DNA of 54,401 nt from Oscillibacter sp. GTDB lineage: Bacteria > Bacillota > Clostridia > Oscillospirales > Oscillospiraceae. Below the pieces are notes generated by a model. That model had not been told where the DNA came from and ran no database searches. It worked only from the letters and a program-made list of their open reading frames with translations. The translations under genes were made by a program, and so were the position numbers. This document shows, one piece after another, positions 1-54,401 of this stretch. Location: positions 1 through 54,401 of the forward strand of contig JAAVHC010000070.1 in NCBI GenBank assembly GCA_014799925.1. The letters are read 5' to 3'. Within the stretch, counting starts at the first letter, position 1. Every line of letters starts with the position of its first letter.

Positions 1-37
1 CGTAATTCTTGATCCTGGTCCACTTCTTTTTACTCAT
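1..37 (-). CDS. 5' end of a CDS cut by the window edge, possibly a transposase
   Basis: Only the first 12 codons are in the window (MSKKKWTRIKNY). The start is supported by a GAGGGGG ribosome binding site 7-8 nt upstream of the ATG. The basic, short N-terminus resembles what I recall of OrfA-like proteins of IS3-type elements in Firmicutes, but twelve residues are too few for a family call. The Shine-Dalgarno sequence lies inside the right arm of a 12-bp perfect stem (45-80), an arrangement that would limit translation. Function unknown; the transposase idea is inference. Confidence 0.45.
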   Translation of the reverse strand, partial: MSKKKWTRIKNY

Positions 38-44
38 AACAGTA

Positions 45-80
45 CCCCCTCATGTAAGTCTATTATCCTACATGAGGGGG
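45..80 (-). promoter_or_regulatory. 12-bp perfect stem-loop covering the RBS of the edge gene
   Basis: CCCCCTCATGTA (45-56) pairs perfectly with TACATGAGGGGG (69-80) around a 12-nt loop. Neither side is followed by a clean T-run, so it is a poor terminator. On the minus strand the 3' arm contains the GGGGG of the ribosome binding site for the CDS starting at 37, so folding should hide that site. Read-through transcripts from the SLH gene at 152-3658 would fold this way. Confidence 0.6.
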
Positions 81-151
81 CTTCTTGTCTATTGTCCGTT
101 TTTACTGGTTCGGTTCAGTCCGGCGCGGGGCTCCTTCACGTTTTACAGAGA

Positions 152-3100
152 TCACTGGGTCATCGCCCGGTGCAGCAGCAGCGCCATGTCCGCCCGCGTC
201 AGGTCAGCCTGGGGCGAAATGCTGCCATGGTCGGTGGGCAGCAGGCCCAGCCGGACCAGACCGGACACCGCCCCCTGGGCGTAACCGGACACCTGGTCCC
301 GGTCTTCATATGCCGCCAGGTCGTCGGCGCTGCCGTCGGGCACATTGATGCCCGCCTGCTTCAGGGCCCTCTGGACCATCAGCGCGGCGTCCTGGCGGGA
401 GATGGCGGCGGAGGGCTGGAAGCGTTTATCGCCCACGCCGTTGACTACGCCCAGCGCGTACATCTGGTTCACCGCGTTGGCATAGTAGGCGTCGGACGGG
501 ACGTCCATGAAGCCCGTGACGGTGCTGCCCGCGCTGAACTGGAACGCACGCGCCAGCATCAGGCAGAAGTCTCCCCGCCGAATGGATGCGTCCGGACTGT
601 AGCGGCGCTCGCCCACGCCGTTGACCACACCCTGAGCGTACAAATAATCAACCGCAGACCTGGTCTGGGCGGAGCAGTCCGCCAGATCGTCAAAGTGCGC
701 CGACACCTGGGGCTGCGTCACCAGGATACGGATGGTACCGCTATAGGAAGTGACCCCATCTTTAACCGCGGTGTAAGGAATGTTGACTTCGCCGTAAAAC
801 CCCGCCTTGGGAACAAACGTCAGATTGGACACCGCCGGTTCACTGTAGAGATGATACTCAGTGGAGGTGTTCCCCTGCCAGCTGTACTGAGTGGGGCCGA
901 CGTACCCGAAGTAGAGTTTGCCCTGGTCCTCTGTGGGCATTCCCGTGAACCGCAGTGAGGTGGGAACGCCGCCGGACGCCTCCTGAATCCTGTAGACGTC
1001 CAGGTGGACCGGCGCGCCGGTAGTCTCATAGCGAACCAGTCCGCCCTGGGAACTGGCCGCATAAACGGTAATCTCCACCGTTCCTGTGAACGTCCGGCCG
1101 GTGATGGACGTGCCAAGATAGGAGAGGCTAACGGTGCCCGCGAAGCCCCTGCCTGGAGCAAAGGTCACCCAGTCGATCCGGTTCTCCCCGTTCAGGTACA
1201 AATCCTGGCCCCGGCTCAGCGCGGTGGGATTGGTCCCGGAGTGGTAGCCGCAGTACAGAATGCCCTGGCCGGAGGAAGGCAGTTCGAGGCGGATATAGCT
1301 CAGCGCCTCGTTGGTGGCCTGACGGCAGACGGTATCAAAATCCTGCCCCACAAAGCGGGCCGGGTCCTGGCCGGAGGTGTGATAGGTGATCGAGTCGATG
1401 GAGCCGCTGCCGGCCCCCGCGCCGCTGCTGATAACCAGCAGGCCGGAGAAGGTCTCCCCGGACACCGCGCAGCCCGTGAAGGGAATCTCCAGAGAACCCC
1501 GGAAAGTCTCCGCCGCCCAGAAGGAGAGGTTGGCGATATAAGGAGTGGCGCTGTTATAATACCTGGTGGATGTGGTCACCCGCGTGCCCATGCCGCCGCC
1601 GCTGGTGCGGTTGTGGTACAGCGCGCCCTGATGGAAGTCCGGCAGGGTCGGGAAGTTGATATAGTGCAGCCGCTGGCCGGTCAGGGACTGGCAGAAGCCC
1701 GCGAAGTCAGACAGCTCCAGCTTCACCGACTCTCCGGGCGCGCAGACATAGCTGATATCTCCGCTGCCGAAGGACTGGATAAGAATCTCCACCGTGCCGG
1801 AGAACTCCACACCGTCCCGGTCCGTACCGCTGAAGGGAATCCGGACCATGCCCTCAAAGCTGTTGGCAGCCACGAAGGTCAGACGGTCGATCTGTGCGGG
1901 GCTGTATGCGACGCCTGCCCCCACAGCGGAGCCGCGGACGCCGTTCCAGCCGTAGTAAAGGGTCCCCTGGGAGACGGGAGGCGGCGTAAAGGAGACGCCG
2001 GAGAGGGCCCGGCCCCCGACGTTCACACAGAAGTCCTCAAAATCCCAGCGGGAGAAGGAAACTTCACCCGCGCCGTCGTCGGTATAGGTGATGGCGGCGT
2101 TCATGCTCTGCCTCACCTGGATGACCAGCCTTCCGATATACTTGCCGCCGGTGGTGCTGTAGCCCTCGTAGCTGATGGTCACTGTGCCCACGAAGCTCTG
2201 GGCGGGCACAAAGCTCACGTCGTCCAGGCCCTTGCGGTCATATTTCTCCGAGGCGTTGACCCGGGAGGCGTAATCCATCGCGTTCTTGTAATCCCGGTAC
2301 AGCGTGCCCTGACTGGCGGGAGGCTGGGTGAAGATCACGTAGCTGAGAGACGCGCCGGTCTGAGCCTGACAGACCTTGATAAAGTCCTCCGCTTTCAGCT
2401 TCAGCGGCACGTCCGAGCGTGTGGTGAGGAGCACGTCCTCGGTTTTGGCATCGGCGAGAGTAACGTTGATCCGGCATTTGAAGGTCCGGTTCGCGCCGGT
2501 GCTGTCGGTGGCCTGGCCCGTGAATTCAATTGTCGCCTTTTCTCCTCTGAAGGACTCGCTGGGGACAAAGACCAGGTCCCTGATGTAAGGACCACGGACG
2601 GCGCCGGAGGCATAGTAGGTTATGCCGCTGCCCGCGCCGGAGCCGGCGTCATCCGGGGATTTGTAGCCATGGTAGATAATGCCCTGGCTGGGGGAGACGC
2701 TAAGGTCAATGATGGAAACCAGATTGCTGCGGGTCATCTCCTGACACTTCAGGTTCATTAAGGATTCCAGGGCGGAAAACTGCAGAGGCCTGGAGGGGCT
2801 GACAGCCTCCGTCCAGTCGATCTCGCCCTCGTCCGCGGTCACAGTCAGGGGAATATCCTTTTCGCTGACTATCCCGCCGTAGTTGGCCGAAAGGCGCAGT
2901 GTCCCCGTACCCTCCCTGCGGCCCTCCACCGAAACGCTCGCATTGGAGATGATGGCGGGAATAAAGACAATTGTCTTGCTGTTGATCTCCCTGGCGGACA
3001 TCTCTGCGTTTTTCGCGTTGCCGAAGAGGAAATAGTCGGTCCCCAGTCTCAGGACCTTCAGCTCATTCTCAGAAAGCCTGAGCCCCTCCTCCTCCAGCTG

Positions 3101-3658
3101 GCTGCTGAGCTTGATGCCGCTGACCTCGACGTGGATGGTGCATACCAGGTCGCCTGCCGTAATCGTCACATCGGCCGTACCGGGCTTTTCCCCGGTTATG
3201 ATGCCAATATGACCCTGGCCTGGCCGCTGACTGTCTGATTGTTCCTCTGTGGAGACGACACTGCTGTCGCTGGAGGCCCAGACCACGTGCCGGCTCTCGT
3301 TCAGAGCTGAAGCCGGTTCCAGATCCACCGTCAGCTGAACGCTTCCCTGACGGGTGGAGTTCGGTTCCAGAATCAGCGTGTATTCCTTTCCGGCCTCAAC
3401 CACTTCCATCTGGCTGATGCCGTTGCCGCCCAAGTTGATTTTTGTGACGGTATCGGGAGATTGTTCTTCACCGGGGGCTTCATCGCCAGAACCGGTATGA
3501 CCACCCTCTCCGCTGCCGGGGTTGTTTTCTTCCGCTTTTTCGCCTTCTTCATCATTGCTGCCTGGATTGTTCGCCGACAGGGCGGCAGGGGCCATGGACA
3601 GCGTCAGAGCCAGCGCCAGCAGCAGAGAGAGCAGCCGCCGTTTTGTGGAGATCTTCAT
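152..3658 (-). CDS. Large secreted SLH-anchored protein with six tandem QGxLY repeats
   Basis: Predicted 1168-aa secreted surface protein. Residues 1-28 form a signal peptide (KRRLLSLLLALALTLSM, cleavage near AALSA). About 92-180 looks like a BIG2/Ig-like domain (WASSDSSVV, ITGEKPGTADVTI). From about 300 to 960 there are six repeats of about 105-115 residues, each with [FY]xxxCQ...LSYIxF...QGxLYxGY...LTFVPxxxFxGTVxIPYxG...GTVxI. Residues about 985-1168 carry three SLH modules (for example YLYAQGVVNGVGERRYSPDASIRRGDF), which bind secondary cell-wall polymer. The ATG is chosen for the signal peptide and GAAGGAG 6 nt upstream. It follows the 2075-aa SLH gene after a terminator-like hairpin. The role of the repeats is unknown. 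Confidence 0.9.
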   Translation of the reverse strand: MKISTKRRLLSLLLALALTLSMAPAALSANNPGSNDEEGEKAEENNPGSGEGGHTGSGDEAPGEEQSPDTVTKINLGGNGISQMEVVEAGKEYTLILEPNSTRQGSVQLTVDLEPASALNESRHVVWASSDSSVVSTEEQSDSQRPGQGHIGIITGEKPGTADVTITAGDLVCTIHVEVSGIKLSSQLEEEGLRLSENELKVLRLGTDYFLFGNAKNAEMSAREINSKTIVFIPAIISNASVSVEGRREGTGTLRLSANYGGIVSEKDIPLTVTADEGEIDWTEAVSPSRPLQFSALESLMNLKCQEMTRSNLVSIIDLSVSPSQGIIYHGYKSPDDAGSGAGSGITYYASGAVRGPYIRDLVFVPSESFRGEKATIEFTGQATDSTGANRTFKCRINVTLADAKTEDVLLTTRSDVPLKLKAEDFIKVCQAQTGASLSYVIFTQPPASQGTLYRDYKNAMDYASRVNASEKYDRKGLDDVSFVPAQSFVGTVTISYEGYSTTGGKYIGRLVIQVRQSMNAAITYTDDGAGEVSFSRWDFEDFCVNVGGRALSGVSFTPPPVSQGTLYYGWNGVRGSAVGAGVAYSPAQIDRLTFVAANSFEGMVRIPFSGTDRDGVEFSGTVEILIQSFGSGDISYVCAPGESVKLELSDFAGFCQSLTGQRLHYINFPTLPDFHQGALYHNRTSGGGMGTRVTTSTRYYNSATPYIANLSFWAAETFRGSLEIPFTGCAVSGETFSGLLVISSGAGAGSGSIDSITYHTSGQDPARFVGQDFDTVCRQATNEALSYIRLELPSSGQGILYCGYHSGTNPTALSRGQDLYLNGENRIDWVTFAPGRGFAGTVSLSYLGTSITGRTFTGTVEITVYAASSQGGLVRYETTGAPVHLDVYRIQEASGGVPTSLRFTGMPTEDQGKLYFGYVGPTQYSWQGNTSTEYHLYSEPAVSNLTFVPKAGFYGEVNIPYTAVKDGVTSYSGTIRILVTQPQVSAHFDDLADCSAQTRSAVDYLYAQGVVNGVGERRYSPDASIRRGDFCLMLARAFQFSAGSTVTGFMDVPSDAYYANAVNQMYALGVVNGVGDKRFQPSAAISRQDAALMVQRALKQAGINVPDGSADDLAAYEDRDQVSGYAQGAVSGLVRLGLLPTDHGSISPQADLTRADMALLLHRAMTQ

Positions 3659-3695
3659 AAAAACGCTCCTTCTTTCGTCATTTGCCTGGATAGGG

Positions 3696-3723
3696 AAAAG
3701 GGAGCGGGCCGCAGCCCGCTCCC
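3696..3723 (-). terminator. Intrinsic terminator after the 2075-aa SLH gene
   Basis: GGGAGCGGGC (3700-3709) and GCCCGCTCCC (3714-3723) form a 10-bp perfect stem with a 4-nt loop. On the minus strand it is followed by TTTTCCC. It lies between the two giant SLH genes, so transcription of the downstream one depends on read-through or on a promoter I did not find. Confidence 0.7.
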
Positions 3724-3728
3724 GGGGG

Positions 3729-6700
3729 TCAGGGGATAGGTGCTGGCGCTGGAGTAATCATGCTGGATTGCGTACCGGATATATTGACGGTTACTTCATA
3801 AGTTATGTCGCCATCTCCTACGGTAAGCGTTACCGCATAGGGGCTTGACGGCAGCGAAAGCACCATTGCACGGACTGTCAAAGTCTTTCCGTCCGGGCTT
3901 AATGTAACGTCAAAAGTCTTACTAAAGGCATCGTCAGGAGAAAATGTCACTTTATTCTCTATCGTGGACGACAGCGGACTGACGCTGGTAAAGACAAAGG
4001 TTACGGTGGGATTGGGATTGGCAACCGTAACGGCCACGTTTACCGTGTCGCCGTCCTTTCTGACTCCGGTGCCGCTTGCGCTTGTAAAGGTCAGCGTATT
4101 TCCGACATAGACGGTGATTTCCTTCATTCCCGTTTTCATCTCACCGCTTGGAAGCGTCACCGAAACGTTCACTCTGACCGTCGTCTGGCCCGTACCCGTC
4201 AGATCAAAGACCGCGCTTTTGGATCTCCCATCGTCTCTGGTCCCATCCGCTTTATTCCCCAATGCGAGAACATTGGTGTTGGTAGACGTCCAGATATACG
4301 ACGCGCTGTCTTCGTACTGGGGAGGATAAATGCTGGAGCCAAAGGTCATCTTTCCGCCATGGGTCGATACGCTGTCCACATAGAGCGTCTGCGTTCCTGT
4401 GATGTCGCCCTCCACATAGATGCCTTCTCCGGTAGGAGGTACGATCGTTATTGTGATATCCGGCAGCTGCTCAAACGTGTAGGTGAACGATCTTGAAACG
4501 CTTCCATACTGCAGTCTGATCGTTACGCCCGTTGCCGTCTCCGTCACCCAGATATCAAGGGCTTCCTGACAGGACATATCGTTGGTGTTGGTCCACTGGC
4601 CTCCCAGAATCCGGATGTGATCGCCGTTCGCCCAGCCGCTGTTGTTTCTGCTTCTGAGCGTGACGGACGTGGAGGTTCTGTCGGTAATGACGTCCGCTTC
4701 AAGACGGTCCTTTAAGCTGCCGCCAATCCCGGAGGTCCAGGTTCCTATGTCAAAAATGTTTGTGTCGTCCAACGGGTCGCCGGTACTGGAGACAAAAATC
4801 GGCTGCGTCAGGGAGAACGTGATTTCGCCCGGGAACAGGGTATCCGCCGCTACGCCGCCGGTGATTCCCGCATACCAGCCGCCGGTATCCACCGCCGGAT
4901 ATGTTGCCTTGCCGATGTGGATCGGCGTATACGCCGCGTAGGAGTCGATCTCCTCCTCCCTCCCTGTCGCATCCTCGGCCCAGGCCACGCCTATGATGAC
5001 GTGGTCCGTGCCCTCGGCTTCAATATCCAGCTTCCTGTTTGTCGCGCTTCCGCTGGTCACAAGGAACGAGCTGTCGCTATAGTCAACATAGTCAACATTT
5101 GCTCCCAGGAATTCGGTTTGGAAGCCGCCGCGCAGGAAGTCGCTCAATTCTCCTTTCTGAGTGCTGTCAGCGAAGATATCAAATACGGAATAGTTTTCAA
5201 ACGTACTGCCCGACGGAAGGACTGCCTCTTCGCCGGGACCGACCGTCACGCTGCTCGCCCGGTACTTGCCGATCAGCGCGTCCAGTACGGTGTACGGGTG
5301 GGTCGGGTCGTCAGGCCACAGCGTTGAATGCTCATAGTTGCTGGGAAGGTGCAGATTGCCTGCCGAATCCCTGACGCCGTACTGGTCGCCAACCTTTAAC
5401 GGCTGATTCAGCTTTAAAATTTTCTTTGCGTCGCTCAGGGTAAAGACCACGTAATTCACGTAGGAGCGCAGGCCGTTCCTTTCCCGGTCCGCGCGGATGG
5501 TTGCGTTGGGGTCGCGCCAGCCCAGCTGAAGCTTCGGCTTAATGCTCCTCGGCGTTGTAAACTGATACAGGTACACGTGGGACAGGGTATCCGACTCGCC
5601 CTTGACGACGACGTAGAGGTAGTAATTGCTCTCCGGCGACAGGCCCTCGACGGTGAAATCCTCCGTCTTGTATCCCTCGGCAGTCTTCGTGCCGTGAATT
5701 GCGTCGGCGGTGCCGGCATTGGAGCTGGGACTCATGACCCAGTTCTTGTCCGGGCTTACGATCAGGTTGGGCGTCTCGGGGTCGTCCCCTGCGGACACTA
5801 CCGGCGGCATGTCCGTCGTACCGATCATCCACGGCTGCATCGACTGTCCCTGGGTCGGGTCAGGCGGGGCGAGGCTGGAAGCCCCGTTCTTGTCCGTCAA
5901 ACGGATATGATACTCGCCGTCTGATCCGGACAGCGCCAGCAGCGCGCCTGTCTGTTCCGCATTGACCACCGCGTCCGTTTGATTCGTGCTTGCTTCGCTG
6001 GGCGCCGTTGTCCCGTCCGCGTTCTTCATAAGAGTACGCGTTGTGGTGATCTCCGCCGTCCTGTTCGTGCCGGAGTCCGCCCTGCCGACCATCCAGTAGA
6101 CCGTTCCGGGGGTGGACATACGGAACTCCACCTTCGCGGAAGACGGGGTGATCTCCGGGAACTGCACGCCGGTGAAGGAGGGCAGGCGGCTGTCGGTGAA
6201 CCGGTAGGACAGCTCGATGGCCTTCTGCTCCTGGTTATTGGCGTCGTACCAGCGGCCAATGCTGAGCGCGCCGCCGTTGAGCTTCTTGTCCAGCGCCTCA
6301 TTCCAGCGGGTCTCCGTCACGCCGCCGGGGTTGGTGGCGGTGCCGTCGCTGGCAATGCCGTTGAGGTTGTTGGACTGGCCCGCCGCCACGTTGACGTGGA
6401 AGACCACGTTTTCATTCCAGCTGCGCCAGGTTTCCCGGTTATTCTGGATTTCCGGGATAACGCCCAATCGGGTGATATGGATGACAAACTCGTAGCGGAG
6501 CTTGCTGCTGAGATTCTTCAGCAGCGGGAAGGTCGTGGAGCCGCAGCCGCTGAAGTTCTTGTTGACGCTGCGGCCGCTCTCCTGTCTGTTGGTGGGGTTA
6601 ATCGCGCCGCTGTTGCCCAGCAGAATCCAGCCGTTGGCGTCGGGCGTATTGGCGCTGTTGGTATACTGGGGCAGGAGGTAGTCGGTGATATTCGCCGTAT

Positions 6701-9700
6701 CCGTCTCATCGTTGGGGTTCTTGTACTGATACGTGGAGGGATAGGTGCCCCTGCTGTCGGAAATCTTCCTGCCCAGTTCGTCCACCACGCGGTAGTAGAG
6801 ATCAAACTCAAGCTGGTTCCCCGTCCACAGCAGCACGTCATAGCTGATGGAATCGTTGACCGTCTCCGTAGAAACCGGCTGCATGCGGAAGCTCATGTCG
6901 ATACGGACAGACTCAGAATTCACAATCGGCCCATCGCTCACGCCGGGGTTGGAGAAGTCCACCCGGGGCATCTCCACCTCGAACACCGGCACGTTATGGC
7001 CTGCCGCCGCGGAAGCCGCCTGGTTGCGGAAGAAGTCCACGGTTTCGGGCACCAGCTCGTTCTGGTTGTTGGACACGTCGCGGATGCTCTCAATGGTGAA
7101 GTAGTACTCCCCGCCGTTCTCCAGATGCAGTCCGGAGGAGGGGAACTCGATGCGGATGCCGCCGCTGGAGAGGGTGGTGACCCTCGCCTGCGTGTAGTCG
7201 ATGGTCCACTCGTCGCGGGTATCGGCGGTCTGGTATTTGTAGATGATGGTCTCCTCGGAGTTGTCCTGCGCGTTGACCTTATGGAGCCTGATGGAGTTGT
7301 ACAGGCAGCTTGCCAGCCGGTTGACGGCGGCGTTCCGCTCGGTCTGGGTACCGGTCCGGGTCTCCTGATAAATCTCCAGGAAGCTCTTGCCGCCGCCCTC
7401 GCCGTCATAACGGACATTCTCGGACACATCCAGGTAAATCGCCGTATCGGACATGGGGTCCCTGGTCTTATCCGTACCGGCGACGTGGGAGAAGGACTGG
7501 GTAAACTTCGGTCCGGTGGTGTCCAGAGTATTGATGGTGATTTTCTTTGCCGGATGCGAGCGGTTCCCGGCAGTGTCCACGGCCACATAGTAGAAATCAT
7601 ACGCGGCTTCGGCCAGCAGACCGCTGATGGTGATCGTGCCGTCCGTATTCTCCCTGGCATTGACCCGTCCGGATTTGCCATTCGAGCCAATATTCATACC
7701 GGATATGATCTGCAATTTCGCGTAGTCAGTATCCAGCGGCGCCGTGTCATAATCCGTGCCGGGCTCCGGCTTGGGGTAGACTGTCCCGGCGGGCACCGCT
7801 ACCCAGTAGACCACGCCGTCCTCATCCAGCCGGAAGGTCATGCTCACGCCGGTAGCCTTCACATCGGTAACGGTGGGGTCTACAATGAACTTTGGCGGGG
7901 TCTCATCGGTAGTGGTAAAGGTCAGAGACGTGACCGCGGAACTGTTCACGCCGTCGGTGAGCCAGAGGTAGAGCACATAGGTAGTCTTCTCCGCCAGCAG
8001 CACGTCATTGACGCGGATGGTGGACTCCTGGTTCTTATACAGGTCCTGTACACCGTAGCCCAGCGCTCCCGCAACAGCGCCGGTCTGCAGCTCGTCAGCC
8101 GTAGGCGCCACCGTATTCAGGGGCATGAGGGCATAATAGACCCTGCAGTCCTTGGTTGGCATGACCACCGCGACGCTGTCCCGGGGGGACACGGTGGACA
8201 TATGGGGATACCCGGTGCAGAAAGCGGGCTTCGTGTTATCAGGGGTAGTAAAGGAAATCACCTTCACGGTGCTGCGCTGGTCCCTGGCGTCCACCAGGAC
8301 AGCGGACAGGTAGTAGGACCCGCCGGGAGTCAGGCCGGTGACCCTGGAAAGGGTCTCCTCGTTGCCCCTGAGCACCCGCACAGAGCCGTTGCGCACGGCC
8401 ACATTGCCGTAGGACGGGGGCTTGATCAGGTCCTCCTCGCCGATGGACCCGTTCGTAATGGCGCTGACCGCCCAATAGACGGTGCCGGATTTATTGGTCA
8501 TGAACACGGCGTCCAGACCGGTGGGGGTGATATCCTGCGCTTCGGGGTAGCCCGCCAGGATCATGGGCTGCTCGGTGGACTCCCTGGCGCCGACGGAATC
8601 CATCTCCTCCCCCGCGATGACGGCGGTGATGCCGGGACGGATCTCGATCTCATCGGGCAGCATGACAACGTCGCAGTCGGGGGCGTTGACCTCCAGCCGG
8701 ACGATATCGCCCTCCCCGGTGACGCTGACGCCGGTATCCAGAATCAGCTCCTTGACCACGGTGCCCCGGTCGATAATCACTCGGGAATCCACGGCCTCCT
8801 CATCCACGGTGAGCTTTGCCACGGTGCCGCTGGCGGCGTGAACGGTGGAGTTGGGGGTCTTGTTGATGACCTCCCCGATCCGGCCCGCCAGGGTCAGCCT
8901 GGGGGGCGCCCAGCCCTCCGGGGCCTCCTCGCCCTCACCGTAAGAATCCCCCTCCAGGGAGATCATGTGCAGGCCCAGGCCGTCAGGGGTGTTGTCCTCG
9001 ATATAGGCGCTGGAGCGCACGGTGGTTTTGCCGATCTCGGTGATGCCGTCGGCGCGGATGGAAACCTCGTGATCCTGAAGGTTATCCACCAGCAGCTCGT
9101 CGGCGGTGACATTGCGCAGCAGAATGCTGGCCCCGCCCTCGCTGGCGCCGGTGCCGCTGGCAATGATGCGGCCCAGGACGGTGACGTTCTCCAGCTTGAT
9201 GCCTCCCAGACCCACGCCGCCGGTGATGTACAGGTCGCCGCTGATGACGGTGTCCCGCAGGGTGACGCCGGGGGAAGAGACGGTCACGTTGCCGAACACG
9301 CCGCCCAGGGAGTAATCCCCCGCCTCCTGCAGGGGGGTGCCGATGATGCGGCTGACGAGCGCCGCCATCTCTCCCCAGGAGACCGACTGCTGGGGACGGA
9401 AGCTGCCGTCGTCATAGCCGTTGACCAGATAGTGCTCCAGGGAGGACTTGATCGTCCCCTGGGCCCAGGTGCTGATCTGGCGGGCGTCGGTAAAGTCCAT
9501 GATCTCCCCGGCGGACTCCTGAAGCATCATGTTGCGCCCCAGGATGGTGGTCGCCGTCTCCCGGTCCAGGGTGGAGTCGGGGGAGACGGTGGTGGGAGAG
9601 GTGCCGTTGATATACCGGGCGGTGTAGGCGATGCCCACATCGTCGTAGTACCAGTCCGTCTCGCTGACGTCCGTAAAGGGGGTGGGGCCGGGCTCATGGT

Positions 9701-9956
9701 AGCCGTAGGCCCGGTTGACGATGGCCATAAAGTCCGCGCGGGTCAGGGCAAGGTTCGGGTCGCCGGCCTGGTCGGCGCGGATGAAGCCCCACTCCACCAG
9801 CTGGCTGAGATACGGGTCCGCCCAATGGGCCGACGCCTCGCTGGCCGCTCCGCCGGGGAAGCCGGGGATCAGGCCCAGCGCCAGCGCCAGGGCCAGCAGG
9901 AGGGAAACCGCCCGCCTTCCGAAGGCGCGGCGGGAGAAGCCGGGTGTCTGCTGCAT
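3729..9956 (-). CDS. Giant (2075 aa) secreted SLH protein with beta-helix and Fn3-like modules
   Basis: Predicted surface protein. Residues 1-40 are a signal peptide with an RR pair before the hydrophobic core (RRAVSLLLALALALGLIPG). Three SLH modules follow at about 42-205, so this protein is anchored N-terminally, unlike the 1168-aa neighbour. Residues about 210-440 have the regular V/L-rich pattern of a parallel beta-helix (GVTLRDTVISGDLYITGGVG). The rest has repeated Fn3/Ig-like units opening with D-x-T-x-P-x-F and carrying a VYW or VYY strand (GTVYWAVS, CRVYYALM, GVVYWVAV, GTVYWMVG), then beta-rich domains to a Pro-rich end (PAPAPIP). The ATG has GGAG 9 nt upstream. It lies 117 bp after the PilZ gene on the same strand. 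Probably an adhesin or S-layer component; ligand unknown. Confidence 0.9.
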   Translation of the reverse strand: MQQTPGFSRRAFGRRAVSLLLALALALGLIPGFPGGAASEASAHWADPYLSQLVEWGFIRADQAGDPNLALTRADFMAIVNRAYGYHEPGPTPFTDVSETDWYYDDVGIAYTARYINGTSPTTVSPDSTLDRETATTILGRNMMLQESAGEIMDFTDARQISTWAQGTIKSSLEHYLVNGYDDGSFRPQQSVSWGEMAALVSRIIGTPLQEAGDYSLGGVFGNVTVSSPGVTLRDTVISGDLYITGGVGLGGIKLENVTVLGRIIASGTGASEGGASILLRNVTADELLVDNLQDHEVSIRADGITEIGKTTVRSSAYIEDNTPDGLGLHMISLEGDSYGEGEEAPEGWAPPRLTLAGRIGEVINKTPNSTVHAASGTVAKLTVDEEAVDSRVIIDRGTVVKELILDTGVSVTGEGDIVRLEVNAPDCDVVMLPDEIEIRPGITAVIAGEEMDSVGARESTEQPMILAGYPEAQDITPTGLDAVFMTNKSGTVYWAVSAITNGSIGEEDLIKPPSYGNVAVRNGSVRVLRGNEETLSRVTGLTPGGSYYLSAVLVDARDQRSTVKVISFTTPDNTKPAFCTGYPHMSTVSPRDSVAVVMPTKDCRVYYALMPLNTVAPTADELQTGAVAGALGYGVQDLYKNQESTIRVNDVLLAEKTTYVLYLWLTDGVNSSAVTSLTFTTTDETPPKFIVDPTVTDVKATGVSMTFRLDEDGVVYWVAVPAGTVYPKPEPGTDYDTAPLDTDYAKLQIISGMNIGSNGKSGRVNARENTDGTITISGLLAEAAYDFYYVAVDTAGNRSHPAKKITINTLDTTGPKFTQSFSHVAGTDKTRDPMSDTAIYLDVSENVRYDGEGGGKSFLEIYQETRTGTQTERNAAVNRLASCLYNSIRLHKVNAQDNSEETIIYKYQTADTRDEWTIDYTQARVTTLSSGGIRIEFPSSGLHLENGGEYYFTIESIRDVSNNQNELVPETVDFFRNQAASAAAGHNVPVFEVEMPRVDFSNPGVSDGPIVNSESVRIDMSFRMQPVSTETVNDSISYDVLLWTGNQLEFDLYYRVVDELGRKISDSRGTYPSTYQYKNPNDETDTANITDYLLPQYTNSANTPDANGWILLGNSGAINPTNRQESGRSVNKNFSGCGSTTFPLLKNLSSKLRYEFVIHITRLGVIPEIQNNRETWRSWNENVVFHVNVAAGQSNNLNGIASDGTATNPGGVTETRWNEALDKKLNGGALSIGRWYDANNQEQKAIELSYRFTDSRLPSFTGVQFPEITPSSAKVEFRMSTPGTVYWMVGRADSGTNRTAEITTTRTLMKNADGTTAPSEASTNQTDAVVNAEQTGALLALSGSDGEYHIRLTDKNGASSLAPPDPTQGQSMQPWMIGTTDMPPVVSAGDDPETPNLIVSPDKNWVMSPSSNAGTADAIHGTKTAEGYKTEDFTVEGLSPESNYYLYVVVKGESDTLSHVYLYQFTTPRSIKPKLQLGWRDPNATIRADRERNGLRSYVNYVVFTLSDAKKILKLNQPLKVGDQYGVRDSAGNLHLPSNYEHSTLWPDDPTHPYTVLDALIGKYRASSVTVGPGEEAVLPSGSTFENYSVFDIFADSTQKGELSDFLRGGFQTEFLGANVDYVDYSDSSFLVTSGSATNRKLDIEAEGTDHVIIGVAWAEDATGREEEIDSYAAYTPIHIGKATYPAVDTGGWYAGITGGVAADTLFPGEITFSLTQPIFVSSTGDPLDDTNIFDIGTWTSGIGGSLKDRLEADVITDRTSTSVTLRSRNNSGWANGDHIRILGGQWTNTNDMSCQEALDIWVTETATGVTIRLQYGSVSRSFTYTFEQLPDITITIVPPTGEGIYVEGDITGTQTLYVDSVSTHGGKMTFGSSIYPPQYEDSASYIWTSTNTNVLALGNKADGTRDDGRSKSAVFDLTGTGQTTVRVNVSVTLPSGEMKTGMKEITVYVGNTLTFTSASGTGVRKDGDTVNVAVTVANPNPTVTFVFTSVSPLSSTIENKVTFSPDDAFSKTFDVTLSPDGKTLTVRAMVLSLPSSPYAVTLTVGDGDITYEVTVNISGTQSSMITPAPAPIP

Positions 9957-10073
9957 AGAAACAAGCTCCTTTCGTGCGAGTCAAAAAGGGTCATGCGGGC
10001 GGTCGTTGGGCAAAGCCCGGCGGCCCCCAGGGCTGCGTTCTGCGCTCGGGGCCGCCATGAGCCGCCTCGCCTC

Positions 10074-10649
10074 TTACGCGTTCTCCACCTGGATGCTGAA
10101 CACCGCCTTGCGGATAGCGAACTCCTCGTCCTGACAGAGGTTGATAAACCGCGTCGCGTACAGGCGCCAGGGATCGTTGGTATTGAGCTCCCGGAGCACG
10201 CGAGTGTTCAGAATCAGCGGGGAGTCGGTAACGGGCAGGACGACCTGCACCGCCTCGTCCTGCCGCAGCTCCTGCTCGGTGTGGAAGGCCAGCCCGCCGC
10301 AGCTGAGGTCGTGGCCCCGGATGGCCCGCTGCCCCTTCCAGCAGCCGGTGACGGGATACATCACGCTCTTGAAATCCGTCTGGATGCGCAGATTTTCCCG
10401 CGCCTCCGCGCCCAGCATGGCGCCGGGCCGGATCACCAGCCGCTCGCCCCGCTGCATGGTCACCGTGCCCCGCATGGACGCGGACCCGTTGTCCAGTCCG
10501 ATGCACTGGATCTCTCCGACTTCCATAAAGTTCAGAGTCGTCTCCTTCGTCAGGCGCAGCTGCACCACCTCCGTGATCCGGGGGGATTCCAGCACCGCCT
10601 GGGCCAGCGGCGCGCCGTCCTTGTTCAGAATCAAATACAGCCTTTCCAT
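10074..10649 (-). CDS. PilZ-domain protein (putative cyclic-di-GMP effector)
   Basis: 191-aa cytoplasmic protein. The C-terminal half has the PilZ signature: basic QRAIR followed by the D-x-S-x-x-G-type box (HDLSCGGLAF) at about 115-125, then a beta-barrel. The N-terminal 90 residues are a second beta-rich domain as in YcgR-like proteins. PilZ domains bind cyclic di-GMP and tune motility or surface functions; that role is inferred from the family. The ATG is preferred over the GTG one codon upstream because AAGGAGG lies 6 nt before it. Start and upstream stop overlap as TGATG, indicating translational coupling to the FlhB-like gene. Confidence 0.8.
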   Translation of the reverse strand: MERLYLILNKDGAPLAQAVLESPRITEVVQLRLTKETTLNFMEVGEIQCIGLDNGSASMRGTVTMQRGERLVIRPGAMLGAEARENLRIQTDFKSVMYPVTGCWKGQRAIRGHDLSCGGLAFHTEQELRQDEAVQVVLPVTDSPLILNTRVLRELNTNDPWRLYATRFINLCQDEEFAIRKAVFSIQVENA

Positions 10650-11014
10650 CACAGTCCTCCTTCTTCGACCGCTCCACTGCCCTCCGCCGGAGCGGAGGCG
10701 CGCTTCTCCATGGCCTGCCGCTCCCGTTTCGCCTTGTCCGGGTCGGCTGGGTCAAAATTCAAAAAATAGACATAAATCTCCACGATGGCCCGGTACAGGG
10801 AGTCCGGGATCTCCTGTCCCAGGGACAGCTGGGAGAGCATGGTGGCCAGGGAGTTGTCCTCATAGACGGGCACGCCGTTCTCGGCGGCCACCTCCACGAT
10901 CTTCTCCGCCATGTAACCCATGCCGGAGGCCACCACCACCGGCGCGCCCGCGCCGCCGTCATAGCTGAGGGCCACGGCCCTCCCCCCGGAGCGGGGCCTT
11001 TCACGCGTTGACAT
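10649..11014 (-). CDS. FlhB C-terminal-domain homologue (YlqH/FlhX-like)
   Basis: 121-aa protein matching the cytoplasmic C-terminal domain of the flagellar export switch FlhB without its membrane part. It shows AVALSYDGGAGAPVVVASGMGYMAEKI, the usual strand-helix start of FlhB-CC, and ends in a charged tail. The autocleavage motif NPTH is replaced by SYDG, as in stand-alone YlqH/FlhX proteins. The start at MSTRERP is chosen because GGAGAG lies about 10 nt upstream; two further in-frame ATGs upstream are worse placed. It overlaps the end of the YlqG-like gene by 14 bp and is coupled to the PilZ gene. It probably modulates a flagellar export apparatus encoded elsewhere. Confidence 0.8.
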   Translation of the reverse strand: MSTRERPRSGGRAVALSYDGGAGAPVVVASGMGYMAEKIVEVAAENGVPVYEDNSLATMLSQLSLGQEIPDSLYRAIVEIYVYFLNFDPADPDKAKRERQAMEKRASAPAEGSGAVEEGGL

Positions 11015-12431
11015 TGATACCATTCTCTCCTTCAAAGATTTTGGGGAACACCGAGGACACATCCAGGGGCTTCTCCATGGTCTGCACCTGGATGGCGCCG
11101 GGCTTCAGGCCGTTCTCGCTGAGAATCCGGCTCATCTCGCCCTGGACCGTTCCGGCGAAGCCCGACACCGACGGAGGACCGAAAATCTGAAGGTCCACGT
11201 TCTCCCGCCGGCAGGTCAGCACCATGTCAAAGAACCCCAGGTCCTGAATGTCTATTTTAAAGAGGAAGCGGATCACGTTGTCCTGATCCCCTCTTCCATG
11301 CTTGAGATTCTCCTCCGCGTCCGGGTCCGCCCACAGCTCGCTGAACATCATCCTCCCGTTCCATTCCAGGGGCAGGGCCAGATGGGTCAGCGGCATATAG
11401 ACGCTCTCGTTGATGAGAAAAGAGAAGACGATATTGCGGAAGGAGTCCTGGGCCTCCGCCCCGGCGCCGCCCCGCAGGGCCCGATGGGCCGTGCGGGTCA
11501 GGCGGCTGGCGAACTGGTCCTGTCCCGCCGCCTTGACGAATTTGCTCTGCTCCAGCAGCCGCAGCAGATCCTCCTCGCTCAGGCCCCCCAGCTTTTCCCG
11601 CAGCTGAGGGCTACTCCCCAGCTGACGGAACGCCTGCATGACCCCCTCCGGGGACCCGCTCTCGTACCGGGCCACGTCCAGAGCCAGCATGGAGATCAGC
11701 GTCCGGCTGAGGCCCATGTCGTTGGTACGGGAGGTATAGCCCGCCAGGAAGGGCATGATGGAGCCCTGGAGCAGCTTCAGCCCGCCGGCCCGGTCCCCCG
11801 TGCTCATCTTTTCCTGGAGCTCCGAGACCATGTTCAGAAGCTGGTTGCCATAGGAGGCGGGAATGGAGCGGGTCAGGCGGGTCAGGGTGCGCAGCAGGTT
11901 GCCCTGGACATGGTCGGTGGAGGAAAAATCGCTGTAGCGCTTGAGAAATTGCAGGATGTTTCCCCGTATCACCTCCGAGCCGCCGCTGTATGCCTCCCGC
12001 AGGATATTGAACAGGGGGCCGGAAAAGCGGTTGCCCAGCTCCATCTGGGAGCGGAAAAAGGAGGTGAATTCCCCCTCGTCCATTTTCAGCATCTCCAGCA
12101 GGGAGCTCATTTCCACCGCGATGCCCTCCTCCATGCCGGAGGAGACACGGGTGCCCTGGTAGGTGCGCAGCAGCTCCGTCATGGAACGGCTGAGGCCCGG
12201 GGTCTCGACCATCCGCTGGAGGAAAGCCAGGAAGTTGGAATCGTACCGCGCCGCCTGGCTGCCGTCCTCGCCGGCATCCTGCCGTTCGGCGCGGTTGTCG
12301 GGCCGGCTGACCCGGTTGAGGTCCGGCACGTTCTGCAGCCTGGGATCGTTGGGGATGGAGGGCATATTCCGGTTGATTAAATTTGCGTCGGTCCCTGGAA
12401 CCGCATTGGTCACGCCGAGCAGATCTGGCAT
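11001..12431 (-). CDS. YlqG-like protein with FliK/hook-length-control-like C-terminus
   Basis: 476-aa mostly helical protein. The last ~130 residues (LTHLALPLEWNG, LGFFDMVLTCRRENVDLQIFG, ...RILSENGLKPGAIQVQTM) follow the Flg_hook/FliK C-terminal pattern: an L-x-P-like strand, an LG turn, beta strands, then a helix ending in GL. In Bacillus subtilis ylqG lies directly before ylqH (FlhB-like), the same order as here. Start: the ATG at 12431 has GGAG 8 nt upstream, better than the in-frame TTG 18 nt earlier. It heads an apparent operon ylqG-like, flhB-like, pilZ, SLH. The molecular role is not known. Confidence 0.6.
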   Translation of the reverse strand: MPDLLGVTNAVPGTDANLINRNMPSIPNDPRLQNVPDLNRVSRPDNRAERQDAGEDGSQAARYDSNFLAFLQRMVETPGLSRSMTELLRTYQGTRVSSGMEEGIAVEMSSLLEMLKMDEGEFTSFFRSQMELGNRFSGPLFNILREAYSGGSEVIRGNILQFLKRYSDFSSTDHVQGNLLRTLTRLTRSIPASYGNQLLNMVSELQEKMSTGDRAGGLKLLQGSIMPFLAGYTSRTNDMGLSRTLISMLALDVARYESGSPEGVMQAFRQLGSSPQLREKLGGLSEEDLLRLLEQSKFVKAAGQDQFASRLTRTAHRALRGGAGAEAQDSFRNIVFSFLINESVYMPLTHLALPLEWNGRMMFSELWADPDAEENLKHGRGDQDNVIRFLFKIDIQDLGFFDMVLTCRRENVDLQIFGPPSVSGFAGTVQGEMSRILSENGLKPGAIQVQTMEKPLDVSSVFPKIFEGENGINVNA

Positions 12432-12750
12432 TGACGACACTCCATTCAATTCAAGGTTTCTTCAGCAGCCGGGCACGGTGGAGGCAAATACTACGCTGCC
12501 GGAGTAATATTCGCCCGGCTCCCCGCCCGCCCCGCGCGGCGCGGACCTGAGCCGGCTTTCACCCGGTCCGTCATCCCCCGTCCCGGATGCGGGAACGACG
12601 AATGACGTGGGAATAATTAAAGTTGGCGGATGTCTTATTTTTTAGGGTCATCCTGCCGATAACTATCATGATGATATCAGCGCGGGGGAATTTTGCCCTT
12701 TTGGCCCCCCGCGGGGAACAGAAAAAATACGGGAAAAGGTGGCGTTTTTT
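12432..12750. other. Divergent intergenic region ylqG-like / cheA
   Basis: About 320 bp between divergent genes. The half near cheA is AT-richer and holds a sigma-D type -10 (12655-12662). The half near the ylqG-like gene is GC-rich with no convincing sigma-A promoter that I can see. Confidence 0.5.
12655..12662 (+). promoter_or_regulatory. Possible sigma-D (sigma-28) -10 element before cheA
   Basis: GCCGATAA is identical to the consensus -10 box of flagellar/chemotaxis sigma-D promoters and lies 88 bp before the cheA start. The -35 is weak: a T-rich stretch rather than TAAA at the usual 15-nt distance. Location before a chemotaxis gene favours it. Confidence 0.4.
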
Positions 12751-14877
12751 ATGGGCAGTGGCAACGACAGCATCCTGGATATGTATCTGTACGAGACCAA
12801 TACGCTGCTGGAGCAGCTGGACGGCATTCTGCTGGCGGCTGAGCAGGCGGAGACGTTCTCCGAGGATAATGTAAATGAAATCTTCCGCATTATGCACACG
12901 ATCAAGGGTTCCTCCGCCATGATGGAGTTCCCCTCCCTGATGACCGTGGCCCACCGGATCGAGGATTTGTTCTTTATCATCCGGGAAAAGACCATCGAGG
13001 TGGTTCCCCTGAGCCTGCGCCCGGAGCTGTTTGACATGCTCTTCCAGGCGGTGGACTTCTTCCGCGGTGAAATTGAGAAAGTGGAAAATGGCGAACCTCT
13101 CTCTGAATCTATCGACAGTATCGTCGATAAAATTAATAGCCTGGTCAATAAAATTCAGGACGGAGGCGGCGTGGAGGACGCGGAAAAATCTGCCGGCGGC
13201 GCGCCGGCGGACGTTCCCCTGGTCGCCGATCAGGCCCATCCCTTCGGCATCCGCGTCCTTTTTGACGAGGGCAGCGGCATGGAGAACCTGCGGGCCTTCA
13301 TGCTGGTCACCGCGGTGAAGGAATACAGCGCCGACTTCCTTACCGTCCCGGAGAACACGGAGACCGATCCATCCACCTCCGAGATCATCGCCGAAAGAGG
13401 CTTCTTCCTCTGGTTCCGGGATGCCGAGGAGCGCGACGCCGCCATTTCCGCCGTGCAGGACGCGAGCAGTGTGTCCTCCTTTGAGCGGGTGGACGCCAAG
13501 ACAGCGGCGCCCGCTCCCGCACCCGCCCCTGCGCCGGAGGTCAAAGCGGCCCCCGCGGCGCCTGCTCCCGCGCCTGCGGAGAGCGCCCCCGCGCCGGAGG
13601 TCAAAGCAGCTCCCGCAGCCTCCGCTCCCGCACCCGCGGAGAGCGCCCCCACGCCGGAGGCCAAGGCGGCTCCCGCCGGAGGGCCGCACGCCAAGGAGAG
13701 CCTTATCAGCGTCAGCCTCTCCAAGCTGGACCAGCTGATGGCGGTGGTCAGCGAGATCGTCATCACAGAGTCCATGGTCACCGCCTCCCCCGACCTCAAG
13801 GGGCTGCGGCTGGACAACTTCACCAAGTCCGCCCGTGAGCTGCGCAAGCTCACCGACGATCTTCAGGACGTATCCATGTCCCTGCGGATGGTGCCGGTGT
13901 CCAGCACCTTCCAGAAGATGAACCGCATCGTCCGGGATATGAGCAAGAAGCTGAACCGCCCCGCCCGCCTCACCCTCATCGGCGAGGACACCGAGGTGGA
14001 CAAGACCATTGTGGACGGCATCAGCGATCCCATCATGCACATTGTGCGCAACTCCATGGACCACGGTCTGGAGGAGAATCAGTCCGAGCGAGTCGCCAAA
14101 GGCAAGGACCCCGTGGGCGAGATCATTCTCTCCGCCCGCCATACCGGCAGCGAGGTCATCATTGAGATCATCGACGACGGCCGGGGCGCGGACTGCCATG
14201 CCATCCTCAACAAGGCCATCCGGCAGGGACTGGCCGACCCGGACCGGGAGTACAGCCAGAAGGAAATCCTGGGCTTCATGATGATGCCCGGCTTCTCCAC
14301 CAACACCGAGGTCACCGAGTTCTCCGGCAGAGGCGTGGGCATGGACGTGGTCAAAAAGAACGTGGCCGACGTGGGCGGCACCGTGTCCATCTCCAGCGAG
14401 TTTGGCAAGGGCATGACCACCACCCTGAAGATCCCCCTGACCATGGCCATCATGGACGGCATGGAGGTATCCGTGGGCGAGAGCCTCTTTACCATTCCCA
14501 TCAACAACATCCGCTCCTCCTCCAGGGTCACCGCCGGTGAGGTCATCCGGGACCCGGCCAGGGGCGAGATGATGAAATTCCAGGGCAACTTCTACCCCAT
14601 CATCCGGGCCAAGGAGCTCTTCGGTCTGGCCGACGGCCACGACAACATCGAGGACGGCATCGTCATCTGGCTGGAGGACAGCGAGCGCAGCTACTGCCTG
14701 TTCGTGGATGACCTGCTGGGACAGCAGCAGGTCGTCGTCAAGCCCCTGCCGGCCTATGTCAACAGCTTCGATGTGAAGAGCTGCGGCATCAGCGGATGCA
14801 GCATCATGGGCGACGGCAGTATCAGCATCATTCTGGACGTGGCCAATCTGTACCATGCGGGCCAGGAGATGTTCTAA
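12751..14877 (+). CDS. cheA: Chemotaxis histidine kinase CheA
   Basis: 708 aa, normal CheA length. The P1/HPt domain has the phospho-acceptor His in MHTIKGSSA (about residue 47). A P2-like region is at about 160-250, followed by an Ala/Pro-rich linker (about 250-310). P3 dimerisation starts at SLSKLDQLMAVVSEIV. P4 ATPase has the N-box HIVRNSMDHGLE, DDGRGAD and GRGVGMDVV. P5 is CheW-like to the end. It autophosphorylates and passes phosphate to CheY and CheB; CheY is not in this window. The ATG at 12751 is chosen because AAGGTGG lies 8 nt upstream; the in-frame GTG at 12739 overlaps that site. It heads a cheA-cheW-cheR-cheB set. Confidence 0.95.
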   Translation: MGSGNDSILDMYLYETNTLLEQLDGILLAAEQAETFSEDNVNEIFRIMHTIKGSSAMMEFPSLMTVAHRIEDLFFIIREKTIEVVPLSLRPELFDMLFQAVDFFRGEIEKVENGEPLSESIDSIVDKINSLVNKIQDGGGVEDAEKSAGGAPADVPLVADQAHPFGIRVLFDEGSGMENLRAFMLVTAVKEYSADFLTVPENTETDPSTSEIIAERGFFLWFRDAEERDAAISAVQDASSVSSFERVDAKTAAPAPAPAPAPEVKAAPAAPAPAPAESAPAPEVKAAPAASAPAPAESAPTPEAKAAPAGGPHAKESLISVSLSKLDQLMAVVSEIVITESMVTASPDLKGLRLDNFTKSARELRKLTDDLQDVSMSLRMVPVSSTFQKMNRIVRDMSKKLNRPARLTLIGEDTEVDKTIVDGISDPIMHIVRNSMDHGLEENQSERVAKGKDPVGEIILSARHTGSEVIIEIIDDGRGADCHAILNKAIRQGLADPDREYSQKEILGFMMMPGFSTNTEVTEFSGRGVGMDVVKKNVADVGGTVSISSEFGKGMTTTLKIPLTMAIMDGMEVSVGESLFTIPINNIRSSSRVTAGEVIRDPARGEMMKFQGNFYPIIRAKELFGLADGHDNIEDGIVIWLEDSERSYCLFVDDLLGQQQVVVKPLPAYVNSFDVKSCGISGCSIMGDGSISIILDVANLYHAGQEMF

Positions 14878-14900
14878 CAACCGAGAAGGGAGAAACTATT

Positions 14901-15374
14901 ATGGCAGAGGAAAAAGAACTGTTTGAGAACAACCCCGTTGGGAGCCTCGATGATATTGCCGTGGAGGCCCTGACCGACAAATATCTGATCTGCATCTCCG
15001 ACGGCCTGTTCTACGGCGTGGACGCCGAGAAGGTGGAGACCATCATCACCGACCATCTCATCACCCGTCTGCCTCGCGTGCCCCACTATGTGCGCGGCAT
15101 CATCAATCTGCGGGGTCAGATCGTCCCCGTCATCGACATCCGCCTGCGTCTTGGCAAGCCGGAGGCGGAGGAGAACTGCATCATGGTGGTCAACGAGGGC
15201 GCCGACTGTATAGGCATCCTGGTGGACGGCGTGGATAAGATGGTGGAAATCCGCCGGGACTCCATTCTGCCCATGCCCACGCAAAATCCGCAGAAGCTGA
15301 TTTCCGGCATGTGTTCCCTGCCGGATGGGGCGACTCTGTTGATCCTGGACTGCGGCCTCCTGATGCACGGCTAA
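14901..15374 (+). CDS. cheW: Chemotaxis coupling protein CheW
   Basis: 157-aa CheW. The pattern KYLICISDGLFYGVDAEKV, the arginine-rich turn RLPRVPHYVRGIINLRGQIVPVIDIR, the VDGVDKMVEI strand and the final LILDCGLLM are typical. CheW bridges chemoreceptors to CheA. The first ~25 residues (acidic, Asn/Glu-rich) extend beyond the usual start. GAAGGGAG lies about 9 nt before the ATG; the gap to cheA is 23 bp, so the two are co-transcribed. Confidence 0.95.
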   Translation: MAEEKELFENNPVGSLDDIAVEALTDKYLICISDGLFYGVDAEKVETIITDHLITRLPRVPHYVRGIINLRGQIVPVIDIRLRLGKPEAEENCIMVVNEGADCIGILVDGVDKMVEIRRDSILPMPTQNPQKLISGMCSLPDGATLLILDCGLLMHG

Positions 15375-15437
15375 TCCATCGTGCTGTTTCCTGGTAAAAA
15401 GATTCAGAAACCTTTTTATGGCGATGTTGTGCGCCGC

Positions 15438-15543
15438 CGCGCCTATGGCGCGCCAGGAAAAGAGTTGACAGCGTTCTTGGCGGCTGCGCCCGTGGGGCCG
15501 CCTATGGCGGCCTTAGCGCTAAAAGGATCGCTTTGCGATCCTT
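15438..15543. repeat. Three tandem perfect hairpins in the cheW-cheR gap
   Basis: Within the 251-bp gap lie CGCGCC-TAT-GGCGCG (15438-15452), GGCCGCC-TAT-GGCGGCC (15496-15512) and AAGGATCGC-TTT-GCGATCCTT (15523-15543). The first two share the TAT loop. None is followed by a T-run, so they are more likely RNA-stability or repeat elements than terminators. Confidence 0.65.
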
Positions 15544-15579
15544 CACGGCCGGACCGTATCCTGCGGCCCCATAAAATGA

Positions 15580-15609
15580 TTGAATCGCTTTATGAAGAAT
15601 CCGTATAAA
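15580..15609 (+). promoter_or_regulatory. Weak candidate promoter before cheR
   Basis: TTGAAT (15580-15585), 18-bp spacer, TATAAA (15604-15609). It would place the transcription start only a few bases before the AAGGGG ribosome binding site of cheR, which makes it doubtful. Confidence 0.3.
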
Positions 15610-15625
15610 AAGGGGAAGCATTGCC

Positions 15626-16438
15626 ATGCTTACAACCATCAGCAACGACGATTTCAATAAACTTGTCCGATTTATCCACACCCAGTACGGTATCGATCTC
15701 AGCCAGAAGCGGCAGCTGGTTACCAGCCGCCTGTCCTCCCTTCTGTCGCAGAAGGGGTACACAGACTTCGGCCCCTTCGTCTCCGACCTGCTGCGCAAGC
15801 AGGACCCGGCGGACATGGAGCTGGTTCTCAACCGCCTGACCACCAATTACACCTTCTTCATGCGGGAGCAGGAGCACTTCGACTTCTTCAAGGGCACCAT
15901 CCTCCCCGAGCTGGTGAAGAAGCACCAGAGGGATAAGGTCCTGGCCATCTGGAGCGCGGGCTGCTCCAGCGGCGAGGAGCCCTATAATATTTCCATTTAC
16001 ATAAAGGAGTTCCTGGGAAGCCAGGCCGGCCTGTGGGACACCCGGGTCCTGGCCACCGACATCTCCCAGAAGGCCCTGGCCGCCGCCAAGCGGGGGATTT
16101 ACGAGCTGCCGGACACCATCCCCGCCGCCTGGAAGAAGAAGTACTTCCGGCCCGTGCCCGGCGGCAAGCAGTACATGGTTGCCCCCCTGATCCGGGACAA
16201 TGTGATTTTCCAGACCTTCAACCTGATGGATCCCATCAAGTTCCGCCTGAAGTTTGACGTGATTTTCTGCCGAAACGTAATGATCTACTTCGACCAGCCC
16301 ACCAAGGACGCGCTGATGCGGCGGTTCTATGACGCCCTGACGCCCGGCGGCTACTTCATGATCAGCCACTCGGAGAATCTCAGCAAAAATTCTCCCTTTG
16401 CCACCATCGCGCCGTCCACGTTCCAGAAGCAGAAGTAG
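15626..16438 (+). CDS. cheR: Chemoreceptor glutamate methyltransferase CheR
   Basis: 270 aa. The N-terminal all-helical CheR domain (to about residue 75) is followed by the SAM-dependent methyltransferase domain: NRLTTNYTFFMRE, WSAGCSSGEEPYN (SAM-binding motif I), ATDISQKAL (acidic residue for ribose), and FDVIFCRNVMIYFD. The final SHSENL loop is also conserved. It methylates glutamates of MCP receptors, opposed by CheB. AAGGGGAAG lies about 10 nt before the ATG. It follows cheW after a hairpin-rich 251-bp gap and precedes cheB. Confidence 0.95.
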   Translation: MLTTISNDDFNKLVRFIHTQYGIDLSQKRQLVTSRLSSLLSQKGYTDFGPFVSDLLRKQDPADMELVLNRLTTNYTFFMREQEHFDFFKGTILPELVKKHQRDKVLAIWSAGCSSGEEPYNISIYIKEFLGSQAGLWDTRVLATDISQKALAAAKRGIYELPDTIPAAWKKKYFRPVPGGKQYMVAPLIRDNVIFQTFNLMDPIKFRLKFDVIFCRNVMIYFDQPTKDALMRRFYDALTPGGYFMISHSENLSKNSPFATIAPSTFQKQK

Positions 16439-16544
16439 CGCCTTCGTCCCAAATCCCCCGTGCGGGATCCCAGCAAGTTCTTTTTGATATTTCTTCTTTC
16501 AAGAAAAAGTATCAGTAGTAAGTAAGTAAGGAGAGATGACCCTC

Positions 16545-17582
16545 ATGTGGTCTGTCAATAAGAAAATACGCGTCATGGTGGTGGACGACTCCGTACTGGC
16601 CCGCACCATGATCACCCAGGGGTTGGACAAAAACCCCCGCATTGAGATTGTAGGCACCGCCTTCAACGCCGTGGACGCCATGTCCAAGGTGGCTCAGCTG
16701 AAACCCGATGTGATTACCTCCGACATTGAGATGCCGGGCATGAACGGTATGGATTTCCTGAAAACGCTGCTGCCCAAGTATCCCCTGCCGGTAATTCTGG
16801 TCTCCTCCCTGAACCTGCGGGTGTTCGACGCGCTGTCCGCCGGCGCGGTAGACTTCGTGCGCAAGCCGGAGCCGGGAAAGAACGACGCTTTCATTGAGGC
16901 CCTGACCCAGAAGGTTATTGCCGCCGCTGGCGCCAAGGTCCGCCGGGCCGCTCCCGCCAGCATCACCCAGGCCGGTCCCGTGGCCCCGCTGGGAAACAGG
17001 CCGGGTCTGGACCGGGTCATCATCGCCCTGGGGGCCTCCACCGGAGGCACCGAGGCCACGCTGGAGGTGCTCAAGCGGCTGCCTGCCGACATTCCGGGGA
17101 TGCTGATTACCCAGCACATGCCCACGGGCTTCACCAAGATGTACGCTGAGCGTCTCAACCGCCTGTGCAACATGGAGGTCCGTGAGGCCAGAAACGGCGA
17201 TGAGATCAGGCGCGGCCTGGTTCTTCTGGCCCCGGCGGACCTGCAGATGCGGGTAGCGCGCACGGGCGTCAAGTACACAGTGTCCTGTACGCCCGGAGAA
17301 AAAGTCAGCGGCCACCGTCCCTCCGTGGACGCCCTGTTCTTCTCCATGGCGGAGCAGGTGAAGTGCAAGATGGTGGGCATCATCATGACCGGCATGGGCC
17401 GGGACGGCGCGGACGGCCTGCTCCAGATGCGCAGGGCCGGCGCCTACACCATCGGCCAGGATAAGGAGTCCTGTGTGGTGTACGGAATGCCCATGGTAGC
17501 GCAGAACATCGGCGCCGTACAGATCCAGGCGTCTTGTGAAAATATCGCTTCTGTTCTGTTGCGGCAGTTGAACACACTGTAA
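16545..17582 (+). CDS. cheB: Chemotaxis methylesterase/deamidase CheB
   Basis: 345 aa. The N-terminal receiver has DD (VVDDS), the phospho-acceptor Asp in TSDIEMPGMNG, Ser in LVSSL and Lys in FVRKPE. After a linker the methylesterase domain has the nucleophile Ser in GASTGGTEA, His in TQHMPTGF and Asp in GMGRDGADG, the full catalytic triad. The start at 16545 (MWSVNKK) is chosen since GGAGAG lies 9 nt before it, while the ATG at 16536 directly abuts that sequence. It closes the chemotaxis set; a terminator follows. Confidence 0.95.
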   Translation: MWSVNKKIRVMVVDDSVLARTMITQGLDKNPRIEIVGTAFNAVDAMSKVAQLKPDVITSDIEMPGMNGMDFLKTLLPKYPLPVILVSSLNLRVFDALSAGAVDFVRKPEPGKNDAFIEALTQKVIAAAGAKVRRAAPASITQAGPVAPLGNRPGLDRVIIALGASTGGTEATLEVLKRLPADIPGMLITQHMPTGFTKMYAERLNRLCNMEVREARNGDEIRRGLVLLAPADLQMRVARTGVKYTVSCTPGEKVSGHRPSVDALFFSMAEQVKCKMVGIIMTGMGRDGADGLLQMRRAGAYTIGQDKESCVVYGMPMVAQNIGAVQIQASCENIASVLLRQLNTL

Positions 17583-17596
17583 TACACCCCCAGCTG

Positions 17597-17629
17597 CATC
17601 CCGCCGGACCGCGTTCAGCGGGATGTTTT
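17597..17629 (+). terminator. Intrinsic terminator after cheB
   Basis: CATCCCGC (17597-17604) pairs with GCGGGATG (17618-17625), followed by TTTTCCCCTT. It lies 15 bp after the cheB stop and closes the chemotaxis unit. Confidence 0.8.
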
Positions 17630-17805
17630 CCCCTTAAAGTGGACAACGTTGAAAAAACGCAAGCTGCGCTTTTTATTCAGCGGACCCATGGCCCGCAAAC
17701 GGCTGAAGAGGCCCGCTGCGGCGTATATGCCGCAACGCTTGAAATGAATTTTGATTCTTTTCAAGCTGTTTGATTATGAATCAGAGCAAGAAAAGAGGGA
17801 TGAAT

Positions 17806-18807
17806 ATGAGCGAGAAATCCGAAAAGGAGCAGGAAAAGCAGGAAGCAGCGGAAGAAAGGGAAGAAACGGAAGAAACGGAAGGAAAAGAAGAGAAGAAGAA
17901 AAAGAAAGAGAAAAAACCGAAGAAGGAAAAGAAAGAAAAGAAAGAAAAAAAGCCGAAGAAGGAAAAAAAGGAAAAGCCCATTAAGACAAAAAAATGCCCC
18001 GCCTGCCATCAGGATATCCCCAAGAAAGCCAAAAACTGCCCCCACTGCGCGGCAAAGCAGAAGGGAAACCCTGTGCCGCTGATTCTGGCGGTTGTGCTGG
18101 CTCTTCTGCTGGCGGCAGGCGTCTCCGTTATGGTCTTCCATTTTCCGTTCACCCCGCCCTTCTCCCTCCCCTTCACCAGCAAGCCCATTACGGAGACCGT
18201 CCTGGGCCAGGGAATGGAACTGACCAAGAAGCAGGAGGCGGCTGTCACGGCCGTTCTGGAGGAATGCGGCTTCAAGCGGATCAGCGAAGTGAGGCATGCT
18301 TCCTCCACTGAATACAGCACCTTCTACAACGTCAACGACGTGGATACCATCCGGTTCCTGGATCACGCGGATACGCTGCTCGTGAAGATCACTAACGAGA
18401 CCAAAGAGGTGGAAACCATCACCTATCAGGATATGGACATCTATCTCAACGGACACCTCATCGTGCCCATTACGGAGTTCTATCTGGACGCCGCGACGCG
18501 GGATGTTTATCTGGCGGCCACACTGACCGCGGTCAAGGCCCGCCTGGATCTCCCGGAAACCGCTGAGTTCCCCTCCAAGAGCAGCTGGCGGTACACCATG
18601 GACGGCGAAAATGTCACGGTAGAGTCTACGGTTACCTCTAAAACCAACTCCGGAGAGATGGAAACCTGCTCCTTCCTGGCGAAATTTGAGGAGGGCTCTT
18701 TCGTCTCCATTACTCTCGAGAAACCCGATGAAGCCGACACATCCGGTGAAGCCGACGAAATTGATGAGGTCGGCGAGACCGGCGAGGCCGGCGGCGGAAC
18801 CAATTAA
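17806..18807 (+). CDS. Zinc-ribbon, single-span membrane protein with KE-rich N-terminus
   Basis: 333 aa. Residues 1-60 are almost entirely Lys/Glu and probably form a charged helix or disordered segment. About 63-82 is a zinc ribbon with two Cys pairs (CPACHQDIPKKAKNCPHC). About 90-112 is a transmembrane helix (PLILAVVLALLLAAGVSVMV). About 125-310 is a beta-rich extracytoplasmic domain, ending in an acidic tail rich in Glu, Ala and Gly. The ATG at 17806 has AGAGGG 6 nt upstream; earlier in-frame ATGs lack a site. The coding strand of the KE region is nearly pure purine for about 170 nt. Monocistronic. Function unknown; zinc ribbon plus one membrane helix is common in Firmicutes proteins of unknown role. 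Confidence 0.8.
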   Translation: MSEKSEKEQEKQEAAEEREETEETEGKEEKKKKKEKKPKKEKKEKKEKKPKKEKKEKPIKTKKCPACHQDIPKKAKNCPHCAAKQKGNPVPLILAVVLALLLAAGVSVMVFHFPFTPPFSLPFTSKPITETVLGQGMELTKKQEAAVTAVLEECGFKRISEVRHASSTEYSTFYNVNDVDTIRFLDHADTLLVKITNETKEVETITYQDMDIYLNGHLIVPITEFYLDAATRDVYLAATLTAVKARLDLPETAEFPSKSSWRYTMDGENVTVESTVTSKTNSGEMETCSFLAKFEEGSFVSITLEKPDEADTSGEADEIDEVGETGEAGGGTN

Positions 18808-18824
18808 CTTTCTGCTCCAACAAA

Positions 18825-18866
18825 CAAAAAAGGAAGGACTGCTGTTTGAGGCAGTCCTTCTTTTTT
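18825..18866. terminator. Bidirectional intrinsic terminator
   Basis: GAAGGACTGC (18833-18842) pairs with GCAGTCCTTC (18851-18860). It is followed on plus by TTTTTT and preceded by AAAAAA, so it can end both the zinc-ribbon gene and the converging minus-strand HAD gene. Confidence 0.85.
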
Positions 18867-19622
18867 CTATTTTGCGCTGACCAGCTCCCGCACGACCGGA
18901 AGGACCCCGTAAATGTCCTCCACTATGTAATCCGGCTCGAACTCCCGCTTGATCCCGCAGTCTTTCTCGCCAGTCAGTTTGGAGCAGATCTGGATGGCTT
19001 TGGCAAAACCGGCCCGCTTGGAGCCGATGATGTCACGGGACACCGTATCGCCTACGTAGACGCACTCCTCCGGCGCGCTTTGCAGCTGGCGCATGGCCAC
19101 CTGGAAAATATTCGGATCGGGCTTCCGCATACCGGTAACGGAGGAGAGGGTCACATCCTGAAAATAATCCCGGATGCCGTACTCCTTCAAAATGTCAAAT
19201 ACCTGGTACAGCGCGGCGGTGTTGCTGACGATCCCCAGCTTCAGACCCAGACTCTTCAGTCCTTCCAGCATCTCCGGCACACGTGGGCGGAGGGCGCGGT
19301 GAAAGTGGGTCACTTCCCACATGTGCGCGATCTCCTCACAGTGGGGAGCCAGGGCCTCCCGCGGAAAGCGGAAATCCTCCAGCACATAATCACACCAGAT
19401 GGGAATGGGCTTCAGTTCCACGTCGCAGGAGTCCCGATATTTTCCATACCGGACCCATCCGGCGTCCACCCGGCTTTTCAGCTCCTCTTTTTCCACCTCG
19501 GGGTCCAGGCCATAGGAGACCAGCATATCCCGCAGCTCTTCAATGGCCTTCCACTCAGATTGGGCGTCTACATAGATATCCTCCAGGGTTCCGCCCATAT
19601 CGAACAATACAGATGTAATCAT
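18867..19622 (-). CDS. HAD-superfamily protein with DxGGT motif
   Basis: 251 aa. Motif I is FDMGGTLED, motif II VSNTAA, the conserved Lys lies in MRKPDPNIF, motif IV is VGDTVSRDIIG. The fold is the C1-cap HAD type. The second Asp of canonical DxDGT, the general acid/base of HAD phosphatases, is Gly here, so phosphatase activity should be weak or the reaction different; some HAD subfamilies carry this naturally. The start at MITSVLF has GGGAGG 5 nt upstream. It is downstream of, and probably co-transcribed with, the MBL hydrolase and membrane protein. Substrate unknown. Confidence 0.85.
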   Translation of the reverse strand: MITSVLFDMGGTLEDIYVDAQSEWKAIEELRDMLVSYGLDPEVEKEELKSRVDAGWVRYGKYRDSCDVELKPIPIWCDYVLEDFRFPREALAPHCEEIAHMWEVTHFHRALRPRVPEMLEGLKSLGLKLGIVSNTAALYQVFDILKEYGIRDYFQDVTLSSVTGMRKPDPNIFQVAMRQLQSAPEECVYVGDTVSRDIIGSKRAGFAKAIQICSKLTGEKDCGIKREFEPDYIVEDIYGVLPVVRELVSAK

Positions 19623-19661
19623 ATTGACCTCCCAGCGCTCTCGCGCTTTCACAGGGATAAT

Positions 19662-20615
19662 TCATGTCGACGGTTCCGGGGGCAGGATGGTCCCGTCCTC
19701 CCGAATGGTAAAATCCACCGACGTCCAGCGGTCCGGCTCCCAGCCCGGAGGGGCGAAGCCGTCGGTGAACCACACCCGCGCCCCCTGCCCCCCCAGCAGG
19801 CGGACCGCCGTCATGGAGGGCCGGTCCTTCCGGGGGATGTACGCCGCCTGACAGGAAATGACAGCATGCTCCGGCCTCAGGTTCCGGACCAGCCGGGGCG
19901 TAACGGATTTCGCGTCCCCATGGTGGGGGACCTTGAAAATGTCGCAGGGCTCCGCCCTGTCCTCCCAGACCGCGCCATAGCAGTCTCCCGCCAGCTCGAT
20001 CCGCCGTCCGGCGTACTCCAGCCGAACCCGCAGGGAGCCGGGGTTCCGGAACTTGGAGGACCACCAGACCATATCTTGGTCCGGCTCCTTTCCCGACAGC
20101 AGCGCCGTCCAGACCGCCCTCTGCCGGGCACTGGCCGCCCGGTCACCGCAGATGATCTCCACCCGCAGCCGGGGCGACAGATCCAGGCGCAGCGTCTCCT
20201 CCACCTGGTAAAGGAGACAGCCCTCCGCCGCCAGCGCGGCAGCGTCTTCCGCCCACCGCTCCAGGCAGTCCATAAGGCCGCTCACGGTCTTTTCCTCCAT
20301 CCCCGTCCGGACAATTTCCTGGGACGGCAGACAGGGGAAAAAACCGGACCAGACGGCCCCGACGGCACTTTCCTTCCGCAGTGCGGACAGCCCGCCGAAA
20401 TGGTCGATGTGCAGATGGGTGATTACCACGGCGTCCAGGCGGTGGATTCCCCGCTCCCGCAGATACGCCGCAGCGGTCCGCCGGAGGGAACCGGGATACG
20501 TGCCTACATCCTCCCTGCCGGCATCCACCAGCAGGCGAAAAACGCGGCCATCCGCTTTTTCCTCCACCAGGACGGCGTCGCCGTCCCCTACGTTGATGAA
20601 GTGCAGAAGCAGCAT
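19662..20615 (-). CDS. ComEC-like metallo-beta-lactamase-fold hydrolase
   Basis: 317 aa. It begins LLLHFINVGDGDAVLVE, the typical strand of ComEC/Rec2-type MBL domains, with the metal site THLHIDHFGG (HxHxDH) at about residue 75 and a second His in VPHHGD. There is no signal peptide or membrane helix in the chosen frame, so it is a free-standing cytoplasmic form. Family members act on phosphodiesters or nucleotides; the substrate is unknown. The start at 20615 is set by family alignment and AGGCGGTAGGG upstream. The upstream membrane-protein gene ends 4 bp before, so the two are coupled. Confidence 0.8.
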   Translation of the reverse strand: MLLLHFINVGDGDAVLVEEKADGRVFRLLVDAGREDVGTYPGSLRRTAAAYLRERGIHRLDAVVITHLHIDHFGGLSALRKESAVGAVWSGFFPCLPSQEIVRTGMEEKTVSGLMDCLERWAEDAAALAAEGCLLYQVEETLRLDLSPRLRVEIICGDRAASARQRAVWTALLSGKEPDQDMVWWSSKFRNPGSLRVRLEYAGRRIELAGDCYGAVWEDRAEPCDIFKVPHHGDAKSVTPRLVRNLRPEHAVISCQAAYIPRKDRPSMTAVRLLGGQGARVWFTDGFAPPGWEPDRWTSVDFTIREDGTILPPEPST

Positions 20616-20619
20616 GGCC

Positions 20620-21201
20620 CTACCGCCTCTGTGTATACTTCTTCCAGGGAGCGTCCCCGTCCGGCTTCCGGGGTACATAGTCCCTCCGGTACAGCAGATA
20701 GGTCGCCGCCAGCCCCAGAGCCACGGGGATCAGGATAAACCAGGCGAAAAAGTGCAGGAACGCGCCGAACGCCTCCCGGTCCTTCAGCATGATCAGCATG
20801 GACACGCATACCAGCACGGCGTAGGCCGTCAGCCACAGGTAACAGCCAAACATCAGCCGCTTATCGGAAAACAGCCGGTGCAGCGCCAGGGAAATGAGGG
20901 CGGCCACGCCGCCCACGGCCAGGGACTGGGCCAGATTCCCGGCAAATACCGGCCAGGACGCCGTCACCGGCGTCAGCCATTCGATGGCAAAGTAGAAGAG
21001 AGCGATGAACAGCAGCACATACACCAGGCTCAGGCAGACGGTATAGACCATGAAGCCGCTTTTGGGTTTGCCGTCCTCGGTGAAGAGGAATGCCTTCCAG
21101 AAGTTCTTTTCCCGTTTGGCCCACTTTTCCTTACGTTCCTTCCGCCGCCGTTCCCGCTCCGCGTCCTCGATCTGACGGAGATAGTCCTTGTTCTGGTCCA
21201 T
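20620..21201 (-). CDS. Four-helix membrane protein of unknown function
   Basis: 193 aa. The N-terminus has a strongly charged helix (RQIEDAERERRRKERKEKWA), then four hydrophobic segments at about 52-75, 85-108, 120-140 and 150-170, and a basic cytoplasmic end. No family recognised. The ATG has GAGGAGGG about 6 nt upstream. It starts the unit membrane protein, MBL hydrolase, HAD. Confidence 0.7.
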   Translation of the reverse strand: MDQNKDYLRQIEDAERERRRKERKEKWAKREKNFWKAFLFTEDGKPKSGFMVYTVCLSLVYVLLFIALFYFAIEWLTPVTASWPVFAGNLAQSLAVGGVAALISLALHRLFSDKRLMFGCYLWLTAYAVLVCVSMLIMLKDREAFGAFLHFFAWFILIPVALGLAATYLLYRRDYVPRKPDGDAPWKKYTQRR

Positions 21202-21239
21202 ACCGGCCCTCCTCGCTCTCAAGTTTTCCGGAAAATATG

Positions 21240-21277
21240 ATCCCCGCGCGGCAGGCGGCCGCCTGCCGCGCGGGGAT
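21240..21277 (-). terminator. 38-bp perfect palindrome, terminator of the ABC operon
   Basis: The 38 bases 21240-21277 equal their own reverse complement with no mismatch, giving about 17 bp of GC-rich stem with a minimal loop. On the minus strand it lies 54 bp after the solute-binding-protein stop and is followed by CATATTTTCC. Confidence 0.75.
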
Positions 21278-21331
21278 GCTTCCGCCGTCAATCAGATTTT
21301 ACTCCGGAACAGGCCGTTCGTCAAGCCGTTG

Positions 21332-22687
21332 TTATCCGACGGTGTTGGGGCTGATGCTCAGCCAGTAGATCCACAGGTCCTGGGTATCCAGGAACACGTC
21401 GTTGATGGCCGCCAGATCGCCGCCCACCGCGCCGGAATCGGCAAGGGACACGGGGTTCCAGTCGCCTTCCACGTCGTCACGGACAGGCCAGTTGCCTTCC
21501 TTGGAGAAGGGCTTCAGTCCGCCGCTGTCGCCGTCCGCGCCGCCGGTGACCCAGCGGATGAACAGGCGGGCCGCCGCCGGGTGCTTACAGCCTTCCACCA
21601 CGTACATATACTCGCAGTTCTCCAGGCCGGTGTAGGGAGTCAGGTTGGTCAGCCACGCGATGTTGTAGCCGGACTCGTCGCGGTTGCCGATCTTGCCGCC
21701 GGAGGCCAGGGCCAGGGCGGGATCGTCCGCGGTGGAGTTGTGGACCGCCAGGACCAGCTCGTCGCCGTCGCCGATGAAGGTCATCTTCATCTGGGAGAAG
21801 CGCCACATGTACTCTAAGCCGGCGTTGTTCTCAGGGACATCAAAGTCAAAGCCGCTGCCGTCATAGGTATACTCCAGGGGCTCGCCGTACAGGTCCTCAT
21901 AAGCTTTCTCCATCTGGTCGGCGTTGACGACGAAGCTGGCAAACAGGGACAGGTAGGCGGTCTCGGTTCCGATCTCCTTGGTGAACAGGCGGTACTTCTG
22001 GGAGCCGTCCTCGTTGCGCTCAATGATCTGCCACCAGCTGCTCACGGGCTGTCCCTCGGGGAACGCCTCGGTGTTGTAGTACCAGAAGCTCTGGGAGGCG
22101 TACAGGGGGTAACCGTAGCGCAGGAGCATGGGGTCGATCTTCTCGGAGATGTCACGGGGATAGAAAGCGGACATGTAGCCCTCTTCGTAGTAGTTGAAGA
22201 ACACGTCGCCGTTGACGTCCTTGGCCTGGAGCACGTCGCCGTAAATGTTGCCGGAGTTGGCCTCCAGTACGCACTTCTCAAGGACTTCGTCCTGGTCAAG
22301 GTCCATGATGGTCAGATCCAGGCCGGGATAGGCTTCCTCGAATTTCTCCTCAGCCTTCTGCATCTTGGAGGAGGTGGCGTAGATGTTGATCTCGCTGCCG
22401 TCGGCCACTTCTTGCAGGGCCATCTGATACAGCTCCTCATCGGTCATGTCGCTCCACTCGTCATAGATGGGGCCGAAGAACGCGGAGTCCTCCACGTTCT
22501 TGGAAGGCTCGTCGGGGGTCGCATCGGGAGCGGCGGGAGTATCGGCATTGTTATTGCTGGGGGTGTTGCTGCTCTGGCTGGGAGTGTTGTTGTTGGCGGG
22601 GGTGTCGTTGTTGCCGCCGCCGCAGGCCGCCAGGCTCAGAATCATGGCCAGGGCCAGCAGGAGGGCTAAGAGCTTGCTCTTCTTCAT
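21332..22687 (-). CDS. ABC transporter solute-binding lipoprotein
   Basis: 451 aa. The lipoprotein signal ends in the lipobox LAAC (about 18-21), followed by an Asn/Pro/Thr-rich tether to about residue 60. The body (INIYATSSKMQKAEEKFEEAYPG, ...FWYYNTEAFPEG) follows type-2 periplasmic-binding proteins of the iron(III)/polyamine/thiamine kind. It is the last gene of a permease-ATPase-SBP operon. GGAG precedes the ATG by about 8 nt. The ligand cannot be set from sequence alone; the fused permease favours the ferric or 2-aminoethylphosphonate/thiamine-like group. Confidence 0.85.
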   Translation of the reverse strand: MKKSKLLALLLALAMILSLAACGGGNNDTPANNNTPSQSSNTPSNNNADTPAAPDATPDEPSKNVEDSAFFGPIYDEWSDMTDEELYQMALQEVADGSEINIYATSSKMQKAEEKFEEAYPGLDLTIMDLDQDEVLEKCVLEANSGNIYGDVLQAKDVNGDVFFNYYEEGYMSAFYPRDISEKIDPMLLRYGYPLYASQSFWYYNTEAFPEGQPVSSWWQIIERNEDGSQKYRLFTKEIGTETAYLSLFASFVVNADQMEKAYEDLYGEPLEYTYDGSGFDFDVPENNAGLEYMWRFSQMKMTFIGDGDELVLAVHNSTADDPALALASGGKIGNRDESGYNIAWLTNLTPYTGLENCEYMYVVEGCKHPAAARLFIRWVTGGADGDSGGLKPFSKEGNWPVRDDVEGDWNPVSLADSGAVGGDLAAINDVFLDTQDLWIYWLSISPNTVG

Positions 22688-22795
22688 AGTGATCCAATTC
22701 TCCTTTCAAGTTACAAGTGAACAGGTAGATCCTCGCGGGGGACCGGGTATCCTTATTTCCTCGCCGTCCCGCCGGGACGGCGGCAGAAACCTCGC

Positions 22796-23914
<1,119 letters not shown>

Positions 23915-23953
23915 TGTGTCAACCTTTCCTTTCTGTTTTTCAACAAGAGAGTG

Positions 23954-24015
23954 TTGGACTCCGTCCAAACCTGCCAGGGCTCCGCCCTGGACCTGCCGCC
24001 TTTTGAAAAAGGCGG
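23954..24015. repeat. Hairpin cluster in the permease-ATPase gap (related half element)
   Basis: Three adjacent hairpins: TTGGAC/GTCCAA (23954-23968), CCAGGGC-TCC-GCCCTGG (23974-23990) and CCGCCTTTT/AAAAGGCGG (23996-24015). Read on minus, hairpin, GCAGGTCC, then GC hairpin resembles the outer end of the composite elements at 32.1 and 39.6 kb. Confidence 0.55.
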
Positions 24016-24036
24016 GCGAAAACTTTTACCTGTGTT

Positions 24037-25857
24037 TTACCAGGCTTTTCCGATGTCCGCTCCGAAGCGGTTGGCCACGATATAGCAGACCAGGATGAAC
24101 AGCAGCACGCACACGGAGATGGCGTCGGCCATCTGGTTATAGCCCTCCTGGGAGTAGGTGAAGGCCAGGTAGGACATGGTCTGGGTGCGCTTATCCATCA
24201 TGATGATGATGAGGTCCAGCTCCTTGGCGATACTGATGAAGGTAAGCATGAAGCCGGAGATGAACCCGTTCTTCGCCAGCGGCAGGACGATCTTACCCAT
24301 GCGCTGCCAGAAGTTGGCGCCGTTGATGTCCGCCGCCTCCTCCAGCTCCACCGCGATCTGCATCATGTTGGCGGTACCGGACCGGCTGGCGAAGGGGAAG
24401 TGCTTGACCACGCTGGTCAGAACGATCAGGGTGAAGGTGCCGTACAGGGAGGGGATCAGCCCGCCCAGCCGGGGCTGGGAGAACATGGCCACGTACATGG
24501 AGGAGAAGGCCACGCCGCTCATCAGGTAGGGTATGAACACCAGCTGCTCCGTGGCGGAGCCGTACCACTTGCCGCGGCCGCGGGTGGAGATGTAGCCCAG
24601 GAACTGACCGCAGAAAGCGGTGATGACGGAGCCGATGAAGGTCAGACGGATGGTATTCCACGCGGCCTTGCCGAACTCCTTGTTCTGGAAGATGCCGGGA
24701 TAGTTGGTATAGGTCTGCGCCTCGTCCACGGTGCCGATCCAGTTGTAGAGGGTCAGGTTGTTCAGGCCGTAGCCATTGCCGGTAGTGACCTGGAAGGTCT
24801 CCATGACCAGCACGAACATGGGGGCCACCATGGCGAAGAACAGGAAGCACACCAGGAAGACCATCAGGGGGACCTTCGCCTTGCCCAGGTGCATCTCGTT
24901 GGAGCGCCCGCCCTTGCCGCCGATGGTGGCGTAGGACTTCCGCACGCCGATGATGCGCTGGTTGGAGAAGATGATAAGGGCCGCCAGGGCGATGAGCACC
25001 AGGCTCATGGCGTAGCCCGCCGCCTGGGGCGAGCCGTTGATGAAGGTCTTCATCTTGGTCGCCAGGGTGAAGTAGCCGATGCGGGAACCCAGATTGGCCG
25101 CCACGCCATAGGTGCCGATGGACTTACTGAGGGTCATGACCACGGCGGAGAGGATGCTGGGCAGCACCAGGGGCAGGGTAATGGATTTCAGGATCTGCAC
25201 CTTGTTGGCGCCGCAGATCTCGCCCATCTCCTCCAGCTCCGAGTTGATGGAGCGCAGGGCGGAGGAGACATGTATGTAGGAAAACGCGTAGTAGTGCAGG
25301 GACATACACAGGACGATGGCCACGGGGCCGTAGGCCAGCCAGTCGGGAATGGGGATGCCGAGACCCGCCAGAAAGCCCAGGGAGCCGCTGGTCTTGTTGC
25401 GGAACACCGCCAGCCAGGCCAGGGCCTTGCACCAGGAGGGGATCATGTAGGGGATGACCACCAGCATGCCCAGCAGCTTCTTTCCCGGAATATCCGAGCG
25501 GACCATCAGCCAGCCCAGCACCGAGCCCAGGGGCACAGATACGAGGACGGTGAACACGCCCACGACCAGGGAGTTCTTCAGGGGCCCCCACAGGTTCGCC
25601 CCGGAGAGCTTGCCTACCATCAGGTATTTCCAGTAGTACAGGGTGAAGTCGCCCACCTGGCCGCCGATCCGCTTCACCTCGCCCTTTGCGACGGTGAAGG
25701 TGGAGGCGATCATCTGGAGCAGGGGGATCACGATCAGGCAGAACAGAATAACGAGGCTGATCGCGACGATCATGTTAAACGGGTTTTTCACCACGTTCAA
25801 TATCTGGTTTTTCAGTCTGGTTTTGTTGAACGGCCGGCGTTCTCTCTTCCTTTTCAC
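24037..25857 (-). CDS. Fused ABC importer permease (two MetI domains)
   Basis: 606 aa, two BPD_transp_1 halves in one chain with about 12 membrane helices. The ATPase-contact EAA loops are EEMGEICGANKVQILKSI in the first half and LEEAADINGANFWQRMGKIV in the second. Duplicated permeases of this length are typical of FbpB/AfuB- and PhnV-like importers. The start is taken as the GTG at 25857, where AAAGGAG lies 7 nt upstream and a basic segment (KRKRERRPF) leads into the first helix. It is the first gene of the operon and is read from a strong promoter. Confidence 0.88.
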   Translation of the reverse strand: MKRKRERRPFNKTRLKNQILNVVKNPFNMIVAISLVILFCLIVIPLLQMIASTFTVAKGEVKRIGGQVGDFTLYYWKYLMVGKLSGANLWGPLKNSLVVGVFTVLVSVPLGSVLGWLMVRSDIPGKKLLGMLVVIPYMIPSWCKALAWLAVFRNKTSGSLGFLAGLGIPIPDWLAYGPVAIVLCMSLHYYAFSYIHVSSALRSINSELEEMGEICGANKVQILKSITLPLVLPSILSAVVMTLSKSIGTYGVAANLGSRIGYFTLATKMKTFINGSPQAAGYAMSLVLIALAALIIFSNQRIIGVRKSYATIGGKGGRSNEMHLGKAKVPLMVFLVCFLFFAMVAPMFVLVMETFQVTTGNGYGLNNLTLYNWIGTVDEAQTYTNYPGIFQNKEFGKAAWNTIRLTFIGSVITAFCGQFLGYISTRGRGKWYGSATEQLVFIPYLMSGVAFSSMYVAMFSQPRLGGLIPSLYGTFTLIVLTSVVKHFPFASRSGTANMMQIAVELEEAADINGANFWQRMGKIVLPLAKNGFISGFMLTFISIAKELDLIIIMMDKRTQTMSYLAFTYSQEGYNQMADAISVCVLLFILVCYIVANRFGADIGKAW

Positions 25858-25988
25858 ATCGTTGCTCCTTTCGTCATTGAAATGCGCTTGGTCTAACCTC
25901 GGCCCTGCGGAACCCCGCGGAGCGGGCTGATTCCCTTTTTCATCCCACCTTTCGTCGAACACGTTTCCGAAGGTTGACTTCTATTGTG

Positions 25989-26017
25989 ATTATAACAAAA
26001 TCGCGAATTTCCGTCAA
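25989..26017 (-). promoter_or_regulatory. Sigma-A promoter of the ABC transporter operon
   Basis: On the minus strand TTGACG (26012-26017), a 17-bp spacer and TATAAT (25989-25994). Transcription should begin near 25982, giving a leader of about 125 nt before the permease GTG. Confidence 0.8.
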
Positions 26018-26214
26018 TTACTTTACATCTGAAAAACAGTTTTTCGCCGTTTTGTCCATTCTGATGGTTTTAATCTTGTCAGAATTCACAGTTCCTAGAA
26101 ATTTGGACGGAATTTTCCGCCGGATTTCTTGCGCTTCCATTCATTTTATGCAAATGTTTCCGTAAAATGTTCGTAATTTCCAGCTCTTTCCTTCGCGCGT
26201 CACCGCAAGAACCG
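26018..26214. other. AT-rich intergenic stretch
   Basis: About 200 bp between the ABC operon promoter and the terminator of the SLH gene, clearly AT-richer than the flanks. I see no gene in it; it may hold upstream activating or operator sites. Confidence 0.4.
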
Positions 26215-26256
26215 AAAAAGGCCCCGCTCCGCGCCGTGGCGGCGCAAAGCGGGACC
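26215..26256 (-). terminator. Intrinsic terminator after the 407-aa SLH gene
   Basis: On the minus strand GGTCCCGCT/AGCGGGGCC with an inner GCGCCG/GGCGC stem, followed by TTTTTC. It lies about 45 bp after the stop. Confidence 0.8.
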
Positions 26257-26301
26257 AATCAGTTTTATACGCTATTCCGCAGGCTTACCGAAACTCCTGT
26301 A

Positions 26302-27525
26302 TCACGCCAGATTCCGGTGCAGGAACGTCACGATCTGCCCGCGGTTGCAGATTTCATCCGGGGAGAACATGGTTCCCTCTGGATTGGTCCCCCTGGTGAT
26401 TCCTTCTTCCACCGCCCACGCGACCGCCGGGGCATAGGACGAACCGGCGGGAACATCGGTAAAGCTGGCGGCGGGGGCCGCGGGACTTCCCGCTGCCTGC
26501 CACATATAGGTTACCGCCATAGCGCGGGTGCAGGGTCTGTCCGCGTCAAAGGCCGTGCCGGATACCATGCCCTTCTCATAGGCCCAGACAGCCGCCTTTG
26601 CGTAAGCCTCCTGAATGGAATTGGTGAAGGGATTGGCGATCACCGGCTCCGGCTCACCGTAAGCGCGCCACAGGAAGGTCAGAATCTGCGCGTTGGTGCA
26701 GTTCTGACCGGGGGAGAAAGTGGTGGGCGTCGCGCCGGTGGTGATGCCGTTCTCCAATGCCCACGTCACGGGCGCGGCATAGTAAGCGTCAGCGGCTACG
26801 TCGGTGAAGGCGGCGGCGCCGGAAGCGGCGGTCGTGGGGGTTTCACCAGACGCGGAGGGCGCCGTATCCTCCAGCTTGATGTTATACCACTTGTAGAAGT
26901 AGCAGTTCTGCATACCGTCGTCCAGGCTGGGATAGTAGGCGTTTGCGTACAACTGGTACATAACGTTCTTTCCGCCGGTATCCGGCAGGGTGAACGTCAC
27001 GCTCTCGCCGGAATGAAGGATTTTGAAATCGGTCTTTGCCGTATAGGCGTCAACTATGTCCGTACCCATCCAGTAGAGCCCGTTGATGCTTTCCGTATAC
27101 TGATCCGGAAAGCTCATGTAGTAGGGGTGGTTGTTCCGGTCCGTCAGAGCATAGCTGTAATCATTGCCGTAGTACACGTTCTGGATCACATAGGAGGTTT
27201 CCGGATCATAGACTTCTGTGGGCGTCGTAATGAAGTCGTATCTGTAATAATACACATACACAATAATGTCAGGGTCTGCACCAACGTTGGAAACCGTGAT
27301 TGGAGTTCCAGGCTTCATGGAGTTATACACGGTCTGGTCGATGCCCGAGGTATAACCGGCAGTGCAGCTCTCCGTATAAATGGAATACTTTTGCTCTACT
27401 TCGGTTATTTCGACATCGACCTGGATTACGGAAACGCCCTCTTCAGCGCTCATGGCAGCCGCAGGAGCCGCCAACCCCAGGCACATCACCAGGGCCAGCA
27501 TAAGCGATAAAAGTCTTTTCTGCAT
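26302..27525 (-). CDS. Secreted SLH-domain surface protein (407 aa)
   Basis: Signal peptide at 1-24 (KRLLSLMLALVMCLGLAAPAAA). A beta-rich, tyrosine-rich N-terminal domain of unknown type spans about 30-215 (YSIYTESCTAGY, VYVYYYRYDF). Three SLH modules close the protein: FTDVAADAYYAAPVTWALENG, FTNSIQEAYAKAAVWAYEKG and FTDVPAGSSYAPAVAWAVEEG. The start at MQKRLLS has GAGG 8 nt upstream; an ATG 21 nt earlier lacks a site. It sits behind a structured leader of about 310 nt (see 27526-27690 and promoter 27841-27869). Anchoring to cell-wall polymer is expected; the ligand of the N-terminal domain is unknown. Confidence 0.88.
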   Translation of the reverse strand: MQKRLLSLMLALVMCLGLAAPAAAMSAEEGVSVIQVDVEITEVEQKYSIYTESCTAGYTSGIDQTVYNSMKPGTPITVSNVGADPDIIVYVYYYRYDFITTPTEVYDPETSYVIQNVYYGNDYSYALTDRNNHPYYMSFPDQYTESINGLYWMGTDIVDAYTAKTDFKILHSGESVTFTLPDTGGKNVMYQLYANAYYPSLDDGMQNCYFYKWYNIKLEDTAPSASGETPTTAASGAAAFTDVAADAYYAAPVTWALENGITTGATPTTFSPGQNCTNAQILTFLWRAYGEPEPVIANPFTNSIQEAYAKAAVWAYEKGMVSGTAFDADRPCTRAMAVTYMWQAAGSPAAPAASFTDVPAGSSYAPAVAWAVEEGITRGTNPEGTMFSPDEICNRGQIVTFLHRNLA

Positions 27526-27690
27526 GTTCTTTTCCTCTTTGTTCATAATTTTTCGGTTTCCGGCGGTCCGCCCGGGGCGGGAAAGCGCCCCGCCCCGGAA
27601 CGGAACCCCGCCGGAAAACATAAAGACGGCGCTGAGCTTCCAGACCCGGCACCGCCTTGAATAACAATGCGAACGCACGGCTATTCTCCC
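27526..27690 (-). promoter_or_regulatory. Structured leader of the 407-aa SLH gene
   Basis: On the minus strand one hairpin pairs AAGGCGG with CCGTCTT, and a nested one pairs TTTCCGGCGG with CCGCCGGAAA around GGGGCGGG/CCCGCCCC. The second ends about 20 nt before the ribosome binding site. No known riboswitch class was recognised; the folding is by eye. Confidence 0.45.
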
Positions 27691-27699
27691 AATCCAGCC

Positions 27700-27728
27700 T
27701 TGAAAAAGTGCGCCGAACCGGGTATAAT
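27700..27728 (+). promoter_or_regulatory. Plus-strand sigma-A promoter without a downstream ORF
   Basis: TTGAAA (27700-27705), 17-bp spacer, TATAAT (27723-27728). No plausible plus-strand CDS follows; the transcript would run antisense to the SLH leader and could end at the hairpin plus TTTTT at 27818-27877. Confidence 0.55.
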
Positions 27729-27734
27729 AGCGTT

Positions 27735-27877
27735 CGTGGTGCAACTATGTTGCTGTGCTGAGTGCCCGAATCACTCGTACAGGGCCGTAGGGTGTTGCTG
27801 CCACCCTGCGGCCTGCCGCAATTATGCTTCCGACATTGCCATTGTAAACGATGCCGGAAGGAATTGCAAGGGTTTTT
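27735..27877 (+). ncRNA. Candidate structured small RNA, about 140 nt
   Basis: Downstream of the promoter at 27700-27728 four hairpins follow: GCAAC/GTTGC (27741-27753), GAGTG/CACTC (27760-27776), a 12-bp stem GGCCGTAGGGTG/CACCCTGCGGCC with one G-U (27783-27813), and GCAATT-CTTCCG/CGGAAG-AATTGC (27818-27867). The last is followed by AAGGGTTTTT. It does not match 6S, SRP, tmRNA or RNase P as I know them. The 3' part also contains a minus-strand promoter, so the same bases may serve both strands. Confidence 0.4.
27841..27869 (-). promoter_or_regulatory. Candidate promoter of the 407-aa SLH gene
   Basis: On the minus strand TTGCAA (27864-27869), 17-bp spacer, TACAAT (27841-27846). It would start near 27834 and give a leader of about 310 nt. 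It faces the plus-strand promoter at 27700-27728, so the two transcripts would overlap by about 100 nt. Confidence 0.5.
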
Positions 27878-27901
27878 CCCGCAAATATCCGCAGTTTCAC
27901 T

Positions 27902-27940
27902 AAAAAATCCCCGCTCACCGCGTCCACGGTGGGCGGGGAT
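27902..27940 (-). terminator. Second intrinsic terminator beyond the iol operon
   Basis: A 14-bp stem (27907-27920 with 27927-27940, one G-T wobble) is followed on the minus strand by TTTTTT. It lies in tandem after the terminator at 27974-28014 and insulates the SLH promoter from the operon. On plus it is followed only by GCCCTTTT. Confidence 0.75.
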
Positions 27941-27973
27941 GCCCTTTTCCCTGTTGTTCCGCAAACTGCCGTC

Positions 27974-28014
27974 AAAAAAACGGCCCCCGCCCGATTTCAC
28001 AACCGGGCGGGGGC
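27974..28014 (-). terminator. Intrinsic terminator of the iol operon
   Basis: GCCCCCGCCCG and CGGGCGGGGGC (within 27983-28014) form an 11-bp stem with a 10-nt loop. On the minus strand it is followed by CG and seven T. It lies 12 bp after the iolG stop. Confidence 0.9.
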
Positions 28015-28026
28015 GTATTGTCCAGT

Positions 28027-29055
28027 TTACTTGTACATCTCCGGCTTCTCGATGGTTTCCACCTTGAGGAATTGGCTGGTGCCCCGGGAGGCGTTCAGCG
28101 CGTCCCCGGCCACGCAGGCCACGTAGCCGTCCCAGGCGGAGGGGCCGGTGAGCCTGCCCTCCTCGATGGACTGGACCCACTTGCAGAACTCGATGTCGTA
28201 GGCCTCGATGAACCGCTCCTTCCAGTCGGTCATGATGGGCATGGACTCGGCGGGGTTCACGCTGTCCCACCCGGCGGGACGGGAGCGGCGGACCACGGCG
28301 TAGGGGTCGGGGAGCTTTACGGTGCCGTTTTCACAGACCACCTCGCACTGGATGTCGTAGCCGTAGCCGTCGGCCACCTGGACCTCCACGTCGATGAAGC
28401 AGCCCTTTTTGGTGCGCATGAGCATCACCTGGGGATTATCGTACCCCTTGTTGGAGTTGGCGGACTGGCGGACCCGGACGCACTGGGCGTCCTCGTACTC
28501 ATCCCCCAGCAGCCACCGGCAGATGTCCAGCTCGTGGATGGCCACGTTGGTCACGCCGTTCTCGGTCCTGAAGCCGGGCCCCTGGGACACATTGCGGTGG
28601 CAGGCCTTGATGAGCAGGGGCGCGCCCAGCTCGCCGGAGTCGATGACCCGCTTCATCTCCGCATAGCCCCGGTCATACCGGCGCATGAAGCCCACCTGGA
28701 CCAGCCGCTTTCCGATCTCCTGCTCGCGCCGGATGATCTCCTCGCAGTCCCTGGCGTTCTGGCTGAGGGGCTTCTCGCAGAAGCACCACTTCTCGTATTT
28801 CAGCACCTCCATCACATAGTCGTGATGGGTGGGGTCGATGGAGGTAATGACCACCGCCTCCACCTCGGGGTCGGCAATCATGCCGTTGCAGTCGTTCCCG
28901 AAGGAGCGGATGCCGTACTTCGCCGCCGTCTCGTCGGCGGCGGCCGCCACATAGTCGCTGACGGCAACCACCGTCGCGCCGGGGACGGTTTCGATAATTC
29001 TGCGGCAGTGGTCCTTTCCAATGGCGCCACAGCCGATCAAGCCAATTTTGAGCAT
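28027..29055 (-). CDS. iolG: Inositol 2-dehydrogenase-like oxidoreductase (Gfo/Idh/MocA)
   Basis: 342 aa. The Rossmann start is IGLIGCGAIGKDH; the sugar-dehydrogenase motif CEKPL carries the conserved Lys; the catalytic His/Asp region AIHELDICRWLLGD matches IolG enzymes. It oxidises myo-inositol (or scyllo/chiro forms) to the inosose with NAD+, the first step of the Iol pathway, supplying IolE. GGAGGG precedes the ATG by about 9 nt. It is the last gene of the operon, preceded by a 71-bp repeat at 29101-29171. Close paralogues act on other cyclitols, so the exact substrate is open. Confidence 0.85.
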   Translation of the reverse strand: MLKIGLIGCGAIGKDHCRRIIETVPGATVVAVSDYVAAAADETAAKYGIRSFGNDCNGMIADPEVEAVVITSIDPTHHDYVMEVLKYEKWCFCEKPLSQNARDCEEIIRREQEIGKRLVQVGFMRRYDRGYAEMKRVIDSGELGAPLLIKACHRNVSQGPGFRTENGVTNVAIHELDICRWLLGDEYEDAQCVRVRQSANSNKGYDNPQVMLMRTKKGCFIDVEVQVADGYGYDIQCEVVCENGTVKLPDPYAVVRRSRPAGWDSVNPAESMPIMTDWKERFIEAYDIEFCKWVQSIEEGRLTGPSAWDGYVACVAGDALNASRGTSQFLKVETIEKPEMYK

Positions 29056-29100
29056 GGTATAATTCCCTCCAGATTATGTTATTCTCCGCTCAGAAGAAAT

Positions 29101-29171
29101 CTTCGTCACCGTGCGGCAGGCCGGTTGATCCGCCGCATGGCAGAGCGAAATTGGCCGTCCGCCCAGGACTT
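29101..29171 (-). repeat. 71-bp intercistronic repeat, copy 2 (iolD-iolG)
   Basis: Roughly 85 percent identical by eye to 36031-36102. Shared blocks include GTGCGGCAG, TCCGCCGCATG, CAGAGCGAA, TGGCCGTCCGCC and AGGACTT. TGCGGC and GCCGCA form a hairpin. It begins at the iolD stop codon. Confidence 0.8.
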
Positions 29172-31095
29172 AATACTTTTTAGCGTCCTTCTCGTGGGCC
29201 AGGTGGTCCTGATAAGCCTCCAGGTTCCGCGGGTTCTCGGACACCTCCGTGTCGCCTACCCGCCACCAGGAGCCGTAGCCGTCCGTCATGGACTTGGGCA
29301 GCACCCGGATGTCGAACAGTACGGGCACGCCGTCGATCTTCTTGGCGTCGGCAATGGCTTCCTCCAGCTCCTTCAGGGTATGGATGGTATAGCTCCTGCA
29401 GCCGTAGCCCTCGGCGATCCTGGCAAAGTCCACCGGCATGAAGGGGCCGGAGAACTTCCCATCCTCGCCCCGCCAGCGCAGCTCGGTGCAGAGGCTGTCG
29501 TTGCCGTGGCCCACCTGGAGGTTGTTGATGCAGCCGTAGCTGGCGTTGTTGAAAAGGCAGATGTTGATCTTTTTATGCTCCTGTACGGCGGTGAGAAGCT
29601 CCGCGTGGAGCATGATAAAACTGCCGTCGCCGGTCATGGCGTATACGTCCTTATCGCCGATGGCGTACTTCACGCCCAGCGCGCCGGAGACCTCGTAGCC
29701 CATGCAGGAGTAGCCGTACTCCATGTTGTAGGTGTCCACGGCCCTGGGCCGCCACATCCGCTGCATGTCCCCCGGCAGGGACCCCGCCGCGCCGATGACC
29801 ACATCCTCTGGGTCGATGCAGCGGTTGATGCACCCCAGCACCGCCGTCTGGGTCAGTTCAGCGTCCAGATCTTTGGCGAAACGGAACGCGGAATCCGCGT
29901 TGGCGTCGTTGATCTCCGGCTCGTAGCCCTCGCCGAAGGCGATGGCGTCCAGGCGGTCCAGCTCCCTCTGCCAGCGCTCGCGGGCCTCCCTGACGATCCC
30001 GGCGGCGTAGGGGGCCTTGTAGCCCTCGACGGCTGCCAGCAGGGCGGGCAGCGCCCGCTTCGCGTCGGCCACCACCGGCAGAGCGTCCAGCTTCAGGGCC
30101 TGGAACTCGGAGACATTGATGTTGATGAACTTCGCGTCCTCCCGGAACAGCCACTTGGACGCGGTGGTGAAGTCGGTGTACCGGGTGCCCACGCCGATAA
30201 TCACATCCGCCTCTTTGGCGATCTCGTTGGCGGCGGAGCAGCCCGTCACGCCCACGCCGCCCAGGTTCAGGGGGTGGTCCCAGACGATGGCGCTCTTGCC
30301 CGCCTGAGTCTCGGCGAAGGGGATGTCGGTGGTCTCGGCAAAACGCCTGAATTCCTCGTGGGCCTCGCTGTACCGCACGCCGCCGCCGCAGATCAGCATG
30401 GGCCTTCTGGCGGATTTGATGATCGCCGCCGCCTCGGCGATCACCTCCGCCTCCGGCTCCCGCCGGGCCAGGCGGTGGACCCGCTTGGCGAAGAAGCTCT
30501 CCGGGTAGTCGTAGGCCTCGCCCTCCACGTCCTGGGGCATGGCTACGCACACCGCGCCGGTGTTGGCGGGGTCGGTCAGCACCCGCATGGCGCTGAGCAT
30601 GGCGCTCATGAGCTGCTCGGGCCGCACTACGCGGTCCCAGTAGCGGCACACGGGCCGGAAAGCGTCGTTGGTAGACAGGCTCAGGTCATGGGTCTGCTCC
30701 ACCTGCTGCAAAACCGGGTCCGGCTGCCGGCAGGCGTACACGTCGCCGGGCAGGATCAGCACCGGGATGTTGTTGGCGGTGGCGGTGGCGGCGGCAGTTA
30801 CCATGTTGGCCGCGCCGGGGCCTACCGAGGAGGTGACGGCGATGATCTTCTTCCGCTTGCACTGCTTGGCGAAGGCCACGGCGGTGTGCGCCATGCCCTG
30901 CTCGTTCTTGCCCTGCCAGACCTGCATCCGGCGGGCCTCCTGAGCCAGCGCCTGCCCCAGGCCCACCACGTTGCCGTGGCCGGGCAGCATGATCACGCCC
31001 TCCACAAAGGGGTGCTCCTTGCCGTCATAGGAGATGTACTGGTTTTCCAGGAACCGGACCAGAGCCTGCGCCATGGTCAGTCGTATCGTTTTCAT
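29170..31095 (-). CDS. iolD: 3D-(3,5/4)-trihydroxycyclohexane-1,2-dione acylhydrolase
   Basis: 641 aa, ThDP enzyme of the acetolactate-synthase fold. N-terminal: the catalytic-Glu region [18 protein letters not shown] and the [14 protein letters not shown] loops. C-terminal: the ThDP/Mg motif [34 protein letters not shown]. It hydrolyses the ring of diketo-inositol to 5-deoxyglucuronate, between IolE and IolB. The start is fixed by AAGGAGG 6 nt upstream. Three tandem 11-bp repeats (31111-31143) lie just before the ribosome binding site and a hairpin pair (31141-31206) fills the gap to iolB. Confidence 0.92.
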
Positions 31096-31110
31096 GAAGT
31101 GCCTCCTTTT

Positions 31111-31143
31111 TGGCGTACATTCGAGGTACATTTGGCATACATT
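31111..31143 (-). promoter_or_regulatory. Three tandem 11-bp direct repeats before iolD
   Basis: On the minus strand GAATGTATGCC, AAATGTACCTC and GAATGTACGCC follow one another with an exact 11-bp period, ending just upstream of the iolD ribosome binding site. Tandem 11-mers are the known layout of the Bacillus subtilis IolR operator (a DeoR-type protein); the sequence here differs, so a role as operator is inference. Confidence 0.45.
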
Positions 31144-31206
31144 CTTTTCTTTGTGAACAAGGAAAAGAATCAAAAGAAAAACTGCTTACAGGCCCTGCGG
31201 GCCTTT
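31141..31206. repeat. Hairpin pair in the iolB-iolD gap
   Basis: ATTCTTTTC/GAAAAGAAT (31141-31170) followed by CAAAAG and a GC hairpin GGCCC-TGC-GGGCC (31191-31203) with TTT. It has the same order (T-rich-armed hairpin, CAAAAG, second hairpin) as one end of the composite elements. The remaining gap to 31309 shows nothing further. Confidence 0.5.
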
Positions 31207-31309
31207 GCCCTTCGGCGCCTGTTCCTGCCGGCAGCCTTTTTCAGAGAGGCCGCCCACAGCGCGATGCATCTGCTGCAGAGTCGCGGGAGCCCGCCCGAAT
31301 CACTGCTGC

Positions 31310-32110
31310 TTATCCCTGAAAGATATGATCGTTGGCGTCGGGCTTCCACAGCCAGGCGTGCTCCGGATCGTCGATCCGGGTCTTCTTCCAGGGGTCCCCC
31401 TCCAAATGCCGGATGCCCCAGGCGTAGCACATGGCGTACCCGGGCGCGGCGGTCTGGGAGTGGAACCCGTGGTTGATGACCGCCATGCCGTTATGGCCGG
31501 TCCTGTAAATTTCACCGTTGGCAAAGCCCGCGCCGAAGCCGTCGGGATAGTCGAAGCGATAGAAGTACACCTCCGGCTGGGGATGGTGGTGAGGCGGATA
31601 GGAGGACCATTTTCCGGGGAAGTTCAGCACCTCACCCAGCACCATATTGGAAAAGGGCGCGTTGTCATAGTCGAAAAAGGTCTTGATCTCCCGGCGCATA
31701 CAGCCCATCAGCTCTCCGTTGGCCCCGGCGTGCTGGGTCTGCACCGTCTCCGGGGTATACATAACGGGGGCGTAGTCCCGCTCGTTGACGGTTTTCTGGA
31801 TATACAGCTCGCTGTGCCCCTGGGCGGACAGCTCGATTCTGGTCCCCCTGGGGGCCAGCAGGCAGTACGCCTCGTGACGGAAGCAGTCGGGCCGCTCAGC
31901 CTCCACCGTCTCCCCGTTCCACTTGTAGGTCACCTTCCCGGCGAACAGCAGCACGGCAATCTCTTTTTCCTGCTCCTCAAAGGAAAAAGCGTCTCCCGCC
32001 TCCATCACCAGCAGGCCCACGTCCATCTGGGTCCCCATATCGTCCGCGGAAGCGTCGATATAGGCGTTGTACCCCTGCTTCAGTTCAGCATTCTTATTCA
32101 AATAGGTCAT
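31310..32110 (-). CDS. iolB: 5-deoxy-glucuronate isomerase
   Basis: 266 aa, bicupin. The metal-binding cluster is recognisable in WSSYPPHHHPQPEVYFYRF, with Glu and His following, and a second cupin half ends in HAWLWKP. It isomerises 5-deoxy-D-glucuronate to 2-deoxy-5-keto-D-gluconate, the step after IolD. The ATG has GGAG 8 nt upstream. It is separated from iolE by the structured element at 32143-32600, which may weaken read-through. Confidence 0.9.
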   Translation of the reverse strand: MTYLNKNAELKQGYNAYIDASADDMGTQMDVGLLVMEAGDAFSFEEQEKEIAVLLFAGKVTYKWNGETVEAERPDCFRHEAYCLLAPRGTRIELSAQGHSELYIQKTVNERDYAPVMYTPETVQTQHAGANGELMGCMRREIKTFFDYDNAPFSNMVLGEVLNFPGKWSSYPPHHHPQPEVYFYRFDYPDGFGAGFANGEIYRTGHNGMAVINHGFHSQTAAPGYAMCYAWGIRHLEGDPWKKTRIDDPEHAWLWKPDANDHIFQG

Positions 32111-32142
32111 GCAATCATCTCCAAAAAAGTGTACGAAGAGTG

Positions 32143-32600
32143 CCGGGGCCTCCGCGGCCCCGGACCCTGCGGTTACTTTTTGTACGAACAAAAAGTAACC
32201 AAAAAGTCGCTCAAACCAAGGTTTGAGAATCCTTTTGGCGTCGCCGAAGGCGACGCCTTTTTTGTTTTTGCGCTGATCCTGTCGTCCGTCCGGTCTAAAC
32301 CGGACCTGCTCCCTTGTGCCGGGCGAAGCGGCTGTCCAACGATGTTGTCGGTGATCCCTACCGTATCGCTTCGGGTCCTCCCGGCGGTGGTGAGCATTCT
32401 GTCCAGAAGCGGCTTAGCTTCCTCTGGGTACGTTAGGACCTGTGGGTAGACGCAGAAGTCCGGCGCACCAACGAAGGAACTATCGACAGAATAAACCTGG
32501 CACGTCGGAGCGAAAATGAGTAAAACCATTCAGGGGATTCTCAAGGGGGCTCGCCCCCTTGAGGACACTTTTGCTACTTTTCCTGCAAGGGAAAAGCAGG
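32143..32600. repeat. Composite structured element A (about 460 bp)
   Basis: The left end has CCGGGGCC/GGCCCCGG (32143-32163), a 12-bp perfect stem GGTTACTTTTTG/CAAAAAGTAACC (32171-32200) and CTCAAACC/GGTTTGAG (32210-32227). The right end carries the same kind of parts inverted: GGGGATTCTC, an 11-bp stem CTCAAGGGGGC/GCCCCCTTGAG (32540-32563), ACACTTTTGCTACTTTTCC and its partner (32577-32596). The core of about 300 bp shares long blocks with the element at 39261-39683 in inverted orientation. No convincing gene; one minus-strand frame is open across it. Confidence 0.75.
32237..32263 (+). terminator. Plus-directed intrinsic terminator inside element A
   Basis: GGCGTCGCC-GAA-GGCGACGCC (32237-32257) followed by TTTTTT. 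It points against the surrounding minus-strand operon, so it would end a transcript running rightwards from the iolB side. Confidence 0.6.
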
Positions 32601-32640
32601 CCCCGTCCCCTGCCCCGGCTAAGGGCGAGTCAAAATAACC

Positions 32641-33543
32641 TCACAGCCCCGTGTGCTCCCTGATATACGCCCTGGCCTTCATGGCATATTCCAGCGGGTC
32701 CGCCCTGGCGGGGTCCTGCTCCGCCTCCACCAGCAGCCACCCCTGGTATCCCGCGTCAGACAGCACCCTGAATACGGGATCGAAATCCACGTTTCCGTCG
32801 CCGGGCACGGTGAACGCCCCGTTCCGCACCGCCTGGAGGAAGCTCCAGTCGTTCTTCCGGGCCTCTTCCACCACGGCGAGCCGCATGTCCTTCAGATGCA
32901 CGTGCCCCACCCGGTCCACGTACTTTTTCAGCATGGACAGCGGGTCCTCCCCGGCAAAAGTGAAGTGTCCGGTGTCGTAGCACAGGAACACGTACCGGGG
33001 GTCAGTATTGGCCATCATCCGGTCCGTCTCCTCCGCCGTCTGGACCACGGTGCCCATATGGTGATGGAAGCACAGCCTGAAGCCCCGGTCCGCGGCAATC
33101 CTGCCCAGCTTGTTGAGACCATCGCACAGGCGGTCCCATTCGGCGTCATCCATAACGTGCCTGTGATTTCCGGTGAGGACGGGGGTATCCATCTGCCCCT
33201 GAATGCTGTAGCTCTGCTCGCTGACGTTGATGCGGTCCGCTCCAACAGCGGCGAGAAAATCCAGCTCCCTGACAAATTCCGCCTCCACCTCCTCACAGGG
33301 CCTGGTGAGCAGGAAGGAGGAGAACCACCGGCTGGCGATCCGCATCCCCCGCAGGTCCAGCTGAGCCTTCAGCTCCGTCGGGTCAGAAGGGTACTTGTTT
33401 CCGATCTCGCAGCCCGTAAAGCCCGCCAGGGCCATCTCGCTGACAGTCTGCCGGAAGGTATTCTCCGCGCCCAGCTCCGGCATGTCGTCGTTGCACCAGC
33501 CAATGGGCGCAATGCCCAATTTTACCGTTTTCGGATCAAACAT
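32641..33543 (-). CDS. iolE: Inosose dehydratase
   Basis: 300 aa, xylose-isomerase-like TIM barrel. IAPIGWCNDDMPELG at the N-terminus is the usual IolE opening; metal ligands are expected in NVSEQSYS, LCFHHHMGT, CYDTGHF and VGHVHLKDMR. It dehydrates scyllo-inosose to the diketo compound used by IolD. Coding ends 38 bp after element A and starts 17 bp after malic enzyme, so the genes are co-transcribed. Confidence 0.92.
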   Translation of the reverse strand: MFDPKTVKLGIAPIGWCNDDMPELGAENTFRQTVSEMALAGFTGCEIGNKYPSDPTELKAQLDLRGMRIASRWFSSFLLTRPCEEVEAEFVRELDFLAAVGADRINVSEQSYSIQGQMDTPVLTGNHRHVMDDAEWDRLCDGLNKLGRIAADRGFRLCFHHHMGTVVQTAEETDRMMANTDPRYVFLCYDTGHFTFAGEDPLSMLKKYVDRVGHVHLKDMRLAVVEEARKNDWSFLQAVRNGAFTVPGDGNVDFDPVFRVLSDAGYQGWLLVEAEQDPARADPLEYAMKARAYIREHTGL

Positions 33544-33560
33544 CGCCGAATCCTCCCGTT

Positions 33561-34733
33561 TTATATCCGCGCCACGCCGGAGGCCTTCGCGGCCTCGGCC
33601 ACAGCCCTGGCGACGGCGGGGCCTACCCGCTTGTCGAATGCCTTGGGGATGATGTAGTCGGCGCTCAGCTCCTCATCGGAAATCAGCTCCGCCAGGGCGC
33701 GGGCGGCGGCAACCTTCATCTCCTCGTTGATATCGCTGGCCCGCACGTCAAAGGCGCCGCGGAAGATACCGGGGAAGGCCAGCACGTTGTTGATCTGGTT
33801 GGGGAAGTCGCTGCGGCCCGTGGCGATGACCGCCGCGCCGCCCGCCCTGGCGTCCTCCGGGAAGATCTCCGGGGTGGGGTTGGCGCAGGCGAAGATAATG
33901 GCGTCCCGGTTCATGGTTTTCACCATCTCTGTGGTGACGGTGCCGGGGGCGGAGACGCCGATGAACACGTCCGCGCCCACCAGCACATCGGCCAGAGAAC
34001 CGGACTTTTTCTCCAGGTTGGTGACCTGGGCCATTTCCTCCTTGATCCAGTTCAGGCCGTCCCGGCCGGCGTAGATCGCGCCCTTCCGGTCGCACATGGT
34101 GACATGCTGAAACCCGGCGGACAGCAGCAGCTTCACGATGGACACCGCCGCCGCGCCCGCGCCGGAGGTGACGATCTTCACGTCCTCCTTCTTCTTGCCC
34201 ACCACCTTCAGGGCGTTGGTCAGGCCCGCCAGGGTGATGACGGCGGTGCCGTGCTGGTCGTCGTGGAAGATGGGGATGTCGCACTTCTCCTTCAGCTTCC
34301 GCTCGATCTCAAAGCACCGGGGGGCGGCGATATCCTCCAGGTTGATGCCGCCGAAGCTGCCGGACATGAGGTAGACGGCGTTGACAAACTCGTCCACGTC
34401 GTGGGTCTTGACGCACAGAGGGAAAGCGTCCACGCCGCCGAAGGACTTGAAGAGGACGCACTTGCCCTCCATGACGGGCATACCGGCCTCCGGGCCGATG
34501 TCCCCCAGCCCCAGTACCGCGCTGCCGTCGGTGATGACGGCGCAGAGGTTGTGGCGGCGGGTCAGCTCGTAGCTCTTATTGATATCCTTCTGGATCTCCA
34601 GGCAGGGCTGGGCCACGCCGGGGGTGTAGGCCAGGGACAGGTCGTCCTTGCTCTCCACGGGCACGGTGGCAATGACTTCGATCTTTCCCTTCCACTCCTC
34701 ATGGAGCCGGAGGGATTCCTTTGCGTAATCCAT
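33561..34733 (-). CDS. NAD(P)-dependent malic enzyme (decarboxylating)
   Basis: 390 aa, the short bacterial malic-enzyme form without a phosphotransacetylase tail. Motifs: [12 protein letters not shown] (catalytic Tyr), [16 protein letters not shown] (catalytic Lys), [13 protein letters not shown] (metal-binding acids), [12 protein letters not shown] (NAD-binding loop). It converts L-malate to pyruvate and CO2. TAAGGAG lies before the ATG, 14 bp after larA. Its position next to a LarA-family racemase suggests use of malate of both configurations. Cofactor preference is not clear from sequence. Confidence 0.92.
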
Positions 34734-34747
34734 AGCAGTTTTTCTCC

Positions 34748-36007
34748 TTATTCTTGTTTCACGATCCGCGGCAGCGTGGAGCCGCCGCAGGGCATGGCCA
34801 GCACGGTTGCATCCGGCCCCATTTTCTCAAACGCCGCATCCAGCGCCTCCTGTACGGAGGGCTGAGGCGTGAGGAAAATGGACCGGACAAAATCCGGCTT
34901 CAGATCGCTCACCAGGTAGATATCCGCCTTTTCCAGGGTCATGGCGATGGCGGCGGCCTTGTGGCCTCCCAGCTGGAAGTCCCGGCCAATGCGCTCGATC
35001 ATGGCCTGAGGAGACTCGGATTTGGTCATCCACTCCTCAAACACCCGCTCCCCCAGCCCCTCCTTACAGGAACCGATGAGGACGATCACCCCGCCGGGGT
35101 TCACCGCGTGGCGGGCGTTGTCCAGAGCCTTCTGGGTCTGATACAGGTTCAGATCCTTGGGCGCGCCGCCCTGGCTGACCAGGACGATGTCCGCGCCATG
35201 GGACAGCTCCTTCAGGTACAGCCGATCCAGAAACGCGCACCCGGCCCGGTGGGCCCGGACGGGGTGTCCCGCCGCCGCCCGGATGATCTCCTTGTGCTCG
35301 CTGAGCACCACGTTGAGGATAAAGTCGATGCCGCAGATGGCCCCGGCCTCCTCGATGTCCATCCGCAGGGGGTTGCTCTCCAGCGCCCCGGCGCAGGCAT
35401 CGTTCCGCACCATCATGGAGTGGTTGGACTGGATGGCGTCCCGGGTGGACACGCCCGGCATAATGGCCTTTGCCCCGCCGGAGTAGCCGGCAAAGTAGTG
35501 GTACTCGATGTTTCCCAGGCAGATGCGCCGGTCCGCCTCCGCCACAACGCGGGTGATATCGACAGGCGTTCCGGCGGCGGTGACGCCCATATGGACGCAG
35601 TCCGCCGGGTCGCTGTCCACACAGGCAATTTCATTCCAGGCCCGCTCGCCGGCCAGTTTTCTCCGCTCCTCGTCCGTATGGCGGCGGTGGCTGCCCAGGG
35701 CAAATACCAGAGTAATGTCCTCCGCCTTTACACCCGCCGCGTACAGCTCATCCAGCAGGGCGGGCATGACCTTATAGGTGGGCATGGGACGGGTGATATC
35801 GCTGGTGACGACGGCGATCTTCTCACCGGGCCGGACGATTTCCCGCAGCCTGGGGGAGCCGATCGGCTCCTCCAGCGCCCGCCGGACCTCCGCCTCGCCG
35901 GTGAGGCCCGGCTCCACCTCGTTGGCGTGGAGCACGCCCAGCAGGTTCCTCTCCGGGACCTCCGCCTCCTGCGCGCCCGCGCCGAATCCAAAGCTCAGTT
36001 TCATCAT
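34748..36007 (-). CDS. LarA-family nickel-pincer racemase/epimerase
   Basis: 419 aa. The LarA hallmarks are present: GSHRRHT (first catalytic His), GNIEYHYFAGYSGGAKAIMPG (second His, then the Lys that holds the nickel-pincer nucleotide) and QSNHSMM (third His). LarA homologues racemise 2-hydroxyacids; lactate, malate and sugar-acid members are known. The neighbouring malic enzyme makes malate a reasonable substrate guess. The cofactor genes larB, larC and larE are not in the window and must be elsewhere if the enzyme is active. Two adjacent ATGs (36007, 36004) are both served by GGAG. Confidence 0.85.
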   Translation of the reverse strand: MMKLSFGFGAGAQEAEVPERNLLGVLHANEVEPGLTGEAEVRRALEEPIGSPRLREIVRPGEKIAVVTSDITRPMPTYKVMPALLDELYAAGVKAEDITLVFALGSHRRHTDEERRKLAGERAWNEIACVDSDPADCVHMGVTAAGTPVDITRVVAEADRRICLGNIEYHYFAGYSGGAKAIMPGVSTRDAIQSNHSMMVRNDACAGALESNPLRMDIEEAGAICGIDFILNVVLSEHKEIIRAAAGHPVRAHRAGCAFLDRLYLKELSHGADIVLVSQGGAPKDLNLYQTQKALDNARHAVNPGGVIVLIGSCKEGLGERVFEEWMTKSESPQAMIERIGRDFQLGGHKAAAIAMTLEKADIYLVSDLKPDFVRSIFLTPQPSVQEALDAAFEKMGPDATVLAMPCGGSTLPRIVKQE

Positions 36008-36030
36008 CTGTTCTCCTATTTAAGCGCCAT

Positions 36031-36102
36031 TTCTCGTTACTGTGCGGCAGATGTTGGTTTTCCGCCGCATGACAGAGCGAAGTGGCCGTCCGCCTAGGAC
36101 TT
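36031..36102 (-). repeat. 71-bp intercistronic repeat, copy 1 (transketolase-larA)
   Basis: Near-copy of 29101-29171 in the same orientation. It begins at the stop codon of the transketolase C-terminal subunit and can fold by TGCGGC/GCCGCA. The stop codon itself lies inside the repeat. Confidence 0.8.
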
Positions 36103-37059
36103 TCTGGCTAAAACCGCTTTTACCTCTTCCACGATATGGGCGGCGGTGAGGCCGAAGCGCTCCTGGAGGTAGCCCTGAGGGCCCACCTCGCCGAACTCGT
36201 CCTCCACAGCCACGTATCCGGCGGGAACGGGGCACTTCCGGGCCAGGACCTCGCTGACGGCGGACCACAGGCCGCCGTACTTGTTGTGGTTTTCCGCCAC
36301 GACCGCCGCGCCGCATTTCTTCGCCCAGGTCTCCACGGCCTCCTCATCCAGGGGCTTGATGGTAAACATGTCGATGACCGCCGCCTGGACGCCCTCGGCC
36401 TCCAGGGTCTTCGCGGCCTGCATGGCCTCGTGAACCATGATGCCGGCGGCGAAGATGGCAACATCACAGCCCTCCCGGAGGACGACGGCCTTGCCGATGG
36501 GCAGCTCGCTGCCCTCCTCGTAGACTCTGGCGTACTGCTTCCGGCCCACCCGGATAAACTTCACGCCGGGACGGTCCACGCACTGGGCCAGCACGCTGGA
36601 GAGCATGGCGGGGTCGGTGATGTCGATGACCGTCGAACCCGGCAGGGCCCGGTACAGGGCCACGTCCTCGAAGGGCATGTGGGTGCCGCCGTTCATGGTG
36701 GCGGTGACGCCGGGGTCGGTTCCGATGATGGTGATGTCATTTTTCGCGTAGCCGCCGCTGAGAAACGCCTGGTCATAGCACCGGCGGGAAGCGAAGGGGC
36801 CGAAGGTGTGGACGATGGGCTTGAACCCGGCGGAGGCCAGGCCGCAGGCCACGCCCACCATGTTGGCCTCTGCAATGCCGCAGTTAATGGCCCGGTCAGG
36901 GTGGGCCGCGGCCCACTTGGCGGTGCCGATGCAGCTCATGAGGTCCGCGTCCAGATAGATGACGTCCGGGTCTTTTTCCGCCAGAGCGGGGATGGTCTCA
37001 CCCAGCACGCTCTTGCACAGGCGGGGGTCCATTTCTCCTGTATAAACGATCTTCAGCAT
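36094..37059 (-). CDS. Transketolase, C-terminal subunit
   Basis: 321 aa, the Pyr-binding and C-terminal domains of a split transketolase. NCGIAEANMVGVACGLA contains the Glu that activates thiamine diphosphate; TFGPFASRRCYDQ and DPGVTATMNGGTHMPFEDVAL follow. The C-terminal fold starts near VAIFAAGIMVHEAM. It works with the N-terminal subunit encoded 3 bp upstream. Two-carbon transfer between ketose and aldose phosphates is the family reaction. It ends within a 71-bp repeat. Confidence 0.92.
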   Translation of the reverse strand: MLKIVYTGEMDPRLCKSVLGETIPALAEKDPDVIYLDADLMSCIGTAKWAAAHPDRAINCGIAEANMVGVACGLASAGFKPIVHTFGPFASRRCYDQAFLSGGYAKNDITIIGTDPGVTATMNGGTHMPFEDVALYRALPGSTVIDITDPAMLSSVLAQCVDRPGVKFIRVGRKQYARVYEEGSELPIGKAVVLREGCDVAIFAAGIMVHEAMQAAKTLEAEGVQAAVIDMFTIKPLDEEAVETWAKKCGAAVVAENHNKYGGLWSAVSEVLARKCPVPAGYVAVEDEFGEVGPQGYLQERFGLTAAHIVEEVKAVLARKS

Positions 37060-37062
37060 CTC

Positions 37063-37905
37063 TCAGCCCTCCAGTTCCACCAGCCGGGCTTTCAGCTGGC
37101 CGGTCCATCTCTCGAATTGCTCGTCGCTGACGGTGAGGCTGTGGTTCGCGGGGGTGTCCACGACCTCCTGGATACCCGCGCCCTTCTGGGTGTCCAGAAT
37201 GATGGCATAGGGCTTGTCGCCGCCCTGCCGGGTCCGCTCCAGAGCCTCCGCCACGGCCTCCACGTCGCTGCCGTCCACCTTCACGGTGTCAAAGCCGAAG
37301 GCCTCGAACTTGGCGACATAGTCCCCCATGGGATAGATATCCCTGGTCCAGCCGTCCAGCTGCCGCTTGTTCCAGTCCAGCAGGACAACCAGGTTGCCCA
37401 GCTTTTTGGCGGAGGCAAAGGCCATGGCCTCCCAGACCTGACCCTCGTTGCTCTCGCCGTCGCCCACGATAAGGAACGTCCGGGCGTCCCGGCCCTTCAG
37501 TTTATCGCCCAGGGCCATGCCGCAGGCCAGGGACGTACCCTGTCCCAAAGAGCCGGTGGTCATGTCCACGCCGGGGGTCTTGTTCCGGTCGCAGTGGCTG
37601 GGGAGCCGGGTGCCGGGGCGGTTCAGGGTCTTCAGCTCCTCATAGGGGAAGAAACCCTTCACCGCCAGGGTGCCGTACACCGCGGGACCCGCGTGGCCCT
37701 TGGAGCAGACCAGCTTGTCACGCTCCGGCCACTTGGGATTGCTCACATCAATACGCATCTCCCCTCCGTACAGCACCGCCAGCACGTCGCCGATGCTCAG
37801 AGCGCCGCCCAGATGGCCGGAGCCCAGGGAGTGGATGGCCTCCAGCGCCGCCATGCGGATACGGACGGCCAGGGCCTCTAATTCCTTCTTCTTTGCCGTT
37901 TCCAT
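37063..37905 (-). CDS. Transketolase, N-terminal subunit
   Basis: 280 aa, the PP-binding half. HSLGSGHLGGALSIGDVLAVLYG has the conserved His residues, SKGHAGPAVYGTLA is typical, and the ThDP/Mg motif is IVGDGESNEGQVWEAMAFA ending near LVVLLDWNKRQLDG. The start at METAKK is chosen with GAGAGG about 10 nt upstream; the in-frame TTG 24 nt earlier is unlikely. It forms the two-chain enzyme with the next gene. Split transketolases are common in anaerobic Firmicutes and archaea. Confidence 0.92.
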   Translation of the reverse strand: METAKKKELEALAVRIRMAALEAIHSLGSGHLGGALSIGDVLAVLYGGEMRIDVSNPKWPERDKLVCSKGHAGPAVYGTLAVKGFFPYEELKTLNRPGTRLPSHCDRNKTPGVDMTTGSLGQGTSLACGMALGDKLKGRDARTFLIVGDGESNEGQVWEAMAFASAKKLGNLVVLLDWNKRQLDGWTRDIYPMGDYVAKFEAFGFDTVKVDGSDVEAVAEALERTRQGGDKPYAIILDTQKGAGIQEVVDTPANHSLTVSDEQFERWTGQLKARLVELEG

Positions 37906-37946
37906 GTCGCAGTCACCTCTCAATTTCAAAATTCATGCAGGTCCTG

Positions 37947-39197
37947 TCACTGACCCAGACCGGCCCCGTGGCGCAGGGCCTTTACCACCGGCAGCTCCTC
38001 CCCGGTCAAAAACCGGATCAGCGCGCCGCCGCCGGTGCAGATATAACCCATTTTGTCCGTCAGGCCGTACTTTTCCGTGGCGGTGATGCTGTCGCCGCCG
38101 CCCAGGACCGTGTGTCCCTCCGTGTCCGCCAGGGCCTGCCAGACCGCTTTTGTCCCCGCCTCGCTGGGCTCCTGCTCGAAGACGCCCATGGGACCGTTGA
38201 CAAACACGGTTTTCGCGCTCAGGATGGCCTCGCGGTAAATTTGTGCGGTCTCGCCGCCCACGTCCACGGCGGCAATGTCCGCCGGAACGCCGCCCAGCGC
38301 CGCCTCCCGGCGCTCACCGCCCTCTACCCATGCCAGATCCACCGGAAGAGTGATCTGTTCACCGTACCGGGCGTACAGCTCCTTTGCTTTCTCAATGTAC
38401 TCGCCGTAGTTGGACTTCATGATGAAGTCCACGCTGCCCTGACCGATCTCTTTGCCCAGGGCGGCGAGGAAGATGTTGCCCACCAGTCCGCCGGTGAGGA
38501 TACGGTCCGCCACTCCCCGGTCCAGGACGGTTTTCATCATCAGAAAGGCATCGGAGATCTTGGCCCCGCCCAGCACGAACACACAGGGCCGGACCGGTTC
38601 CTCCATGACCTGGGAGACGGTGCAGAACTCCTTCTCAAAGAGCCTCCCCATACAGGAGGGCAGCACCTGCTCAAAGCCGCAGAGGCTGGGCTGGTCCCGG
38701 TGGGCAGCGGCGAAAGCGTCGCAGACGTACAGGTCCGCCAGAGGGGCCAGCTTCTCCACCAGCAGGGTCTTCGCCTGCTGCTCGTGGGTCAGGCGGAGCT
38801 TCATCTCAAAGAGGGTCTGCTCCTCCGCCACAAAGCGGACGTTGTCCAGCAACAGGATCTCGCCGTTTTGCAGCTCCTGAATCGCCGCCCGGGCGGCGGG
38901 GCCGCATACGTCGTCGATCCATTTCACTTCCCGGCCCAGCAGGCGGGTGAGAACCGCCGCATGGGGCCTGGTGGTGTAATAATTCTTGTATTCAATGTCG
39001 CTGCCCTGGTGGGCCAGGAGGACCACTTTCGCCCCCTTGTCAGAGAGCTCCCGGATGGTGGGGACGCAGGCCTCGATGCGGTTGATGCTTTTTAAGGCGC
39101 CTTTTTCCCGGTCCACGGGCTGGTTGATGTCCACCCGGCAGAGGACGGTCCTGCCCTCAGCCTGAATATCATCAAGGGTCTTGATTCCAAAACGCAT
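37947..39197 (-). CDS. pgk: Phosphoglycerate kinase of archaeal type
   Basis: 416 aa. It has RVDINQPVD near the start, NRIEACVPTIREL, VVLLAHQG, LLLDNVRFVAEEQ, VLGGAKISDAF, VFVNGPMGVFE and GGGDSITATEKYG. AHQG instead of bacterial SHLGRP, and the overall pattern, are those of archaeal PGKs; the Arg of GRP is replaced (GSD). It makes ATP and 3-phosphoglycerate from 1,3-bisphosphoglycerate, supplied by the archaeal-type GAPDH upstream. GGAG lies 6 nt before the ATG. Separated from gap by element B. The archaeal type is my reading of motifs and should be tested by phylogeny. Confidence 0.85.
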   Translation of the reverse strand: MRFGIKTLDDIQAEGRTVLCRVDINQPVDREKGALKSINRIEACVPTIRELSDKGAKVVLLAHQGSDIEYKNYYTTRPHAAVLTRLLGREVKWIDDVCGPAARAAIQELQNGEILLLDNVRFVAEEQTLFEMKLRLTHEQQAKTLLVEKLAPLADLYVCDAFAAAHRDQPSLCGFEQVLPSCMGRLFEKEFCTVSQVMEEPVRPCVFVLGGAKISDAFLMMKTVLDRGVADRILTGGLVGNIFLAALGKEIGQGSVDFIMKSNYGEYIEKAKELYARYGEQITLPVDLAWVEGGERREAALGGVPADIAAVDVGGETAQIYREAILSAKTVFVNGPMGVFEQEPSEAGTKAVWQALADTEGHTVLGGGDSITATEKYGLTDKMGYICTGGGALIRFLTGEELPVVKALRHGAGLGQ

Positions 39198-39260
39198 AGA
39201 TTTCTCCTTTTTGCCCTCAACGGGGCAGAGGGTTACCCGCCCACGGGGCGGGGACATGAT

Positions 39261-39683
39261 TAACTTTTCGCCCGCGCGAAAAGTTACAAAAGCGCCCTCA
39301 AGCGTGCAGTGCCCGCTGTGCGGGCACTGGCAGCCTAAACCGCCGTAGGCGGCCCACGGGGGCCCGCCCCCCTTGAGAATCCCCGAAGGTGTTTATTTAT
39401 TGGCACGACGTGGTGCGCCGATTCTCCCGACCATGCCGGTCAGGACCCGCCGGGAGTCCCCGAAGCGATACGGTAGGGATTACCGGAAACATCGTTGGGC
39501 AGACGCTTCGCCCACCAAATCACACCCGCAGCCCGGTTCAGGCCGGACGGTCTACAGGACCCGCGCAAAACAAATAACCCCCCGTAATTATAAGGGGTCC
39601 AGGACCTTGGTCCTGGCACGCTTTTGGGTACTTTTCCCGTGGAGGAAAAGTACCCGCAGGGTCCGGGGGCGCGCAGCCCCCGG
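39261..39683. repeat. Composite structured element B (about 420 bp)
   Basis: Left end: TAACTTTTCG/CGAAAAGTTA (39261-39286), CAAAAGCG, CCTCAAG ... CCCCTTGAGAATCCCC (39296-39384), the latter hairpin split by extra hairpins AGTGCCCGC/GCGGGCACT (39308-39328) and CCGCC/GGCGG (39340-39352). Right end: CCAGGACC/GGTCCTGG (39599-39616), GGGTACTTTTCC/GGAAAAGTACCC (39626-39655), CCGGGGGC/GCCCCCGG (39663-39683). The core, with a frame of 62 codons at 39389-39577, matches element A. It lies between gap and pgk. Confidence 0.75.
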
Positions 39684-39696
39684 AAGATAGAGCCGC

Positions 39697-40749
39697 TTAC
39701 TTGAACCGGCCAATCCGCAGATATTTGTTGGTCTCCGCCGTACCGGTCTCACGGGTGGGCTGCATCTCCATCGCCGCCCGAACAGCATCCATCGTCTCGG
39801 GGATCGTCACGCTCTCCTGAGGAATATTGATAGCATACATGATGTCGTCGCCGCTCTCCACGATGCTGTCCTCCCACAGGCCGATCTCGTACATGTCGCC
39901 CCGGCGGTTGCCCAGGTCGCGGGCATACTTGAACAGGCTTGCGTTGCCCATGAAGCCCTCGTCGATGGTGACGGTGCGGATACGGGGATGGGCCCGGAAC
40001 GCCTCCAGCGCCTGCTCGCGGGTGATCTTCTTCCCGTCCCTGCCGGAGGCCAGAACGGTGATGATATGTCCGTGGGTCACGGGGGTATGCACCAGAATGC
40101 CCGTGGCCTCCACGTGGGGCATGATGGTCATGAGGTCCACCGCCTGATGGCTGGGGGCCTTGTCGATCTGCAGCGCGTTGGTCAGTCCCCGGTGATAATC
40201 GCCGGGATCCGCCACCCGGCGGATGATGGTGATGGCCACCTTCTCCACGCCCACGGCCCGGTCCAGGCAGTCCACCGTGCGGATAAGACCCGTGGTGTTG
40301 CAGCTGGTCAGCTTCAGGTACTTCTGGCCCAGACCCTTCTCGTAGTTGGCATAGCCATGGAAGAACACGTCGGCCACGGAGTTCTTCTCGCCGCCCTGGA
40401 AGATGGCCTTTACACCCATCTTCTCATACAGCTCCTTGTTCTTTGCGCCCACGCCGCCGGGAGAGGAATCCAGCATGATGTCCACCTTGCCGCACAGGTC
40501 CTCGAAGGAGCCCGCCACGGGGATGTCCAGCGCGTCGAACTTCGCCTTGTCCGCGCCGCCCACCAGGTACAGGTCATACCTGACGTTGTTGGCCCCGATC
40601 ATGTCATTCTCCCGCAGGGCCCGGATGGCCAGGGTGGGGGCCAGATCGGCAATGCCCACCAGTTCCATGTCCCCCTGCATCGCCACGCCGTCGGCCAGGC
40701 GCTGACCAATGGTGCCGTAGCCCGCCACGCCAACTCTTACTTTCGCCAT
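39697..40749 (-). CDS. Archaeal-type (type II) glyceraldehyde-3-phosphate dehydrogenase
   Basis: 350 aa. VGVAGYGTIGQRLADGV is the NAD(P)-binding start; the active-site Cys is in LTSCNTTGLIR; IIRRVADPGDYHRG and the His region HVEATGILVHTPVTHGHII are those of the archaeal GAPDH family, not of bacterial GapA (which has SCTTNCLAP). It oxidises glyceraldehyde 3-phosphate to 1,3-bisphosphoglycerate. GGAGG lies 8 nt before the ATG. It is the first gene of the operon, downstream of a strong promoter. Probably acquired from archaea or from another bacterium carrying the archaeal form. Confidence 0.9.
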   Translation of the reverse strand: MAKVRVGVAGYGTIGQRLADGVAMQGDMELVGIADLAPTLAIRALRENDMIGANNVRYDLYLVGGADKAKFDALDIPVAGSFEDLCGKVDIMLDSSPGGVGAKNKELYEKMGVKAIFQGGEKNSVADVFFHGYANYEKGLGQKYLKLTSCNTTGLIRTVDCLDRAVGVEKVAITIIRRVADPGDYHRGLTNALQIDKAPSHQAVDLMTIMPHVEATGILVHTPVTHGHIITVLASGRDGKKITREQALEAFRAHPRIRTVTIDEGFMGNASLFKYARDLGNRRGDMYEIGLWEDSIVESGDDIMYAINIPQESVTIPETMDAVRAAMEMQPTRETGTAETNKYLRIGRFK

Positions 40750-40809
40750 AATATCGTCCTCCGTTTCAAAAAATTGTCCGGCTGATGCCGCAAACGTTTT
40801 TACATGGAG

Positions 40810-40838
40810 ATTGTAGCATTTGTTTCCTTTCCTGTCAA
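40810..40838 (-). promoter_or_regulatory. Sigma-A promoter of the gap-pgk-tkt-lar-mae-iol operon
   Basis: On the minus strand TTGACA (40833-40838), 17-bp spacer, TACAAT (40810-40815). Start expected near 40803, about 54 nt before gap. Confidence 0.85.
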
Positions 40839-40845
40839 TTTCAAA

Positions 40846-40873
40846 TGTGATATTTCTGGTAGTTTTCTTGTGA
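40846..40873. promoter_or_regulatory. Possible regulator sites between gap and deoR
   Basis: TGTGAtaTTT (40846) and TGTGAagTTT (40869) are spaced 23 bp, about two helical turns, between the two divergent promoters. DeoR-type proteins often bind such repeats; the assignment is speculative. Confidence 0.3.
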
Positions 40874-40906
40874 AGTTTTATCAACTTACTAATTTTTACA
40901 AAACAG

Positions 40907-40935
40907 TTGACAATTTTTCTGCCAGGCGTTATCAT
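40907..40935 (+). promoter_or_regulatory. Sigma-A promoter of the deoR-type gene
   Basis: TTGACA (40907-40912), 17-bp spacer, TATCAT (40930-40935). It is divergent from the operon promoter, with about 70 bp between the two -35 boxes. Confidence 0.8.
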
Positions 40936-40978
40936 GGAGTTACGAAAATTTCCGTTTTCCGAAAAGGAGACCGCGCCC

Positions 40979-41737
40979 ATGAAGGATGACCGGCGGAAAC
41001 AAATCGAGGCCATGGTGGCCCGGCGGGACACTGTCACCATGGAGGAGCTGCGGCGGGAATTCGGCGTATCCATGAACACCGTCCGCTCCGACGTGGCCTA
41101 CCTGGTGGATACCGGCGCGGTGGAGAAGATCTATGGCGGCGTCCGGTCCGTCCAGCGGCAGGAGGTGCCTCTCTTCACCCAGCGCACCCAGCTCCGCGCC
41201 GATGAAAAGCGGCGCATCGCCCGGTACGCCCAGGACCTCATCGAAGACGGCGACACCCTCTACATCGACGCCGGCACCACCACCATGCACCTCGTCGACT
41301 TTCTGGACCCCGGCAAGCACGTCACCATCGTCACCGGCAACCTCTACGTGGCCCATCAGGCCTACGACAAGCCCAACGCGGAGCTCATCGTCCTGCCCGG
41401 CGGCATGAACCGGCGGACCAACTCCGTATCGGACGTGAGCACGCTGGAGTTTCTGGGCCGGTATCAGTTCGCCAAAGCTTTCATGGGGGCCTCCGGCGTG
41501 TCGCTGGATGGGAAGCTGAACGTATCCACTTACATTGAATATGAACTGAAAAAGCTGGCCGTTGCCCGGAGCCGGCAGGTCTTCCTTCTGCTGGACGGCG
41601 GTAAATTCGGCGGCAGCAGCCTCATGAGCTACGGCTCGCTGGAGGATATGACGGAAATCATCACCGCCGCGCCCTGTCCGGAGGAGATCCGGGACCTCTG
41701 CCAGCGGAAGGGCGTCCGGCTGACCATTATGGATTAG
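40979..41737 (+). CDS. DeoR-family transcriptional regulator
   Basis: 252 aa. The N-terminal winged HTH is TVTMEELRREFGVSMNTVRSDVAYL followed by GAVEKIYGGV. The C-terminal DeoRC sensor has the phosphosugar loop YIDAGTTTMHLVDFL and ends LLDGGKFGGSSL. Such proteins respond to sugar or cyclitol phosphates and repress adjacent operons; IolR of Bacillus is of this family. It is transcribed divergently from the operon starting with gap, so it is the likely regulator. The start has AAAAGGAG 9 nt upstream. The PHP gene follows after 11 bp. Confidence 0.9.
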   Translation: MKDDRRKQIEAMVARRDTVTMEELRREFGVSMNTVRSDVAYLVDTGAVEKIYGGVRSVQRQEVPLFTQRTQLRADEKRRIARYAQDLIEDGDTLYIDAGTTTMHLVDFLDPGKHVTIVTGNLYVAHQAYDKPNAELIVLPGGMNRRTNSVSDVSTLEFLGRYQFAKAFMGASGVSLDGKLNVSTYIEYELKKLAVARSRQVFLLLDGGKFGGSSLMSYGSLEDMTEIITAAPCPEEIRDLCQRKGVRLTIMD

Positions 41738-41748
41738 GAGAAAACGCC

Positions 41749-42423
41749 ATGTATAAAATTGAGACCCATCTGCACACCAATCACGTCAGCAAGTGCGGCT
41801 GGCTGGACGCCGCCGCCCTGGCGGAAGGCTACGCGAGGGCGGGCTACGCCGCCGTGGCCGTCACCGACCACTATAACCGGGACACCTTTGACTATCTGCA
41901 CATCGACACCACCCGTCCCGGCGACGTGGTCACGCCTTTCCTGGACGGCTTCCGCCGTCTGGAGGAGGAGTGCGCCAGGCGGGGACTGCGTGTCTACAAG
42001 GGCGCGGAGCTGCGCTTTGACGAGTGCTATAACGACTATCTGCTCTACAACTACCCCGACGAGCTGCTGGCGGAGCCGGAGAAGATTTTTCATCTGGGCA
42101 TCGCCGCCTTCGCGCCCCTGGCGCGGGAGGCGGGGGCCCTGCTGGTCCAGGCTCACCCCTACCGGAAAAAATGCACCCCCGCCATCGCCTGCTACCTGGA
42201 CGGGCTGGAGGTGCGCAACCTGAACCCCCGGCATGAGAACTACAACCAGCGGGCGGAGGAGTACGCCGCCCAGTTCGGCTTGAGGCGGCTGGGCGGGTCC
42301 GACTGTCACCGGGCGGAGGACATCGGCGCGGGCGGCATCCTGACGGAGGAGCTGCCGGAGGACGACGCCGCCCTGGTCCGGCTGATCCGGGAGGGCCGGT
42401 ACGGCGTCATTGGAGGGGACTGA
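41749..42423 (+). CDS. PHP-domain metal-dependent phosphoesterase-like protein
   Basis: 224 aa. The PHP metal motifs are ETHLHTNHVSKCG (HxH), AVTDHYNR, KGAELRF, QAHPYR and GGSDCHRAED. PHP proteins hydrolyse phosphoesters with two or three metals. Lying 11 bp after the DeoR-type gene with GGAG before the ATG, it is co-transcribed with the regulator. Substrate unknown; a sugar or cyclitol phosphate would fit the setting. Confidence 0.85.
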   Translation: MYKIETHLHTNHVSKCGWLDAAALAEGYARAGYAAVAVTDHYNRDTFDYLHIDTTRPGDVVTPFLDGFRRLEEECARRGLRVYKGAELRFDECYNDYLLYNYPDELLAEPEKIFHLGIAAFAPLAREAGALLVQAHPYRKKCTPAIACYLDGLEVRNLNPRHENYNQRAEEYAAQFGLRRLGGSDCHRAEDIGAGGILTEELPEDDAALVRLIREGRYGVIGGD

Positions 42424-42535
42424 TGCGGTTTCTTGAGAGAAAAAGTATGATCCGCCGGGACATAGACCCTTCCCTCCCGCGCATAAACTGTATCGGAAAG
42501 CCGGCTGTATCCGTGGGCGGAGGAGGGGATGAATC

Positions 42536-42655
42536 ATGCGAAAGGATCGGATCATGGTATTTTTGCTGCGCCGGAGGTATCTGCTGATGGCGCTGGCGCT
42601 GACGCTGGCGGCGGTCATGTTCCTGGCCGCCTGTCTGCCGGAGCTGCTGCTGTGA
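42536..42655 (+). CDS. 39-aa single-span membrane peptide
   Basis: Short ORF starting MRKDRIMVF with GGAGGAGGGG 7 nt before the ATG. A basic segment (LLRRRYLL) is followed by one hydrophobic helix (LALTLAAVMFLAA) and ends ELLL. A terminator follows at 42677. The excellent ribosome binding site and membrane-peptide layout support a real gene; function unknown. It could also be the remaining N-terminus of a longer membrane or secreted protein. Confidence 0.5.
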   Translation: MRKDRIMVFLLRRRYLLMALALTLAAVMFLAACLPELLL

Positions 42656-42676
42656 CAATTTTCGGGACGGCGCAAA

Positions 42677-42717
42677 GGGCGTGCCGCAGAGGAGAGGATC
42701 TGCGGCACGCCCATTTT
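42677..42717. terminator. Terminator between the small peptide gene and the phosphatase gene
   Basis: GGGCGTGCCGCAGA (42677-42690) pairs with TCTGCGGCACGCCC (42699-42712), 14 bp, followed by ATTTT on plus and by TTT on minus. It can serve both converging genes. Confidence 0.75.
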
Positions 42718-42732
42718 CGCGCACGGATGCGA

Positions 42733-43197
42733 CTAATGTATGTCCTTTTTCAGCCGGTCCAGCAGTCCCCGGCAGCCCGCCTCAATATCCAGCCAGGCGG
42801 CCTCAAAATCCCCGGTATACCAGGGGTCAGACACCTCGTCGCCGGGCCGTCCGGCGTATTCCAGCAGCAGGCGGAGCTTCCCCGCCGGGTCCCCGCCGCA
42901 GATGCGGCGCATGTTCCGCAGGTTGGCCTGGTCCATCCCGATGAGCAGATCGTACCGCCGGTAGTCCTCCGCCGTCAGCCGCCGGGCTGTTTTTCCCGCG
43001 CAGGCGATGCCGTGCTCCGCCAGCTTCCGCCGGGCGGCGGGGTAGACGGGATTGCCGGTCTCCTCTGTGCTTGTGGCGGCGGAGGCGATGGAAAAGCAGT
43101 CCTCCAGCCCCGCCCGTTTCACCATATCCTTCATGATAAATTCCGCCATTGGACTGCGGCAGATGTTGCCGTGGCAGACGAATAAAATCTTTGTCAT
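42733..43197 (-). CDS. Low-molecular-weight protein-tyrosine phosphatase
   Basis: 154 aa. The P-loop VCHGNICRSPMAEF (CX5R-S) is at residues 8-15 and the general acid Asp lies in DPWYTGDF near residue 126, both intact. It dephosphorylates phosphotyrosine or acts on small phosphomonoesters. Alone on its strand, converging on the small-peptide gene. Substrate unknown. Confidence 0.92.
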   Translation of the reverse strand: MTKILFVCHGNICRSPMAEFIMKDMVKRAGLEDCFSIASAATSTEETGNPVYPAARRKLAEHGIACAGKTARRLTAEDYRRYDLLIGMDQANLRNMRRICGGDPAGKLRLLLEYAGRPGDEVSDPWYTGDFEAAWLDIEAGCRGLLDRLKKDIH

Positions 43198-43253
43198 ATC
43201 CTGAAACCTCTCAAACGGATTTTTCGTATCAAATCATCATCGTCGGCAGTCAA

Positions 43254-44630
43254 TCAATGTTCTTGCGTCGGAATGGAGATACTCGTTTCTGCCGCTCTCA
43301 GTTCGCTATGAAGCCGGATTGCCATAAATGCGGTAACAATGGCCGAAATAACATCCGCAACAGGCTGTGCGTAAAGGACACCATTCAACTCCCAAACTGT
43401 TGGGAGTATCAAAATAACGGGTACAAAGCAAATCCCTTGCCGGCAAGCGCCGAGGAAGCAGCCTGCCGCGGCTTTTCCCATTACAAGAAACAGGAAAGAA
43501 TATACGGTGTAGAAGCCAAAAAGGATAAAGGAAAAGCCATTAGCCCGCAGGGCGGCCGAGCCAATACGCACCATCTCCAGATCGTCCTTTGTAAACAGGA
43601 ACATGATCCGCGTGGAGAACAGAGCCGCAGCAAGGCCAAAAGCGACACAAAAGGCCGTTGACCAGAGAACGGCGGTCTTGATGGCCTCCCGCAGCCGACC
43701 AAAATTTTTTGCACCATAGCTAAATCCGGCGATAGGCTGGAAGCCCTTCAAAAAGCCGAATACAACCAGCGACCCCATAGACATGATTTTGGTGAGCGGC
43801 CCCATAGCGGCCAGTGCGGAGCCTCCATATTCCTTTGCCGCATTGTTGATCATGCTGATGGAAAGGCTGGTGAGCAGTTGAAACAGCAGCGTTGGAATAC
43901 CGATTTTCAATATTTCTGACATAATCTCTCCGGCAAAGGAACACTCTTTCGCGCTGAAATTGAATACGCTCTTTTTCCGGAGAATATAGGTCAGGTAGAC
44001 CAGGGTGGAAACCATCTGAGAAACAGCCGTGGCAATCGCAGCGCCGGCTACGCCGAGATCAAACGCATAGATAAAAACAGGGTCTAGCACCACATTCAAC
44101 ACAGCGCCCGCCATCAACGCGCACATAGCGGTTTTTGCGGCGCCCTCACTGGACACGATGTTGTTCATAGTGACGTTAAACACATTGAAGATGGAGAACA
44201 CGATATAGATGCGGGCATAGGCGGCTGCGTAGGGCATAACGCTGTCAATCGCGCCGGTCCGCCGCAGAATAGGTTCCAGGAAAATAACAGAGAGGAGGAT
44301 CACGATTGCCCCTATCGCAACGCTGCCGTATATGGCTGTACTCGCTACCTTGTTTGCTGTGGCCCTGTCCCCGCGTCCCAATAGTCGGGAGAGGCAGGCG
44401 GCAGCGCCGTTGCCAAACAGCAGTCCCAGGCCCACAACGGTCTGGCCCAGGGGGAAAGCTACCGTGACCGCTCCCATTTGGTCGGTTCCCAGCCCGCCTG
44501 CAAACCAGGTATCCACCAGATTGTAGAGCGCGTTAATGAGCATACCAATCATTGTTGGGATCCCCAGCGCCAGGAAGGCCTTGGGGATGGGGGCGCTCCC
44601 CAAAAGCTCCATCTTTTTGTTTCCGTTCAT
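43254..44630 (-). CDS. MATE-family multidrug/cation efflux protein
   Basis: 458 aa, twelve predicted helices. It starts IPKAFLALGIPTMIGMLINALYNLVDTWFAGGLG, typical of NorM/DinF-type MATE proteins in Firmicutes, and the second half repeats it (ILKIGIPTLLFQLLTSLSISMINNAAKEYGG). It exports drugs or metabolites with Na+ or H+. AAGGAG precedes the ATG by 6 nt. It is divergent from a PadR regulator with a symmetric promoter region between them. The gene is less GC-rich than its surroundings, so recent transfer is possible. Confidence 0.92.
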   Translation of the reverse strand: MNGNKKMELLGSAPIPKAFLALGIPTMIGMLINALYNLVDTWFAGGLGTDQMGAVTVAFPLGQTVVGLGLLFGNGAAACLSRLLGRGDRATANKVASTAIYGSVAIGAIVILLSVIFLEPILRRTGAIDSVMPYAAAYARIYIVFSIFNVFNVTMNNIVSSEGAAKTAMCALMAGAVLNVVLDPVFIYAFDLGVAGAAIATAVSQMVSTLVYLTYILRKKSVFNFSAKECSFAGEIMSEILKIGIPTLLFQLLTSLSISMINNAAKEYGGSALAAMGPLTKIMSMGSLVVFGFLKGFQPIAGFSYGAKNFGRLREAIKTAVLWSTAFCVAFGLAAALFSTRIMFLFTKDDLEMVRIGSAALRANGFSFILFGFYTVYSFLFLVMGKAAAGCFLGACRQGICFVPVILILPTVWELNGVLYAQPVADVISAIVTAFMAIRLHSELRAAETSISIPTQEH

Positions 44631-44646
44631 GCTGCACTCCTTTCTC

Positions 44647-44675
44647 TTGACAGCCGGTGTAACGCATAGTAGTAT
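44647..44675 (+). promoter_or_regulatory. Promoter for the padR-type gene (mirror-image pair)
   Basis: TTGACA (44647-44652), 17-bp spacer, TAGTAT (44670-44675). The -10 lies in ATAGTAGTAT, which recurs inverted at 44701-44710. Confidence 0.55.
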
Positions 44676-44710
44676 ATATTATAGCAACTGCCAGAAGCAC
44701 ATACTACTAT
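44666..44710. promoter_or_regulatory. 10-bp perfect inverted repeat, likely PadR operator
   Basis: ATAGTAGTAT (44666-44675) and ATACTACTAT (44701-44710) are exact inverted copies, centres 35 bp apart, each covering a -10 box. PadR proteins commonly repress their own gene and a divergent efflux gene. Confidence 0.55.
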
Positions 44711-44729
44711 AATTTATAGCAATTGTCAA
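44701..44729 (-). promoter_or_regulatory. Promoter for the MATE gene (mirror-image pair)
   Basis: On the minus strand TTGACA (44724-44729), 17-bp spacer, TAGTAT (44701-44706). Same hexamers and spacing as the facing plus promoter, so the two transcripts start within about 15 bp and overlap. Confidence 0.55.
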
Positions 44730-44747
44730 GAGTGAGAGGAGATTTTT

Positions 44748-45275
44748 ATGGCAACAATAGATCTGATTGTCCTCGGGATGGTAAAAAAGCAGCCGATGAG
44801 CGCCTATGATATTCAAAAGCTGGTGGAGTACCGGAACATTTCAAAGTGGGTAAAAATCAGCACCCCTTCTATTTATAAAAAGGTCATTCAATTAGAAGAA
44901 AAAGGCTTGCTCCAAAGCGTTTCTGTGCGGGAGAATCATATGCCGGAAAAAGCTGTCTACTCGTTGACGGCCAGCGGAGAGCAGGCGTTTGAACGGCTTA
45001 TGCAGGAAATTTCGGCCCAGCCAATTCGCATTTTCCTGGACTTTAATGCCGTGGTCGTAAATTTGGACAGCCTGCCGTTGGAAGCGCAAAAGGCCTGTAT
45101 CGCAAGCATCGAAAAGAATGTGCAGGAATTGAAATCCTATCTGGAAGAAAACCTCCGCGAAAAAGAAAATGCGCCACAGGTTCCTGAAACAGGCATGGCC
45201 GTTTTGCAGCAGCAATTTGTTTTGGCCGAAACGATTGAAGCCTGGGTCGCATCGCTCAAATCAACGCTCAGATGA
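44748..45275 (+). CDS. PadR-family transcriptional regulator
   Basis: 175 aa. The N-terminal winged helix starts IDLIVLGMVKKQPMSAYDIQKLVE, with STPSIYKKVIQLEEKGLL as the recognition helix and wing. The C-terminal half is a coiled-coil dimerisation region (Vir_act_alpha_C-like). It probably senses a drug or aromatic ligand and represses the divergent MATE gene. AGAGGAG is 6 nt before the ATG. Lower GC than neighbours, like the MATE gene, so the pair may have moved together. Confidence 0.9.
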   Translation: MATIDLIVLGMVKKQPMSAYDIQKLVEYRNISKWVKISTPSIYKKVIQLEEKGLLQSVSVRENHMPEKAVYSLTASGEQAFERLMQEISAQPIRIFLDFNAVVVNLDSLPLEAQKACIASIEKNVQELKSYLEENLREKENAPQVPETGMAVLQQQFVLAETIEAWVASLKSTLR

Positions 45276-45420
45276 TAGTGTTTGGTGAGGAAAGAACTCG
45301 TAAAAAGGCGGTATGTTTGCTGAAGCAGCCGCCAAAAGTCCGGCAATATCAGCCATTTTCGAGGCCAGGATGTCTATTCCCGCGGCAGACGAACGGCAGC
45401 TTCCTCACAGCCTCTCTCCC

Positions 45421-46812
45421 TCATTCCTCTTCCTCCGCAAACAGTCCTTCGCGGGTGATGTTGTTCAGCCACTTTCCGCTGCGGTAATGCCTGATGACCC
45501 AGGGCCATTTGACGAACTCGTCGGTACACAGCAGGAAATACACCCACATGACGGGAAGCCGGAAGACGAACGCCGCGATGAACCCCAGGGGCACGGAATA
45601 GCACCACATGTCGATGGTGTCGCAGATGAACCCGAACCGGCTGTCGCCCCCCGCCCGGAAAACGCCGGCAATGAGGGTCGTGTTCACCGCCGCGCCCATA
45701 ACGTAATAAGTGTTGATGAGCAGCATGTTCCGCAGGTAGCCCATGGCCCGCTCCGACAGGGAGCCGCCGGCGTAGGCCAGCACGAAGGGCATGGATGCCA
45801 GAATGATCAGCCCGCCGACGGCCCCGGTAATGACCGTCAGCTTCATCAGCTTTTTCGCGCCGTCCCGGGCCTCCTCCAGCCTGTTTTCCCCGATAATGTT
45901 CCCCAGCAGGATGCCGCCCGCGCTGGCCATGCCGAAGCAGAGGATGGTCCCGAAGTTCCGTACCACAATAACGAAGGAATTGGCCGCTACCACATCGGTG
46001 CCAAGGTGGCCCAAAATAACGGAATACATGGAGAACGCCACACTCCAGCTGATATCATTGCCCAGGGCGGGCAGGGACAGCCGGACGAAGTCGGAGAACA
46101 GAGGCCTGTTTTTCACAAAAATGTACTTAAGGTTCAGATGTACGTCCTTACTGAGGACAGATACCACCACGCACGCTGCCAGCTCAATGAGCCGGGACAG
46201 GCTCGTGGCCATGGCGACGCCCACAGCCCCCAGCTTCGGCGCGCCGAAGAGGCCGAAAATCCACACCGCGTTGAGAAAAATGTTCAGGGAGAAGGCCAGC
46301 ATGTTCATGGCGGTGCTGATCATCACCCGGCCGATGCTCCGCAGGGTGGCCAGATAGACCTCGATGACGCCCCAGCAGAGATAGCTGACAGACATATAAC
46401 GGAGATAGGACGCGCCGATGGCGATCAGCTCCCCGTCGTTGGTGAACAGGCGCATCATCATCTCCGGCATCAGCATCGCCGACAGCGCAAAGGCCAGGGC
46501 GATGGGGATGGAGAACCGCATGGCGATGCCCTCCACCACCTGGATGGCCCGCATGTCGCCCTTGCCGTAGTACTGGGCGGACAGGATGGTCACCCCGGTG
46601 CCCAGGCCGTAGAAGACCATGAACAGGATGCTGGCGTACTGCGCGGCCAGGGACACCGCCGAGATAGCGGACTGGCCCACGTAGTTGAGCATCACCACGT
46701 CGGCGGAGCTGACCGCCGCGCTGAGCAGGTTCTGGATGATGATCGGCAGAACCAGCTTGAAGATCTGGCTGTAAAATCCGTCCCTGCCGTTGAGGCGTTT
46801 TGCTTTTTCCAT
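45421..46812 (-). CDS. MATE-family efflux protein, second copy
   Basis: 463 aa, twelve helices. N-terminal: FKLVLPIIIQNLLSAAVSSADVVMLNYVGQSAISAVSLAAQ; second half: FVRLSLPALGNDISWSVAFSMYSVILGHLGTDVVAANS. It differs clearly from the MATE protein at 43254 and belongs to the VMA-like clade frequent in gut Firmicutes. The start at MEKAKR has GAGGG 4-5 nt upstream; the ATG 18 nt before lacks a site. Last gene of the GNAT-Sir2-MATE unit. Confidence 0.92.
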   Translation of the reverse strand: MEKAKRLNGRDGFYSQIFKLVLPIIIQNLLSAAVSSADVVMLNYVGQSAISAVSLAAQYASILFMVFYGLGTGVTILSAQYYGKGDMRAIQVVEGIAMRFSIPIALAFALSAMLMPEMMMRLFTNDGELIAIGASYLRYMSVSYLCWGVIEVYLATLRSIGRVMISTAMNMLAFSLNIFLNAVWIFGLFGAPKLGAVGVAMATSLSRLIELAACVVVSVLSKDVHLNLKYIFVKNRPLFSDFVRLSLPALGNDISWSVAFSMYSVILGHLGTDVVAANSFVIVVRNFGTILCFGMASAGGILLGNIIGENRLEEARDGAKKLMKLTVITGAVGGLIILASMPFVLAYAGGSLSERAMGYLRNMLLINTYYVMGAAVNTTLIAGVFRAGGDSRFGFICDTIDMWCYSVPLGFIAAFVFRLPVMWVYFLLCTDEFVKWPWVIRHYRSGKWLNNITREGLFAEEEE

Positions 46813-46854
46813 GCTTCCCTCTTTTTTCATTCTGTGGTACAATCAGTTCAGATC

Positions 46855-47565
46855 CTATAGCTGCGCCATGACCTCACCGATGGGCTCCGTGACGGTCAGG
46901 TCCGCCCCCGCGCCCAAAGCGGTCTTGTTGATGACCACCAGCTTGTCCCCCCGGTAGTACCGCACCAGCCCCGCCGCCGGGTATACCGTGAGGGACGTGC
47001 CGCCGATGATGAGCACGTCCGCGTGCCGGATGGCGGAGACGGCGCGCATCATCACATCCTCATCCAGTCCCTCCTCGTAGAGGACCACATCCGGCTTGAT
47101 GATCCCGCCGCAATGGCACCGGGGCACCCCGGTACTGCTGACGATCTCCTCCACCCCGTGGAACGCGCCGCATTTCGCGCAGTAGTTCCGCAGGACGCTG
47201 CCATGGAGCTCCAGGACGTTCCGGCTCCCCGCCTTCTGGTGGAGGCCGTCGATATTCTGGGTGATGACGGCCTTCAGCCTGCCGGAGTCCTCCCACTCCG
47301 CCAGCTTCTTGTGGGCGGCGTTGGGAATCGCGTCCAGGTAGAGCATCTTATTGCGGTAGAAGCGGAAAAACTCCTCCGGGTTCCGCTCATAAAAGCTGTG
47401 GCTCAGAATCGTCTCCGGAGGATAGTCGTACTGCTGGTGATAGAGGCCGTCGGTACTGCGGAAATCGGGGATGCCGCTCTCCGTGCTGACCCCGGCTCCG
47501 CCGAAAAAGACGATGTTGTCCGTTTGCTCGATCCAGCTTTTCAGGGTTTTTACTGTCTCTGTCAT
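46855..47565 (-). CDS. Sir2-family NAD-dependent protein deacylase
   Basis: 236 aa. GGAGVSTESGIPDFRS is the NAD-binding loop, TQNIDGLHQKAG the catalytic core with the His in ELHGS. The zinc site is CAKC and CHCG, with one Cys pair spaced tightly (CxC). IIGGTSLTVYPAAG closes the Rossmann fold. It removes acyl groups from lysine with NAD+. AAAGGAGG lies 7 nt before the ATG, and the start overlaps the stop of the GNAT gene (ATGA), so the two are made together. Confidence 0.93.
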   Translation of the reverse strand: MTETVKTLKSWIEQTDNIVFFGGAGVSTESGIPDFRSTDGLYHQQYDYPPETILSHSFYERNPEEFFRFYRNKMLYLDAIPNAAHKKLAEWEDSGRLKAVITQNIDGLHQKAGSRNVLELHGSVLRNYCAKCGAFHGVEEIVSSTGVPRCHCGGIIKPDVVLYEEGLDEDVMMRAVSAIRHADVLIIGGTSLTVYPAAGLVRYYRGDKLVVINKTALGAGADLTVTEPIGEVMAQL

Positions 47566-48029
47566 GGGTTTTCCTCCTTTGTTCGATGGATATACATCCT
47601 GCTGGGCTCGTCTTCTCCGTCCCCCTGCACCATGCAGAAGAATTCCCACCCGTAACGCTCATAGAATGACGCATGGTCCGTCAGCAGGTAGAGGGTGCCG
47701 ATCCCTTTGCCCGCCATATCCTGGCAGACGTGGTCCAGCAGTCCGCCCGCGACGCCCTGACAGCGGCAGCTCTCCTCCACATAGACGGCGCACACGTTGG
47801 GCGTCAGATCCTTCCTGTTGTGGAAGTCGTTCTCAATCACGCCCAGACCCCCGATCATCCGGTCCGTTCTGGCAAGGTACCACTGGGGCACCGCGTCCGT
47901 GTTTTTCACGCACCGCTCCATGCTGTCCAGATACGCTTCCAGCGGAATGCCCCATTTGGCGTGGAACCACGCCGCGGCTTCCCCCTTGTATTCCGGATGG
48001 TCCCGCAGATTGATGATCTCGTATTGCAA
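47562..48029 (-). CDS. GNAT-family N-acetyltransferase
   Basis: 155 aa. The GNAT fold shows VCAVYVEESCRCQGVAGGLLDHV, with the acetyl-CoA loop in QGVAGG (the usual first Arg/Gln pair is R-x-Q-G-V-A), then LYLLTDHASFYERYGWEF. The N-terminus, YEIINLRDHPEYKGEAAAWFHAKWGIP, is typical of a Firmicutes clade, and the start is taken as TTG at 48029 since GGAGG lies 8 nt upstream of it. An ATG further up would add 13 residues. First gene of the GNAT-Sir2-MATE unit. Substrate unknown. Confidence 0.85.
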   Translation of the reverse strand: MQYEIINLRDHPEYKGEAAAWFHAKWGIPLEAYLDSMERCVKNTDAVPQWYLARTDRMIGGLGVIENDFHNRKDLTPNVCAVYVEESCRCQGVAGGLLDHVCQDMAGKGIGTLYLLTDHASFYERYGWEFFCMVQGDGEDEPSRMYIHRTKEENP

Positions 48030-48074
48030 AGATTTTTCCTCCAGTTCAAAACATTTCATAAGGAGCATATTAAC

Positions 48075-48410
48075 ATGAACATCCAGATTTTCGGTTCCTC
48101 CAAGTGCTTTGACACCAAAAAAACGGAGCGCTGGTTCAAGGAGCGGCGGATCAAGTACCAGTACATCGACCTGCCCAAGAAGGGCTTCTCCCTGGGGGAG
48201 TACCGCTCCATCCGGCAGAAGCTGAGCTACCAGGAGCTGGTGAACACCAGGTGCAGGGCCTATCAGGACCTGTATATGGCTTATATCACGCCTGACGCGG
48301 CGGAGGACAAGCTGTTTGAGAATCCCCAGCTGTTCCTGACTCCCATCGTCCGCAACGGAAAGCTCGTCACCGTGGGGTATTGTCCCGATATATGGGAGAC
48401 GTGGGAGTGA
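48075..48410 (+). CDS. ArsC/Spx-family thioredoxin-fold protein
   Basis: 111 aa. IFGSSKCFDTKKTERWFKERRI has the single N-terminal Cys of the ArsC/Spx family (C-x-x-x-K spacing), and the cis-Pro is in FLTPIVRNG. There is no CxxC, so it is unlike true Spx, and resembles YffB/ArsC-like proteins with glutathione- or thiol-linked roles. AAGGAG lies 9 nt before the ATG. Divergent from the GNAT gene. Function uncertain. Confidence 0.85.
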   Translation: MNIQIFGSSKCFDTKKTERWFKERRIKYQYIDLPKKGFSLGEYRSIRQKLSYQELVNTRCRAYQDLYMAYITPDAAEDKLFENPQLFLTPIVRNGKLVTVGYCPDIWETWE

Positions 48411-48582
48411 CGAGCCACGCCCATGCGTGGAGACGTTCGCTGCTTTTCCCTTCTGCGTCTATTTTCATGCGGTTATTGATACTCCCTGCCGCATCGCTAT
48501 GGGAACTCCCGGCTGCGGCGAAGGGATAGACTGAGAAACGGCTTCGCCCCTCTGTGTTCGTTAGAACAACCCCGCAATAATA
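48411..48582. other. Gene-free stretch before element C
   Basis: No convincing gene. It may be a diverged core of the composite element: a GCTTCGCCC block at 48541-48549 resembles one in elements A and B, but the match is weak. Confidence 0.35.
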
Positions 48583-48671
48583 AAGGATTCCAAAACCATT
48601 GGTTTGGGCGGCTTTTTGGTGACTTTTGGTCCGCACAAAAAGTCACCGGGGTCCGGGGCCGGAGGCCCCGG
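48583..48671 (+). repeat. Right end of composite element (copy C)
   Basis: AAGGATTCC, a hairpin with CCAAAACC/GGTTTGG (48590-48607), GGTGACTTTT/AAAAGTCACC (48618-48647), then GGGGTCCGGGGCC with CCGGGGCC/GGCCCCGG (48653-48671). The order and spacing match the outer end of elements A and B. Confidence 0.7.
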
Positions 48672-48674
48672 CCT

Positions 48675-49544
48675 TTACTCCAGATGATGCGTATGATTAA
48701 AAATGTGCTCCTCACAGAAGCAGTGATACCCGCTGCACTTGGAGCAGTACCGGAATTGCAGATCCGGGAAGTCCGTATCTGTCCGGCCGCAGACCTCGCA
48801 CTTGTGGTTGTAACCCCGCTGCTTCTTCTGCTCCTTCACCGCCCTGCGGAACTGCACCGCCTCCCGGCGGCCGCGGGCCCGGACCGTGTCCGCCCTGCGG
48901 CGGAAGTCCGGGGAGAAGAACACGAACAGGTTCAGCATGGCCACAACGGGCGTCAGCGCATAGCCCCACAGTCCCCAGTAGATGCCCAGGACCACAGCCA
49001 GAACGTAGCCGGCGGCCTCCAGGATGCCCAGCCACTTCATCTTCACGGGGATGATATAGAACACGCGCACCACGGCCTCCGGATAGGTCAGAGCGAACGC
49101 GAAAAACAGAGCCGCGTTCACGTAGGCCGCCCCGTAGAGCGGGAAAGCGAAGCCGTCCAGGAACAGAGCGATGATGGACGCCAGCACGCTCAGAAGCATC
49201 CCGCTGACGTAGTAGACGGTAAACTTCGTGCTGCCCCACAGCCGCTCCATGGACTCTCCCAGCCAGTAGTAGAAGAACAGGGACAGCAGCACGGACAGGG
49301 GCCGGCTCCCGGTGGGGATCAGGACAAAGGTCACGATCCGCCAGACCTGCCCATGGAGCACGGCGCCGGCGTCCATGGCCAGCGTACTCTCCAGCAGGCC
49401 GGATTTGTCGAACATACTGAAAATGTAGATCACGGCGTTGGCGATGACGATGTACCGCATCAGCCCCGGGATGCCCAGCCGGGGATGCAGGGCGCAGAAG
49501 CGGTCAATGGCTTCGTTCAGCTTTCTCAAGGGAAATTCCTCCAT
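48675..49544 (-). CDS. Rhomboid-like membrane protein with Cys/His-rich tail
   Basis: 289 aa. Six predicted helices (about 29-45, 70-88, 100-130, 135-150, 165-185, 190-212). The layout is rhomboid-like: a long N-terminal helix, a loop with QVWRIVTFVLIP, and GESMERLWGSTKF. The catalytic GxSG is not seen (LYGAAYVNAAL is in its place), so it is probably a non-proteolytic member. The tail has several Cys/His pairs (CEVCGR, YCSKCSGYHCFCEEHIFNHTHH), likely binding zinc. No RBS problem; it follows element C. Role unknown. Confidence 0.7.
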   Translation of the reverse strand: MEEFPLRKLNEAIDRFCALHPRLGIPGLMRYIVIANAVIYIFSMFDKSGLLESTLAMDAGAVLHGQVWRIVTFVLIPTGSRPLSVLLSLFFYYWLGESMERLWGSTKFTVYYVSGMLLSVLASIIALFLDGFAFPLYGAAYVNAALFFAFALTYPEAVVRVFYIIPVKMKWLGILEAAGYVLAVVLGIYWGLWGYALTPVVAMLNLFVFFSPDFRRRADTVRARGRREAVQFRRAVKEQKKQRGYNHKCEVCGRTDTDFPDLQFRYCSKCSGYHCFCEEHIFNHTHHLE

Positions 49545-49630
49545 TACAGAATGATACGGGTATTGTACTCCATCCGGAGCGAAAAGTCACCAAAAATGTT
49601 TCAAAAGCAAAAACCGGGATACGGGCGCTC

Positions 49631-51625
49631 TCACGGCTGTTTCCCCGTCTTCCGCCGCCCCCGGCCGCCGGGCCTCGCGCTCTTCCCCGGCTTTTGCGGA
49701 CGCTTCGCAGGTTTGCCGGAGGCGTGCTTTTTCGTCCCCGCTTCCGGCTTTTCCCTGTGGAGGGGACGGCGGGGGCCGTCATTCCTCCGCTTCGAGTCCG
49801 AACGGCCCGCCCGGCAGTCCTGTGGACTGCCCAAAGGGCGCACCAGGCAATCCTTCCCGTACCCGATCAGATCCTCCCGGCCCGCCCTGTGGAGGGCCTC
49901 CACCACCAGCCGGCGCATCTCCGGGCGCTTCCATTGCAGCAGAGCCCGCTGGAGGGCTTTGTCGTGGGGGCTTTTGGCCACGTACACCGGTTCCATGGTC
50001 CGGGGGTCCAGGCCCGTATACCACATGCAGGTGGACAGAGTTCCCGGCGTGGGGTAAAAATCCTGGACCTGCTCCGGCTGGCGGCCCGTCCGGTTGAGGA
50101 ACACCGCCAGCTCCACCGCGTCATTGAGGGTGCAGCCGGGGTGGGAGCTCATCAGGTAGGGCACAAGATACTGCTCCAGGCCGTAGCGCTGGTTGAGCCG
50201 CTGGTATTTGTCCCGGAACCGCTCGTAGACCTCAAAATGAGGCTTGCCCATGTAGTCCAGCACCTGGGCGGAGCAGTGCTCCGGGGCTACCTTCAGCTGC
50301 CCGGAGACGTGATACCTCACCAGTTCGGACAGAAACTCGCTGTTTTTTTCGCACATCAGGTAGTCGAACCGGATGCCGCTGCGGATGAACACCTTCTTCA
50401 CCCCCGGCACCGCCCGGACCTTCCGCAGGAGAGCCAGGTAGTCGGCGTGGCTGGGGTCAATGTTCTTACAGGGCGTGGGGGCCAGGCAGGAGCGGTTCTT
50501 GCACATGCCGTTCTTTAACTGCTGCTTGCAGCTGGGATGCCGGAAGTTGGCCGACGGCCCGCCCACGTCATGGACATAGCCCTTGAACTTGGGATCGCGG
50601 GTAAATCCCTCCACTTCCCTCACCACGCTCTCATGACTGCGGGAGGTGATCATCCGGCCCTGGTGGAAGGCCAGGGAGCAGAAATTGCACCCGCCGAAGC
50701 ACCCCCGATTATGGGTGACGGAGAAGCGGACCTCCTCAATGGCGGCCACGCCGCCCAGCTCGTCGTACATGGGATGGACCTCACGGGCGTAGGGCAGCTC
50801 CGCCACTGCGTCCAGCTCCTCCCGGCTCAGGGGTATGGCGGGGGGATTGACCACCAGCACCCGGTCCCCGTGGCGCTGAAGGATGGCCTTACCCCGGACG
50901 GGGTCGTGCTCCTCGTACTCAATTCTGGTTGCCTCGGCGTAGTCCCGCTTATCCGAAACCACCGCCTCGAAGGAGGGAACCGTGACATTCTCGTAAGCGC
51001 AGGCAGGCTCTTTGGCGGCATATGCGGTGCCCCGGATATCGGTCATGCTCTCCACTGGTTCGCCGTGGGCCAGACGTTTTGCGATCTCCCGCGTGGCCCG
51101 TTCCCCCATGCCGTAGACCAGCAGATCCGCCTGGGCGTCGAAGAGGATGGACCGGCGCACCGCGTCGTCCCAGTAGTCGTAGTGGGCGAACCGCCGGAGG
51201 CTGGCCTCCAGGCCGCCGATGATAATGGGCGTATCCGGGAAGGCCTCCCTGGCCCGGTTGGCGTAGACGATGGTGGGCCGGTCGGGCCGCAGGCCCATCC
51301 TGTTTCCCGGGCTGTAGGCGTCGGAGGACCGGCGCTTTTTGGCGGCGGTGTAGTGGGCCACCATGGAGTCGATATTGCCCCCGCCGATCATCACGCCGTA
51401 CCTGGGCTTCCCCATGGCCCGGAATGCCTCCGCGCTGTGCCAGTCCGGCTGCGCCAGAACAGCTGCCCGGAATCCCTCAGCTTCCAGGCAGCGGGCGATG
51501 ATGGCCGTGCCGAAAGAAGGGTGGTCCACATAGGCGTCCGCGGTGACCACCAGGAAGTCGTAGTACCACCAGCCCCGGTCCTCCATGTCCCGGCGGCTGA
51601 CGGGGAGAAAATGGAACCGCTCCAT
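49631..51625 (-). CDS. YgiQ-family radical SAM protein
   Basis: 664 aa, full length for the family. N-terminal B12-binding-like Rossmann region (RGWWYYDFLVVTADAYVDHPSFG, IIIGGLEASLRRFAHYDYW), then the radical SAM cluster motif CFGGCNFC in THNRGCFGGCNFCSLAFHQGR. YgiQ-type C-terminal signatures follow, such as KVAPEHCSAQVLDYMGKP and FYPTPGTLSTCMWYTG, and the chain ends in a basic Lys/Arg-rich tail. The reaction is unknown; the family is widespread in anaerobes. The ATG has GAGGACC upstream. Monocistronic. Confidence 0.92.
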   Translation of the reverse strand: MERFHFLPVSRRDMEDRGWWYYDFLVVTADAYVDHPSFGTAIIARCLEAEGFRAAVLAQPDWHSAEAFRAMGKPRYGVMIGGGNIDSMVAHYTAAKKRRSSDAYSPGNRMGLRPDRPTIVYANRAREAFPDTPIIIGGLEASLRRFAHYDYWDDAVRRSILFDAQADLLVYGMGERATREIAKRLAHGEPVESMTDIRGTAYAAKEPACAYENVTVPSFEAVVSDKRDYAEATRIEYEEHDPVRGKAILQRHGDRVLVVNPPAIPLSREELDAVAELPYAREVHPMYDELGGVAAIEEVRFSVTHNRGCFGGCNFCSLAFHQGRMITSRSHESVVREVEGFTRDPKFKGYVHDVGGPSANFRHPSCKQQLKNGMCKNRSCLAPTPCKNIDPSHADYLALLRKVRAVPGVKKVFIRSGIRFDYLMCEKNSEFLSELVRYHVSGQLKVAPEHCSAQVLDYMGKPHFEVYERFRDKYQRLNQRYGLEQYLVPYLMSSHPGCTLNDAVELAVFLNRTGRQPEQVQDFYPTPGTLSTCMWYTGLDPRTMEPVYVAKSPHDKALQRALLQWKRPEMRRLVVEALHRAGREDLIGYGKDCLVRPLGSPQDCRAGRSDSKRRNDGPRRPLHREKPEAGTKKHASGKPAKRPQKPGKSARPGGRGRRKTGKQP

Positions 51626-52116
51626 ATCGAGGTCCTCCTGTGTGAAAGTTTCCTCTTGACAAAGGGAGGAAGCCGGCTATTATTTCCGAATTGAAAATTC
51701 AGAAATAATATATTTGATATAAGCCGTTTTGCTCGCCGCCGCAGGCGGCGGCAATCGCAAGGCACGGCAAATATTACTTCCGGCCCTTCAGGTCGGAAGT
51801 AATATAATAAAAGATAGAAATGGCGCTGCCAGAGATCCTGCGACGGCCGCATCCGCCGGGCTGTGCGGGATCAGATCGCGCGTGACCCCTTGATGGGGTC
51901 ATCGCGTGATGGCAGGCGGTCAGCCCTCCAGGTTTGTTACAAGAAGTAACCGCACTCTGCGGCTGAGGGGCGGCTGTTTCTTTTTCCTGTCAGCCGCAAT
52001 CCGCTGTGGCAGCGCTGAAAGATTACTCTTTCCTGTTGTCAGCATATCACAACCATTGCCGGATTGCAATAGGGACCACGGAGCAAAATCAACCGCCCGC
52101 GTTTTCGCCGGAGCCG
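51626..52116. other. Gene-free region with hairpin array
   Basis: About 490 bp without a convincing gene. It contains the hairpins described at 51678-51901; the part from 51905 to 52116 is otherwise plain, with short spurious frames only. Confidence 0.6.
51678..51901. repeat. Array of four strong hairpins
   Basis: H1 TATTATTTC...GAAATAATA with inner GAATT/AATTC (51678-51710). H2 nested GCCGT/ACGGC around TTGC/GCAA and CGCCGCC-GCA-GGCGGCG (51723-51768). H3 a 12-bp perfect stem ATATTACTTCCG/CGGAAGTAATAT (51771-51805). H4 TGACCCC/GGGGTCA (51883-51901). H1 and H3 share arms but not loops. Confidence 0.65.
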
Positions 52117-52153
52117 GAAAAAGGCAAAAGGCCGCACAAAACGTGCAGCCTTT
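52117..52153 (-). terminator. Intrinsic terminator after the phosphatase-GNAT fusion
   Basis: On the minus strand AAAGGC-t-GCAC/GTGC-g-GCCTTT (52127-52153), followed by TGCCTTTTT. It lies about 33 bp after the stop. Confidence 0.75.
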
Positions 52154-52185
52154 CGGAAATCTGTTGCGGGGCGTATACAACGGCG

Positions 52186-53196
52186 TCAGGCTCCCGTCTC
52201 CGGGATCTCCCGCACCACCCGGCGCAGGTCCATAACCAGTTCCTCCCCCGCCGGGGCGAAGCCATACTTGCGGAAATAGCCCTTCAGCTCCTCCGGGCAG
52301 GACAGGACCAGCCTCTCCTTCCCCCTCATCCGGGCGTACTGCACCGCCTGGCCCAACAGCTGAACGCCATACCGCTGGCCCCGGAGGGCGGGGACCATCT
52401 CGTATTCCGTGACGCGCAGAGCGTCCGGTTCCACCTCCATAGAGATCTTCCCCACCACGTCCTCGTCCAGCAGGGCCTGGGCGGCCTTGCCGCGCTCGTC
52501 CTCCCGGCCGGTCCGGAACCAGAGGCCCGGCTCGGTGGCGGCGTCATCCTTATGCCAGCTCTGGCGGCGGAAGGTGGACACCTCGGCGGGCAGATGGCTG
52601 GCGTCGTCCCGGAAGACCACCCGGATATGGTCGCCGTCCGCCTCCAGCAGGGAGACGGCGGTGTTGTCCCCGTGGCCGGTCCCGCCGATCTCCTCCAGAC
52701 TCATGCCCTGGAGGGTACCCAGCAGGGTCCGCAGGGCCGCGCCGTGGCTGGCGGCGGCCACTGTGCCGCCGGGATTTTCCGCCGCGATCTGCCGGATGCC
52801 TGCCAGCACGCGGTCCCGGACCTGGGCAAAGGTCTCCGCGCCCTCCGCGCGCCACAGATCGGGGCGCTTGTTGAAATCCACATACATTCGTTTGTCCATA
52901 CGCTGAATCTCGCCCCAGGTCATCTGCTCCCAGACGCCCAGCCGGATCTCCCGCAGCAGAGGCAGAGGCCGAAAGGGCAGACCTCGGGGAACGTACAGCG
53001 CGGAGGCGGTGGTGTGGGTGCGGGTGAGGTCGCTGCCGTAAACGGCATCCAGCTTTTCGTTTTGGAAGCGGTCGCGGAGATAGGCCAGCTGCCGGTAGCC
53101 CTGGGGGGTGATGACGCTGTCGTACTGTCCGTGGGCCACCCGGAACAGGTTGCCCTCCGCCTCGGCGTGGCGGACTAAATAGATTTTTGTTGTCAT
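52186..53196 (-). CDS. Histidine-phosphatase / GNAT fusion protein
   Basis: 336 aa. Residues 1-200 are a phosphoglycerate-mutase-type histidine phosphatase: KIYLVRHAEAEGN (catalytic RHG/A-like motif with the phosphorylated His), YGSDLTRTHTTA and the second His in AAASHGAAL. Residues about 205-336 are a GNAT acetyltransferase (YEMVPALRGQRYGVQLLGQAVQYAR, LKGYFRKYGFAP). In known relatives the phosphatase half acts on small phosphates; the joint role is not known. Read from a good promoter (53268-53296) about 70 bp upstream. Confidence 0.85.
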   Translation of the reverse strand: MTTKIYLVRHAEAEGNLFRVAHGQYDSVITPQGYRQLAYLRDRFQNEKLDAVYGSDLTRTHTTASALYVPRGLPFRPLPLLREIRLGVWEQMTWGEIQRMDKRMYVDFNKRPDLWRAEGAETFAQVRDRVLAGIRQIAAENPGGTVAAASHGAALRTLLGTLQGMSLEEIGGTGHGDNTAVSLLEADGDHIRVVFRDDASHLPAEVSTFRRQSWHKDDAATEPGLWFRTGREDERGKAAQALLDEDVVGKISMEVEPDALRVTEYEMVPALRGQRYGVQLLGQAVQYARMRGKERLVLSCPEELKGYFRKYGFAPAGEELVMDLRRVVREIPETGA

Positions 53197-53267
53197 GGCG
53201 TCTCTCCTTCTGCGGCTGTAAAGCGCCGCAGCGCGGCTGCTTCCGCGCGTTGTCGGTAGTTTCCCCT

Positions 53268-53296
53268 ATTATATATGGACTGACAGGATTTGGCAA
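53268..53296 (-). promoter_or_regulatory. Sigma-A promoter of the phosphatase-GNAT gene
   Basis: On the minus strand TTGCCA (53291-53296), 17-bp spacer, TATAAT (53268-53273). Confidence 0.7.
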
Positions 53297-53351
53297 ACTA
53301 ATTTTTTTCGTTCGGGCCATACTAGCCGCAGACCGAGAGAGGAGTGGAGCA

Positions 53352-53522
53352 ATGAACGGATTTTTGAAGGGGATGCTGCTGGGCGCGGTGGCCGGCGCGG
53401 CGGCGGATATGGCCATGCACACCAGCGCTGTGAAAAAGACGCCCGCCGGCAAAGCCATGCAGACGGCTACCGACGTGGTAGACGCTGCGGCGGCCTCCGT
53501 GAAGGAGACGTTGGACCGATAA
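53352..53522 (+). CDS. YtxH-like small membrane protein
   Basis: 56 aa. The glycine/alanine-rich helix MNGFLKGMLLGAVAGAAADMAM is typical of YtxH-domain proteins, followed by an amphipathic Ala/Asp/Lys helix to the end. AGGAGTGGAGC precedes the ATG. A strong terminator follows 16 bp after the stop, so it forms its own unit. Members are often stress- or envelope-linked; exact role unknown. Confidence 0.75.
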   Translation: MNGFLKGMLLGAVAGAAADMAMHTSAVKKTPAGKAMQTATDVVDAAAASVKETLDR

Positions 53523-53537
53523 TCGGGCGCATCCCGA

Positions 53538-53579
53538 CCCCCGGCTGCGAGGAAACGCAGCCGGGGGTCCTGACTTTTT
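53538..53579 (+). terminator. Intrinsic terminator after the YtxH-like gene
   Basis: CCCCCGGCTGCG (53538-53549) pairs with CGCAGCCGGGGG (53556-53567), 12 bp, followed by TCCTGACTTTTT. Confidence 0.85.
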
Positions 53580-53632
53580 CCTGGTTTTTGAAGGAATCGT
53601 ATAAAAACCGAACAGAAGAGCCGTCCGGACTC

Positions 53633-53661
53633 GGGGGACACTTCATAAGGGAATGTCCCCC
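53633..53661. repeat. 8-bp perfect hairpin GGGGGACA/TGTCCCCC
   Basis: GGGGGACA (53633-53640) and TGTCCCCC (53654-53661) around a 13-nt loop. It lies between the YtxH-like gene's terminator and the unrecognised gene; no T-run on either side. Could be a degraded transposon end or a weak terminator of the minus-strand gene. Confidence 0.4.
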
Positions 53662-53687
53662 CAAAACATTTGCTAAGACAGCCAATA

Positions 53688-54224
53688 CTACTTGAATTGC
53701 AGGGAAATCCAATTCATATTGCAATTGGCGCAAGCCATATGCTCGGCGGTACAACCACGGTTTCGGATCACATTGATTTTGTCGGTCATGACACGATCGT
53801 CCGGTAACTGGAGAGCGGCGATATGAACGAACGGCAATGAAAATTTGCGTCCTATGGCCTTGCAGCGCTTGAACCATAAAACGAATCCTCTAGCTGAGTC
53901 AGGATACTGTTCATTTAAAATGACATCTTTCGTGGAAAACCTGCCGACAAATTGGATCTGATGTCCCAGCATTTCCTGCAAGGGGGAGATGATGACTGCT
54001 TGAATTACGGACAACTCATCGTCCAACCGCACAGGTGCCGATTCGTTGGTCTTTCCTCCGATGATGGCCCGGTCTTCAATGATAACGTGACCGGTCGGCC
54101 AGCCAGTACAAACGCCAATAAAGCGCCGCACCATTTCAGTATAAAAATCCAGGCTATTGGATCGGAAGAAGCGTAGCGGACTGGTATGATGAAAGAGATC
54201 ATATGCTCCCATGCACTCATCCAT
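53688..54224 (-). CDS. Unrecognised 178-aa protein
   Basis: Open frame of 178 codons, less GC-rich than the rest of the window. Family not recognised. The C-terminus has Cys-rich RGCTAEHMACANCNMNW, perhaps a metal site. No signal peptide or membrane helix. The ribosome binding site is poor (GCGGAAT), and the start could be four codons later. A TATAAT box lies about 20 bp upstream on the minus strand (54242-54247) with no good -35. It may be a transferred gene, a fragment, or not coding. Confidence 0.45.
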   Translation of the reverse strand: MDECMGAYDLFHHTSPLRFFRSNSLDFYTEMVRRFIGVCTGWPTGHVIIEDRAIIGGKTNESAPVRLDDELSVIQAVIISPLQEMLGHQIQFVGRFSTKDVILNEQYPDSARGFVLWFKRCKAIGRKFSLPFVHIAALQLPDDRVMTDKINVIRNRGCTAEHMACANCNMNWISLQFK

Positions 54225-54401
54225 ATTCCGCGGCCCACTATATTATATGCTCTAAATGAGCAAAATTAAAAACTGCACAAAAGGGTTCTAAAACGACGAA
54301 TAGCGGCAGACAAAGACAGCGATGCATCAAAAAGGACAATAAAAACAAATGCGCCAAGGGCAGGATGACAAACAGACGGTCAATGGCAGTTGCGGAACGA
54401 A

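Follow-up and report, generated by a model that had tools for sequence, protein, structure and literature searches.

Two elements in an Oscillibacter inositol operon belong to a family of dispersed repeats with outward-facing, RNA-like arms

Two gaps in the inositol operon of the window (the whole stretch of Oscillibacter sp. DNA analysed, 54,401 nt) contain elements A and B, and genome searches confirm that both are members of a high-copy family of short, non-coding, dispersed repeats. We consider it probable (roughly 0.6) that A and B are non-autonomous mobile elements with a MITE- or REPIN-like layout and two outward-facing, folded RNA-like arms.

Elements A and B and their family in the genome

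A sequence-only reading had proposed that one composite element is present twice in the operon. This was borne out: one and the same arrangement lies in both gaps, reversed in one relative to the other, and A was matched at 71% over 245 bp when B was the query. The core blocks said to be common to both were found again. The searches, each scoring 40 candidate places, also matched many other places in the genome, in 65 pieces for B and 55 for A. The neighbouring genes are iolE, malic-enzyme-like, malate racemase, two transketolase halves, PGK-like and type II GAPDH, together with an iolB-like gene that scores below its curated cut-off. The features are as follows.

32143..32625, + strand: element A, type Xa-Y, with the Xa arm on the left and the Y arm on the right; gap between iolE and iolB, outer edge approximate
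32143..32163, no strand: A, Xa arm, outer GC-rich hairpin h1, an inverted repeat in the sequence
32171..32200, - strand: A, Xa arm, hairpin h2 (GGTTACTTTTTG..CAAAAAGTAACC), loop ACGA at 32184-32187
32207..32209, - strand: A, Xa arm, pseudoknot strand (TCG on the + strand), pairing with h2 loop CGA at 32185-32187
32210..32227, - strand: A, Xa arm, hairpin h3 (CTCAAACC..GGTTTGAG)
32172..32232, - strand: A, Xa arm, h2 and h3 as R1 match, 77.9 bits
32237..32257, no strand: A, optional hairpin h4 (GGCGTCGCC..GGCGACGCC), then a + strand T run, terminator-like
32264..32388, - strand: A, core class Xa, outward on the - strand; approximate
32389..32527, + strand: A, core class Y, outward on the + strand; approximate
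32535..32600, + strand: A, Y arm, R1 match of 63.2 bits; h3 about 32540-32563, spacer, h2 about 32574-32599
39236..39683, - strand: element B, type Xa-Y reversed, with the Y arm on the left and the Xa arm on the right; gap between GAPDH and PGK
39260..39382, - strand: B, Y arm, h2 and h3, R1 match of 48.6 bits, with a nested insert within h3
39303..39358, no strand: B, two-hairpin insert of ~56 nt within h3; position approximate
39594..39654, + strand: B, Xa arm, h3, pseudoknot strand and h2; R1 match of 66.3 bits
39663..39683, no strand: B, Xa arm, outer hairpin h1
about 48437..48670, + strand: third copy, decayed, with the hinge and one arm remaining; R1 match at 48585-48646 (+), 60.3 bits

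The stems of the earlier description are real: those with CTTTT/AAAAG arms are h2, and those with CTCAA/TTGAG or GGTCC arms and GGATTC or GGGGTCC borders are h3. The left second stem of B is split by extra hairpins, as described, because the two-hairpin insert sits within h3. This insert is also found in the orthologous B of a relative (G017, locus L208), with compensatory changes seen by eye. The Y core of B is shortened. Both elements fold more stably than dinucleotide shuffles (A, z = -5.7; B, z = -4.8). Three features go beyond the earlier description: the GC-rich hairpin h1 that lies beyond h2 at each end of A and B, a pseudoknot joining the h2 loop to the spacer that separates h3 from h2, and the third, decayed copy.

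The genome (2.97 Mb, 97.86% complete) contains at least 131 ends and 52 outward-facing pairs; there are no inward pairs among neighbours within 3.5 kb. Most copies measure 0.36-0.55 kb between the outer hairpins h2, and in none of the 50 pairs examined (of 52) does a called gene span the element. A coding core was rejected, since none of 27 aligned copies is free of a frame-changing indel relative to A and any one frame is open in at most five of the 27. Phage or plasmid origin was also rejected, as A gave no match. The repeats fill many operon gaps of gut bacteria, where they may alter mRNA stability or read-through, and they confuse annotation.

The fold of the arms

Read outward, each end consists of h3, a strand of 3-4 nt, UUUU and h2, and the h2 loop pairs with the strand to give an H-type pseudoknot. 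The arm letters change while the fold stays intact. Paired cells amount to 96.8% (74.5% when shuffled) and the covariation score is 0.590 (0.185 when shuffled), so covariation in the arms is very strong; the sequence-only reading had proposed testing whether stem substitutions compensate. The three pseudoknot pairs are standard in 118/118, 117/118 and 99/116 distinct ends of this genome, and the first runs through four Watson-Crick types. In relatives' ends, which were collected with a model not containing the pseudoknot, the counts are 109/109, 104/109 and 100/109. The H-type pseudoknot of the arms is thus supported by covariation. Additionally, on the outward strand G-U pairs outnumber A-C (35 vs 9), counts which are not independent and which in h2 of this genome's own ends are even (4 vs 3). 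Together, the covarying pseudoknotted ends and the preference for one strand support RNA-like arms. The two ends are inverted and share the h3-pseudoknot-h2 structure but, in contrast with classical terminal repeats, the tips past h2 are not alike in X and Y arms.

Near-invariance was measured for the linker UUUU and for the U4:A4 segment of h2, on hits picked by a model favouring these letters, and on this basis a U.A-U triple helix between the two is predicted. Triplex pseudoknots of telomerase RNA and SAM-II follow the same H-type order: their first loop is rich in U and lies opposite A-U pairs of the second stem. The likeness is one of order, whereas the triplex here is a prediction, and no common function is claimed. 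The many natural variants of this one fold are material on which the predicted triple helix can readily be tested.

The cores (classes X, Y and Z, forming a spacer of about 250 nt) are conserved in sequence. RNAalifold on four classes gave only weak, class-mixed folds, and in a helix scan of the cores no helix had two or more double changes at more than one of its pairs. The earlier suggestion of a structured RNA is therefore supported by covariation in the ends only. No promoter of their own was found in A or B. A has five terminator-like sites, one of them in the operon direction, against 0.7 (sd 0.8) in shuffles, so insertion that leaves the operon running, as proposed earlier, is no more than a possibility. 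B has one such site, with 0.8 in shuffles.

Placement between genes and turnover among relatives

Of 295 sampled genomes of the order, 63 carry the arm motif (43 of 149 genera), often in multiple copies, and it also occurs in four genomes of one family outside the class (f124). Related genomes, where the earlier reading had called for a search, hold many further copies with both ends and core. Despite this wide distribution within the order, the arm motif has no Rfam match, and open-licence PMC papers gave nothing on the repeat family or on DUF6809. At gathering score, Rfam 15 found only a tRNA outside the motif (in L227) across the window and 21 related loci; a relaxed search of A gave a best E of 0.043, far below that family's gathering score. 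A reading of the cores as CsrA sponges was rejected: it fits f124 cores only, and the X, Y and Z cores here gave no support.

Empty sites were present in relatives, as the sequence-only reading had asked. A is absent in G023 and B in G006, where the flanks are 84-88% identical and the alignments of the two flanks stop 17 and 26 bp from each other. These comparisons of presence and absence are between species, with one species per lineage, and revealed no recent insertion. The empty sites of A and B could be losses. The der-DUF512 junction measures 8-92 bp in five relatives vs 0.67-1.35 kb in 10 of 24 loci, this genome included. Orthologous sites show decay and exchange in the form of single arms, one lost arm and swapped hairpins. 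Taken together, the data support a family that comes and goes between genes of gut Oscillospiraceae. Target duplications, also looked for, were not visible at the empty sites of A and B or in young copies. In G085 and G254, copies that look young lie within other repeats and show no clear edge from which to read an exact boundary; the G254 arms also looked like single ones.

Among copies with usable flanks, 37 of 47 sit between codirectional genes. This, together with the strong covariation, the outward-strand preference of the arms, the terminator-like sites in A and the f124 genomes, where the motif terminates RNA-like units that appear to be single rather than paired, could suggest an RNA module used by the host. 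The arms would then be selected as intercistronic or 3'-end structures (stabilisers, attenuators or protein-binding sites), spread mainly by gene conversion, with mobility minor. However, the copies' junction types match the genome background (202 codirectional, 27 divergent and 18 convergent junctions) and orientation relative to the operon is even (Y-to-X, 14; X-to-Y, 11). Furthermore, at orthologous junctions A and B can be absent, cut short or reduced to one arm, and therefore no one site needs them. We regard this explanation as unlikely.

The earlier alternatives of a MITE-like element or a structured RNA appear to apply at once: dispersed copies, empty sites and even orientation fit the former and the covarying, strand-biased pseudoknotted ends the latter. 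Against the mobile-element reading, neither a transposase (two transposition-linked families were sought in the genome) nor an autonomous copy came to light, and no target duplication or precise edge was seen. The possibility that the empty sites are losses, the differing tips of the X and Y arms and the cores' lack of covarying helices also weigh against it.

Candidate partners and comparison with known systems

Under the mobile-element reading, an enzyme encoded elsewhere would move the element, recognising the arms in folded single-stranded form, whether RNA or DNA, because a pseudoknot needs a single strand. The pseudoknot may be locked by the triple helix between the UUUU linker and U4:A4 of h2. 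Insertions would survive where they land between genes, the downstream-facing arm would be folded in the operon mRNA, recombination may reshuffle arms and cores among copies, and copies would decay through arm loss. Should the folded arms serve as the mobility signal, this would be an unusual case in which the ends of a transposon are recognised in the form of a pseudoknotted single strand.

Six copies are long, and most of these carry XRE and/or DUF6809 genes, which are candidate partners. The true unit could be the XRE-DUF6809 pair together with the RNA arms on either side, as a small system of two genes, selfish or regulatory, of which the short elements would be responsive deletion derivatives. 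Of the nine DUF6809-like genes in the genome, seven are no more than 1 kb from an end, a zone that makes up 6.3% of the genome (binomial P = 1.3e-7). Both genes lie between outward arms in copies C9 and C16 and in Oscillibacter contigs L112 and L117, and in f124 the arm adjoins an XRE gene and a DUF6809-like gene below the Pfam cut-off. In contrast, a DUF6809 gene occurs in 12 of 24 der loci but arms only in five of eight scanned relatives' der loci and in this genome, copy C7 has an ECF sigma/anti-sigma pair in place of XRE-DUF6809, neither protein is recombinase-like and DUF6809 has no PADLOC match. On balance this is improbable. A new class of mobile system, in which outward RNA arms with a telomerase-like triplex pseudoknot (or its ssDNA form) would be the mobility signal, the XRE-DUF6809 pair the protein partner and the operon elements miniature parasitic forms, is a speculative and rather unlikely extension.

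The transposition-linked families sought in the genome were Y1_Tnp and TnpB. Searches for Y1_Tnp and for the TnpB zinc-ribbon domain found neither in this 97.86% complete genome, and the positive controls worked; the long copies carry other genes and no transposase was seen there. REPIN/RAYT was rejected because no Y1 transposase was found in the genome, and TnpB reRNA, considered since the arms are outward-facing and pseudoknotted, because no TnpB was found. TnpB reRNA is structured and read outward, as the arms are here. Known hairpin-end systems, among them IS200/IS605 elements or their TnpB reRNA working in trans, are thus largely refuted as the source of the repeats and very improbable, in spite of the inverted hairpin ends around a spacer in REPINs (PMC3116915) and the subterminal hairpins of IS200/IS605 (PMC6006769). 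REPINs resemble the repeats in being high-copy, extragenic and non-autonomous with decay singlets (PMC3116915), but here the ends are about 65-nt pseudoknots rather than hairpins of 20-25 nt, the spacer measures about 250 nt and falls into classes X, Y and Z, and some copies bear genes. IS200/IS605 ends are also structured and read outward, whereas here structure is found at both ends on opposite strands. MITEs are likewise short, gene-free and dispersed between genes, with inverted ends and longer gene-bearing relatives, but no parent transposon was found here and the end letters vary while the fold is kept. Finally, the mobile/repeat sequence candidate MRSC-65-2 (PMC11109978) is likewise structured, covaries and reaches dozens of copies in a genome, in inconsistent orientation; it is one long stem with UYCCGG repeats, in contrast with the two hairpins and pseudoknot of the arms.

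Composite elements in the window and their copies

The sequence-only reading held that one composite element fills two gaps in the window, 32143-32600 and 39261-39683, in opposite orientations. This is borne out: the stems and shared core blocks that it named are present in both copies, and each copy folds better than its shuffled versions. X, Y and Z are classes of arm and core, and both copies are of type Xa-Y.

32143..32625, + strand: element A, flanked by iolE and iolB
39236..39683, - strand: element B, flanked by GAPDH and PGK
about 39303-39358: insert of ~56 nt in h3
about 48437-48670: third copy, decayed

Both elements are members of a family whose behaviour is that of non-autonomous mobile DNA, with arms that retain a pseudoknotted fold; this fold may serve either mobility or the transcript. 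No published description of this family was found in a literature search of open-licence PMC papers. A BLAST search of this genome with A gave 55 matching pieces (40 candidate places scored). R1, a covariance model of the end, gave 149 matches, or at least 131 ends after 18 weak matches, each on the opposite strand to a stronger one, were dropped; 131 is a lower bound, with 150 of 1445 candidates scored. Neighbouring ends no more than 3.5 kb apart form 52 outward-facing pairs and no inward-facing ones, in addition to two same-direction pairs and 27 unpaired ends. The pairs span 357-551 bp in 46 cases and 955-2692 bp in the other six.

Some elements carry genes:

Genes enclosed by the arms
XRE-type HTH and DUF6809 proteins: long copies on contigs C9, C16 and C72 of this genome, an Oscillibacter contig (L112) and an Oscillospiraceae contig (L117)
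HTH_26 protein: long copy on C28
ECF sigma factor and DUF4179-like protein (below cut-off): C7, locus L059 (G000:C7:100500-107500); the neighbours of the element are acetyl-CoA synthase (ACS/CODH beta) on one side and a RACo-like gene on the other
Methyltransferase: L117
HAD hydrolase and metallo-beta-lactamase-fold protein: C38; the left end is a weak match (34 bits)

Of the nine DUF6809-like genes in this genome, seven are no more than 1 kb from an end, a zone that makes up 6.3% of the genome (P = 1.3e-7, binomial). At the der locus, however, a DUF6809 gene is present in 12 of 24 cases but arms were found in only five of the eight relatives' loci scanned, plus this genome, which argues against a strict cargo reading.

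Structure of the arms

Reading outward, each arm consists of the core, an optional h4, h3, a strand of 3-4 nt, UUUU(U)G, h2 and the outer GC-rich h1. The strand following h3 pairs with the h2 loop to give an H-type pseudoknot. Across 30 ends, 96.8% of cells form pairs vs 74.5% for shuffles and 35-52% if the partners are shifted by 1-3 columns, and the covariation score is 0.590 vs 0.185; further pair types in these ends show no excess (30 vs 32.1 in shuffles). In the 118 distinct ends of this genome, standard pairs fill the three inner pseudoknot positions in 118/118, 117/118 and 99/116 cases; the first pair is AU in 33, CG in 33, UA in 31, GC in 17, GU in two and UG in two. Relatives give 109/109, 104/109 and 100/109 over 110 distinct ends, which were retrieved with a model lacking the pseudoknot. 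A fourth possible pair is weak.

Most other stem positions of the arm are variable, vs a near-invariant linker and U4:A4. The UUUU-G linker and the C-UUUU/AAAA-G section of h2 are 97-100% invariant (91-93% at three columns in relatives), as measured on matches picked by a model that favours those letters. This is the pattern that a predicted U.A-U triple helix would need; telomerase RNA and SAM-II would be possible triple-helix analogues of such a pseudoknot.

Non-Watson-Crick cells on the outward strand are G-U rather than A-C by 18 to 5 in this genome and 17 to 4 in relatives (35 to 9 in total; p = 1e-4 on the assumption of independence, which holds only in part). In h2 of this genome's ends the two are even, 4 to 3. 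Because G-U is commoner than A-C on the outward strand, the sequences favour a single-stranded, RNA-like structure at both ends, read outward from the core.

Other repeats occur within the arms. One of ~56 nt, with two hairpins and TTAGGC-like and CCACGG-like borders, sits inside h3 of several copies (B and ends in L062, L152, L155, L022, L073 and L208), giving ends of 117-123 nt. Another, a palindrome of about 80 bp (GATTGTGCAATGACCCC..GGGGTCATGCACAATTCAATTCTGCACGGCC..), interrupts h1, beyond h2, in some arms of class X or Z (L002, L023, L026, L155, L170 and L158), and some of its copies carry inserts of their own. There is a conserved GCTATCGAATAGAAAC-like motif beyond h1 in X and Z arms, often followed by a variable hairpin immediately ahead of a ribosome-binding site.

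Gene context and orthologous sites

Gene calls around the elements came from a simple codon model built for this analysis. Usable flanks were available for 47 of the 52 pairs, of which 37 lie between codirectional, nine between divergent and one between convergent genes; background junctions in these loci, which overlap in part, number 202, 27 and 18, respectively. Relative to codirectional neighbours, the elements lie about equally often either way (Y toward X in 14 cases and X toward Y in 11). Among the 50 pairs inspected, none is crossed from end to end by a called gene; two called genes run over an edge, by 86 and 95 nt. A contains five terminator-like sites vs 0.7 in shuffles, one of them pointing with the operon, and B contains one vs 0.8. 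A promoter-like site was sought in A and B and found in neither.

A is absent from relative G023, where the flank alignments (84 and 86%) end 17 bp apart, and B is absent from G006 (85 and 88%, 26 bp apart). No target duplication is visible at these empty sites, which may be losses. The A site of G017 and of G020 has a single arm with a Z-like core, in which h3, h2 and h1 are quite different by eye and the fold is retained. At the B site, G023 has an element with two arms, and G017 retains the Y arm, again with the nested insert, but no X arm hairpins.

The der-DUF512 junction (L079-L102) is an insertion hotspot that is empty in some species: it measures 8-92 bp in five relatives and 0.67-1.35 kb in ten loci including this genome. 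In other species it is occupied by XRE-DUF6809 genes, by element arms or, in L081, L083, L089 and L093, by a Phd-like/PIN-like gene pair named by eye.

Distribution among genomes

As a DNA query, A has matches in 24 of 60 genomes: this one, 22 of 24 of the same genus, none of 12 from other genera of the family and one of 23 from other families of the order. Exact long matches in named records are to MAGs titled Oscillospiraceae, Oscillibacter, Pelethomonas and, once, Clostridia. Within the order, R1 has matches in 63 of 295 genomes, representing 43 of 149 genera; at E 1e-6 with strict filters, it has matches in six of 388 genomes of a phylum-wide sample, four of them from f124, a family outside the class.

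In the seven f124 loci seen (L226-L229 and L231-L233) there is one clear arm per locus, and the arm motif terminates RNA-like units with a series of GGA-loop hairpins (19 sites in the seven cores vs a simulated mean of 3.0), which we take to resemble CsrA-binding sponge RNAs. XRE and DUF6809-like genes adjoin the arm in one case.

In G254, a genome from another family, the motif ends longer repeats (L191-L200), with a second arm in one of ten loci, more than 1 kb away. Its letters are quite different, with AACG pairing with loop CGTT, and beyond h1 there is a CGATAGAA motif similar to the GCTATCGAATAGAAAC-like one.
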